Source of the DNA: Candidatus Saccharimonadota bacterium
Lineage (GTDB): Bacteria; Patescibacteriota; Saccharimonadia; Saccharimonadales; Saccharimonadaceae
Assembly: GCA_016286785.1 (NCBI GenBank)
Contig: JAEEUB010000010.1
Span: forward strand, 1-37,721
Direction of reading: 5' to 3'
DNA length: 37,721 bases
Made by a program: the position numbers and the translations under genes. Positions 1 to 37,721 of the stretch are shown here, one piece after another; within the stretch, counting starts at the first letter, position 1, and the number at the start of each line of letters is the position of its first letter. The notes under the pieces were generated by a model, which was given only the letters and a program-made list of their open reading frames with translations, was not told where the DNA came from and searched no databases.

Positions 1-258
1 AATCCTTTAATCCGAAGATCACATGCGGTATTAGCACACCTTTCGATGCGTTATCCCTCAGTTTGGGGTCCGTTCCCACGCGTTACTCAGCCGTCCGCCG
101 CTCGTCAGCAAAATTCCACGGTTCCCTCGAAGTCAACAACCTACGATAAAGCGCTAGGTGTGTCAAGGAAACGGTGGAACTCCCTGTTACCGCTCGACTT
201 GCATGTATTAGGCACGCCGCCAGCATTCATCCTGAGCCAGGATCAAACTCTCCATTAA
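1..258 (-). rRNA. rrs: 16S ribosomal RNA, 5' end only
   Basis: On the minus strand this is the first ~258 nt of a bacterial 16S rRNA. The universal 27F site (AGAGTTTGATCCTGGCTCAG) lies at 232-251, followed by the conserved GCTGGCGGCGTGCCTAATAC block and the ACGCGTGGG region. The gene runs off the left edge, so only helices up to roughly E. coli position 200 are present. The 5' end is set by alignment to E. coli, where the AGAGTTTGATC motif starts at base 8, so it is uncertain by a few bases. The sequence style fits Saccharibacteria; that is recognition, not a database match. Confidence 0.96.
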
Positions 259-377
259 AGTATAAGTTTGTTCAAAAACTCATAAAGTAAAACTGACGAT
301 GATTAATTGCACAACTAAATTGTTAAAATATTTCTAAAGACGATTAAAATAAGTGCTCGCAGCTTTAGACTGTTATC

Positions 378-406
378 ATCTTATCGCACCCGCAACTTTT
401 TGTCAA
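378..406 (-). promoter_or_regulatory. rrn promoter
   Basis: Minus-strand TTGACA (401-406), a 17-nt spacer and TAAGAT (378-383) make a near-consensus sigma70 promoter. It would start transcription near 371, giving a leader of about 113 nt before the 16S 5' end. The -10 box contains the TAA stop codon (381-383) of the upstream minus-strand gene, so the rRNA promoter sits inside the end of that coding region. Confidence 0.85.
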
Positions 407-1514
407 GTACTTTTTTAGATTTTTTGAGAGATTTTGGCCAAAACAGCCACAAAATCACTGCATCACCTATAGCAATCAAAACCATTAACCACCACGGAAA
501 CTCAATTGTCTTTTGCACGCAAGGCCCAGCCCCTGTATTTGGAGCTTTTATGGCTACATTATTAGTTAAAAATTCAGCATTCTTCGCCACATCGCTCGCG
601 CTCTCACTATTATTCGCGGCGACATCATTTACCATCTCACCTTTAATAGCCGTGTTGCTATCATTAGCTTCTATATCACTATTTACCTCGGCCTCCTCCC
701 TAATTATATCCCGATTATCCTTACTCTCATTATTCTCGTTGGTTTCCAGAGACGAAGGTTCATCATTGTCCGTAACCGTTTCTCGCGGCGGAAAATACCT
801 CTGACCTTCTTCAGCAGAAAACATCAAACGGCACTCTGTTCCCTCAGCATAATCTGGCTCCATAAGGCACGAAGCATAGTCAAAATATCCCATTGCGTTA
901 AAATACGGGTCAGCAAAAGCAGCGTAAGAAATCACCCCGAGCCTGTTTGCAAGCAGATTTGACCCAGGAACGTATAACTCAAATTCTTGATTAGCTGGAA
1001 TTTTGTTACCCTTATTATCCCTTTGAGCATATATTAAATGCGCTCCAGATAACGTCTCATCGAATAGCTCATCAGTATAAATACCGTAATTAAAGATTCG
1101 ATCCGAACCATAATCAAACCACCCTATATACAATTCGCCAAGCCTAAGAGATTCATGAATTCCCATATACCTCATCATTGCGTCCTCATCAAAAAACAGT
1201 ACTTTAATCGTTTCTTCACCCGGATTGATACTAGTCACCACAAATTGCTGTTGCATTAATTGATTAAAGGCTTGAAATTTTGACTCCATGCCATCCATTT
1301 TAGAAAAGAATAATTCCTCCAAACAAATAGAATCAACCCCGCAAACATCTTCTGCTTCCCTATCATATTCCTTTTTATATTCTAATAACTCCGAAACCGA
1401 ATACCAGACATGATCTTTGTTGTCTATATAAAGAGCCGAAGCTTGCGACGTTCGAAAACTGGCCACGAACAGTCCAGCAACTAAGACTGATAAGAATATA
1501 GATTTTTTCTCCAT
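381..1514 (-). CDS. secreted surface protein with sortase-like C-terminal anchor
   Basis: The 377-aa protein starts with a signal peptide (MEKK, hydrophobic core, cleavage near ASA at ~26). A mostly folded region follows to ~245, with several Cys residues. Then comes an Asn/Glu/Ser-rich low-complexity stalk (~245-325). At the end are APNTGAG, a hydrophobic segment (~343-361) and a Lys/Arg tail, which is the order of a Gram-positive cell-wall sorting signal with PNTG in place of LPXTG. The start is supported by a good ribosome-binding site (AGAGGAG). No enzymatic domain is recognised. It is probably exported and wall- or membrane-anchored (inference). Its stop codon lies within the rRNA promoter. 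Confidence 0.75.
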   Translation of the reverse strand: MEKKSIFLSVLVAGLFVASFRTSQASALYIDNKDHVWYSVSELLEYKKEYDREAEDVCGVDSICLEELFFSKMDGMESKFQAFNQLMQQQFVVTSINPGEETIKVLFFDEDAMMRYMGIHESLRLGELYIGWFDYGSDRIFNYGIYTDELFDETLSGAHLIYAQRDNKGNKIPANQEFELYVPGSNLLANRLGVISYAAFADPYFNAMGYFDYASCLMEPDYAEGTECRLMFSAEEGQRYFPPRETVTDNDEPSSLETNENNESKDNRDIIREEAEVNSDIEANDSNTAIKGEMVNDVAANNSESASDVAKNAEFLTNNVAIKAPNTGAGPCVQKTIEFPWWLMVLIAIGDAVILWLFWPKSLKKSKKVLDKKLRVR

Positions 1515-1610
1515 AATGCTCCTCTGTTATTTTATTTGTGTAAAAAATATGAGCACGGATTAAATAAAATATCAACCCCAATAAAACGCTCAAGCTTTTT
1601 AAAGACACGC

Positions 1611-1639
1611 TTGCCTCACTCAGTTTTTTATGCTATAAA
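1611..1639 (+). promoter_or_regulatory. promoter of the 303-aa gene
   Basis: TTGCCT (1611-1616), a 17-nt spacer and TATAAA (1634-1639) preceded by TGC (extended -10). The predicted start near 1646 gives a ~74-nt leader before the ATG at 1720, which has a ribosome-binding site (GAAGGAAGGA). The rest of the 205-bp gap holds the divergent upstream region of the surface-protein gene; nothing else is visible. Confidence 0.6.
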
Positions 1640-1719
1640 AAACAATACCCTGTAGATTTTATCCAATAAACCTATCGCACCTTAAGGTAGTATTAGAAAG
1701 CTAGAAGGAAGGACATACT

Positions 1720-2631
1720 ATGGAGCAAATCAATACGGCAAACGAAGAAAAGCTCCAACTCCTCACCGAAATGCAGGAGCTTTGTAAAAAGCTGGAGCGC
1801 ATACCAGATCGTTTTGATTGGTATATCTATACTCAAAAAAGATGGAGCGACTTCTTCACGTCCTGGCACGATTTTCTTTTCCAGGCTGGAATAATAGAAA
1901 AAGGCCGCATAATACCCTATCGCTACAAAAATAGCGAAAAACTCTGTCAAACACTAAGAGCAATGGAGGCGAAGCTAGGCCGTCCCGTAACTCCAGAAGA
2001 CTGGGATTACGAAGTTTGCGACGGATGCAATCGGAGCAAAGTATGGTCTAAGCATTTCCATATTCCACCTCGCCTTAATAAATACCCATCCGATGAGCTT
2101 AAAAAATTCATCAAAGAGTATGTAGGCGATCGAAAGTTTTCGTTCGACAACAATGAAAGCACCGTTTGGCTCAGTTTCAGATTTGCCGCCGAGCTTGATC
2201 AATATACTAGAGAAGAACTTATCGAACTCGGAATGAACAACCTCGACAACATAGAAGCGTCAGGACAATGGCTGATTGGCGCCCAATTCCTAACCGACCC
2301 GCCATCAGCAATCAAGATAATTGAGAATGATTACAAGCTAGGATCGCGCTTTTCTTCTAACATCCCGCACTTTGCGGTTCATCACTACTTCGGGACCTAC
2401 GAATCCTTCGTCAAGGAAGTCTGTAGACACTGGATAGATAAGTATCGGCTCACCCATCAAGACGAAGCAAACTCATTATCTTCTCATAAGGAAGTTAGTA
2501 GAGTGACTGTTAGAATCTCTAAAGGCAATCCTCAAAAAAGCGTCACCGCAATCGATATACTATGTAAAACCATCGATAAGCTCCACAAATCGGGGGCCTT
2601 AACCGAAGTAACAATCAAGTTTGAAAGTTAG
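1720..2631 (+). CDS. hypothetical protein with repeats resembling homing-endonuclease-associated repeats
   Basis: A 303-aa soluble protein with no signal peptide or membrane segment. Two N-terminal blocks, around 18-60 (LEKLERIPDRFDW-like) and 78-120 (AKLGRPVTPEDWD), share a helix, then (L/E)-R-x-P-x-(T/R)-x-x-D-W, then aromatic residues. This looks like the small DNA-binding repeats found beside HNH or homing endonucleases, but no nuclease motif (HNH, LAGLIDADG, GIY-YIG) is present. The C-terminal part is basic and unrecognised. It is a single-gene unit with its own promoter, a strong ribosome-binding site and a terminator. A DNA-binding role is inference; the family is not recognised with certainty. 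Confidence 0.6.
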   Translation: MEQINTANEEKLQLLTEMQELCKKLERIPDRFDWYIYTQKRWSDFFTSWHDFLFQAGIIEKGRIIPYRYKNSEKLCQTLRAMEAKLGRPVTPEDWDYEVCDGCNRSKVWSKHFHIPPRLNKYPSDELKKFIKEYVGDRKFSFDNNESTVWLSFRFAAELDQYTREELIELGMNNLDNIEASGQWLIGAQFLTDPPSAIKIIENDYKLGSRFSSNIPHFAVHHYFGTYESFVKEVCRHWIDKYRLTHQDEANSLSSHKEVSRVTVRISKGNPQKSVTAIDILCKTIDKLHKSGALTEVTIKFES

Positions 2632-2644
2632 CTCTCTTTTACTA

Positions 2645-2677
2645 CCAAAAAGGCCACGTTTTACGTGGTCTTTTTGG
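2645..2677. terminator. bidirectional terminator between the hypothetical gene and gyrA
   Basis: Fourteen-bp inverted repeat with arms 2645-2658 and 2664-2677, one G-U pair and a 5-nt loop. A-tract and T-tract flanks work in both directions. It can end both the plus-strand gene that stops at 2631 and the gyrB-gyrA transcript that stops at 2702. Confidence 0.85.
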
Positions 2678-2701
2678 AATCTAGTTACAGATAAAACTAT
2701 C

Positions 2702-5272
2702 CTATTTAGTGGTTTTGCCTGTCTTTTCCTCGGCCTTCATCTCACTATTGTCGTTGGCCTCATCTTCTGGGAGCACAATCCCAATCGAGACAACCGTATC
2801 CCCCTCAGACATTTTCATAATACGAACGCCTTGAGTAGCACGACCAAGTGTCGGTATCTCTTTCATTGCTACACGTATCGCCTGGCCTTTAGTAGACATC
2901 ATAATTACCTCTTTGGCTAAAGGATCTAGAGTATGCACAGCTACTATTGGACCAGTCTTAGCAGTCACCGCAGCCACCTTAATTCCAACACCGCCTCTCT
3001 TGTGTGGTGGGAAATTAGAAACTAGAGTCGCCTTACCGTATCCATTAGCCGAAACCACAATTAGCTTCTGCTTAGGGTCCGTAACCACGTCCATGCCGAC
3101 AATTTCATCCCTCGGGCGCAGCCTCATTCCCCTTACACCCATGGCCGAGCGCCCCATTACGCGAACTTCCTTCTCGTTAAACCTAGTCGCTTGACCAGCA
3201 GAAGTAGAAATCACTATATCGTTCTCCCCAGTTGTCTCCTGTACCCACTTTAGTTCGTCACCATCAGATAGTTTAATTGCAATTAAGCCATTACTCCTTA
3301 CATTATAAAAGTCCTTAATCGCAGATTTCTTAATAGTTCCTTTTTTAGTCGCCATAAACAAGAAGCCATTATCGCCGGCATCACCCTGCTTAATGATGGC
3401 CGTAATTTTTTCTTCCGGATGCATATTTAGCATATTGACAGCAGCCGTCCCCTTGGCGGCAAGCGAAGCCTGTGGCACCTCGTACGCCTTCATGCGGAAC
3501 AACCTACCCTGATTAGTAAAGAATAACAGATAATCGTGAGAGTTTGCGGTCAAAATCTGAGCGATCACATCCTCCTCTTTAGTAGTCATACCCCGCTTAC
3601 CTTTACCGCCCCTATTTTGTTTGCGAAAATCAGTTTGCGGCACACGCTTCATATAATTCTCTGAGGTTAAAAGAATCACACTCTCTTCTTCTGGAATCAA
3701 TTCCTCTTCCGAAAACTTCCCCACTTCGTGGTTAATAATCTTAGAGCGACGCTCGTCACCATATTTAGCCTTTAGAGCAATCAGCTCTTCTTTGATAACG
3801 CGGAGAATTTCGTTCTCGTCGGCAAGAATAGCCTCTAATTTCTCAATCAGTTCATGAAGTTGCTTTAACTCTTCTTCGATTTTATCGCGCTCTAGTCCTT
3901 GGAGGCGACGAAGTTGCATTTGCAAAATGGCGTTAGCCTGAATCTCGGAAAGTCCAAACCTAGACATGAGCTGTTTATCGGCATCATCATAAGAAGCGCG
4001 GATGACTTTAATCACCTCATCAATATTATCAAGAGCAATCTTTAAACCCTCAAGAATATGCGCTCTCTCCTTGGCTTTTTTAAGTTCAAACTCTGTTCTT
4101 CTACGTACTACCTTTTGGCGATGCTTTATAAATTCGCCGAGAATCTCCTTAAGTCCAAGTGTCCTCGGCTGGACTCCATTTATTAAGGCTAGCATATTAT
4201 AGTGGAAAGAGGTCTGAAGACCAGTCATCTTAAATAGCTGGTTTAAAATCTTCTTTGGAAAAGCGTCCTTCTTTAGCTCAACCACAATTCGAATCTTGCC
4301 TCTCGCAGATTCATCGCGCGCATCAGCGATATGATCTAACTTCTTAGACAGCACCAACTCGCGAACTTTCTCGATGAATCCCTCCTTGCTCATACCATAA
4401 GGAACTTCAGTAATTACAATATTAAATCGTCCCTTAGCTCGTTCTTCTATATTAGCAACGGCACGAATAACCACGGAGCCTTTACCTGTAGCATACGCCT
4501 GTTTCATCGGCGCACCACCATAAACCTCTGCTCCGGTTGGAAAATCCGGCCCTTTTACGTGCTTCATTAATTCGTCAAGAGAAATCTCTGGGTTATCAAT
4601 CTGAGCCACTGTTGCGTCAACAAGTTCCCCAAGATTATGCGGAGGGATATTAGTCGCCATACCTACCGCAATACCCATCTGCCCATTTAAGAGAATATTC
4701 GGTAGTGCCGCCGGCAAAACCACTGGTTCCTGTTCGGTACCATCAAAATTGTCACGAAAATCAACAGTATCTTTCTCAATATCGGTAAGAAGCTCGGCTC
4801 CCACTTTATCCATACGAGCCTCAGTATAACGGTAAGCCGCCGGCTCATCACCATCCATCGAGCCAAAATTACCCTGCCCCTCAATTAATGTATAACGCAT
4901 TTTCCAAGGCTGAGCCAAGTTAACCATCGCCATATAGATAGATGAATCCCCATGCGGATGATATTTACCCATCACATCACCCACAATACGTGCAGACTTT
5001 ACTGTAGCGTGCGGAGCTTTCCATCCATTCTTATTCATCGTATAAAGAATACGACGATTTACCGGCTTAAGACCATCGCGAACGTCCGGCAAAGCACGAT
5101 CAACAATCACAGACATGGAGTAACGCAGGAAGTAGTCTTCCATGGTGTGCTCAACCGGCTTAATCTCAATACCATCAGTGATAGGATTTTCGGACACTAC
5201 TTCACCGGATACATCCGGCGTCTCGCTGGATAGATTTTCTTCTTCTACTTTTTTGCTTTTGTCGTCTACCAT
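2702..5272 (-). CDS. gyrA: DNA gyrase subunit A
   Basis: The 856-aa breakage-reunion subunit of gyrase, which introduces negative supercoils. The catalytic tyrosine is Y149 in RYTEAR (E. coli Y122, offset 27). A full C-terminal beta-pinwheel is present. The GyrA box reads QNRGGKG, one residue off the classic QRRGGKG, supporting GyrA rather than ParC. A ~35-residue acidic N-terminal extension precedes the conserved core. The quinolone region reads HPHGDSSIYM: Ser is kept at the S83 position (S110), but the D87 position is Met114. A strong AAGGAGG site precedes the ATG. It lies 9 nt after gyrB in the same operon. Confidence 0.97.
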   Translation of the reverse strand: MVDDKSKKVEEENLSSETPDVSGEVVSENPITDGIEIKPVEHTMEDYFLRYSMSVIVDRALPDVRDGLKPVNRRILYTMNKNGWKAPHATVKSARIVGDVMGKYHPHGDSSIYMAMVNLAQPWKMRYTLIEGQGNFGSMDGDEPAAYRYTEARMDKVGAELLTDIEKDTVDFRDNFDGTEQEPVVLPAALPNILLNGQMGIAVGMATNIPPHNLGELVDATVAQIDNPEISLDELMKHVKGPDFPTGAEVYGGAPMKQAYATGKGSVVIRAVANIEERAKGRFNIVITEVPYGMSKEGFIEKVRELVLSKKLDHIADARDESARGKIRIVVELKKDAFPKKILNQLFKMTGLQTSFHYNMLALINGVQPRTLGLKEILGEFIKHRQKVVRRRTEFELKKAKERAHILEGLKIALDNIDEVIKVIRASYDDADKQLMSRFGLSEIQANAILQMQLRRLQGLERDKIEEELKQLHELIEKLEAILADENEILRVIKEELIALKAKYGDERRSKIINHEVGKFSEEELIPEEESVILLTSENYMKRVPQTDFRKQNRGGKGKRGMTTKEEDVIAQILTANSHDYLLFFTNQGRLFRMKAYEVPQASLAAKGTAAVNMLNMHPEEKITAIIKQGDAGDNGFLFMATKKGTIKKSAIKDFYNVRSNGLIAIKLSDGDELKWVQETTGENDIVISTSAGQATRFNEKEVRVMGRSAMGVRGMRLRPRDEIVGMDVVTDPKQKLIVVSANGYGKATLVSNFPPHKRGGVGIKVAAVTAKTGPIVAVHTLDPLAKEVIMMSTKGQAIRVAMKEIPTLGRATQGVRIMKMSEGDTVVSIGIVLPEDEANDNSEMKAEEKTGKTTK

Positions 5273-5281
5273 AATTCCTCC

Positions 5282-7267
5282 TTAAAAGTCCAGATCATCA
5301 AGATTAACAGTTGCAGCTCCCGCCTGAATGAAGTTTTTACGAAGTTCGACCTGATCTCCCATCAGCTTCGTGAATACCGCATCCGCCTTCTCTGCATCAT
5401 CAATATGTACCTTAACCAAAATTCGGTTCTCCGGGTCCATCGTTGTTTCCCAAAGTTGTTTTGCGTCCATTTCGCCTAAACCTTTAAACCGCTGCTGAGC
5501 GGTATAACCAGCCTGCTTAAATCTCTCCTGCGATTCATCGATTTTGACTCCACTTTTTCGCTTTTCTTCAATCTTCTCGTTTAGCTTATTCTCTAGAGAA
5601 ACCTCATCATAAAGATACTCAATCTTACGAGTATTTCCAGTGCCCTTAATCAAGCCAAATAGAGGTGGTTTCGCAAGATATACGTGCCCAGTCTCAATTA
5701 CTTGTGGCATATAGCGAAAGAAAAATGTCATCAGTAGAGTAGCAATGTGCAAACCGTCTACATCGGCATCCGTCATAAAGATTATTTTGTCATAGCGAAG
5801 CCCGTCAATATTAAATTGTTCTCCAATACCGACCCCTAACCCCTTTATCAAAGATACCAATTCCTGATTTGCAAGCATTTTATCAAGCCTGGCCCTCTCA
5901 GTATTTAAAACTTTACCTCTAAGAGGCAGAACTGCTTGAATTTGAGGGTTACGCCCCTCTTTAGCCGAACCAGCAGCAGAATTCCCCTCTACGATAAACA
6001 GTTCGCAATCTTCCCTATTCCTGCTAGAACAATCCGTTAGTTTAGAAGGCAAATTTAGGCCTTCAAAAGCCCCTTTCCTGATTACGTTATCGCGAGCAGC
6101 TCGTGCAGCCTTTCGCGCTCTGGCGGCCAAAATAGCCTTTCCAACAATTTTTTTAGCGATAGCAGGATTCTCTTCGAGGTAATAACCAAAGTACTCAGTC
6201 ATCACCTTATCAACATAACCGCGCACTTCTGGGTTACCCAACTTATTTTTCGTCTGCCCTTCAAACTGAGGATCTGGAAGCTTTACTAAAATTACCGCTG
6301 TTAGGCCCTCTTTTATGTCATCACCCGAAAGATTATCTTCTTTCTCCTTAAGCAAACCATTCTTGCGCGCATAATCGTTAATCGTGCGATTTAACCCTGT
6401 GCGAAAGCCCACCACATGCATACCGCCATCAGGAGTAAGTACGTTATTTGCGAAAGGTTTCATTATTTCGGTAAAGGTATCACTATATTGAAGCGCTATC
6501 TCTACCTCCGCCTCCTTTACTTGCTTTTCAACATAAAATATCTCGTCAGAAATAACTTCTTTACCGCTGTTTAAGCGCTTTACATAACTTTTGATGCCAC
6601 CTTCAAAATAGAAAGATTCGTGCGTTCCCGTTCGTTCATCACGCACAGAAATCAAAATCCCCTTAGTTAAATACGCCTGGTGTCTCGCATAATTAGAAAT
6701 CCAGTTATAATCAAAGGTAGTAGTCTCTTTAAAAATAGTTGGATCCGGATAAAAGGTAATAGAAGTACCAGATTCTCTGGGGCTCCCTTTAGATACTTGA
6801 AGTTCCATCGTAGGCTTGCCAGTATCAAACTCAATATGATGAGTCTTTCCATCTCTATAAACTTCAGCAATCATCTTAACCGATAAAGCGTTCACTACAG
6901 AAGAACCAACCCCATGAAGACCAGACGATACTTTATATCCACCATCACCAAACTTACCACCAGCATGTAGGACCGTCAAAACCGTCTCTAGGGTAGATTT
7001 CTTGGTTTTAGGGTGAATATCTACAGGAATACCACGACCATTATCGTCTATTCTTACTCCTCCGTCCTCCAAAACAGTAATCTCTATCTTATTGGCATAC
7101 CCAGCAATGGCCTCATCGATCGAGTTATCGGCAATCTCTTTAATCAAATGATGTAGCCCATCATAGCCAGTAGAACCAATATACATACCAGGCCTTAATC
7201 TAACCGGCTCTAATCCTTCTAGCACCCGAATTTCAGACGAATCATAATCACCTGCTTTATCAGCCAT
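5282..7267 (-). CDS. gyrB: DNA gyrase subunit B
   Basis: The 661-aa ATPase subunit, of the short type without the extra E. coli insertion. The GHKL ATPase motifs are visible: EIADNSIDEA (N48), DDNGRGIP and GLHGVGSSVVNALS. The TOPRIM domain has EGNSAAG (E427) and TDADVDG, and the tail is of the usual C-terminal type (GLGEMD). The TOPRIM signature is normally EGDSAGG; here the Asp is Asn429 and one Gly is Ala. E. coli GyrB D426N, the equivalent change, is a classic nalidixic-acid-resistance substitution. First gene of the gyrB-gyrA operon. Confidence 0.97.
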   Translation of the reverse strand: MADKAGDYDSSEIRVLEGLEPVRLRPGMYIGSTGYDGLHHLIKEIADNSIDEAIAGYANKIEITVLEDGGVRIDDNGRGIPVDIHPKTKKSTLETVLTVLHAGGKFGDGGYKVSSGLHGVGSSVVNALSVKMIAEVYRDGKTHHIEFDTGKPTMELQVSKGSPRESGTSITFYPDPTIFKETTTFDYNWISNYARHQAYLTKGILISVRDERTGTHESFYFEGGIKSYVKRLNSGKEVISDEIFYVEKQVKEAEVEIALQYSDTFTEIMKPFANNVLTPDGGMHVVGFRTGLNRTINDYARKNGLLKEKEDNLSGDDIKEGLTAVILVKLPDPQFEGQTKNKLGNPEVRGYVDKVMTEYFGYYLEENPAIAKKIVGKAILAARARKAARAARDNVIRKGAFEGLNLPSKLTDCSSRNREDCELFIVEGNSAAGSAKEGRNPQIQAVLPLRGKVLNTERARLDKMLANQELVSLIKGLGVGIGEQFNIDGLRYDKIIFMTDADVDGLHIATLLMTFFFRYMPQVIETGHVYLAKPPLFGLIKGTGNTRKIEYLYDEVSLENKLNEKIEEKRKSGVKIDESQERFKQAGYTAQQRFKGLGEMDAKQLWETTMDPENRILVKVHIDDAEKADAVFTKLMGDQVELRKNFIQAGAATVNLDDLDF

Positions 7268-7299
7268 TTTTATACCTCATCTTAATTATTTCTATATCT

Positions 7300-7329
7300 A
7301 TTATACACCTAAGCCAAAGAAAAATCAAT
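7300..7329 (-). promoter_or_regulatory. gyrBA promoter
   Basis: Minus-strand TTGATT (7324-7329), an 18-nt spacer and TATAAT (7300-7305). Transcription would start near 7293, giving a ~26-nt leader with a GATGAGG ribosome-binding site before the gyrB ATG. Confidence 0.65.
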
Positions 7330-7333
7330 AACC

Positions 7334-9907
7334 CTAAGAACTACCATTCAACCATCCGTCCAAAAACCCTCCCTCGCTTGATTTTTGGCCATTTGGAGGC
7401 GTTTTTGGCTCCAAGACGCCTTCCTGTACGTCTTTTTGTGTTTCGGCTGTTTTAGCGCGCTCTGCAGCGCTCCAACGATCCTGTATCTCTTTTTCTACGT
7501 CAGCTCTAGACTTCCCATATCTAGTGGCCGAGTAATTCTTAAGTGATTTCATTAATTCCTCATTGGCATCACCCATCGGAGCAGGGAGGTTCATAGTAAA
7601 CGGCGCTGAAGGCATATCAAACATCATCACTTTGGCTACCGCGGCAAAATTAGGTGTTTTTGTTAGATCCTCCGCAGTAAAGGTAGGAGTAAACGCCTTC
7701 ACCATTAATTCTGCATCTGTTACACCAATACGCCCACAAATTATGGTACCAACATTTCCTAGTAACGCTTCTCTAATCTTCTCCGTTAGCTGCGTCATAA
7801 ACTGGTTAGCGACAATCAAATTAAGGCGATACTTCCTTGCCTCAGATAGAATTGATTCAAACGAATCTGTCGCAAAATTCTGGAACTCATCAACATAAAG
7901 ACAAAAGTCCTGACGTTCATCCTCAGGTATATCCTGCCTACTCATGGCCGCCTGCTGAAACTTCATTACGAAAATCATACCTAAAAGATTAGCATTAATA
8001 TCCCCTAGTCGCCCCTTAGAAAGGTTAACTAGGAATATCTTTTTGTTATCCATGATTTCACGAATATTAAAGCCCGATTTAACCTGTCCCAAAGTATTTC
8101 TCATAATCGTATTTGCAATAAACGGCCCCCATTTAGAGGCAAACCACGTAATTACTTCTCCCGCATCATTAGATTTCTGCGAGGCCGGAAACTCTTTCGT
8201 CCAATAGTCGTATACTGCCTTATCTGTTACATATTTAAGCTTAGACTTTACGAATTCAGGATCAGTGAAACACTGCGGAATATCAATGAATGTCGCTCCA
8301 GCCGGATCTGCCATCAAAAGAAGCGCTGCATTCCTAAACATGTGCTGCCCACGAGGGCCAAAGAATCCTTGATTTTGAGGATCAAACAGCGACTGCAGCA
8401 TTGATATCCCCTCTTGAACGATAAAGTCTTTCTGATCCTCCGTAGTAAATTCAAACATATTCATACCCACCGGATGTTCGATGTCAGCAGGATCAAAATA
8501 AATGACATCGTCAATTCTCTCCTGCGGAACACGTTGCAAAATCGCCTCCACCGCATCGCCATGAGGATCTATAAAAGCAAAACCGCGCCCATCACACATA
8601 TCTTGAAAAGCCATATTCTCCAAAAACACAGACTTACCCATACCAGTTTGCCCAATTACGTACATATGGCGACGACGATCCTTTTCTTGAAGATAAATCG
8701 GCTTCTTATCTCCACGAAACTCGTTAGTGCCAAGAAATAGCCCTTCCGTGGCCAATTTGGCCGGCCCGTCAACCTGCTTCACTAATTGACGCTCCACCTG
8801 AGAATTTGGTATCGAAGTTTGCTCTGGAAGATGATAAATAGAAGCAAGCTCTACGCTATTTAAAATGCTAGATTTTGTACCCAGTGGGAAAAATCTAAAA
8901 GTATAATCAACTACTAATTTCTTGGCATTTTTTAGCATATTCACTTTAAAACCATTTAGCTCCGGAGAATTAAACTGTGAAAAAGCCGACACGACTCCAC
9001 CAAGAATCGCATCAGAACGAGCCTTACTAGGGGAGCTAGCTATAATTCTAATTAAAGTTTCAAATGCCGGGTATCGCATTTTATTAGCCACGGCAGTCAT
9101 TTCGTCCTGTTTAATGTTGGTAACTGGAGTAGGGCCTTCTTCTTTTTCATGCTCCGAAGGCACTTCCCAGGGGGCACGTATAAGGTCGATGGCAAGATTT
9201 GCCATATTGGTCCTAAATGAAGATCCTGTTTTTTCACCCTTCTGGGTTTTTTCTATATATTCTCTTCCTTTTTCCGACCAATTTTTTTGTGCAGGACGAA
9301 ACAAAATTTGTACAGCAGCACCTTCATTTTTACCGACAGTCGAAAGCGCATTTAAAATCGCCATTTGCGCATCGCGCTTAGTATCTTCATATGTCGATAT
9401 TGGCAAGTATGAGTCTTTACTAAGGGTAAGCTCAGCCCCAGAAACCGTATTAATTCCACCTCCCCCAATAAAGATGTTCTCTTCACGTTTTTCCTCTATT
9501 CTTGCTGTCGGATAAGAAGATTGAATTGCCTGTCTAACCGTCTCTGTTAAAACCGCAGGCACTATCGCATAGTAATGGATAAAACCATCCTTCGCGATTA
9601 TCTCTAGCGAAAAATGTCTCTGCCCATAAAGTCTTGTTTTTAGTCCTTCAATCACGGTAGACGACAAAATTGAGTACATAACCTGAGCTTTTGAAACCGC
9701 TTCATTCGCCACATCTCTCTTATCTCTTCCGCCTACTTCAATATCATCGGTGCTGGGCGGCAAATGAATAAGTAGCGGAATCATCTTAAGGCCCCGTTCA
9801 TATTTTTTGGCCTTTCTTAGTTTATTAATCTTTAATCCAAAAACAACTGCAAGAACCAAAAAAATCGCCACTACAACAATTAACACAACCACCACCCAAG
9901 ACTTCAT
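7334..9907 (-). CDS. membrane-anchored TraG/VirD4-like ATPase (type IV secretion / coupling-protein family)
   Basis: About 857 aa. One N-terminal membrane helix is followed by a basic stretch and a ~380-residue domain of unknown fold. A TraD/VirD4/HerA-type P-loop ATPase comes next; numbered from an upstream GTG at 9919, its Walker A is GQTGMGKS at ~423-430, followed by IDPHGD at ~450 and Walker B CLYVDEFQ at ~673-680. The C-terminus is Gln/Lys/Gly-rich. The ATG at 9907 is preferred because AGGTGG lies 8 nt upstream. Such ATPases pump DNA or protein across membranes. No VirB-type channel genes are visible here, so the substrate is unknown. Two small Saccharibacteria-type genes lie immediately upstream on the same strand. 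Confidence 0.85.
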   Translation of the reverse strand: MKSWVVVVLIVVVAIFLVLAVVFGLKINKLRKAKKYERGLKMIPLLIHLPPSTDDIEVGGRDKRDVANEAVSKAQVMYSILSSTVIEGLKTRLYGQRHFSLEIIAKDGFIHYYAIVPAVLTETVRQAIQSSYPTARIEEKREENIFIGGGGINTVSGAELTLSKDSYLPISTYEDTKRDAQMAILNALSTVGKNEGAAVQILFRPAQKNWSEKGREYIEKTQKGEKTGSSFRTNMANLAIDLIRAPWEVPSEHEKEEGPTPVTNIKQDEMTAVANKMRYPAFETLIRIIASSPSKARSDAILGGVVSAFSQFNSPELNGFKVNMLKNAKKLVVDYTFRFFPLGTKSSILNSVELASIYHLPEQTSIPNSQVERQLVKQVDGPAKLATEGLFLGTNEFRGDKKPIYLQEKDRRRHMYVIGQTGMGKSVFLENMAFQDMCDGRGFAFIDPHGDAVEAILQRVPQERIDDVIYFDPADIEHPVGMNMFEFTTEDQKDFIVQEGISMLQSLFDPQNQGFFGPRGQHMFRNAALLLMADPAGATFIDIPQCFTDPEFVKSKLKYVTDKAVYDYWTKEFPASQKSNDAGEVITWFASKWGPFIANTIMRNTLGQVKSGFNIREIMDNKKIFLVNLSKGRLGDINANLLGMIFVMKFQQAAMSRQDIPEDERQDFCLYVDEFQNFATDSFESILSEARKYRLNLIVANQFMTQLTEKIREALLGNVGTIICGRIGVTDAELMVKAFTPTFTAEDLTKTPNFAAVAKVMMFDMPSAPFTMNLPAPMGDANEELMKSLKNYSATRYGKSRADVEKEIQDRWSAAERAKTAETQKDVQEGVLEPKTPPNGQKSSEGGFLDGWLNGSS

Positions 9908-9953
9908 CAACGACCCCACCTATTAAAAGTATTGTAAAAAAAACATAAACAGA

Positions 9954-10385
9954 TCATTTATAGCCGTCTCCAATCTTTCGACCAAATGATTTATCGATAT
10001 TCTCCTCCATATAATTCCTACTTTTATCATAAAAGTTTACAACATCGCCGTCCTTATCAAGCCGGCTCATCACCTTATCAATGGCCTCCACCGACCTAGG
10101 ATCAAGCCTATTTGTTGTTTTTATTATTGGTTCCTGCTGAGCATCAGGCGCGACGGAATAATTTACTCCGTTTGCATAATCGTTCGTTGCCGCAATTTGT
10201 TCATCAGCACTCTGAGTCTCGCCAGATAAGCTTAGCGCTTTATTACCAACTCCTCTCGAATCTACTAGGTTACCACCCAAAATTTGCCGTTCAGGAATCT
10301 GAGAATTCATTTCATCAAAACGAGGCGCATCAAAAGACCTCTGTTTCTCGTAGCCAGTAGGCATCACCTCGCTTTTATTATCCAT
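9954..10385 (-). CDS. small hydrophilic protein upstream of the TraG-like ATPase
   Basis: A 143-aa soluble protein with no signal peptide, membrane helix or recognised domain. The first ~85 residues are Gln/Asn/Ser-rich and look disordered. The last ~50 (RLDPRSVEAIDKVMSRLDKD onwards) look helical and ordered. The ATG at 10385 is chosen over one two codons upstream because TGATACAAT ends exactly six bases before it, predicting a leaderless mRNA. Its position 46 nt before the ATPase gene suggests a functional link, such as an adaptor or substrate (inference). Confidence 0.6.
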   Translation of the reverse strand: MDNKSEVMPTGYEKQRSFDAPRFDEMNSQIPERQILGGNLVDSRGVGNKALSLSGETQSADEQIAATNDYANGVNYSVAPDAQQEPIIKTTNRLDPRSVEAIDKVMSRLDKDGDVVNFYDKSRNYMEENIDKSFGRKIGDGYK

Positions 10386-10391
10386 AAGCAT

Positions 10392-10400
10392 ATTGTATCA
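10392..10400 (-). promoter_or_regulatory. extended -10 promoter, leaderless start
   Basis: Minus-strand TGATACAAT with the -10 hexamer at 10392-10397, ending six bases before the ATG at 10385. No clear -35 box. It lies at the junction with the upstream membrane-protein gene. Confidence 0.55.
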
Positions 10401-10402
10401 CA

Positions 10403-10756
10403 CTAAACTCTTTTGTACACCAAAAACTCTGCAAGAACCAAAAAAAGCACAATTAAACCAATTGTCCACAGGTTAACCACGCCAAAAGAGCGCGCCATTA
10501 AAAGCATAATCGGCCCAAAGGCAAACACTGCAGCGTAAAGGTAATCCTTACCACGAAAAGTAGTTTTTCTAAGCGCAACACGGCAAAACAGCTGCATCAC
10601 AATAGAAATCAAGCAAAACAATTCCATATAAAGTGTTGTAAAAAATAATAAAACACCTAGCGGACCAATCTCCGTAGGTGATGTTACGTTTAGCATCGTA
10701 AGTAAAACTGCGAGTCCTACGACGCTAAAAATATAGATAAAACGGTTACGCTTCAT
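10403..10756 (-). CDS. small integral membrane protein
   Basis: A 117-aa protein that is almost all membrane: four predicted helices at about 8-24, 32-56, 72-88 and 93-112, with short basic loops (RKTTFRGKD). No family recognised. The mRNA is predicted leaderless because TATAAT ends six bases before the ATG. It is the first of three same-strand genes leading to the TraG-like ATPase, so it may be an accessory membrane subunit (inference). Confidence 0.6.
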   Translation of the reverse strand: MKRNRFIYIFSVVGLAVLLTMLNVTSPTEIGPLGVLLFFTTLYMELFCLISIVMQLFCRVALRKTTFRGKDYLYAAVFAFGPIMLLMARSFGVVNLWTIGLIVLFLVLAEFLVYKRV

Positions 10757-10762
10757 AACCTC

Positions 10763-10771
10763 ATTATATCA
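10763..10771 (-). promoter_or_regulatory. extended -10 promoter, leaderless start
   Basis: Minus-strand TGATATAAT with the -10 hexamer at 10763-10768. Six bases separate it from the ATG at 10756, so transcription would begin at the start codon. GAGG within those six bases could alternatively act as a ribosome-binding site for a longer transcript starting at ~11,111. Confidence 0.55.
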
Positions 10772-10779
10772 TAAATGGT

Positions 10780-11111
10780 TAACCCCCAAGAATTTGGAGG
10801 GAGGCGGCGGCTATCCGGTACTAAAAAAATAACTATTTACCTGAGCCGTGATCCGCCATTCCCTTTTTGACCGCTTCACACTAGGTGAAGCATTGTCCTT
10901 GCCGTTTTTCTTTCATTCTTGTTTATGGATAATTAATGTGCTAATGAAAGATTTTTGGCGCGCTCAACGCATTTTAGCGGAGCTCTAGGTAATTCCTAAG
11001 TTGTAATTTATGGCTAGAAATTACCTTTTCGCCCGCCAATCGCTATGGCTTATCTCTCTTCATCTTGTTAAAATACCTTTTATTTTTAGTTTTTGTCTAG
11101 TCATCTCGACT
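10780..11111 (-). ncRNA. candidate structured RNA or long 5' leader
   Basis: About 330 nt without a plausible protein gene, downstream of a minus-strand promoter (11118-11146). Read on the minus strand it holds several hairpins: GGTAATT paired with AATTACC (about 11023 and 10988); a perfect GCTTCAC/GTGAAGC hairpin with a 5-nt loop near 10872-10890; a bulged GGCGG+CGGCT / AGCCG+CCGCC stem near 10804-10857; and CCTCCAA/TTGGGGG near 10783-10800. No known riboswitch, 6S or SRP signature was recognised. It could be a stand-alone RNA or a leader of the membrane-protein gene. Confidence 0.35.
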
Positions 11112-11117
11112 ACTTTT

Positions 11118-11146
11118 ATCCTAGCACAAAACACACAAAAAATCAA
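11118..11146 (-). promoter_or_regulatory. promoter of the candidate RNA/leader
   Basis: Minus-strand TTGATT (11141-11146), a 17-nt spacer ending in TGC, and TAGGAT (11118-11123). The predicted start is near 11111. It is divergent from the ssrA promoter, about 130 bp away. Confidence 0.55.
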
Positions 11147-11278
11147 TAGATTTATTCAATTATATTGATGTATTTTTAACAACAATAGCCCTAATTATTC
11201 CCTGTTCTAATTCTTTGTTCAAAATGTTGTTAATTTAACAACATTAAAGCCAAAAAACGCCTCACGCCTCGGCCTATC

Positions 11279-11307
11279 TTGCTTAATTGTTGTAAATTTG
11301 ATATAAT
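11279..11307 (+). promoter_or_regulatory. ssrA promoter
   Basis: TTGCTT (11279-11284), a 17-nt spacer and TATAAT (11302-11307, preceded by TGA). It ends about 10 nt before the mature tmRNA 5' end. Confidence 0.75.
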
Positions 11308-11317
11308 AAAATCAGTT

Positions 11318-11674
11318 GGGGCTGATCATAGCTTAGACGAATTATTAACAGACGCGATGCATGTCGATTAAATACCGTAAGTATTAAATAAGTGCTAAAA
11401 ACACGAAAACAGCGCATGTCATGTACATGCCTGCTTATGCCTAATTTTTTTCAAGGCTGATTTCGGTTTAAGGTTCCGTAGAATCGAAATTATCATATAA
11501 CGGAAATAAGGCTATTTGGTTGGCGAAAAATAGCTCTAAAATTAGCCATGGCGCTGGCCAGTTTCGTTTTCTGCAGCTAGCTAGAACTTGCCAAGACAAA
11601 ACAGAAAACTATGCATGTAGATTCACGTCCAAGTGATAGTCCGGACCCGGAGGCAGTATCCGGCAGCTCCACCA
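11318..11674 (+). ncRNA. ssrA: transfer-messenger RNA (tmRNA)
   Basis: The 357-nt RNA rescues stalled ribosomes with SmpB, which is also encoded here (36788-37204). The acceptor stem GGGGCTG (11318-11324) pairs with CAGCTCC (11664-11670), with the G3-U70 pair used by AlaRS, followed by encoded ACCA. The tag reading frame starts at GCT (11394) and ends at TAA (11442-11444), encoding AKNTKTAHVMYMPAYA. Odd points: the T-arm (11647-11663) has a perfect 5-bp stem but loop GGCAGTA instead of TTCRANY, and the D-loop region near 11334-11347 also departs from the usual GGATTCGACGGG. Confidence 0.95.
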
Positions 11675-11687
11675 ATTTAAATTTCCT

Positions 11688-11710
11688 AAAAGACCCCGGC
11701 GGTCTTTTTT
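11688..11710 (+). terminator. ssrA terminator
   Basis: AAAAGACC (11688-11695) pairs with GGTCTTTT (11701-11708) over a 5-nt loop (CCGGC) and runs into a T-tract. It lies 13 nt after the tmRNA CCA end. Confidence 0.85.
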
Positions 11711-11779
11711 TGCTGTTCCCTTTCTAAAAAAATGGATACATTAAATCTTTTTTAATTTTAAACATAAAAAACCAATTAC

Positions 11780-11890
11780 AAAGAAAAAGACCGGTAACTG
11801 CGAGGAAAACCGGTCTTTCTTGTAGAGTGTGGAGTTATTTTGGCTAATTTTTTGTTTTGACCTTTTGAATAATTTTTTTATTCAAAAGCT
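11780..11890 (-). ncRNA. probable new small RNA (~110 nt)
   Basis: A minus-strand unit between ssrA and comM with a near-consensus promoter (11897-11925) and its own intrinsic terminator: arms 11809-11818 and 11786-11795, ten perfect base pairs, then TTTTTCTTT. Predicted length is about 110 nt. The 5' part contains a perfect 11-bp hairpin (CTTTTGAATAA / TTATTCAAAAG, around 11863-11889). An A-rich single-stranded linker (AAAACAAAAAATTAGCC) joins it to the terminator hairpin. No start codon or reading frame of note. It does not resemble 6S, SRP or a known riboswitch. Confidence 0.6.
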
Positions 11891-11896
11891 ACCTCT

Positions 11897-11925
11897 ATAA
11901 TAGCGCTAAAAAATGGTTATGTCAA
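11897..11925 (-). promoter_or_regulatory. strong promoter of the small RNA
   Basis: Minus-strand TTGACA (11920-11925), a 17-nt spacer and TATTAT (11897-11902). With the rrn promoter this is the best sigma70 match in the window. No protein gene lies downstream before the terminator. The remaining plus-strand sequence to 12048 is AT-rich with nothing else recognised. Confidence 0.75.
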
Positions 11926-12048
11926 TAGATTTTTTGAACAATTTTTGTATATTTTTTTGGAGTTTTCCACAACCTATATTGCCCTACTAGAGTCAGCATA
12001 AATTACCGCATATCCCACACTTCTATATTTTTTAACCGTCAAAATAAT

Positions 12049-12076
12049 CTACTTAAAACATAGCCGTTTTAAGTAG
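12049..12076. repeat. perfect 11-bp inverted repeat upstream of comM (putative operator)
   Basis: CTACTTAAAAC (12049-12059), a 6-nt spacer and GTTTTAAGTAG (12066-12076). It ends one base before the -35 box of the comM promoter. There is no T-tract, so it is not a terminator. The position suits a dimeric regulator acting on the competence gene (inference). Confidence 0.65.
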
Positions 12077-12077
12077 G

Positions 12078-12106
12078 TTGAATTATTACGGTCGTCATGC
12101 TAGTAA
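12078..12106 (+). promoter_or_regulatory. comM promoter, leaderless start
   Basis: TTGAAT (12078-12083), a 17-nt spacer ending TGC, and TAGTAA (12101-12106). Six bases separate the -10 from the ATG at 12113, so the mRNA is predicted leaderless. No ribosome-binding site is visible. The -10 hexamer itself is weak (three of six consensus bases). Confidence 0.5.
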
Positions 12107-12112
12107 CGTGAC

Positions 12113-13636
12113 ATGATAGCAAAAATTCATTCAATAGTACCCTTTGGTTTCGATGGTAAGCCAGTCGAAGTAGAAGGCGACACAAACAATGGTCTCCCAT
12201 CATTTAACATTGTCGGAATGGCCAGTAAAACCGTCAACGAAGCCAAAGAGCGCGTGCGTAGCGCCATAATTAATTCCGCTTTCTCATTTCCAAGAAAAAA
12301 AGTCACCATCAATCTTGCGCCCGCGGAACTTCATAAAGATGGCACATATCTAGATTTACCAATCGCATTATCCATATTGATACTATCTAAGCAATTAGCG
12401 CAGGCCACAGTAGCGAACAAGCTTTTTGTAGGTGAATTATCCCTTAATGGAGAATTGCGACCAATAAAAGGCATTATAAACATCGTAGAAACCGCCCGTA
12501 AAGCTAATTTTAAAGAAATATACTTGCCATTCAAAAATCTACCCCAGGCCTCACTCATTTCTGGAATCACGATTTATGGAGCAAAAACTCTTCAAGATAT
12601 TTTTCTTCATCTATTAAATCAAAAAGAGCTCCCTGTCGCCCAAAAACCAAATATCAAAAAACTCCTAAAAGCTCCAAATAAAAACCACTCGCCCGTCTTT
12701 TTAGATCATATCATGGGGCAAGAATCGGCAAAAAGAGCGCTAGAAATCGCCATCTCTGGGCACCACAATATCTTAATTTCTGGCCCGCCAGGCGCAGGTA
12801 AAACCTTGCTCGCCAAGGCTGCGGCAAATCTCTTGCCAGACTTAACTGCTAATGAAATGATTGGGCTAACTAAAATTTACTCAATTGCCGGTCTAACAAA
12901 CGACGAGATTATCAAAAACCGCCCCTTTAGAAACCCTCACCACACATCGAGCCAGATATCAATCATCGGTGGCGCTAGCGGTCCCGGCGAAATTTCGTTA
13001 GCTCATAAAGGAATCTTGTTTCTTGATGAAATTCCCGAATTTTCAAGGACCACCCTGGAATCACTAAGGCAGCCCCTAGAAGACAAAGCAATTTCCATCT
13101 CAAAAGCTAATCACAAAGTAATTTACCCCGCAGACTTCATGCTGATAGCCACTATGAACCCCTGCCCGTGCGGATATCTAGGTGACCCCACGCACGAATG
13201 CCACTGCACCGAACTACAGATAAAAAACTACCAAAAAAGACTTTCTGGTCCGCTTTTCGATAGGATTGACTTAACCATAAGCGTAGAAAGGGTAGATAAC
13301 GAAAGCTTGCGCACGTCCACATCTAAGATAAGCGCCAAACATACTGTTGTAAAAAATAAAATAACAGATGCATTGAGCCGTCAACTCCTAAGATATGGCG
13401 AAGATGGCACTTTTAATGGTTCCCTTTCATCTTTTGAAGTGGCAAGAAAAATCAAACTAGAATCTACTGCCGAAAAGCTTCTTTTAACAGCTTCAAAAAA
13501 GCTTAATCTCTCGGCTAGATCATATTTTAAAACAATTAAAGTCGCCATGACCATCGCCGATCTAGAAGGCAAAACCATTGTTAAAGATTATCACATTGCC
13601 GAAGCCCTAACTTACAGAAAACGTCAAAATGCCTGA
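12113..13636 (+). CDS. comM: ComM / YifB family Mg-chelatase-like AAA+ ATPase
   Basis: 507 aa, full length for the family. An N-terminal ChlI-type (Lon-protease-fold) domain (~1-170) precedes the Mg-chelatase-like AAA+ domain: Walker A GPPGAGKT at 224-231, Walker B ILFLDEIPEF at 301-310, and the family's Cys-rich patch (PCPCGYLGD...CHC) at ~350-365. A C-terminal helical domain follows. ComM is a branch-migration helicase that helps integrate incoming DNA during natural transformation, so the gene suggests competence. It is a single gene whose promoter is flanked by a perfect inverted repeat. Confidence 0.95.
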   Translation: MIAKIHSIVPFGFDGKPVEVEGDTNNGLPSFNIVGMASKTVNEAKERVRSAIINSAFSFPRKKVTINLAPAELHKDGTYLDLPIALSILILSKQLAQATVANKLFVGELSLNGELRPIKGIINIVETARKANFKEIYLPFKNLPQASLISGITIYGAKTLQDIFLHLLNQKELPVAQKPNIKKLLKAPNKNHSPVFLDHIMGQESAKRALEIAISGHHNILISGPPGAGKTLLAKAAANLLPDLTANEMIGLTKIYSIAGLTNDEIIKNRPFRNPHHTSSQISIIGGASGPGEISLAHKGILFLDEIPEFSRTTLESLRQPLEDKAISISKANHKVIYPADFMLIATMNPCPCGYLGDPTHECHCTELQIKNYQKRLSGPLFDRIDLTISVERVDNESLRTSTSKISAKHTVVKNKITDALSRQLLRYGEDGTFNGSLSSFEVARKIKLESTAEKLLLTASKKLNLSARSYFKTIKVAMTIADLEGKTIVKDYHIAEALTYRKRQNA

Positions 13637-13643
13637 AAAACAC

Positions 13644-13671
13644 TTGTCTTTTCCCTATTTTTTGATATAAT
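13644..13671 (+). promoter_or_regulatory. infC operon promoter
   Basis: TTGTCT (13644-13649), a 16-nt spacer and TATAAT (13666-13671, preceded by TGA). Start near 13678; the leader of about 30 nt carries AAAGGA just before the predicted AUC start. Confidence 0.7.
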
Positions 13672-13707
13672 ATACCACAGGTTAATTCAAGAGAAGAAAG
13701 GACTATC

Positions 13708-14226
13708 ATCAAAAATAATTCACGGACTAAACTAAACGGAGAAATTCGTTATCCCGAGGTCCGCGTAATCGGTTCTAACGGTGAGCAGCTAGGCATTATG
13801 TCTAGTCGCGAAGCTCAACTCCTCGCGAATGAACAGGGCGTAGATTTAGTAGAGATTGCCTCAAACGCTAATCCGCCGGTCGTTAAAATCATTGACTGGG
13901 GTAAATTCCAGTATCAAAGAATGAAAGAAGAAGCCAAAAATCGCAAAAAAGCTCGCGAAAAACAATCCGAGCTAAAGCAAATGAAAATTGGCCTCAAAAT
14001 TTCAGATAACGACCTTAACATTAAAGTCCGCAAAATCCGTGGTTTCCTCGATGATGGCGACCGAGTAAAGATTTTAATAGTCTTTCGTGGCCGCGAAATG
14101 ATTCATCGCGAAATCGGCAACGTCCTTTTAGATAAAGTCGTTTCAATGCTAGGAGACGATGTCGTTTTAGAAGGTAAACCACAAATGAACGGGCGCAACC
14201 TATCGGCTCAGGTACGAAAAAAGTAA
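13708..14226 (+). CDS. infC: translation initiation factor IF-3, probable AUC start
   Basis: IF-3 binds the 30S subunit and proofreads start-codon choice. Starting at the first ATG (13798) would remove about 30 conserved residues. The in-frame upstream codons encode the family N-terminus (LNGEIRYPEVRVIGSNGEQL). Between the in-frame TGA at 13663 and 13798 there is no ATG, GTG or TTG. AAAGGA (13697-13702) lies five bases before ATC at 13708, giving 172 aa, a normal IF-3 length. E. coli infC uses AUU, and the rare start mediates autoregulation because IF-3 rejects non-canonical codons. ATC at 13705 is the alternative. First gene of infC-rpmI-rplT-rpmB. Confidence 0.9.
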   Translation: MKNNSRTKLNGEIRYPEVRVIGSNGEQLGIMSSREAQLLANEQGVDLVEIASNANPPVVKIIDWGKFQYQRMKEEAKNRKKAREKQSELKQMKIGLKISDNDLNIKVRKIRGFLDDGDRVKILIVFRGREMIHREIGNVLLDKVVSMLGDDVVLEGKPQMNGRNLSAQVRKK

Positions 14227-14311
14227 TTTCCTACTTTCAAGGCCTACCGATCGCACCTAGCACAACAAAGTCGTGCAACAATATTAACCATAATATATAA
14301 AGGAAATAAGT

Positions 14312-14506
14312 ATGCCAAAGCTAAAAACGCATAAAGGCACAGCTAAGCGCATCAAAGTTACCCGCTCCGGGAAAATAATGCGCGAACGCGCTTACGGGAA
14401 CCACATTCTCGCTAAAAAATCCAAAGCCAGGAAGCGAAATATTAAAACCACCGCCACGGTTAGTGGCAAAATTGCTAAAAATATTAAGCGGGCGTTAGGA
14501 GTTTAA
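14312..14506 (+). CDS. rpmI: 50S ribosomal protein bL35
   Basis: A 64-aa basic protein with the bL35 signature: [13 protein letters not shown] at the start, then K(I/T)xxSGKI and the HxLxKKSxxRKRN motif. Full length. A ribosome-binding site (AAAGGAAATAAGT) precedes the ATG. The 85-nt gap after infC holds no gene; in many bacteria bL20 represses this operon through this region, but no clear bL20-binding fold was identified. Confidence 0.97.
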
Positions 14507-14507
14507 A

Positions 14508-14855
14508 ATGAGAATCAAAAGAGGTGTCGCCGCAAGGGCTAAACATAAGAAGATATTAAAATCCGCCAAAGGGATGCAACACTATCGCACCCGAAGCTTC
14601 CGTCTCGGTAAGCAAGGCGTAATTAAGGCATTAAGATACAGTTACCGTGATCGCCGCAATCGCAAACGCGATTTACGCGCACTCTGGATTACTAGAATCA
14701 ACAACGCTTCAAGAGAATTAGGTCTTTCCTACTCTCAATTAATTGCCGGCATGAAAAACAAAGGAGTCAACCTTGATCGCAAAATCTTAGCCGATCTTGC
14801 TGTCAATAACCCCGAAGCGTTCAAGAAAATCGTAAACACTATAAAGGAGAAATAA
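14508..14855 (+). CDS. rplT: 50S ribosomal protein bL20
   Basis: A 115-aa full-length bL20. The long basic N-terminal helix (RIKRGVAARAKHKKILKSAK) is followed by the conserved RDRRNRKRDLRALWI core and the globular end. It starts one base after the rpmI stop codon, so translation is coupled. An early 23S assembly protein and, in other bacteria, the autogenous repressor of this operon. Confidence 0.97.
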   Translation: MRIKRGVAARAKHKKILKSAKGMQHYRTRSFRLGKQGVIKALRYSYRDRRNRKRDLRALWITRINNASRELGLSYSQLIAGMKNKGVNLDRKILADLAVNNPEAFKKIVNTIKEK

Positions 14856-14856
14856 G

Positions 14857-15084
14857 ATGGCTATTTGTGAAATTTCCGGCAAAGGCAAAATGTATGGCCA
14901 TAATGTTTCATTCTCTCAACGCCATACGCGCAAAGTTTTTAAACCAAATGTTTCAAAAAGAACGCTAATCATCAACGGTCAAAAAGTTAAATGCAACATT
15001 TCAACCTCAGCGCTTCGCACTTTGAAGAAAAAAGGTTTAATTGAATCCCCCAAGGCTCGTGCCGAGGAAAAATCGAGTAAATAA
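14857..15084 (+). CDS. rpmB: 50S ribosomal protein bL28
   Basis: A 75-aa bL28: MAICEISGKGKMYGHNVSFS matches the family start, and the C-terminal STSALRTLKKKG matches its end. Only Cys4 remains of the zinc-ribbon cysteines seen in C+ versions, so this is a zinc-free form. The ribosome-binding site AAGGAGAAATAAG overlaps the end of rplT. The gene is unusually placed at the end of the infC-rpmI-rplT operon; in many bacteria rpmB is elsewhere, often beside rpmG. Confidence 0.93.
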   Translation: MAICEISGKGKMYGHNVSFSQRHTRKVFKPNVSKRTLIINGQKVKCNISTSALRTLKKKGLIESPKARAEEKSSK

Positions 15085-15097
15085 TTTATATTACTTC

Positions 15098-15127
15098 AAA
15101 AAACTGGCCCATAAAGGTCAGTTTTTT
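15098..15127. terminator. bidirectional terminator shared by rpmB and rnpB
   Basis: A 12-bp inverted repeat (15098-15109 / 15116-15127) with a 6-nt loop, one G-U pair and T-tracts in both directions. It ends the ribosomal-protein operon on the plus strand and rnpB on the minus strand. Confidence 0.88.
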
Positions 15128-15137
15128 GATATTTCTA

Positions 15138-15474
15138 GGTGAGCCGTCTTTAAGCCGGGTTCTGTAGTTACAAAAGTAACTGGCAATCATCTATCTAGAC
15201 ATTGTATTACTACAATATTCTAGCGGTGAGCGTGCGTCTTCGAGCAAAAGCTGATAGCACTCCTTGCAACAAGTAGGGTTTGCCACCGAATTATATCACT
15301 ATAATCCGCTGTGGGCTCTTGCCCCACTCTTTTCACCCTTACCAGCAAGCTGGCGGTTTTGTTTCTGTGGTACTTTCCCTATCCTTACGGACGGTCGCCG
15401 TTAGCGACTACCATGCTCTATGTTGCCCGGACTTTCCTCTTGGATACCCCAAGCGATTGCCTTTCAGGCTCCCT
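15138..15474 (-). ncRNA. rnpB: RNase P RNA
   Basis: About 337 nt; the catalytic RNA that trims tRNA 5' ends. Diagnostic parts on the minus strand are GAGGAAAGTCCGGGC (CR-I, around 15427-15441), GATAGGGAAAGTACCACAG, GGTAAGGGTGAAA, and ACAGAACCCGGCTTA near the 3' end (around 15153-15167). P1 is formed by GAGCC near the 5' end and GGCTC at 15141-15145. Ends are set from P1 and may be off by a few bases. Any plus-strand reading frame across it is accidental. Confidence 0.95.
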
Positions 15475-15477
15475 GTA

Positions 15478-15501
15478 ATTATATCATATTTATGCTATAC
15501 T
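15478..15501. promoter_or_regulatory. overlapping divergent promoters of rnpB and the 289-aa gene
   Basis: Minus-strand TATAAT (15478-15483, preceded by TGA) sits just upstream of the rnpB 5' end. Plus-strand TATACT (15496-15501, preceded by TGC) ends six bases before the ATG at 15508. The two -10 boxes are only 12 bp apart, so the polymerase footprints must overlap. Neither has a good -35. Confidence 0.55.
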
Positions 15502-15507
15502 TACAGT

Positions 15508-16377
15508 ATGTCTGTGAAGGATTATTACTATGAACACTTTTATGAACTTACTCTAGAAAAACGATTCCATTTTGCTACACGCATGAAAAATTATTTCAAA
15601 ACCGATTATTTCAATAATTATTTAGAGCTAAATATGCCAAGCACTGATCTTAAGTCTATTCTCGCAAACAATGATTATTCTAGAGTTAAAGGATATAATT
15701 TGCGCAAACCCCTGTTTGAAAAATACCATGATCTCTATGGAGTAGAGGCAACACTATTTCGAATACATCATTTATTGCTTGAATACAATGTTGACACCAG
15801 AGATAGATTCAAGGAGTTATACCCTATCGAAAAACTATATCGTTTATCAGACACTTTACTTGATGATAAAGATGCTCTAAAAATATTATCATCCTGGGCG
15901 GTGAATACGATTTGCCTAACCGAAGAGCTCTTCCCGCGCAATAAAAATGTGGTTAAATATTTGGCAGAATTTGCTTGCAGTTTAGATACGGAGTCCACGG
16001 ATGAAACTCTTTTTGTGTATTTATGCACCCATATAATAATTTGTGAATCTAGTTTTTACACAAAAGACTTAAAAAAAGCAATGAATTTAAAGATATTAAA
16101 AGATTTACTGAAAAAAAGTTCGGAAGTGATAATTAAAAGTATTAATACCATATCACTTGATGCTTGTGTTGAATTTTTAGTTTGTTGTAATTTGGTTGGC
16201 GTAAAATATGATGAACAAAAAAATATGATTAAAGAAATATGTGATGATTATAAAAAAGACTCACCGTATCTAATTAATTATCGTCGCGACAAAGCTGTGG
16301 GTAGTTATTTTCATACCCTAGATGGAGCCGAGCATATCAATGCGCTATATATTATGAGCGGATTAGATTCCGAATAA
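15508..16377 (+). CDS. hypothetical helical protein, convergent with the rim operon
   Basis: A 289-aa protein, all-alpha in appearance, rich in Lys/Asp/Tyr/Leu, without signal peptide or membrane helix. It has several Cys residues (CLTEE, CTHIIICESS, CVEFLVCC) but no clean metal motif. No family recognised. The start is the ATG at 15508; a longer frame upstream would run through rnpB. Codons are more AT-rich than in neighbours, hinting at different origin. The last 26 bp overlap, tail to tail, the end of the ATP-grasp gene, so converging transcripts would be antisense there. Confidence 0.6.
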   Translation: MSVKDYYYEHFYELTLEKRFHFATRMKNYFKTDYFNNYLELNMPSTDLKSILANNDYSRVKGYNLRKPLFEKYHDLYGVEATLFRIHHLLLEYNVDTRDRFKELYPIEKLYRLSDTLLDDKDALKILSSWAVNTICLTEELFPRNKNVVKYLAEFACSLDTESTDETLFVYLCTHIIICESSFYTKDLKKAMNLKILKDLLKKSSEVIIKSINTISLDACVEFLVCCNLVGVKYDEQKNMIKEICDDYKKDSPYLINYRRDKAVGSYFHTLDGAEHINALYIMSGLDSE

Positions 16378-17212
16378 TCTCTTGTTTTTCGTCAGTAAAG
16401 GCGCCGCTCACAAGTTGGGGAGTCCGATTAACTTCTAGAACAGTATACTCACTAGTTTTATCGTCTTGCATTATATCTGCACCAGCAATTTTGATACCTA
16501 AAGCCTTGGACGCAGCAATGGAAAGCTCTATAATTCTTGGATCCACATCATCTAATGGTACAAGTTTAGCGTCTCCACCGACTGAGGTGTTGTTCCGATA
16601 ATCTTTACCATGAGATGAGCGGTAAATCGCAAGTTTTGGTTCGTAATTGATTAAAATAATGCGCCAGTCGCCATCATTAGGGATAAAATTCTGCAAAATA
16701 AATGGCGTATCAGGGTTTTTATCTAGGATATCGAGTAATTCTTGATTAGAATTGACCAAGTAGTTGTCTCTACCTTTTGTTCCATTAATTGATTTGAGAA
16801 TTCCGCTACCGTTAATTTCGTACAACCCCTGAACCATAAAATCTCGGGGGCCAAAAAATGTTTTGGCTGTTGGGATGTCTTTTTCCCAAAAACGCCATAA
16901 GGCATATAGCTTACCACTAATATTAGTAAACTGATCGTCGAGAATTGGTATGTTATATTTACGACAGTAGCAAGCAAGAGCACTAAATACATGATTCTTG
17001 GAGTGTTCTGGTGTTGCAAGAATAATGATTTTAGCAAAATTACGTATATCTTCGCCGTTAGAATAAAGCGTGACTTTTGAATTCTTACCGTTAATAGCAA
17101 AAGATAAATCACTATATTCACTAATCATTATTTTGATATCATCTTCAGAAAACAGTTGAGTCAACTTTTTATGTTTCGTAAGATTGTTGGTAAAGATTAA
17201 GATTTTTTTCAT
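16352..17212 (-). CDS. RimK-like ATP-grasp ligase paralogue
   Basis: 286 aa. An N-terminal pre-ATP-grasp domain (MKKILIFTNN...) is followed by an ATP-grasp fold: an ATP-binding loop like GILKSINGTKGRDN (~136-150), FILQNFI, and the metal-binding end GADIMQ...VLEVNRTP. The closing ExN (EVN) Mg ligands are intact, so it is probably active. It is diverged from RimK next door (8-nt gap). It probably ligates an amino acid or peptide to a protein or small-molecule carboxylate; the substrate is unknown. Last gene of the rimB-rimK-ATP-grasp operon. Confidence 0.8.
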   Translation of the reverse strand: MKKILIFTNNLTKHKKLTQLFSEDDIKIMISEYSDLSFAINGKNSKVTLYSNGEDIRNFAKIIILATPEHSKNHVFSALACYCRKYNIPILDDQFTNISGKLYALWRFWEKDIPTAKTFFGPRDFMVQGLYEINGSGILKSINGTKGRDNYLVNSNQELLDILDKNPDTPFILQNFIPNDGDWRIILINYEPKLAIYRSSHGKDYRNNTSVGGDAKLVPLDDVDPRIIELSIAASKALGIKIAGADIMQDDKTSEYTVLEVNRTPQLVSGAFTDEKQEIIRNLIRS

Positions 17213-17220
17213 AGCAAAGA

Positions 17221-18129
17221 CTAGGCTCCCACTTTGTCCCGACTATTTTGTCGAGGAGCGTTATATTCAATATACTCAATAATCTTAGATGCCACGTCGC
17301 GCCCGGTTACCCTCTCGATGCCAAAACCAGGTGAAGCGTTTACTTCTAAGACCAGAGGTCCGCGAGACGAACGCATCAAATCCACTCCACAGACATGGAG
17401 TCCCATAGCTCTAGCCGCTTTGATTGCGGTACGCTTTTCGGTATCTGTTAGCTTGATTGGTGTACCTGCGCCACCTTGGTGAAGATTAGATCTAAAGTCG
17501 TCGTCAAGCGATGCTCTCTTCATTGAGGCAACTACGCGACCACCTACTACAAAGGCACGAATATCTGTGCCGGCAGACTCCTTGATGAATTCTTGGAGTA
17601 AGATATTGGTACCATCTTCATTATAGAGGTAAAAAGCCTGTAACGCCGATTTGGCAGCCTTTCTAGTATCAGCAAGAATCACGCCATTACCATGAGTACC
17701 AGTAGCTAGCTTAATAATTACAGGCAATCCAATCTGCCCCAAAAGATCATCAATATCTGAAGTATTACGAGAAACGAGAGTTTTTGGTGTATCTACGCCG
17801 TACTTCGCAAAAATCTGAGCCGCCCGCAACTTATCTCTTGCCCTAGTGATAGCTACAGAAGTAGCCGAAGTATAAACCCCCTGCATTTCGAATTGACGAA
17901 CTACGGCACAACCATAACGCGTCATATTATTGGAGATGCGAGGAAGAACTGCATCAAAACCTTCAAGTTTTTTGCCTCTATAATAGATATCTGGATGCTT
18001 ATCGTCAAGAGAAAGATAACAGTTCTTATATTTAACTACTTTAACCCTGTGTCCACGTTTCTCGGCTTCTTCGACAAGGCGTTTAGTGGAATAGTTAGCG
18101 TTGCCGTTGGAAAGAATTGCAAGTTTCAT
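17221..18129 (-). CDS. rimK: RimK, ribosomal protein bS6 glutamate ligase
   Basis: 302 aa and close to E. coli RimK throughout: MKLAILS start, (G)FDAVLPRI, RARDKL(R)AAQ, the VKLATGTHGNGV-like ATP loop, DIRAFVVGG, DDFRSNLHQGG and EVNASPGFGIE. RimK adds glutamates to the C-terminus of bS6, adjusting ribosome behaviour. The start codon overlaps the rimB stop (ATGA), and AGAAAGGAGC is a good ribosome-binding site, so the two are translationally coupled. Confidence 0.93.
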   Translation of the reverse strand: MKLAILSNGNANYSTKRLVEEAEKRGHRVKVVKYKNCYLSLDDKHPDIYYRGKKLEGFDAVLPRISNNMTRYGCAVVRQFEMQGVYTSATSVAITRARDKLRAAQIFAKYGVDTPKTLVSRNTSDIDDLLGQIGLPVIIKLATGTHGNGVILADTRKAAKSALQAFYLYNEDGTNILLQEFIKESAGTDIRAFVVGGRVVASMKRASLDDDFRSNLHQGGAGTPIKLTDTEKRTAIKAARAMGLHVCGVDLMRSSRGPLVLEVNASPGFGIERVTGRDVASKIIEYIEYNAPRQNSRDKVGA

Positions 18130-18680
18130 TTTGCTCCTTTCTGCTTTAATTTAATACTATCAACGTTACCAGATAGTTTTTTGACATATTTAAGATGGAA
18201 TTTATGTGGGTTCTCTTTTAGACGTCGTTGGACGATTTTGGTCTTAGGATTTTTGGCTGGCATAGGGGTATGGTTTTGAGATACGTCCACGAGAAATTTG
18301 CCAGCAATAGTGCGCCGTCCGATGAGAACTGGAAAATTGTTATTGCTACGATTCGACAAACTGAAAAGAACTTTTATGGTATGCCCGTTGATTTTCATTC
18401 TTAAATGAGTGCGATAGCGGATTTGTTCATGTCCGGACGAATTACGAACAACTGCAACCTTGTAATCAGTACGTTTAAATGCCTTGCCCGTATAAAAAGG
18501 ACTACCCTCATCAAAGAGACGGAATCTTAAAACGCCTTCCTTATCAATTCGGATATGGCTAGCCCAAACCGAAGACGAATCGGCGCCAGTGTCGACTTTG
18601 GCGGGGATATCTTTAATTCCTGCTATTTCAACATATTCCGTAGAACCAACAACTGGTAAACTCTTATTATTTGATTCCAT
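18126..18680 (-). CDS. rimB: RimB-like retropepsin-fold aspartic protease (PF05618 family)
   Basis: 184 aa. A single retropepsin-like domain has the catalytic motif VDTGADSSS (D30) and a second half with FPVLIGRRTI. The C-terminus is long and basic. In gammaproteobacteria RimB belongs to the RimABK system with RimK and tunes bS6 glutamylation. Here it is directly fused in operon with rimK. The ATG at 18680 is chosen because TATAAT (18687-18692) lies six bases upstream; a longer frame starting at 18704 would translate through its own promoter. The mRNA is predicted leaderless. Confidence 0.85.
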   Translation of the reverse strand: MESNNKSLPVVGSTEYVEIAGIKDIPAKVDTGADSSSVWASHIRIDKEGVLRFRLFDEGSPFYTGKAFKRTDYKVAVVRNSSGHEQIRYRTHLRMKINGHTIKVLFSLSNRSNNNFPVLIGRRTIAGKFLVDVSQNHTPMPAKNPKTKIVQRRLKENPHKFHLKYVKKLSGNVDSIKLKQKGAK

Positions 18681-18686
18681 GCGTAT

Positions 18687-18695
18687 ATTATACCA
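18687..18695 (-). promoter_or_regulatory. rim operon promoter, leaderless start
   Basis: Minus-strand TGGTATAAT with the -10 at 18687-18692. Six bases to the rimB ATG. The preceding gene ends 31 nt from the ATG on the other side, so the two units are tightly packed. Confidence 0.6.
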
Positions 18696-18711
18696 TGAAA
18701 CCATGAAAAAT

Positions 18712-19563
18712 CTACTTTCTACCTAGGGTTTTGTTGATTGCAAGATTTGCTTCATGGTCAGCTATTACATTTTTTTCTCTATTAGTATGAGTAAAAGAGA
18801 CGGCCTCAAACTCGCCAAGCTTGCTTAGAATATCCTCATAAACGGGTAAAATATCATGATTCTTTACCGTAAATATACCGTTTAGTTGATTTACAACCAT
18901 CAAACTATCCGAAACAAAACGAGCCTTTTTGTATCCCATTTCAATCGCCAACTCAATTCCCTTTCGCATCGCATAGTATTCTGCCATCCTCGAAGTCGCA
19001 AAACCAATAAACTCGCCACCCTGTTTGATAATGTGGCCATCACTATTATATATACAGTAGCCGATACCGGATGGACCCGGATTTCCTCGGCTAGCCCCAT
19101 CTACATTAATAATCACAGAATTCACCGTATCGCGGCTCATGGCGCGCCCAGATATAGTCTTGCCCTCTTCAATCTCAATAACCGACATACTAGCCTCATC
19201 CAAACGAACACTAGAAGAAGCAAACTCTTTTACAAATTTAAATGCCGTATAGCGATCTTTTGGTATAGGCTTGTCATCATTTTTTATACCAAGTTCATAA
19301 ACAATATATAGATTACTTAATCTAGTTGCGCCTTCAGGGGCCAAAAAAGTGATTACGTCTTTTAGCTTCATCGTTGATGCGGTCAATCCCGTATATTCAT
19401 TAAGTGAACGAACCATTGCTTCCTCTGGCTGTTCGCCAAATTTTATCTTCCCTGTTGGCAATTCCCAAAAAACGGGCGCCTCTGATCGCCCTTTACTGCG
19501 CTTAAAAACTAAAACGCCTTCTTCTGTTTTGATTATTCCAACTACACGAATTCTTTGTTTCAT
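18712..19563 (-). CDS. degenerate NUDIX domain fused to RNase HI
   Basis: 283 aa in two domains. Residues 1-~135 are NUDIX-like, but the box reads G38-x5-E44-x7-R52-S-L-N-E56-Y57-T-G: two of the usual Glu metal ligands (53 and 57) are Ser and Tyr, so hydrolysis is doubtful. Residues ~145-283 are an RNase HI domain with the full catalytic set D155 (NVDGASRGNPGP), E195 (MAEYYAM), D219 (VSDS) and D269 (NVIADHEAN). It should cut RNA in RNA/DNA hybrids. The ATG at 19563 follows GAGGTGGGT; an upstream in-frame GTG lies inside that site. The ribosome-binding site is buried in a 9-bp stem. Confidence 0.88.
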   Translation of the reverse strand: MKQRIRVVGIIKTEEGVLVFKRSKGRSEAPVFWELPTGKIKFGEQPEEAMVRSLNEYTGLTASTMKLKDVITFLAPEGATRLSNLYIVYELGIKNDDKPIPKDRYTAFKFVKEFASSSVRLDEASMSVIEIEEGKTISGRAMSRDTVNSVIINVDGASRGNPGPSGIGYCIYNSDGHIIKQGGEFIGFATSRMAEYYAMRKGIELAIEMGYKKARFVSDSLMVVNQLNGIFTVKNHDILPVYEDILSKLGEFEAVSFTHTNREKNVIADHEANLAINKTLGRK

Positions 19564-19711
19564 ACCCACCTCAATCTAGGCGCCCTATTGGCTCATTTTT
19601 CCCCGTAATATATACAAGGTGGGTAAAATCTTATGCGATACGACCACGGTCGTAAGCCACGAAATCCCTAAAACAAGATTATTCAGGAAAATCTTGCCAC
19701 CAACAGGGCTT
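19563..19711 (-). promoter_or_regulatory. structured 5' leader occluding the ribosome-binding site
   Basis: A ~145-nt leader. AGGTGGGTA at 19563-19571 (minus strand) covers the ribosome-binding site and the A of the ATG. It is perfectly complementary to TACCCACCT at 19617-19625. Upstream are CAAGATT/AATCTTG and ACGACC/GGTCGT hairpins and a closing AAGCC/GGCTT pair. A GGTGG in the first part (about 19699-19703) could compete for the anti-ribosome-binding-site strand. This is riboswitch- or thermosensor-like architecture; no known class was recognised. Confidence 0.5.
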
Positions 19712-19717
19712 AACTTC

Positions 19718-19726
19718 ATTATATCA
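19718..19726 (-). promoter_or_regulatory. promoter of the NUDIX-RNase H gene
   Basis: Minus-strand TGATATAAT, -10 at 19718-19723; start near 19711. The ~55 nt between this and the M50 gene holds no further signal. Confidence 0.55.
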
Positions 19727-19777
19727 TACCCAATAAAATAATAAAGCACTACCGCCAGTTACCGTCATTGGTCGCAA

Positions 19778-20410
19778 TTATCGCCCCACAATTAAGTAAA
19801 AGAAATCGATAATTCCATTAGTTCCGTTTATCATTAGTTTTGAAAACACGTCACCAAAAAGCAAGATTAAAATATACACTAAAATAAAACCATACGGTTC
19901 AATCATGGACAAAAACTCCCGAACTTTATCCGGCGAAATCGCATAAATCACACGCGATCCATCTAGTGGCGGCACTGGAATAAGATTAAACAGCATAAAT
20001 CCCAAATTAGTAAAAATCAACTCTAGGAAAATAAACTCCAAAACTCCGCCCCCGTAAAGCCAACCACCAAAATGCCCTATTAAAAAAGCAATCAGCGCAA
20101 TAAGAAAATTCGTAAATGGCCCAGCAAGAGAAACCAGTGCCATCCCCCATTCTCGCCACTTCAATTTGCTATAATCAATCGGAACCGGCTTGGCCGCTCC
20201 AAAAACCGGAGCGCCAATTAAAAACAATATCATAGGCACCAAGATAGATAATATCGGATCTATATGCTTTAAGGGATTTAAATCTAACCGGCCCGCTTCT
20301 TTTGCAGTATCATCCCCAAGCCAATATGCCACCAATCCGTGAGCCAGTTCATGCAAAATAACCGAACCAACAATTATTATTAATATAATAATAGCCTGAA
20401 CAAAATTCAT
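19778..20410 (-). CDS. site-2 protease family (M50) membrane metalloprotease
   Basis: 210 aa, about five to six membrane helices. The zinc-binding HELAH sits inside the first helix (H20-H24), and the third-ligand motif NLIPVPPLDGSR is near 140-152. This is the short, PDZ-less S2P type that cuts transmembrane helices; substrates are unknown. It is the last gene of the thrS-miaA-regulator-hypothetical-M50 run and starts one base after the upstream stop codon. Confidence 0.9.
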   Translation of the reverse strand: MNFVQAIIILIIIVGSVILHELAHGLVAYWLGDDTAKEAGRLDLNPLKHIDPILSILVPMILFLIGAPVFGAAKPVPIDYSKLKWREWGMALVSLAGPFTNFLIALIAFLIGHFGGWLYGGGVLEFIFLELIFTNLGFMLFNLIPVPPLDGSRVIYAISPDKVREFLSMIEPYGFILVYILILLFGDVFSKLMINGTNGIIDFFYLIVGR

Positions 20411-20411
20411 G

Positions 20412-20858
20412 TTAATTTAGTACAACAACCTCTTTTGCTACCGGAAGAGAATCTAAGTTTTTAATTTTTAGTTTCTTCTCGGTGCGCGCAGTAAGTTTAA
20501 GGTCGGCCACCATACCATCAACATTGCCCATCGCTACTATTAATTTCGGCTCAATTTCCCGAATTGCCCTAACCGATGAGGTGCAAAGAACATCGGCCAC
20601 GATATCATCTAGATTCTCCTCTATTCCACCAAGTACACCAACTCTTACACCAGAAATATTAATATCATAAATAGTTTTACCACTTTTAGTAGCAACACCT
20701 CTAATCGTCGCATCACCAATCTCAAACTCACCCGGACCAACAATTTTACCCACCGCGAGATCTGCATCAATAGTCGCTTCCGCCACATTTATTTTAATGA
20801 CTGTTTTCTTAGTGTTTAAAACTATCTCATCTGGATTTTTGCTTTCAATCTCAAACAT
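20412..20858 (-). CDS. hypothetical beta-rich protein, possibly a relic MBL-fold domain
   Basis: 148 aa, soluble. It has short alternating beta strands (IKINVAEATI, GEFEIGDATI, YDINISGVRVGVLGG) and a stretch ending LIVAMG. The order resembles part of the UlaG-like metallo-beta-lactamase fold often seen in CPR genomes, but no HxHxDH or other metal ligands are present. If homologous it is non-catalytic. It has a ribosome-binding site (AGGAG) and lies 7 nt after the regulator gene. Family assignment is weak. Confidence 0.55.
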   Translation of the reverse strand: MFEIESKNPDEIVLNTKKTVIKINVAEATIDADLAVGKIVGPGEFEIGDATIRGVATKSGKTIYDINISGVRVGVLGGIEENLDDIVADVLCTSSVRAIREIEPKLIVAMGNVDGMVADLKLTARTEKKLKIKNLDSLPVAKEVVVLN

Positions 20859-20865
20859 AAAACTC

Positions 20866-21471
20866 CTATTCTTTTATTAGTTTATCTGGGTCAATTATTT
20901 CCGAGATTTCCATTTCTAGAACGTCTAGAAGAAATCGGTCTCTAACGCTTTTGCGATACGTAAAATCATCCGGCGACATGATAACATAATTAATTGGTTT
21001 TCCTTGTTTCTTTTCAACGAGCTCCGCCCAACGAGTCAGCTTCTTGGTTTTATCATTGCCAACAATCAATAAATCTATCCCATCCTGCCCAGGCAAACGA
21101 TTGGTCACAACAAGCGCCTTTAAATAGTTTTTAACCGGACGGCAATAAGTTTCCCACGTAGATTCAGAAACATCTTTTTCTTGTGCCGAACTAACTTTTT
21201 TAGAAAAAATATCAATTAGCGGCCGATAAAAAGGATGTTTATTATTGGCCGAATAATAAACTTTATTATCGAAAGTATCATTTTTAATAATTCCAATCCC
21301 TTCAAGATTAAGTAGCTCCCGCCTCACGGAGTTTATCTGTTCGTCTATTACTCTAGTCATCTCGCGTACATAAAAAGATTTCGTCGGGTTTTCAAAAAAT
21401 AATTTTAAAAGCTTAGCCCGAGTTTTTGAGCCAAATAATTTTTCAATTGGTGTATTTGTTGTTTTGCTCAT
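20866..21471 (-). CDS. winged-helix regulator fused to a nucleotidyltransferase-like domain
   Basis: 201 aa. Residues ~8-85 form a winged helix (LFGSKTRAKLLKLF, then SFYVREMTR, then a wing ending VYYSAN). Residues ~110-200 resemble a minimal nucleotidyltransferase fold with GxDxxDLLIVG (LPGQDGIDLLIVG). Such wHTH-NTase proteins occur widely in CPR and archaea as possible regulators. The first 29 nt overlap the 3' end of miaA. TGATAAAAT lies inside miaA, its hexamer nine bases before the ATG, so it may have its own nearly leaderless mRNA. Confidence 0.7.
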   Translation of the reverse strand: MSKTTNTPIEKLFGSKTRAKLLKLFFENPTKSFYVREMTRVIDEQINSVRRELLNLEGIGIIKNDTFDNKVYYSANNKHPFYRPLIDIFSKKVSSAQEKDVSESTWETYCRPVKNYLKALVVTNRLPGQDGIDLLIVGNDKTKKLTRWAELVEKKQGKPINYVIMSPDDFTYRKSVRDRFLLDVLEMEISEIIDPDKLIKE

Positions 21472-22228
21472 CTTGAATATATTTTATCACGAATGAACAA
21501 ATTTTATCAAACTCCATCCATTTTATTTCACTATTTCTTTTAAACCACGTCAGTTGTCTTTTAGCCAGGTGCCAGTCCTCATAAAAACACTTTTCTTTTG
21601 CATCTTCCAGACTAAGCTCATCATTTAGATATTGCCACGCAAACTTATATATATTACTGTTCATCGTGCCATTTTTCCATCCATAATTTTGAACAAGATT
21701 TTTAACCTCAACGTATAGCTCTGGACAGAACATTTGAACAATTCTTTTACTCAACCTACCTCGTAATTCCTCACTCGACCACTTAATTCCGATGAGTAAA
21801 TAATTTCCTTTTATCTGTTTTCGGTCTGAACAAGTTTTTTGTTCATAATCCCCAATCTTCTCGCCAGTCAGCCCCCTAAACTGATAATCATATATTAACG
21901 CGTCAATATAAAGACCAGTTCCTCCCACTATAATCGGAATTTTATTGCGACCCTTAATGAATTTGATCTTTTCTTCTGCGTATTTTTTCCAATCAGAAAC
22001 AGTAAATCTCTGCCCCGGAAAGACTAAATCTAATCCATAATGCGGCACCCCGTCCATTTCTTTTCTGGTTGGTTTTGCGGTACCAATATCCATTCCCTTA
22101 TAAATTGCCCTAGAATCTGCCGAAATAATTTCTCCACCTATCTTTTTTGCGATTTCAATCGAAACCGCAGTTTTTCCAGAACCAGTCGGTCCCAAAATAA
22201 CTATCACCGGAACACTATCGGTACTCAT
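21443..22228 (-). CDS. miaA: tRNA dimethylallyltransferase
   Basis: 261 aa. MiaA adds an isoprenoid to A37 of tRNAs reading UNN codons. Visible are the P-loop GPTGSGKT (13-20), SADSRAIYKGMDIGTAKPT, and VGGTGLYIDAL. It is shorter than the usual ~300 aa; the central and C-terminal parts are reduced. It lies 13 nt after thrS, in the same operon. It overlaps the regulator start. Confidence 0.93.
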   Translation of the reverse strand: MSTDSVPVIVILGPTGSGKTAVSIEIAKKIGGEIISADSRAIYKGMDIGTAKPTRKEMDGVPHYGLDLVFPGQRFTVSDWKKYAEEKIKFIKGRNKIPIIVGGTGLYIDALIYDYQFRGLTGEKIGDYEQKTCSDRKQIKGNYLLIGIKWSSEELRGRLSKRIVQMFCPELYVEVKNLVQNYGWKNGTMNSNIYKFAWQYLNDELSLEDAKEKCFYEDWHLAKRQLTWFKRNSEIKWMEFDKICSFVIKYIQDEQNNKYTN

Positions 22229-22241
22229 AATTCTTCCAAAA

Positions 22242-23987
22242 CTAATCTAATTTTTTAAGAAAATCTTCTATTTTACTAAGTTTGACCTTTTCTTCCCTAT
22301 CCTTTAGCCGAACAGATACCACCTTTTCTTCGGCATCTTTTGGGCCAATCACAAAAACCGCAGGGATTTTCATTTCGGTAGCACGTTTTATCTTTTTACC
22401 CAAAGAATCCGCAGAATCATCAACCGTAAATCTTAACTCGTTGTACTTTAACGGCTTATCGAGCACAGTTTTATCTAAAATCTTGGTAACTTCACCTACA
22501 TAATCCAAGACTTTATCATTTACCGTCACGATTCGAACCTGTTCTGGTGCACACCAAAACGGGAACCATCCACCAGTATGTTCAATAAATACCGACAAGA
22601 ATCTTTCAATCGAACCAAGCGTAGCGTGATGAATCATCACTGGACGCTCCTTCTCGCCCTTTTCATTAGTAAATTCAAGCCCAAAACGCTCTGGCATTAC
22701 AAAATCGAGCTGGATAGTCGCAAGTTGATGCTCGCGACCAATAGCGTCTTCGGCCATAAAATCAATCTTAGGCCCGTAAAAGGCTGCTTCGCCCTCCTGC
22801 TCGTAATAATCTAAACCGTTGTCGATGGCCGCTTGTTTAATCTGTCCCTGGGCCATTTCCCAAAGCTTCTTATCGCCAAGATATTTATCCTCATCCGAAC
22901 GATAAGACAATCTAGCACTAAGCTTTTGCATACCGACAGTCGTATAGAGCTCTTTCACAATATTAACGAGTCTCGCTACTTCTTCTTTTATCTGACTTTT
23001 ACGACAAAAGACATGCGAATCATCCTGCGTTAAAGAACGCACACGAGATAATCCGCCCAGCTCGCCGGTCTTTTCGTCACGATAATCAGTAGTGGCTTCC
23101 ATGTAGCGAACTGGCATATCGCGATAAGTGCGTGGTCTTGATGCAAAAATTTGAGTATGATGTGGGCAGTTCATTGGTTTCAGGGCAAAATCCTCACCAT
23201 TCACTTGCGAATGAACCATAAAGAGTTCGTCGCCAAACTTAGCATAGTGTCCAGACGTCTTGTATAAATCGGTTTTAGTGATATGGGGCGTCCAAACCTT
23301 CTTAAATCCTTCTCGGCCACGCAGGCTAAGAGAATAATTAGCCATCAATTCGCGAAGCTCTGTGCCACGCGGAGTAAATAGGGGCAACCCAGCGCCCACC
23401 AAATCCGAAAAACAGAACAAATCAAGTTCTTTTCCAAGCTTACGGTGATCTCTAGACTTAGCTTCTTCTTGTTGTTTAAGATAAGCCGCTAAATCCTCTT
23501 CGGTCTTAAAAGCGACACCATAAATGCGCGTAAGCATTTCCCGTTTTTCATCGCCACGCCAATAAGCACCGGCTACGCGAATCAACTTAAAAAATCCAAC
23601 CTCCGAGGTATTTTTTACATGAGGACCCTTACAAAGATCAGTAAATAAATCGCCCATATCATAAAATGATATTTCAGAGTCCTCTGGTAAATCTTCAATC
23701 AGTTCAATCTTATATTTTTGATTGTTATCGCGCGCCCAATTCAAAGCCTCAGTTTTAGAGACCACTCGCTTCTCCATTGGTAGTTTAGCTGATACAATAG
23801 CGCGCATACGCTTCTCAATTTTTGCAAGATCACTATCCGAAATTTTCGTATCACCAAAGTCTATGTCATAATAGAAACCATTATCAATGGCCGGACCAAT
23901 GCCAAACGCCACGTTTCCGTATAATTCCTTTACTGCCGCCGCAAGCACGTGACTAAGAGTGTGGCGCATTTTCTCTAAATCTTTCAT
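22242..23987 (-). CDS. thrS: threonyl-tRNA synthetase lacking the TGS domain
   Basis: 581 aa. It begins directly in the editing domain (HTLSH, H9 and H13; CKGPH, C119 and H123), so mischarged Ser-tRNA clearing should work. The class II catalytic core has zinc ligands in NCPHH, TQDDSHVF and MIHHATLGSIERF, and the anticodon-binding domain closes the protein. The N-terminal TGS domain (~60 aa) of E. coli ThrRS is absent. The ATG is preceded by GGGAGAA. First gene of the operon; a tRNA-Thr is also encoded in this window. Confidence 0.96.
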   Translation of the reverse strand: MKDLEKMRHTLSHVLAAAVKELYGNVAFGIGPAIDNGFYYDIDFGDTKISDSDLAKIEKRMRAIVSAKLPMEKRVVSKTEALNWARDNNQKYKIELIEDLPEDSEISFYDMGDLFTDLCKGPHVKNTSEVGFFKLIRVAGAYWRGDEKREMLTRIYGVAFKTEEDLAAYLKQQEEAKSRDHRKLGKELDLFCFSDLVGAGLPLFTPRGTELRELMANYSLSLRGREGFKKVWTPHITKTDLYKTSGHYAKFGDELFMVHSQVNGEDFALKPMNCPHHTQIFASRPRTYRDMPVRYMEATTDYRDEKTGELGGLSRVRSLTQDDSHVFCRKSQIKEEVARLVNIVKELYTTVGMQKLSARLSYRSDEDKYLGDKKLWEMAQGQIKQAAIDNGLDYYEQEGEAAFYGPKIDFMAEDAIGREHQLATIQLDFVMPERFGLEFTNEKGEKERPVMIHHATLGSIERFLSVFIEHTGGWFPFWCAPEQVRIVTVNDKVLDYVGEVTKILDKTVLDKPLKYNELRFTVDDSADSLGKKIKRATEMKIPAVFVIGPKDAEEKVVSVRLKDREEKVKLSKIEDFLKKLD

Positions 23988-24018
23988 TTATTCTCCCTGT
24001 TTTACTGTACTTACACTA

Positions 24019-24027
24019 ATTATAGCA
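24019..24027 (-). promoter_or_regulatory. thrS operon promoter
   Basis: Minus-strand TGCTATAAT, -10 at 24019-24024; start near 24012, giving a ~25-nt leader with a GGGAGAA site. No T-box or other long leader is present. Confidence 0.6.
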
Positions 24028-24050
24028 CAGGACAACAGATTGAGCTTTAA

Positions 24051-24710
24051 CTATTTCTTTTTAGCCCCACCTCGAATCTTCAAGGTTTTGCACACTTCTC
24101 TTAGCCCATCTTCAAAACTACTATGAAGTTTAATCTTCTTACCGAATACTTTCATTAAGTCTTCTTTAATATCCTCCAGTTGTGCACAACCCATAATAAT
24201 TCCATTCGGAGAAAAACCCTTAAAAGAAACATACTTATTAAAAATCAATTTTATCTCATCAAGCGTCAACTCCCCATCGTCTATCTTTGACGGCCACGAA
24301 TCAATCGTTACGGTTGTAACCTTTCTTTTTAACTGGTGTATAAATTTATGATACTTTAGCGAACGAGCCACGGCCGAAGTGGTTAAAACCATAATTTCTC
24401 GATCAACAAAAGTATCCGGATGCTTTAATTCTAAACCAACAAACTTTTGCTGTCTGTATTTTTGCCTAAAAAAACTAAGGCTAGTTAGCGACAATAAATG
24501 ATTAGCAAAAACTATTAAATCAACTCTATTAATATACGGTCTTAATGCTTCCGTCGCCGCAGTTCTAGCTGTCTTTGCACTTTTAACAATCTCCTCGGCA
24601 TGCCTCCAATCAATCACTCTAATAACCTCAACAATCGGAAGCTCTTCTTCTAATAAATCGGCAAACTTTTCTCCCCCATACCCACCGTCAAAAACTACAA
24701 CTTTTAACAT
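24051..24710 (-). CDS. Asp/Glu racemase-like protein missing one catalytic cysteine
   Basis: 219 aa, MurI-like fold. FDGGYGG (7-13) matches the DSGxGG loop, LIVFANH (65-71) matches the place of the ACNTA motif, and IIMGCAQ (171-177) the place of LGCTH. In racemases both cysteines act as acid and base; here the first is Ala69 and only Cys175 remains. It therefore may be a non-racemizing paralogue or a relic. It has a ribosome-binding site (AGAGGATAA) and stands alone. Confidence 0.65.
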   Translation of the reverse strand: MLKVVVFDGGYGGEKFADLLEEELPIVEVIRVIDWRHAEEIVKSAKTARTAATEALRPYINRVDLIVFANHLLSLTSLSFFRQKYRQQKFVGLELKHPDTFVDREIMVLTTSAVARSLKYHKFIHQLKRKVTTVTIDSWPSKIDDGELTLDEIKLIFNKYVSFKGFSPNGIIMGCAQLEDIKEDLMKVFGKKIKLHSSFEDGLREVCKTLKIRGGAKKK

Positions 24711-24776
24711 TTATCCTCTTTCTCCTCCATTCGCCCGATTCTATCATTTATTGAAAATTGTAAAAATACTAAAAAC

Positions 24777-24808
24777 GCAAGTTACGGGAAAAATCTCCCG
24801 CAACTTGC
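24777..24808 (-). terminator. long hairpin with minus-strand T-tract
   Basis: GCAAGTT-A-CGGGA, a 6-nt loop and TCCCG-C-AACTTGC: twelve pairs with one mismatch. On the minus strand it is followed by GTTTTTAGTATTTTT. It could end the NUDIX-gene transcript or an antisense RNA; on the plus strand it would be a 5' hairpin of the candidate RNA. Confidence 0.55.
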
Positions 24809-24869
24809 AGGAATATCATCGTAGTTCTGCCCCTTTATTGACAATAAGCTAAAAATATCGTAATCGGAA

Positions 24870-25071
24870 ATAGTAACGCTGCACCATCAACTTAGCTTTC
24901 TACCTCAAGAATGGGGTAAGAGCAAGTTCATCTTTAACCTTCCCAGGCAGTAAGAAGGACTTTGCCTATTGGAGCCCCAAACAGTGGGCGAAGCACATCA
25001 GAAAGGCAAGAAACCAGCGTTTAATTCCCCGGCCCAACGCGCATCCTGCGCGCCAGGCCGGGGTTTTATTT
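24870..25071 (+). ncRNA. candidate structured RNA of unknown family
   Basis: A gene-free ~390-bp gap holds a plus-strand RNA-like unit. A closing stem AACGCTG (24875-24881) / CAGCGTT (25015-25021) encloses a long hairpin (AACTT...TACCTC / GGGGTA...AAGTT, ~24889-24933), then CCTTC/GAAGG and GCCC/GGGC helices that can also cross-pair (AGGCA/TGCCT). It ends in a very strong terminator (CCCCGGCC 25027-25034 / GGCCGGGG 25056-25063, nested CGCGCA/TGCGCG, then TTTTATTTT). A perfect TTGACA lies at 24838-24843 but the matching -10 is poor, so the 5' end is unsure. The length is 6S-like, but two side-by-side hairpins do not fit the 6S rod. Confidence 0.5.
25027..25071 (+). terminator. strong intrinsic terminator of the candidate RNA
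   Basis: Outer 8-bp GC stem with an inner 6-bp CGCGCA/TGCGCG stem, followed by TTTTATTTT on the plus strand only. No protein gene precedes it on that strand, which is the main sign of an RNA gene here. Confidence 0.8.
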
Positions 25072-25103
25072 TGCGCCAACAAAAAAGCGCCAAATTACAG
25101 TGC

Positions 25104-25535
25104 TTATTTTAGTATTTTAACTATGTCAATTGAAGCCATCAATCCATTACGCACATTATTAATAGCTCCTAAAATCAAGTCTTCAGACCTAAGCTGCGCC
25201 TTCATCGATAATAATTCTTCGTAAGAGAACCATCTAGCATCTAGAATTTCATTAGAACCAAACTTAATATCATCGCTAAGAACTTTAATAGAGAAAATCA
25301 CCGATACAAATATGCCGTCTTCTAGCTTCCTGCTTCCGATTTGGCAAACTCCAGTCAATTCTACATCCAAGCCACTTTCTTCTTTTATTTCTCGTTTGGC
25401 TGCTTCAAATATAGTTTCACCAACGTCAAGATGTCCTGCCGGTATATTCCATTTTCCGTAACACATCTTTTTGGCCTCTTGAACAAGAAGATATTTACCG
25501 TCTCTTTCTAATACTCCGCCTACTATTACCGACAT
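25104..25535 (-). CDS. NUDIX hydrolase
   Basis: 143 aa, single domain with an intact NUDIX box: G34-x5-E40-x7-R48-E-I-K-E52-E53-S-G. This should hydrolyse a nucleoside diphosphate derivative; specificity cannot be read from sequence. A strong AAGGAGG site and a TGATATAAT promoter (-10 at 25557-25562) precede it. It contrasts with the degenerate NUDIX domain at 18712-19563. Confidence 0.92.
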   Translation of the reverse strand: MSVIVGGVLERDGKYLLVQEAKKMCYGKWNIPAGHLDVGETIFEAAKREIKEESGLDVELTGVCQIGSRKLEDGIFVSVIFSIKVLSDDIKFGSNEILDARWFSYEELLSMKAQLRSEDLILGAINNVRNGLMASIDIVKILK

Positions 25536-25581
25536 TTATCGTCCTCCTTAACAGAATTATATCATTAATTGCCGCAAAAAA

Positions 25582-25602
25582 TGGTGGGCGATGAGGGGTT
25601 CG
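25582..25602 (-). repeat. partial copy of tRNA-Val 3' end (putative att scar)
   Basis: Matches 19 of 21 bases of 27125-27145 (the 3' end of tRNA-Val, including CCA) in the same orientation. No 5' half of a tRNA accompanies it. A weaker look-alike (TGGTGGGACAGGAGGG) begins at 25656. Such copies are typical of attachment sites left by elements integrating at a tRNA gene. Confidence 0.55.
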
Positions 25603-25654
25603 CATTGAGCGATAGCAAAATCCGAGCTCTGCTTTTTAATTTTTTGGAACAAAA

Positions 25655-25825
25655 ATGGTGGGACAGGAGGGTAGCATTTTACACACTAAAAGCTTAAAAG
25701 ACATATTTAGCTCAATAATAACAGAGATAAATGAGGAGATTGATTATTGGTATTATTTACTTGAACCGGCATATAATCGTTATTTAACATCGGGGATAAA
25801 TGATAAGGTGAGTGATATGAACTAG
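25655..25825 (+). CDS. small hypothetical protein or fragment (56 aa)
   Basis: Reads MVGQEGSILHTKSLKDIFSS, then an acidic/aromatic helix (EINEEIDYWYYLLEPAYNRY), ending SDMN. The composition is protein-like, but only a poor ribosome-binding site (GGAA) exists. The apparent ATG lies in a tRNA-3'-end-like sequence, so this may be the tail of a gene cut off by integration or excision. No family recognised. Apart from this and the repeats, 25,563-25,846 holds nothing clear. Confidence 0.35.
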   Translation: MVGQEGSILHTKSLKDIFSSIITEINEEIDYWYYLLEPAYNRYLTSGINDKVSDMN

Positions 25826-25846
25826 CCATATGTTTTTCGTCTTTTA

Positions 25847-26191
25847 TTATTTTTCGCCTTTTCCTTTCTTGCTTTTTTGTGCTTTTCCGTAGAATGCCTG
25901 CTCTCGGCGTCGTTCATATTCTTTTACCCATTTTGTATCGCCTAATTGTTTACGGCGTTGGTATTCCTCATACTCTTTCTTATCTTTATTGTCTCGTATT
26001 GCTTTGATGATTTTGGCAACAATAATGATGATAGCGATAATTATAAAAGGTGAGAAAATCGCAAGTATTGTCGTAGGTGGCAATTCACCACCATTACACC
26101 CACAGTCTTTGCCGTCTGGGCAATTAGCCATACATACATTGTAATCATGTTGCTCGTTTAGGCTATCCTCGTATAAATCGTAATAGTCCAT
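25847..26191 (-). CDS. small membrane protein with Cys-rich N-terminus
   Basis: 114 aa. The N-terminal ~37 residues carry five cysteines (CMANC, CGC etc.). A membrane helix follows at ~40-63, then a highly charged Lys/Arg/Glu tail, probably cytoplasmic. No signal peptide or known family. It lies 18 nt downstream of the next gene on the same strand, forming a two-gene unit within the segment bounded by tRNA-Val 3'-end copies. Probably element cargo (inference). Confidence 0.55.
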   Translation of the reverse strand: MDYYDLYEDSLNEQHDYNVCMANCPDGKDCGCNGGELPPTTILAIFSPFIIIAIIIIVAKIIKAIRDNKDKKEYEEYQRRKQLGDTKWVKEYERRREQAFYGKAQKSKKGKGEK

Positions 26192-26209
26192 TATTCCCTA
26201 CTTTTTTCT

Positions 26210-26674
26210 TTAATTCTCATTATAGTATTGGTTGTATGCGTCAGTAAATCGCTCTACGCAACCACTATCGGCTTTACAGTCTGCCACCGCCTCTTTTACA
26301 TTCTTGCCCATATAGTTATTGTTTACGTAAATGTAGCCGTCGTAGTAACCCGTAATAAACGCCGTTAAGGCGTCTTCGTATTCCTTGCCATATTCGTAGC
26401 CTTGGCTATATTGTTGGGCATAATAAGCCCCCGTTCCAGACCCACGCATGCCATAATCCCTAAACCAATAGCTCCAACCTTTAATATAAGCCTGTGCATT
26501 CTTGGTTTGTTGCTCGGCTTGCTTTTCATAATCAGGGTTAACTACGTAGCTATTGGGGTTTGAATCACCACTAGGTTTAACGGCAAAATAGATATTAAAG
26601 CCAACACTAACGGCAAGTAATACGCCGAGACCTGCGGTTATGTATGGTAATATGTTTTGCATTTTCTTTTTCAT
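26210..26674 (-). CDS. membrane-anchored Tyr/Gly-rich protein
   Basis: 154 aa. A signal-anchor (KKKMQ, hydrophobic ~10-33) precedes an extracytoplasmic part rich in Tyr, Gly, Asn and Gln (YAQQYSQGYEYGKEYEDA) and two Cys residues (CKADSGC) near the end. No known family. It has a GAGG ribosome-binding site and promoter (TGGTATAAT, -10 at 26739-26744). It lies between tRNA-Val 3'-end copies together with the gene after it, which suggests acquired cargo exposed on the cell surface (inference). Confidence 0.55.
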   Translation of the reverse strand: MKKKMQNILPYITAGLGVLLAVSVGFNIYFAVKPSGDSNPNSYVVNPDYEKQAEQQTKNAQAYIKGWSYWFRDYGMRGSGTGAYYAQQYSQGYEYGKEYEDALTAFITGYYDGYIYVNNNYMGKNVKEAVADCKADSGCVERFTDAYNQYYNEN

Positions 26675-26809
26675 AATTCAACCTCACTTTTTAATATTTT
26701 TAACCTGTTTTTAAGTTTCTGCAATAATAGTTACCATAATTATACCAAAAAACCTGACCCTTGTATTTATTCCCGAACGAGCAAAGCAAGTTTTGTTATA
26801 CTTTAAATG

Positions 26810-26908
26810 ATGAGTTATAACAATTTAAAGCCCTTTACTGGGGCAAATGACCCAAGAAGACAAAATGGACGGAGAAAAGGTAGTATTGAGAACGGACAAC
26901 AAAAATAG
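26810..26908 (+). CDS. 32-aa ORF resembling the N-terminus of a phage small-terminase-type protein
   Basis: Reads MSYNNLKPFTGANDPRRQNG then RRKGS. The NLKPF...G(D/N)PR...NGRxKGS pattern is like the basic N-terminal stretch (KPFxKGxxxNPxGRPKG) of phage-associated DUF5681/terminase small subunit proteins. Only this start remains; the frame stops at 26,908. TATACT at 26797-26802 lies seven bases before the ATG. Best read as a truncated phage gene, supporting an integration scar here. Similarity is by eye only. Confidence 0.4.
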   Translation: MSYNNLKPFTGANDPRRQNGRRKGSIENGQQK

Positions 26909-26935
26909 GGTCACTAAACCCCGAAAATTGTCACG

Positions 26936-26954
26936 TGGTGGGTTGTGAGGGGCT
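26936..26954 (-). repeat. second partial copy of tRNA-Val 3' end
   Basis: 17 of 19 bases match 27125-27143, same orientation, 189 bp from the intact tRNA end. With 25582-25602 it makes at least three copies of this tRNA end within 1.6 kb. Confidence 0.55.
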
Positions 26955-27063
26955 TTGTTTTTGCTGAAGCAAAAACAATTCGTGGGGCGTCGCCTCAAAA
27001 AATCTAGGATCTTATTCTAGATTTTTATTCGGCTCCTACCACGAGCGAACCCCTACGGGGTTC
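26955..27063. repeat. cluster of perfect inverted repeats between tRNA-end copies
   Basis: Three consecutive hairpins: TTGTTTTTGC/GCAAAAACAA (26955-26964/26969-26978), AAAAATCTAG/CTAGATTTTT (26998-27007/27017-27026) and GAACCCC/GGGGTTC (27047-27053/27057-27063). No gene. The first two have A/T flanks like terminators; the cluster may be debris of integrated elements or stacked terminators. Confidence 0.6.
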
Positions 27064-27084
27064 TCGCCCCCTTTCATAATCGTC

Positions 27085-27125
27085 AGGAACAAAAATAAGT
27101 CCTCCTAGGACTTCTTTTTGTTCCT
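27085..27125 (-). terminator. tRNA-Val terminator (41-bp near-palindrome)
   Basis: Arms 27085-27103 and 27107-27125: 11 + 6 paired bases with a 2-nt internal mismatch and 3-nt loop. On the minus strand AGTCCT-AGG-AGGACT is followed by TATTTTT. The outer arm overlaps the final A of the encoded CCA. Confidence 0.75.
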
Positions 27126-27201
27126 GGTGGGTGATGAGGGGCTCGAACCCCCGACCTTCTCGGTGTAAACGAGACGCTCTAGCCAACTGAGCTAATCACC
27201 C
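27125..27201 (-). tRNA. tRNA-Val (anticodon UAC)
   Basis: 77 nt including encoded CCA. Acceptor GGGTGAT/ATCACCC, D-arm GCTC...GAGC, anticodon loop with TAC, T-loop TTCGAGC. It decodes GUA and other GUN codons. Promoter: minus-strand TGATATACT with the -10 at 27212-27217. Its 3' end is repeated twice downstream (26936 and 25582), marking it as an integration target. Confidence 0.97.
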
Positions 27202-27235
27202 ACTTCGCATTAGTATATCATATTTTATAAAAAAA

Positions 27236-27244
27236 TGATACAAT
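27236..27244 (+). promoter_or_regulatory. promoter of the FNT gene
   Basis: TGATACAAT, -10 at 27239-27244. A short leader of about 12 nt carries GGAGGT right before the ATG at 27263, so unlike several neighbours this mRNA has a ribosome-binding site. Confidence 0.55.
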
Positions 27245-27262
27245 TAACCAAACGGAGGTAAA

Positions 27263-27868
27263 ATGAAATTTAAAAATCATATAAGGGTGGCACGACTCGC
27301 TATGGGTGCCAGCCTATTAATTGGGCTGGGCGATTATGTATTATTAAAAATAGGAGAACCAATTGGCCCATTTCTATTCGCTTTTGGCCTAATGGGCGTC
27401 TGTGCTCTCGGACTAAACCTTTTCACCGGCAAATGCGGCTTCTTGTTCGAAGATGACATCAGCCCAATCACCCTAATCGTGATACTTCTTTCTAATCTTA
27501 TTTTTGGGTACCTAATAGGCATAGTGTTTGGCCTAATCGACGACACTGTCCTTGTCGCCGCAAGTACCAAAGTAGCAAACTGGGATTTCTCCGGCGAATT
27601 CTTTTTAAAATCCGTTCTCTGTGGCGTCATAATGTATCTTGCAGTAGCCATCTATCGCAAAGGTTCACCAATCGGGGTCTTACTTGGTGTTCCCTTATTT
27701 ATCTTCTGCGGTTTTCAGCATTCAATCGCAAATGTCATTACCATGGGTGTAGCTTTAAGCTTTAGCTGGTCAATCTTACTATGCGTAGCCGGAAATCTAG
27801 TCGGTGCACTGCTTGCATGGTACATCTGCGCGCCATACCTCATTACCCCACCAAAAACCAACGAATAA
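27263..27868 (+). CDS. formate/nitrite transporter (FNT) family channel
   Basis: 201 aa with six membrane helices. Family marks are GLNLFTGKCG in the place of the (N/E)LFTGN loop, and CGFQHSIANV matching the GFEHSVAN motif with its central His. Shorter than FocA/NirC (~270-280 aa) because both termini are trimmed, and the usual Glu of GFEHS is Gln. It conducts small monovalent anions such as formate, nitrite, lactate or hydrosulfide; substrate unresolved. Convergent with the GT2 gene, five bases apart. Confidence 0.85.
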   Translation: MKFKNHIRVARLAMGASLLIGLGDYVLLKIGEPIGPFLFAFGLMGVCALGLNLFTGKCGFLFEDDISPITLIVILLSNLIFGYLIGIVFGLIDDTVLVAASTKVANWDFSGEFFLKSVLCGVIMYLAVAIYRKGSPIGVLLGVPLFIFCGFQHSIANVITMGVALSFSWSILLCVAGNLVGALLAWYICAPYLITPPKTNE

Positions 27869-27873
27869 AACAA

Positions 27874-29493
27874 TTATTTCTTTACCACTTTATTAGTAAT
27901 ATCAAATTTTTCCATGTACTTCCCTAGCATCAATCGCGTCTGAGAATAAAAAGCAGCTAACGACTGATAAAGAATAGACGTCACCGGCATCAAAATCCAC
28001 TGTAAAATCATGAACAAATTTTTTGATTTACGATATTTAGCAGGACGTTTAGGAAGAATTTTAAATGAAATTAATATTGATACAATTAGCCCTACCGATG
28101 CAAAAGTCTCAACTATGCTTACAATATTCGGCAAATTATAAGCAACCATATCGTGAGACGACAAATTCATGATCATCGGCACCCAGCCACCAAAGGCCAC
28201 AATTGGTGCGAGGATCGCCAAAGTCACGTGGCCATCAAGTAGTCGTACAAATTTTGGGAACAGCCTCCAAAAAGACATTACACGGTTTTTAGTAAACAAT
28301 CTACTCCCTACATAAGCCACATCGCTAGCACCGTAATACCAGCGTCTTACCTGGATAAACTGCGCCCTAACAGTCTTAAAGAACGATTCGTCAATCACGG
28401 CATCCTGATAAATTGGAATTCTAATCGGCAACACAGAGTAGTCGCCACCAAAGAAAAACAAACTTCGCCAATACTGGTGTCCATCTTCCACAATCGTGCG
28501 CTTACTCCAAAAACCCATCGCCTCAAGCGCCTGCAATGGCTGCGAGTGAGATGCAAAATTGCGAAGCAAATGCGGTCTCATCGTAGAAATAACATTAAAG
28601 AAAGAATTAGAAACCGCAATTACGCGTGAGGGTGCCGGTGCATCCCAAATATTATTCGTAAATAGCGAAACCGGCTGATAGCTGAGACGTTGACGATTAG
28701 GGTGAGTAATAAATTCATAAGCTACCGAATCAAGATATTTTGGCGCCATGCGATTATCGCTGTCAAGTGACGTCACCACAATATTCTCAATTGGCAAATT
28801 CTTATCGTGAACGTACCTAGCCACAGCATGCCCAGCATAAGTCAGATTAGGACCCTTCCCTACTATCTCGCCAGGTAATCCATCAGGGTGCTCCACAAGC
28901 AAAAAATCTTTAAAAGTATCATGGTATTTTTCTTCTAAATCTTTTGCGGTTTTAGCCATTTTTTCACCGCCTCTTTGCTCATAGGCCAAAGCAAAGATAA
29001 TGTGATCGTTAGGAAATGTTGAACTCTTTACAGCCTCAATTGACGGCCCAAGCACATCTATTCCCTCATTATAAGCCGTCATAATTACCACGTGATAAAC
29101 GTTTTTTGGGTCAGGATATTCCTTCTTCATCGATGCTATCATTTCTAGATTTTTAAGGTGTTCTTTAAAATGATAGCTTTTGTTGCGATCATCTTTTAGA
29201 CGCAAAAGTGCGTCCTTGGCATTAGACAAGTCTTCCACACGTCCTCGCCAATCTACACGCATCGCACTTTTAATTACATTGTAACCCTGAACCGTCCGAT
29301 AGGCCACGCTAATCGCCTTTACTAAAGTCGACGCAATAAGGATAAACAAATAAATTGCTCCCGCAACCGGATTTATCCAAGACAAAACAAACAAAAGTAT
29401 GATAGCACCATAAGAAATAGCACCAGGCAAAATTTCGAAAAAACGATAGATTGGCGTACGCTTACCTTGAGGTATTTCAAGATTCTTATTCAT
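27874..29493 (-). CDS. membrane glycosyltransferase family 2
   Basis: 539 aa. Two N-terminal membrane helices precede a GT2 catalytic domain with VIMTAYNEG (start of the nucleotide-sugar fold), TSLDSDNRM (DxD metal site), a Glu-Asp acceptor region (VEDGHQYWRS) and QFIQVRRWYYG (QxxRW). Several C-terminal helices follow. This is the processive-synthase layout (cellulose/hyaluronan-synthase-like); the product is unknown, probably a surface polysaccharide or glycolipid. It ends a three-gene operon with two membrane proteins. Confidence 0.88.
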   Translation of the reverse strand: MNKNLEIPQGKRTPIYRFFEILPGAISYGAIILLFVLSWINPVAGAIYLFILIASTLVKAISVAYRTVQGYNVIKSAMRVDWRGRVEDLSNAKDALLRLKDDRNKSYHFKEHLKNLEMIASMKKEYPDPKNVYHVVIMTAYNEGIDVLGPSIEAVKSSTFPNDHIIFALAYEQRGGEKMAKTAKDLEEKYHDTFKDFLLVEHPDGLPGEIVGKGPNLTYAGHAVARYVHDKNLPIENIVVTSLDSDNRMAPKYLDSVAYEFITHPNRQRLSYQPVSLFTNNIWDAPAPSRVIAVSNSFFNVISTMRPHLLRNFASHSQPLQALEAMGFWSKRTIVEDGHQYWRSLFFFGGDYSVLPIRIPIYQDAVIDESFFKTVRAQFIQVRRWYYGASDVAYVGSRLFTKNRVMSFWRLFPKFVRLLDGHVTLAILAPIVAFGGWVPMIMNLSSHDMVAYNLPNIVSIVETFASVGLIVSILISFKILPKRPAKYRKSKNLFMILQWILMPVTSILYQSLAAFYSQTRLMLGKYMEKFDITNKVVKK

Positions 29494-29856
29494 TTAAGCC
29501 TCCTTAAGCAAACGCAAATAGACTAAAAATGTGCCAAGAATCAAAACAGTAGTCGTTATCAATAAAAACTTAGCCATTCCGCTACCACGTTTCCGATAAA
29601 TCCTAAGAGTCAAAAAGATATGGACAATCCCAAATAGCACAGCGAGAATTGGAAAAGCCAACATATCTCCCCACGTACCATCGCGATACCCCCCGATGTC
29701 GCCATACCCAATCTTAACTACGGCACTATTTGGATTAATCTTTATTATTGTAAATATAAAAAGCACTATAGAAATAATCAGATTAAGCAGTATCAAAAGA
29801 AGTAGCCCACGTTCCTTCTGGTATATTTCTATAAAATCTTCCTTAAACCTTTTCAT
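29494..29856 (-). CDS. small membrane protein in the GT2 operon
   Basis: 120 aa with three membrane helices (~18-40, 64-84, 96-114) and a charged N-terminus. No family recognised. It abuts the GT2 start (0-nt gap), so it is translated together with it and may assist the glycosyltransferase (inference). Confidence 0.65.
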   Translation of the reverse strand: MKRFKEDFIEIYQKERGLLLLILLNLIISIVLFIFTIIKINPNSAVVKIGYGDIGGYRDGTWGDMLAFPILAVLFGIVHIFLTLRIYRKRGSGMAKFLLITTTVLILGTFLVYLRLLKEA

Positions 29857-29861
29857 ATCTG

Positions 29862-30446
29862 CTATTTTGTGATTTTGCTAATCAAATTATCTATTTGCTG
29901 CATAAACAACACGTCTCCAAAAATTCCAATAATTCCAGCGATAATCATCATCCAACCAATTACTACGGTTACATCATTAAACACTACGAACACACCAAGA
30001 AGCAAAATCCCAAGACCAATTAGTAAAATATACTTCCAAACCGAAATCCCAGCTGCCGAGAGTTTAATTGCAGTATTAATCCTAACCAATGATTCGTACA
30101 CTAACCAAATACCAAGTACAACGCGAAATACATTAGCGATTTCTGCACCCACAGCAATCGCCGCTACTCCCAACAGAACCGATATAACACCAACTAAAAG
30201 CTCATTATTAAAGAAATCGTTCTGACCTTTTTCGACAAAATAATTAATAATTTGAAAGGCGCCCTTGATAATGAAAAAGATACCAAAAATATAAGAAATA
30301 ATTCTTACCATATAATCCGGCCAAGCAATAAATAAAACCCCCATTATAATAATGGTTAAAGATTCAATTACAGCCAGCCAGGCCGACTTCTTAATATCAT
30401 TGCCCACCTGTTCAACCGGCCGATTAATAATTTCTGCTTTTGTCAT
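29862..30446 (-). CDS. DUF308/HdeD-type membrane protein
   Basis: 194 aa with six membrane helices in three pairs, with the (I/V)xxGxxxIxxP-like Gly-Ile-Ala motif recurring (IIMGVLFIAWP, LLGVAAIAVGA, GILLLGVFVVF). This is the HdeD/DUF308 pattern. Role unknown; HdeD is linked to acid stress in E. coli. It has a good ribosome-binding site (AAGGAG) and begins the operon with the 3-TM protein and GT2. Confidence 0.78.
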   Translation of the reverse strand: MTKAEIINRPVEQVGNDIKKSAWLAVIESLTIIIMGVLFIAWPDYMVRIISYIFGIFFIIKGAFQIINYFVEKGQNDFFNNELLVGVISVLLGVAAIAVGAEIANVFRVVLGIWLVYESLVRINTAIKLSAAGISVWKYILLIGLGILLLGVFVVFNDVTVVIGWMMIIAGIIGIFGDVLFMQQIDNLISKITK

Positions 30447-30493
30447 TTATACTAATCTCCTTGCATTATTAGAATAAGTATAACATAAATTTG

Positions 30494-30502
30494 TGATATA
30501 AT
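30494..30502 (+). promoter_or_regulatory. tRNA-Thr promoter
   Basis: TGATATAAT with the -10 at 30497-30502, ten bases before the mature tRNA 5' end. No good -35. Confidence 0.6.
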
Positions 30503-30511
30503 ATAGGGCAT

Positions 30512-30587
30512 GCCGATGTAGCTCAGTTGGTAGAGCAGCTCATTCGTAACGAGCAGGTCACAGGTTCAAGCCCTGCCATCGGCTCCA
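30512..30587 (+). tRNA. tRNA-Thr (anticodon CGU)
   Basis: 76 nt with encoded CCA and U73. Acceptor GCCGATG/CATCGGC, D-arm GCTC...GAGC, anticodon loop TTCGTAA (CGT, reads ACG), T-loop TTCAAGC. The lowest anticodon-stem pair (31-39) is an A-C mismatch. Very similar to the E. coli Thr-CGU tRNA. Confidence 0.96.
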
Positions 30588-30590
30588 TTT

Positions 30591-30941
30591 TTATATTCTA
30601 TCAAAATGGAAAATCACACATTTATTTTTTTCTGACTCTTCCCTAGTATAATATCCACCATCATACGTATCCATTACGACTGCCTCAATGCTTTCATATC
30701 TGCCTTTAAAATCTTCATCAAAATATTTTTCATAACAGTCATACCAATTATCGAAAACCTCAATTTTATTAATGCGCACTCTTATTTCATCATCCAAATT
30801 TGGTAACTTCAAAAACTTAATCGTATCACCGACTTTGATTTTTCTTCGTTTTTCATCATATAATCGATATTCTCTTTTCTTCTGTCCAAGTTTTATCCTA
30901 TCGAAGCTATCACTAAACAATTTCATTATAAACTCTGTCAT
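30591..30941 (-). CDS. ASCH-domain protein
   Basis: 116 aa. MKLFSDSFDRIKLGQKKREYRLYDEKRR then IKVGDTIKF matches the ASCH/YqfB-type pattern (beta strand, IKxGxKxxExRLYDExR, (I/V)xxGDxIxF). ASCH proteins bind RNA or hydrolyse modified cytidines (YqfB is an amidohydrolase). An internal Met at position 6 could be the start. The gene lies 20 nt after the MBL gene. Confidence 0.8.
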   Translation of the reverse strand: MTEFIMKLFSDSFDRIKLGQKKREYRLYDEKRRKIKVGDTIKFLKLPNLDDEIRVRINKIEVFDNWYDCYEKYFDEDFKGRYESIEAVVMDTYDGGYYTREESEKNKCVIFHFDRI

Positions 30942-30961
30942 ACTCTTAACCTCTTACCCTA

Positions 30962-31687
30962 TTATATTTCAAAGGAATCTCCATCTTTGACCAATTTAAA
31001 ATTATAAGGATTCAATCCTTCAAGTACTTCACGCGTCCCCGCCCTAAAATGTACTGGTATAATCTTTAGACTCGGATTCTTTGCAGCCACCATGTTTAAA
31101 TCGTTAATTCCCATGTGGGTAGCTATTCCCTCTACGCACGAACAGTCACAAATCAAATGTGTAGAATTTTTAGCAAGCGCTTGGACATTTTCACAAAACC
31201 CAGTATCACCAGTATATGATAATTCGTGGTTAATATTGTACCCATACGTCTCAACCGCCCCGTGATCCATTCTATAAGCCCTAATAATATTTCCACCTAT
31301 TTCTTCTTCAAACCCATCCGTAACTACGCGTATTTTACAAATATTCTTCAAGTATTCATATTCCTCTATTAGAGACTCATGATCTGGATTAGCCGCTTTA
31401 ATAATGTCCTCTAATTTTGCATCTAATCCTTTGGGGCCATAAATTTTAAGAACATGCTCCCGATTATTCAAAATATTATTGCACACTAGTATCGGAAAAT
31501 CCCAAATATGGTCAAAATGTAGATGACTAACAACAAGGTATTTTATATCAAGAAGTCTATGTCCATCTCTTAAAAGCTGTTTTATTGTACCCGGCCCAAT
31601 ATCAAACAATGTATCATTGTTAACAAGAACACCAGCACAGTTAAACCCAGTGTAAGTAGTGCCAGTTCCCAAAACTTTAACTTTCAT
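30962..31687 (-). CDS. metallo-beta-lactamase-fold hydrolase (RNase Z-like)
   Basis: 241 aa. Core metal motif SHLHFDH (H55, H57, D59, H60), later GDTGF (Asp ligand) and a final His in VPVHFRAG. It resembles RNase Z/phosphodiesterase-type MBL proteins (KVKVLGTGTTYTG start) but lacks the RNase Z exosite arm, so its substrate is open. A -10 (TATTAT) lies about eight bases before the ATG, giving an almost leaderless mRNA. Confidence 0.85.
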   Translation of the reverse strand: MKVKVLGTGTTYTGFNCAGVLVNNDTLFDIGPGTIKQLLRDGHRLLDIKYLVVSHLHFDHIWDFPILVCNNILNNREHVLKIYGPKGLDAKLEDIIKAANPDHESLIEEYEYLKNICKIRVVTDGFEEEIGGNIIRAYRMDHGAVETYGYNINHELSYTGDTGFCENVQALAKNSTHLICDCSCVEGIATHMGINDLNMVAAKNPSLKIIPVHFRAGTREVLEGLNPYNFKLVKDGDSFEI

Positions 31688-31726
31688 TATTTATAATAAT
31701 ATCACTAAATAACTTTTAAAGCCGGA

Positions 31727-33211
31727 TTACTTAGAGTTAGGATGGGTTTTATGTTTTTTCTTTTCTACGTGTTCTTCACCGCTAGATAACCTAAGTGCCC
31801 TGCGCAATTTTGAGCGCGCATGAGTAGTAATAATTCTGTCCAGCCAAGACGTTCTCGGAGTCTGGTTTTTAGAAGTCAAAATTTCAACAATATCTCCCTG
31901 CTCCAATCTTCTGTTTAAGTTGCTCATCTTGCCGTTTATTTTTACACCAACCACATGATCGCCAATCTCCGTATGCAGGCGATAAGCAAAATCAAGCGGC
32001 AAAGACCCAGCCGGCAAATCTATAATATCCCCTTTGGGCGTATAAACAAAAATCTTATCCGCAAATAAATTTAGTTTTAATTTCTTTAAATCAATCTTTT
32101 TCCCTTCGCGCAGCCTCGCCGCAGTGGTTTGCAGTTCCCTAATCCATAATAGATTGGTGGGCAGATGCTCGATTTTTCCCTTTTTATAGTTCTCGGTCAA
32201 CTTCTGTTCATTATAATAAAAGCTAGCGGCAAGCCCTCGCTCCGCATATTCATGCATTTCCTTTGTGCGAATCTGAAATTCAACCACACGTTTGTCCTTG
32301 GTTATCACGGTAGTATGTAAAGACTGGTAGCCATTCTGTTTTGGCATTGCAATATAATCCTTAATACGACCATCCATCGGCGTATATAAAGCATGGATTA
32401 CGCCCAACGTAAGATAACAATCCGTAATATCGTCAACGATAATCCTAAGAGCCGTTAAATCATAAATCTCATTGATATTTTGATTATGTTTAGCGAGCTT
32501 TTTATGTAGAGAATAAACTGATTTTACTCGCCCAGAAATCGTAAATTTAATTTTCTCTTTCTTTAAAGCCTGAGAAACTTCATCCTCAATCTTCTTGAGC
32601 GATTTTTCTGCAGACTTGTTATACTTTTTAATTAGTTTTGCAAGCTCCTCGTAGCGCCTAGGGTCAACATACCTAAAAGCAAGATCCGCCATCTCCACGC
32701 GAAGACGCCCCATATTAAGCCTATCGGCAAGCGGCGCAAATACTTCTAGCGATTCTTTAGCAATCTTTTTTTGCTTATCAGGAGGCAAAGCCGAAAGCGT
32801 TCTAAGATTATGTAAACGGTCAGCCAGCTTAATGATTAGCACTCTAATATCATCGCCTAACGCAATCATTAAGCGCAAAAAATTATCCTTCGTAGCTGGC
32901 AAATATGTATCAATGTCTCGCATACCATTTCGCGCAGTAGATAGTTTGGTAACCCCATCCACCAAAAACGCCACCGACTCACCAAATTCTTTTTTAATAT
33001 CATCAAGAGTTAACGCCGTATCTTCCACCGTATCATGCAAAATTCCCGCAATAATAGTATCCTCATCCATTCCCCACTCTTCAAGAATTTTTTGCACGGC
33101 CAAAGGATGAATAATATATGGTTCACCAGTTTTTCTAAATTGCCCCTCGTGGGCCTTTGTCGCTATTTCTATCGCCCGCTTTTTTCGGTTCTTTTCTTGC
33201 TTCTCCACCAT
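31727..33211 (-). CDS. rel: Rel bifunctional (p)ppGpp synthetase/hydrolase, C-terminally short
   Basis: 494 aa. The HD hydrolase domain (HPLAV at 35-39, ILHDTVEDT with H59-D60) is followed by the synthetase domain (GRVKSVYSLHKKL, EIYDLTALR, NGYQSLHTT). RIKD at 282-285 is the RxKD type of bifunctional Rel enzymes rather than the RelA ExDD. A TGS domain (~383-442) follows. The helical, zinc-finger and ACT domains that sense stalled ribosomes in full-length Rel (~740 aa) are missing. It controls stress alarmone levels. Own unit with AGCGGAGAA ribosome-binding site. Confidence 0.93.
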   Translation of the reverse strand: MVEKQEKNRKKRAIEIATKAHEGQFRKTGEPYIIHPLAVQKILEEWGMDEDTIIAGILHDTVEDTALTLDDIKKEFGESVAFLVDGVTKLSTARNGMRDIDTYLPATKDNFLRLMIALGDDIRVLIIKLADRLHNLRTLSALPPDKQKKIAKESLEVFAPLADRLNMGRLRVEMADLAFRYVDPRRYEELAKLIKKYNKSAEKSLKKIEDEVSQALKKEKIKFTISGRVKSVYSLHKKLAKHNQNINEIYDLTALRIIVDDITDCYLTLGVIHALYTPMDGRIKDYIAMPKQNGYQSLHTTVITKDKRVVEFQIRTKEMHEYAERGLAASFYYNEQKLTENYKKGKIEHLPTNLLWIRELQTTAARLREGKKIDLKKLKLNLFADKIFVYTPKGDIIDLPAGSLPLDFAYRLHTEIGDHVVGVKINGKMSNLNRRLEQGDIVEILTSKNQTPRTSWLDRIITTHARSKLRRALRLSSGEEHVEKKKHKTHPNSK

Positions 33212-33296
33212 TATTAATTCTCCGCTAATATAATATATAGTATATCATATCAAAACAGATAGTAATTTCCAGTAAATAGCCAAAACCCATCAAAAA

Positions 33297-33305
33297 TGCT
33301 AAAAT
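33297..33305 (+). promoter_or_regulatory. extended -10 promoter of the GT4 gene, leaderless start
   Basis: TGCTAAAAT with the -10 at 33300-33305, ending six bases before the ATG at 33312. The short gap to rel holds nothing else. Confidence 0.55.
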
Positions 33306-33311
33306 AAAATC

Positions 33312-34541
33312 ATGAAAATAGCTCTCTTTTCTGATTGTTATTTAGATATTACCGGTGGCGTTGTATCCGCCATGAACGCCCAAAAACATGCCCTAGAAGC
33401 CGCTGGCCACGAAATTCGCCTTTTTAGCACGGGTTTTTCCAAAACCGAAGAAGAATTAAAAGCCTTGTCAAAGCAAAACATTTACGTTGTTCCAACCTGC
33501 AAACTATTCTTCCGTGGTTTACTACCCGTATCAAGGCGCCCAAAAATTGTCGAACGCTGGCTCCTAAAAGAACATCCAGAAATTAAAGATTATGATGTCT
33601 TTTACATTCATCACGAGGGTGGCTGTTCTATCGCCGGAATAAATCTTGCTAAAGAACTCAAAATCCCAGCCATCCAAATGATGCACGGGCGAGAGGATGT
33701 AGGAGAAACCGGTATTATGCCGTTTGGCCTCCGCACCATTGTAGCGGTACTACTAAACTGGTTCCACTCATGGTATGTGCCGCACACCATAAAAATCCAC
33801 CGCGATAATTATCTAGCCACCAACCTCGCTAGAGCCAAAATGTGGGAACTTATGGTGAATCACGCCAATTATCCAGACTTAGTCTTATCGCCATCCGAAC
33901 ATTTCCGCAAAAAGCTCATCCACTATGGCGTAAAAAAGACCATCAAAGTACTTCCAAACAGCGTTGCCGACAACAAATTCCCTAAGTCCCTAAAGCCAAA
34001 AAATCTTAAAAAAGACGAACCCATAAGAATCATTTGGCATTCCAGAGTTTCCGCCGAAAAACGTATCATGCCCTTTCTAGAGGCCTTAACCAAAGTTAAT
34101 TCAAAATATCATTTAGATATTTATGGCGATGGCGTCGATCTGCCACGCGCTAAATTATATGTCAAAAATCACCACATAAATGCCACTTTTCATGGCAACG
34201 TTCCCTTCGATAGTTTTTCTAAGGCTCTCTTAAACTCCCACCTAGACGTCCAGGTCGCATATAACTGTGACACCTTTGGCATGACGCTAATCGAAGCCGA
34301 AGCCTACGGAGTGCCAGTCCTATTCTGCGATCCAGACATGAAAGAAATAGTGCCAGAAGGTGGATACGTTCTAACTACCAGCCCAGAGCCCTCCAGTATC
34401 GCATCCGCTATTGACGACCTTGCGAATTATCCAGAGAAAATCGAGCAAATGTCTAAAGTGATGATCAAACATAGGAACGAAGTCTCCGCATCAAACCGAT
34501 TTAAAATTTTAGATAAAATTCTAAAGGAAATCACGCACTAA
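33312..34541 (+). CDS. glycosyltransferase family 4 (GT-B)
   Basis: 409 aa. The N-terminal Rossmann half starts MKIALFSDCYLDITGGV (typical glycine-rich acceptor side). The C-terminal half has HSRVSAEKR, the donor-binding GDG, and DTFGMTLIEAEAYGVPV containing the E-x7-E retaining-GT4 signature. It is likely to glycosylate a lipid or surface glycan, as related enzymes make diacylglycerol glucosides or mannosides. The next gene, a CDP-alcohol phosphotransferase 35 nt downstream, supports a lipid role (inference). Confidence 0.88.
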   Translation: MKIALFSDCYLDITGGVVSAMNAQKHALEAAGHEIRLFSTGFSKTEEELKALSKQNIYVVPTCKLFFRGLLPVSRRPKIVERWLLKEHPEIKDYDVFYIHHEGGCSIAGINLAKELKIPAIQMMHGREDVGETGIMPFGLRTIVAVLLNWFHSWYVPHTIKIHRDNYLATNLARAKMWELMVNHANYPDLVLSPSEHFRKKLIHYGVKKTIKVLPNSVADNKFPKSLKPKNLKKDEPIRIIWHSRVSAEKRIMPFLEALTKVNSKYHLDIYGDGVDLPRAKLYVKNHHINATFHGNVPFDSFSKALLNSHLDVQVAYNCDTFGMTLIEAEAYGVPVLFCDPDMKEIVPEGGYVLTTSPEPSSIASAIDDLANYPEKIEQMSKVMIKHRNEVSASNRFKILDKILKEITH

Positions 34542-34561
34542 CCGACCTTAACCGCAATTCG

Positions 34562-34570
34562 TGCTACAAT
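34562..34570 (+). promoter_or_regulatory. extended -10 promoter, leaderless start
   Basis: TGCTACAAT with the -10 at 34565-34570 and six bases to the ATG at 34577. Confidence 0.55.
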
Positions 34571-34576
34571 TATTCT

Positions 34577-35212
34577 ATGAGATATCTAGCAGACCTTCTC
34601 ACACTTTCGCGTTTAATTCTAAGCATGGTTCTATTTATGATGGCTTTTTTTGGTGGCTCACCCAAAGCCGTTTTTATCATTTTTCTAGTGGCCGAACTCA
34701 CAGATGCTTTTGATGGTACTTGTGCTCGCATTTGGCCCTTTCCTAAAAATAAAGTCCCAAAGTATCGTAAATATGCCGCCAAATTCGATATGGCTACCGA
34801 TGTTTTACTAGCAGGAGCCGAAGTTCTCTTTTTAACCTTTAGAGTTAACTGGATCGCCGGCGTAATTGTAATGATTTACTACGCAATTACATCAATTGGC
34901 GGTGATTTACTAGTTTACGGCAAGATACTAGGCCACCCAGACGATTGCAAGGATAATTCCCTCATCAAACGCAATTTCCCCCTAGCAAAAAAAATTATCC
35001 TTACTCGTCGCTATCTATATACGATTTGTCTAGCCATAGTTAGCATTCTTATATTATTTGCTTCAAACTGGCCAGATTCAGTAAAATTTAGCTTAGTATT
35101 ACTAGGTTGTTTAATTTTTATTTTTGCCTGGTTCTTTTTAGCCCAAAGACGCAAAAACATCTCGCGCGATGCGGTCGATATCGAAATCAAACTATCTAAA
35201 AAACAAAAATAA
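34577..35212 (+). CDS. CDP-alcohol phosphatidyltransferase with an unusual motif
   Basis: 211 aa, about five to six membrane helices. The family motif D-x2-D-G-x2-A-R-x8-G-x3-D-x3-D is recognisable as D43AFD46G47TCA50R51 and D71MATD75, but ~7 residues are inserted between the halves and the Gly is Ala67. All four metal-binding Asp remain. The enzyme should join a CDP-alcohol to a second alcohol in phospholipid synthesis; the altered loop may change the acceptor. Basic tail. Own leaderless promoter. Confidence 0.82.
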   Translation: MRYLADLLTLSRLILSMVLFMMAFFGGSPKAVFIIFLVAELTDAFDGTCARIWPFPKNKVPKYRKYAAKFDMATDVLLAGAEVLFLTFRVNWIAGVIVMIYYAITSIGGDLLVYGKILGHPDDCKDNSLIKRNFPLAKKIILTRRYLYTICLAIVSILILFASNWPDSVKFSLVLLGCLIFIFAWFFLAQRRKNISRDAVDIEIKLSKKQK

Positions 35213-35214
35213 AA

Positions 35215-35994
35215 CTACTTTAATAAAGCAGTAATCGTTGCCTTCATAAATTGATTTGGATTATAAAGATTAAGAGCCAGTATTTTGCAGGCCAGCTCCC
35301 CACGCCAAAAAGTAATCGGAGAATAACCAGACTTAGCCAGCTCAACCACTTCAACCTCTCCGTTTTTTGCTAGCAATACTTGCTCGTTATGCAATGTAAC
35401 AATAGCCACAGGATAGCTTAAGGTGAATTTATGTAAAGTTTCGCTAACCTGAACCAGTGATTGCGAAAGAAGTAGCATTTTAGGATAGTATACTGCCCTA
35501 ACAAGCTTAATTAGTTGTGCCATAGAGGCAAAGAATATTAAATTATCATTCATCAGCAGTTGACTCGTAATATTTTCAGCTACTAAATCCACACTATCCC
35601 GCGTAATTAAAAGCGGTTTTTTAGTAGTTGCGCAGGCTTTTACCACAGCCTTCCCAGTCACCGAGTTTTTTGACAAATCACCAATCAGCAAATTGTAATC
35701 TGCCGTATCAAACGTTTTAACTAACTGCTCATCACTCGCAAACGAACCAGACTCAGTAGATTCTAAAAACATAAAATTAGGCAAATCCGGAAGTTTGTTT
35801 TTTAAGACATCCGGGAGCACCGTAAATAAATTCCGAATCGGAAAGTTTTCGCCCATATATTCCGATACCCGTATTTCGGTTTTAAAATGCTGACTGTTAC
35901 CACCAACTACATTTACAGTTCCCTGCTTTGCTTCGGGAATATTCCATGACAAATCTGGTTCTGGTAAGTTTTCAATCTTTTTAAAATAATTCAT
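35215..35994 (-). CDS. divergent NnrD/ribokinase-like protein
   Basis: 259 aa. Weak resemblance to the C-terminal (NAD(P)HX dehydratase) half of YjeF: KQGTVNVVGGNSQHFKTEIR recalls KG(D/T)xxxVxGGS...TGA, and KPLLITRDSVDLV recalls VLDADALNLL. The diagnostic NPGTGDVLAG-type loop with its catalytic Asp is absent, so activity is doubtful. The start ATG at 35994 overlaps the xth stop (TAATG) and follows GGAG; a longer frame into xth is less likely. Last gene of smpB-xth-this. Confidence 0.5.
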   Translation of the reverse strand: MNYFKKIENLPEPDLSWNIPEAKQGTVNVVGGNSQHFKTEIRVSEYMGENFPIRNLFTVLPDVLKNKLPDLPNFMFLESTESGSFASDEQLVKTFDTADYNLLIGDLSKNSVTGKAVVKACATTKKPLLITRDSVDLVAENITSQLLMNDNLIFFASMAQLIKLVRAVYYPKMLLLSQSLVQVSETLHKFTLSYPVAIVTLHNEQVLLAKNGEVEVVELAKSGYSPITFWRGELACKILALNLYNPNQFMKATITALLK

Positions 35995-36791
35995 TAAAAC
36001 TCCAAATCTATACTTATTGGACAATGATCAGAACCCATGTAGTTTTCGTAAATCTCGGCAGATTTTAAATTTGCTTTTAAAGCCCTAGAAACAAAGAAAT
36101 AATCAATTCGCCAACCCACATTATTCGCCCGAGCCTGCCCCCAGTGGCTCCACCAAGTATAGCGCACCGCTTTCTGGTGCAAAGTCCTAAAAGAGTCAAT
36201 AAAACCAGCGCTAATTAAATTCGTGATTCCCTGGCGCTCTTCGTCCGTAAAACCAGCAGAATGATGATTAGTTTTAGGCCGAGCAATATCAATTTCCCTA
36301 TGTGCCGCATTAAAATCGCCACAAGTTACCACCGGTTTTTCTTTTTCCAGTTCTTTAAGTAGGCCCAAAAATCCAGGATCCCACTCTTTCTCTCTAAACT
36401 TAAGTCGCGATAAATCCGGCTTAGAATTAGGCGTATAAACGTTGACTAAATAAAACTTATCGCAGTCCACCACAAGCACTCGCCCTTCATTATTGGCTAC
36501 TTCGGCCTCTCTAGAATCATCATCTTCCCAAAAAGTATTATTCCATTTACTAAAATTCGTTAATTTAACGTATTCCCTAGAGACTAGTGTAGCCGTCCCC
36601 GAATAACCAAGCCTTTTAGCGGGATTCCAAAAAACCTTATATGAAGGAAAATCAAAATCCACCTGCTCCGGCTTAGCCTTAATCTCTTGCAGACACAAAA
36701 TATCTGGATGTTGTTCTTCTAAAAACTGTTGTAAAGCCCCCTTTTTGATAACCGCTCGGATTCCGTTAACATTCCAAGAATATAACTTCAT
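35994..36791 (-). CDS. xth: exodeoxyribonuclease III / AP endonuclease
   Basis: 265 aa, the usual ExoIII length. Endonuclease/exonuclease/phosphatase fold with SWNVNGIRA, LQEIKA (metal Glu), VNVYTPNS, GDFNAAH (catalytic Asp/Asn) and GSDHCPI (catalytic His). It repairs abasic sites and trims 3' ends. It starts within the smpB stop (4-nt overlap, ATGA), so the genes are coupled. Confidence 0.95.
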   Translation of the reverse strand: MKLYSWNVNGIRAVIKKGALQQFLEEQHPDILCLQEIKAKPEQVDFDFPSYKVFWNPAKRLGYSGTATLVSREYVKLTNFSKWNNTFWEDDDSREAEVANNEGRVLVVDCDKFYLVNVYTPNSKPDLSRLKFREKEWDPGFLGLLKELEKEKPVVTCGDFNAAHREIDIARPKTNHHSAGFTDEERQGITNLISAGFIDSFRTLHQKAVRYTWWSHWGQARANNVGWRIDYFFVSRALKANLKSAEIYENYMGSDHCPISIDLEF

Positions 36792-37204
36792 GAGTAACGC
36801 CCTCTTTCTATATCTCGTTTTTTAATAGTTTCGCGCTTATCATATTTTTTCTTACCCTTCCCTACTGCAATAATCAGCTTAATATGACGGCCCCCGCCTA
36901 AAAGTTTAACTGGCACAATAGTGGAGCCAGCAACTTTTTCCCGTTCCAAACTAGCGATTTGCTTTTTAGTAGCAAGAAGCTTTATATTGCGCGCCGTATC
37001 GGCACCAAGCGTAAGATTATTTAGCCATAATTCCGAATTTCTTATCGTTACAAAAGAACCTTTTAGCTGCACATGATGATCGCGAATAGATCGCACTTCG
37101 TCACCATTAAGACACATACCAACAGTTAGCTCATCACCAAGTGTGTAATCATAATGCGCTTTGCGGTTAATCGTAACCATATCTCCCGTCTTTTGCTTTT
37201 CCAT
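36788..37204 (-). CDS. smpB: SmpB, tmRNA-binding protein
   Basis: 138 aa. NRKAHYDYTLGDELTVGM, L-x-G-x-E-V-x-S-I-R and the basic tail KKKYDKRETIKKRDIERGR are all SmpB hallmarks. It delivers tmRNA (11318-11674) to stalled ribosomes. The ATG at 37204 is preferred: TATAAT (37212-37217) lies seven bases upstream, so a longer frame starting at 37234 would cross the promoter. Predicted leaderless. Confidence 0.95.
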   Translation of the reverse strand: MEKQKTGDMVTINRKAHYDYTLGDELTVGMCLNGDEVRSIRDHHVQLKGSFVTIRNSELWLNNLTLGADTARNIKLLATKKQIASLEREKVAGSTIVPVKLLGGGRHIKLIIAVGKGKKKYDKRETIKKRDIERGRYS

Positions 37205-37211
37205 ACAATCT

Positions 37212-37220
37212 ATTATATCA
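37212..37220 (-). promoter_or_regulatory. smpB-xth promoter, leaderless start
   Basis: Minus-strand TGATATAAT with the -10 at 37212-37217; seven bases to the ATG. The ~75 bp up to the BspA-like gene holds no clear terminator. Confidence 0.6.
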
Positions 37221-37294
37221 AAAAGACATACCAAAAGCGATTAATGTAGGCGCTAACCTCAGCATCAACTAGATGTCTATAATTAATGATTGTC

Positions 37295-37721
37295 TTAATT
37301 CGCAAGCGTAAACGACCTACCAGAATCTGGTCTCGCAGTAACTGAAGTGGTTTTGCCGTAAAGGTTTGAAGTAGTATTAGAAATTGGGCCAGAAGTTGTA
37401 CCGTCGTTGGTTTTTGGAATAGTGACAGACCAGGTGGTGGCGGAGTAACCGGCAAATTCGAACATATATAACATATTCGCCACGTTAGCAGTATTCCAGG
37501 AGGAGAGGTCCAAAGTGAAGGTGGTGGTGAGGTAGCCAGCATAGGAGAACATATAGGACATACTAGTCACACTAGCAGTATTCCAGGAGGAGAGATTGCC
37601 AATGGACCAGGTGGTGGCGGAGTAGCCGGCGTAGGCGAACATGTTACTCATATTCGTCACACCAGCAGTATTCCAGGAGGTGTGATTACCAAAGGACCAG
37701 GTGGTGGCGGAGAAACCGGCA
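37295..37721 (-). CDS. BspA-family / DUF285 repeat surface protein, C-terminal part
   Basis: The open frame enters from the right edge and ends at 37,295, so only the last ~140 residues are present. It contains repeats of the DUF285 (PF03382) type: (V/A)T(N/S)MS(N/Y)MF...AGYSATTWS...LSSWNTA. This leucine-poor, Met/Trp/Asn-rich repeat is common in Saccharibacteria, Mycoplasma and gut-bacterial surface proteins thought to bind host or partner cells. The C-terminus after the last repeat is short (ending SFTLAN) and has no LPXTG motif, membrane helix or charged tail. Confidence 0.88.
   Translation of the reverse strand, partial: AGFSATTWSFGNHTSWNTAGVTNMSNMFAYAGYSATTWSIGNLSSWNTASVTSMSYMFSYAGYLTTTFTLDLSSWNTANVANMLYMFEFAGYSATTWSVTIPKTNDGTTSGPISNTTSNLYGKTTSVTARPDSGRSFTLAN
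37421..37721 (-). repeat. tandem coding repeats, 87-90 bp period
   Basis: The marker GTATTCCAGGAGG recurs at 37491, 37578 and 37668 on the plus strand, 87 and 90 bp apart, equal to 29-30 codons. High DNA identity between units suggests recent duplication or gene conversion, so copy number may vary between strains. Confidence 0.85.

Follow-up and report, generated by a model that had tools for sequence, protein, structure and literature searches.

The window, by which we mean the whole stretch of DNA analysed, comprises 37,721 nucleotides of contig JAEEUB010000010.1 from a Candidatus Saccharimonadota bacterium. Between the tmRNA gene ssrA and comM, both on the plus strand, a short element lies on the minus strand, here called RNA1. 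The features of the locus are as follows.

11318-11674, plus strand: ssrA (tmRNA), convergent neighbour of RNA1 (Rfam RF00023, 86 bits)
11780-11891, minus strand: RNA1 small RNA (5' end near 11890, as judged from the position of the -10 box; 3' end in the T-tract)
11786-11818, minus strand: RNA1 terminator hairpin, AAAGACCGGT-loop-ACCGGTCTTT, 10-bp stem (T-tract at 11788-11780)
11798-11804, minus strand: CUCGCAG in the RNA1 terminator loop, complementary to CUGCGAG of the 16S rRNA leader
11822-11848, minus strand: unpaired linker core of RNA1, TTAGCCAAAATAACTCCACACTCTAC, within the A-rich linker (invariant alignment columns)
11862-11888, minus strand: 5' hairpin of RNA1, 11 bp, AT-rich, arms CTTTTGAATAA and TTATTCAAAAG (fold and covariation)
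11897-11925, minus strand: RNA1 promoter TTGACA-17-TATTAT (sequence and conserved hexamers)
12113-13636, plus strand: comM, divergent neighbour of RNA1

A preliminary description of the window had placed an undescribed small RNA of about 110 nt here, composed of a TTGACA-17-TATTAT promoter, an 11-bp hairpin, an A-rich linker, and a 10-bp hairpin with a T-tract. All these elements were confirmed, and the claim of a small RNA held, with the promoter, hairpins and terminator conserved in relatives. The terminator loop reads TTTCCTCGCAGTT, and the T-tract follows the stem. The predicted fold has an energy of -28.3 kcal/mol, compared with -14.9 ± 2.9 in dinucleotide shuffles (z = -4.7; 0/200). The absence of a reading frame was also upheld; no open reading frame of 60 or more amino acids overlaps RNA1 in the window, and RNA1 lacks any ATG. 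With its own promoter and terminator and no open reading frame, RNA1 meets the sequence-level criteria for an independent non-coding unit. The neighbouring ssrA ends in a terminator of its own, separate from that of RNA1.

The promoter had been described as matched in quality only by that of the rrn operon. No other site in the window agrees with the consensus at 11 or more of the 12 positions; the rrn promoter (TTGACA/TAAGAT, about 378-407, minus strand) has 10 of 12 when scored by eye. As shuffled windows contain 1.0 such site on average, the promoter alone is weak evidence. No Rfam 15 family, including 6S, SRP and tmRNA, matched RNA1 above the gathering threshold, and the matches remained at chance level even at an E-value of 10. 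The literature that we searched contained nothing relevant on small or regulatory RNAs of Saccharibacteria and no account of RNA1 itself, in agreement with the earlier statement that it belongs to no recognised family. It had also been called abundant, an inference from sequence; in the absence of transcript data, transcription of RNA1 in cells is likewise inferred from sequence alone.

A 12-bp inverted repeat, CTACTTAAAACATAGCCGTTTTAAGTAG, lies at 12049-12076 just 5' of comM, and resembles a terminator or an operator.

Conservation of RNA1 and of its surroundings

By DNA search, copies of RNA1 with 94-73% identity were found in 32 of the 35 other genomes of the genus, Nanosyncoccus. Among the 112 copies scanned in the genus, 109 are preceded by the promoter hexamers TTGAC[A/T] and TANNNT; two of the remaining three have TTGACG, and one is truncated at a contig end. 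A covariance search of relatives, proposed earlier as a check, detected RNA1 family-wide near ssrA and comM. The model used (R2), which scored 136 bits (E = 5e-25) at the window locus, detected RNA1 in 41 of the 43 genomes of Nanosyncoccus. For the family's other genera the count was 62 of 64, and beyond the family the model gave weak matches in 26 of 188 genomes. Applied to a sample of the phylum, this model revealed no RNA1 beyond the family. As R2 was trained on the genus, it under-detects RNA1 at this distance, and a 25-nt hairpin pattern was used there instead. This pattern matched 154 of the 188 genomes of the order's other families, with four extra matches in family f1, and its reversed control had no match in 295 genomes. 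One copy of the 5' hairpin with the A-rich block was found beyond the order, within the same class (G406). A pattern of linker plus loop matched at least 117 genome-contig stretches, nearly all with titles indicating Saccharibacteria. One sequence titled Candidatus Nomurabacteria (L112, JAITNW010000008.1) has a Saccharibacteria RNA1, and is probably mislabelled or from a mixed bin.

The two stems are supported by covariation. In the 5' hairpin, five of 11 pairs change on both sides, and 95.7% of cells are paired (34 sequences); in the terminator stem, six of ten pairs change on both sides. The stems vary with compensation in the genus alignment, where variation is absent or nearly absent from the linker and from the CUCGCAG loop of the terminator, and the terminator stem differs among species around a constant loop. 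No other loop motif of RNA1 is conserved as widely as CUCGCAG, and families f6, f24, f26, f31 and f37 mostly retain CUCGCA. The most ancient block of RNA1 is the hairpin plus CUCAAAAACAAAAA, which is nearly invariant among families and is present beyond the order. Beyond the family, RNA1 has an older form, in which TAGCACTTGAATAAAAAAAGTGCTCAAAAACAAAAA is followed by a hairpin with the loop TTCTCGCAAG. In much of the order RNA1 is longer, and a separate intrinsic terminator precedes comM.

Two variants were observed. At loci L357-L362 of family f33, RNA1 is long, and CUCGCAA occurs in the loops of both the second hairpin and the terminator, or in that of the terminator only. Copies L095 and L114 have an additional linker insert of about 40 nt that possibly forms a stem-loop (CTTGCTGGG...CCCAGCGAG).

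RNA1 remains near ssrA and comM across families, with a varying gene order. In Nanosyncoccus, the RNA1-ssrA pair is flipped relative to comM. The family's other genera have RNA1 (forward), ssrA (reverse) and comM (forward), in that order, and in most other genera and families comM lies 3' of RNA1 on the same strand. In family f31, RNA1 is located directly 5' of comM with a terminator in between. Because the context is rearranged while RNA1 persists, a stand-alone RNA is favoured, and RNA1 as a leader or terminator of ssrA or comM is ruled out by changes of synteny that leave it intact. The link to competence or tmRNA that had been suggested from its placement was not supported; RNA1 is still a separate, terminated unit after rearrangement of gene order between families, and no complementarity to tmRNA was found for the motifs checked. 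Pairing with mature rRNA or tmRNA was rejected, as no consistent site was found. We also rejected CUCGCAG as a generic motif of terminator loops; in 0.95 Mb of related loci, it lies in a convincing terminator hairpin only in RNA1, and the five other matches resemble coding sequence.

At the level of sequence and structure, RNA1 is a real element conserved across at least one order of Saccharibacteria. The preliminary description had overlooked the CUCGCAG loop as its most widely conserved part, as well as the second RNA and the 16S leader partner described below.

RNA2, an antisense partner in Nanosyncoccus

A search of the window's own genome with RNA1 gave one further significant match, of 28 nt, on another contig (C23:55296-55323). 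It is antisense to the RNA1 linker, and 25 of its 28 positions pair in this genome. The match lies within the following unit.

L003, about 1943-2075 (G000:C23:55243-55375), plus strand: RNA2, a promoter-to-terminator unit around the 28-nt antisense match

Homologs of RNA2 share a 5' hairpin (P1, loop ACGUUGAGAG), a GGGUGG...CCACCU stem that encloses the antisense stretch, and CACCUAGAAAU. Seven of the nine P1 pairs covary. With a cut-off of E ≤ 0.01, an RNA2 model matched 39 of the 43 genomes of Nanosyncoccus and no genome among 252 others; a few of the 39 matches are merely RNA1 read on its antisense strand. RNA2 matched no Rfam 15 family.

In most genomes, the duplex energies of RNA1 and RNA2 from the same species are far below those of shuffles. 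The bases beside AGCC in RNA1 and GGCU in RNA2 change together (UUU/AAA, UAU/AUA, UUUU/AAAA). This flank of the duplex is paired in 87 of 100 cognate cells, compared with 70.5 ± 2.8 when species are permuted, and none of 50,000 permutations gave a value as high. On a ComM tree, all co-changes are in the same direction, with none opposite; the independent ones number only a handful, too few for significance alone. The complementarity between RNA1 and RNA2, with its covariation, is thus established in silico. RNA2 fits the definition of a sponge at the sequence level, having covarying complementarity to the seed region of RNA1, with few independent changes on the tree. That it acts as a decoy and titrates RNA1 in cells is an inference for which no binding data exist.

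RNA2 lies within 600 nt 5' of a gene for a G5/DUF348 (Rpf/YabE-like) protein in 20 of 30 genomes and elsewhere in the other ten, being located ahead of tRNA-Cys in G033; these ten genomes rule out that RNA2 merely leads the rpf-like gene. In the majority of genomes, RNA2 ends in a terminator of its own, and the gene that follows has a separate extended -10 box. In two genomes (G035 and G208) RNA2 is present and RNA1 was not detectable.

In G156 (L280) and G002 (L286), a short RNA2 retains the hairpin and the CACCUAGAAA block, and the whole antisense domain is gone. The terminator loop of RNA2 from G001 (L041), G009 (L049) and G156 (L280) also contains CUCGCAG, as does that of RNA1.

Complementarity between RNA1 and the 16S rRNA leader

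The left end of the window contains an rrn leader, which reads AGTCTAAAGCTGCGAGCAC on the minus strand at about 371-353. Its CTGCGAG complements the RNA1 loop. Two of its features are relevant here.

356-362, minus strand: CUGCGAG, candidate RNA1 target within the 16S rRNA leader; lies in a hairpin loop (arms, 363-369 and 333-339)
316-327, minus strand: boxA-like TTTAACAATTTA of the leader, 3' of the candidate target

TTTAACAATTTA is read as the boxA that is usual in rrn leaders. CTGCGAG was present in every Nanosyncoccus 16S leader recovered, and the only 6-mers common to all 20 tabulated leaders of this genus are CTGCGA, TGCGAG and the TTAACA of boxA. When the flanks are included, the match in Nanosyncoccus extends to 9 bp, A[A/G]CUGCGAG with CUCGCAGUU of RNA1. 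In the other genera of the family, the leader has either UGCGAG or GUGGAGUU, the complement of the RNA1 linker AACUCCAC, in which CUCCAC complements GUGGAG; the motif often lies in a hairpin loop that is closed by CAAC/GUUG. In G253, the flank is changed on both sides relative to Nanosyncoccus, the leader having ACCUGCGAG and RNA1 having CUCGCAGGU.

The leader motif is coupled to the linker. In all 20 genera of the family with a CUCCA linker, the leader has GUGGAG[U/C]U or UGCGAG, in one case as GUGGAGCU, and in all three genera without that linker (G124, G162 and G223) it has neither motif (Fisher's test, about 6e-4, calculated by hand from 1/C(23,3)). For 19 genus representatives, the longest complementary runs sum to 151 nt, compared with 106 ± 4, and at most 118, when the leaders were shuffled 300 times; the match of a single genus is often not significant. 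The leader motifs were noticed first and then counted on much the same genomes, so that the counts describe a pattern without testing it blind. As the genera are related and the three linker-less genera may form one clade, the data points are less independent than the Fisher and permutation figures imply. The seed in the leader is short (7-9 nt), and the GUU of GUGGAGUU doubles as part of the stem of the leader hairpin. Within these limits, the in silico analysis shows that leader complementarity is coupled to the presence of the linker. Pairing of RNA1 with the leader in cells is an inference, without binding data.

Beyond the family, both leaders read from family f3 carry UGCGAG, and those read from f6, f24, f26, f31 and f37 have no complement to the RNA1 loop. 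Since the latter five families mostly keep CUCGCA, pairing with the leader cannot account for the conservation of the loop across the order; where the leader has no match, the loop must have some additional or more ancient partner.

Other observations were made on these operons. In G231, two more CTGCGAG sites occur at about 6060-6100 of L383, about 1.7 kb past the 16S start and possibly in the 16S-23S spacer. The 16S leaders L445 (f37) and L453 (f24) contain GUGCUCUCAAAAAAC or GUGUCUCAAAAAAC, which is sense-like to the invariant RNA1 block GUGCUCAAAAAC, and may mimic an rrn leader element.

Possible function of RNA1

We propose that RNA1 is a trans-acting, base-pairing small RNA that tunes rRNA synthesis or 30S maturation through the leader, with RNA2 as a decoy; this is inferred from sequence and is, in our judgement, as likely to be wrong as right. 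RNA1 would pair in trans through exposed, C-rich, single-stranded seeds, namely CUCCAC in the linker and CUCGCAG in the terminator loop. Within the family of Nanosyncoccus, the likeliest target would be the leader of the rRNA precursor just 5' of the boxA-like antitermination element. The contact would be loop-loop in Nanosyncoccus, and in most other genera the linker CUCCAC would pair with GUGGAG in the loop of the leader hairpin. Binding to the nascent leader would alter rRNA antitermination or early 30S assembly, so that ribosome production would follow the level of RNA1. In Nanosyncoccus, the dedicated antisense RNA2 would bind the linker and withdraw RNA1 as a decoy or sponge. The direction of the regulation could be inferred at most, and we commit to neither sign.

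At the sequence level, RNA1 fits a trans-acting small RNA and RNA2 a sponge; neither belongs to an Rfam family, and there is a chance of something categorically new. RNA1 meets the criterion for trans-acting small RNAs in having an unpaired, conserved seed complementary to RNA2 and to the 16S leader, both encoded elsewhere. Listeria LhrC and Staphylococcus RsaE are Hfq-independent small RNAs with multiple seeds. Like these, RNA1 is short, has its own promoter and terminator, and exposes unpaired seeds rich in C, of which one lies in the terminator loop. Unlike these, it has no UCCC seed in the genus-alignment consensus, thereby failing the LhrC criterion of several UCCC seeds in loops, and no sequence relation was found; its best target found is the rRNA leader and not ribosome binding sites, and it is conserved order-wide. 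It also fails the criterion for Hfq-dependent small RNAs, as no Hfq was found in the genomes checked. Sponges and anti-sRNAs are known from EHEC (PMC4104026) and Caulobacter (PMC12559287), and a cis-encoded antagonist of a trans-acting small RNA is on record (PMC8687705). RNA2 is similar in being a second RNA with its own promoter and a long antisense stretch, and differs in being chromosomal in a reduced genome without Hfq, in having its own conserved hairpin, and in that its pairing covaries with RNA1. In rrn antitermination, the boxB, boxA and boxC elements act in cis (PMC10250234). The candidate RNA1 site lies in the leader hairpin directly 5' of boxA, where boxB would be, whereas the described system has no trans-acting RNA. 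No account of a separate RNA acting on an rRNA leader was found in the literature searched.

Four other explanations were considered. The strongest, which remains possible, is that RNA1 is an ordinary trans-acting small RNA whose C-rich seeds block the sites of ribosome binding on several mRNAs, in the manner of anti-Shine-Dalgarno small RNAs with multiple seeds; the leader match would then be incidental and RNA2 a sponge. In its favour, ACUCCAC and UCCUCGC each have a core resembling an anti-Shine-Dalgarno sequence, the seed shows the invariance expected under constraint by many targets, and families without a leader match retain the CUCGCA loop. Against it, the leader match comes and goes with the linker, and long complements of the loop and linker, besides RNA1 and RNA2, were not clearly enriched over a reversed control in 16 genomes, for which reason we set aside these segments as long-match anti-mRNA seeds. 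No mRNA target was found, with short targets not exhaustively covered.

A second explanation, which seems unlikely, is that RNA1 acts by binding a protein, such as a KH-domain protein like KhpA/KhpB or else a Nus factor, by way of its A-rich CAAAAACAAAAA linker and the UGCUCAAAAACA block, with pairing being secondary. The resemblance of the UGCUCAAAAACA block to boxA is loose and weak. The explanation is supported by the antiquity and near invariance of the hairpin plus CUCAAAAACAAAAA, by the occurrence of GUGCUCUCAAAAAAC or GUGUCUCAAAAAAC in sense orientation in some leaders beyond the family, and by the proteins encoded: Hfq was found in none of 20 genomes (the controls for the search were positive), and KhpA/B-type KH proteins were found in all 20. 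It leaves unexplained the covariation of RNA1 with RNA2 and the coupling of linker and leader.

A third, highly improbable explanation is that RNA2 is the functional molecule, a structured or riboswitch-like leader of the rpf/YabE-like gene, and RNA1 its antisense repressor in trans. The location of RNA2 upstream of the G5/DUF348 gene in two-thirds of the genomes is consistent with this, as is the conservation of P1 and CACCUAGAAAU even without the antisense domain. Against it stand the ten genomes with RNA2 elsewhere, including that with RNA2 before tRNA-Cys, the mostly separate RNA2 terminator, and the downstream gene's own extended -10 box. Repressing RNA2 cannot be the main role of RNA1, because RNA1 is far more widespread. 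Finally, that there is no separate RNA, the hairpin and terminator belonging to the ends of ssrA or comM or arising by chance, accords with the intergenic position and with some hairpins being common in AT-rich DNA, but is virtually eliminated by the conserved promoter, the covarying stems, the terminator of ssrA itself, and the order-wide conservation with zero control matches.

Returning to leader pairing by RNA1, a bolder form of this proposal, which we consider somewhat less probable than its negation, is that RNA1 is a functional bacterial counterpart of the U3 snoRNA, a free-standing RNA that pairs with the pre-16S leader beside boxA and is sequestered by a second RNA, in bacteria without Hfq. 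In eukaryotes, U3 base-pairs with pre-rRNA in its 5' external spacer. RNA1 would resemble it as a separate RNA pairing with the leader of the small-subunit rRNA precursor, which is only predicted, and differs in being bacterial and in its size and structure. RNA1 lacks the C/D boxes of U3, with no UGAUGA C box in the consensus as judged by eye. Of U3-like leader pairing, complementarity and coupling were observed, and nothing more. If the bolder reading is true, RNA1 would control rRNA transcription or 30S assembly. To our knowledge, there is no earlier case of a separate bacterial RNA acting on the leader of an rRNA precursor, and RNA1 would be the first.

Saccharibacteria are tiny bacteria that live as epibionts on other bacteria. 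How they switch between growing and non-growing cells has been stated to be unknown, and control of translation is suspected (PMC11665869). If the proposal is correct, an RNA that is conserved order-wide and pairs with the rRNA leader would be a direct handle on the growth switch of these epibionts.
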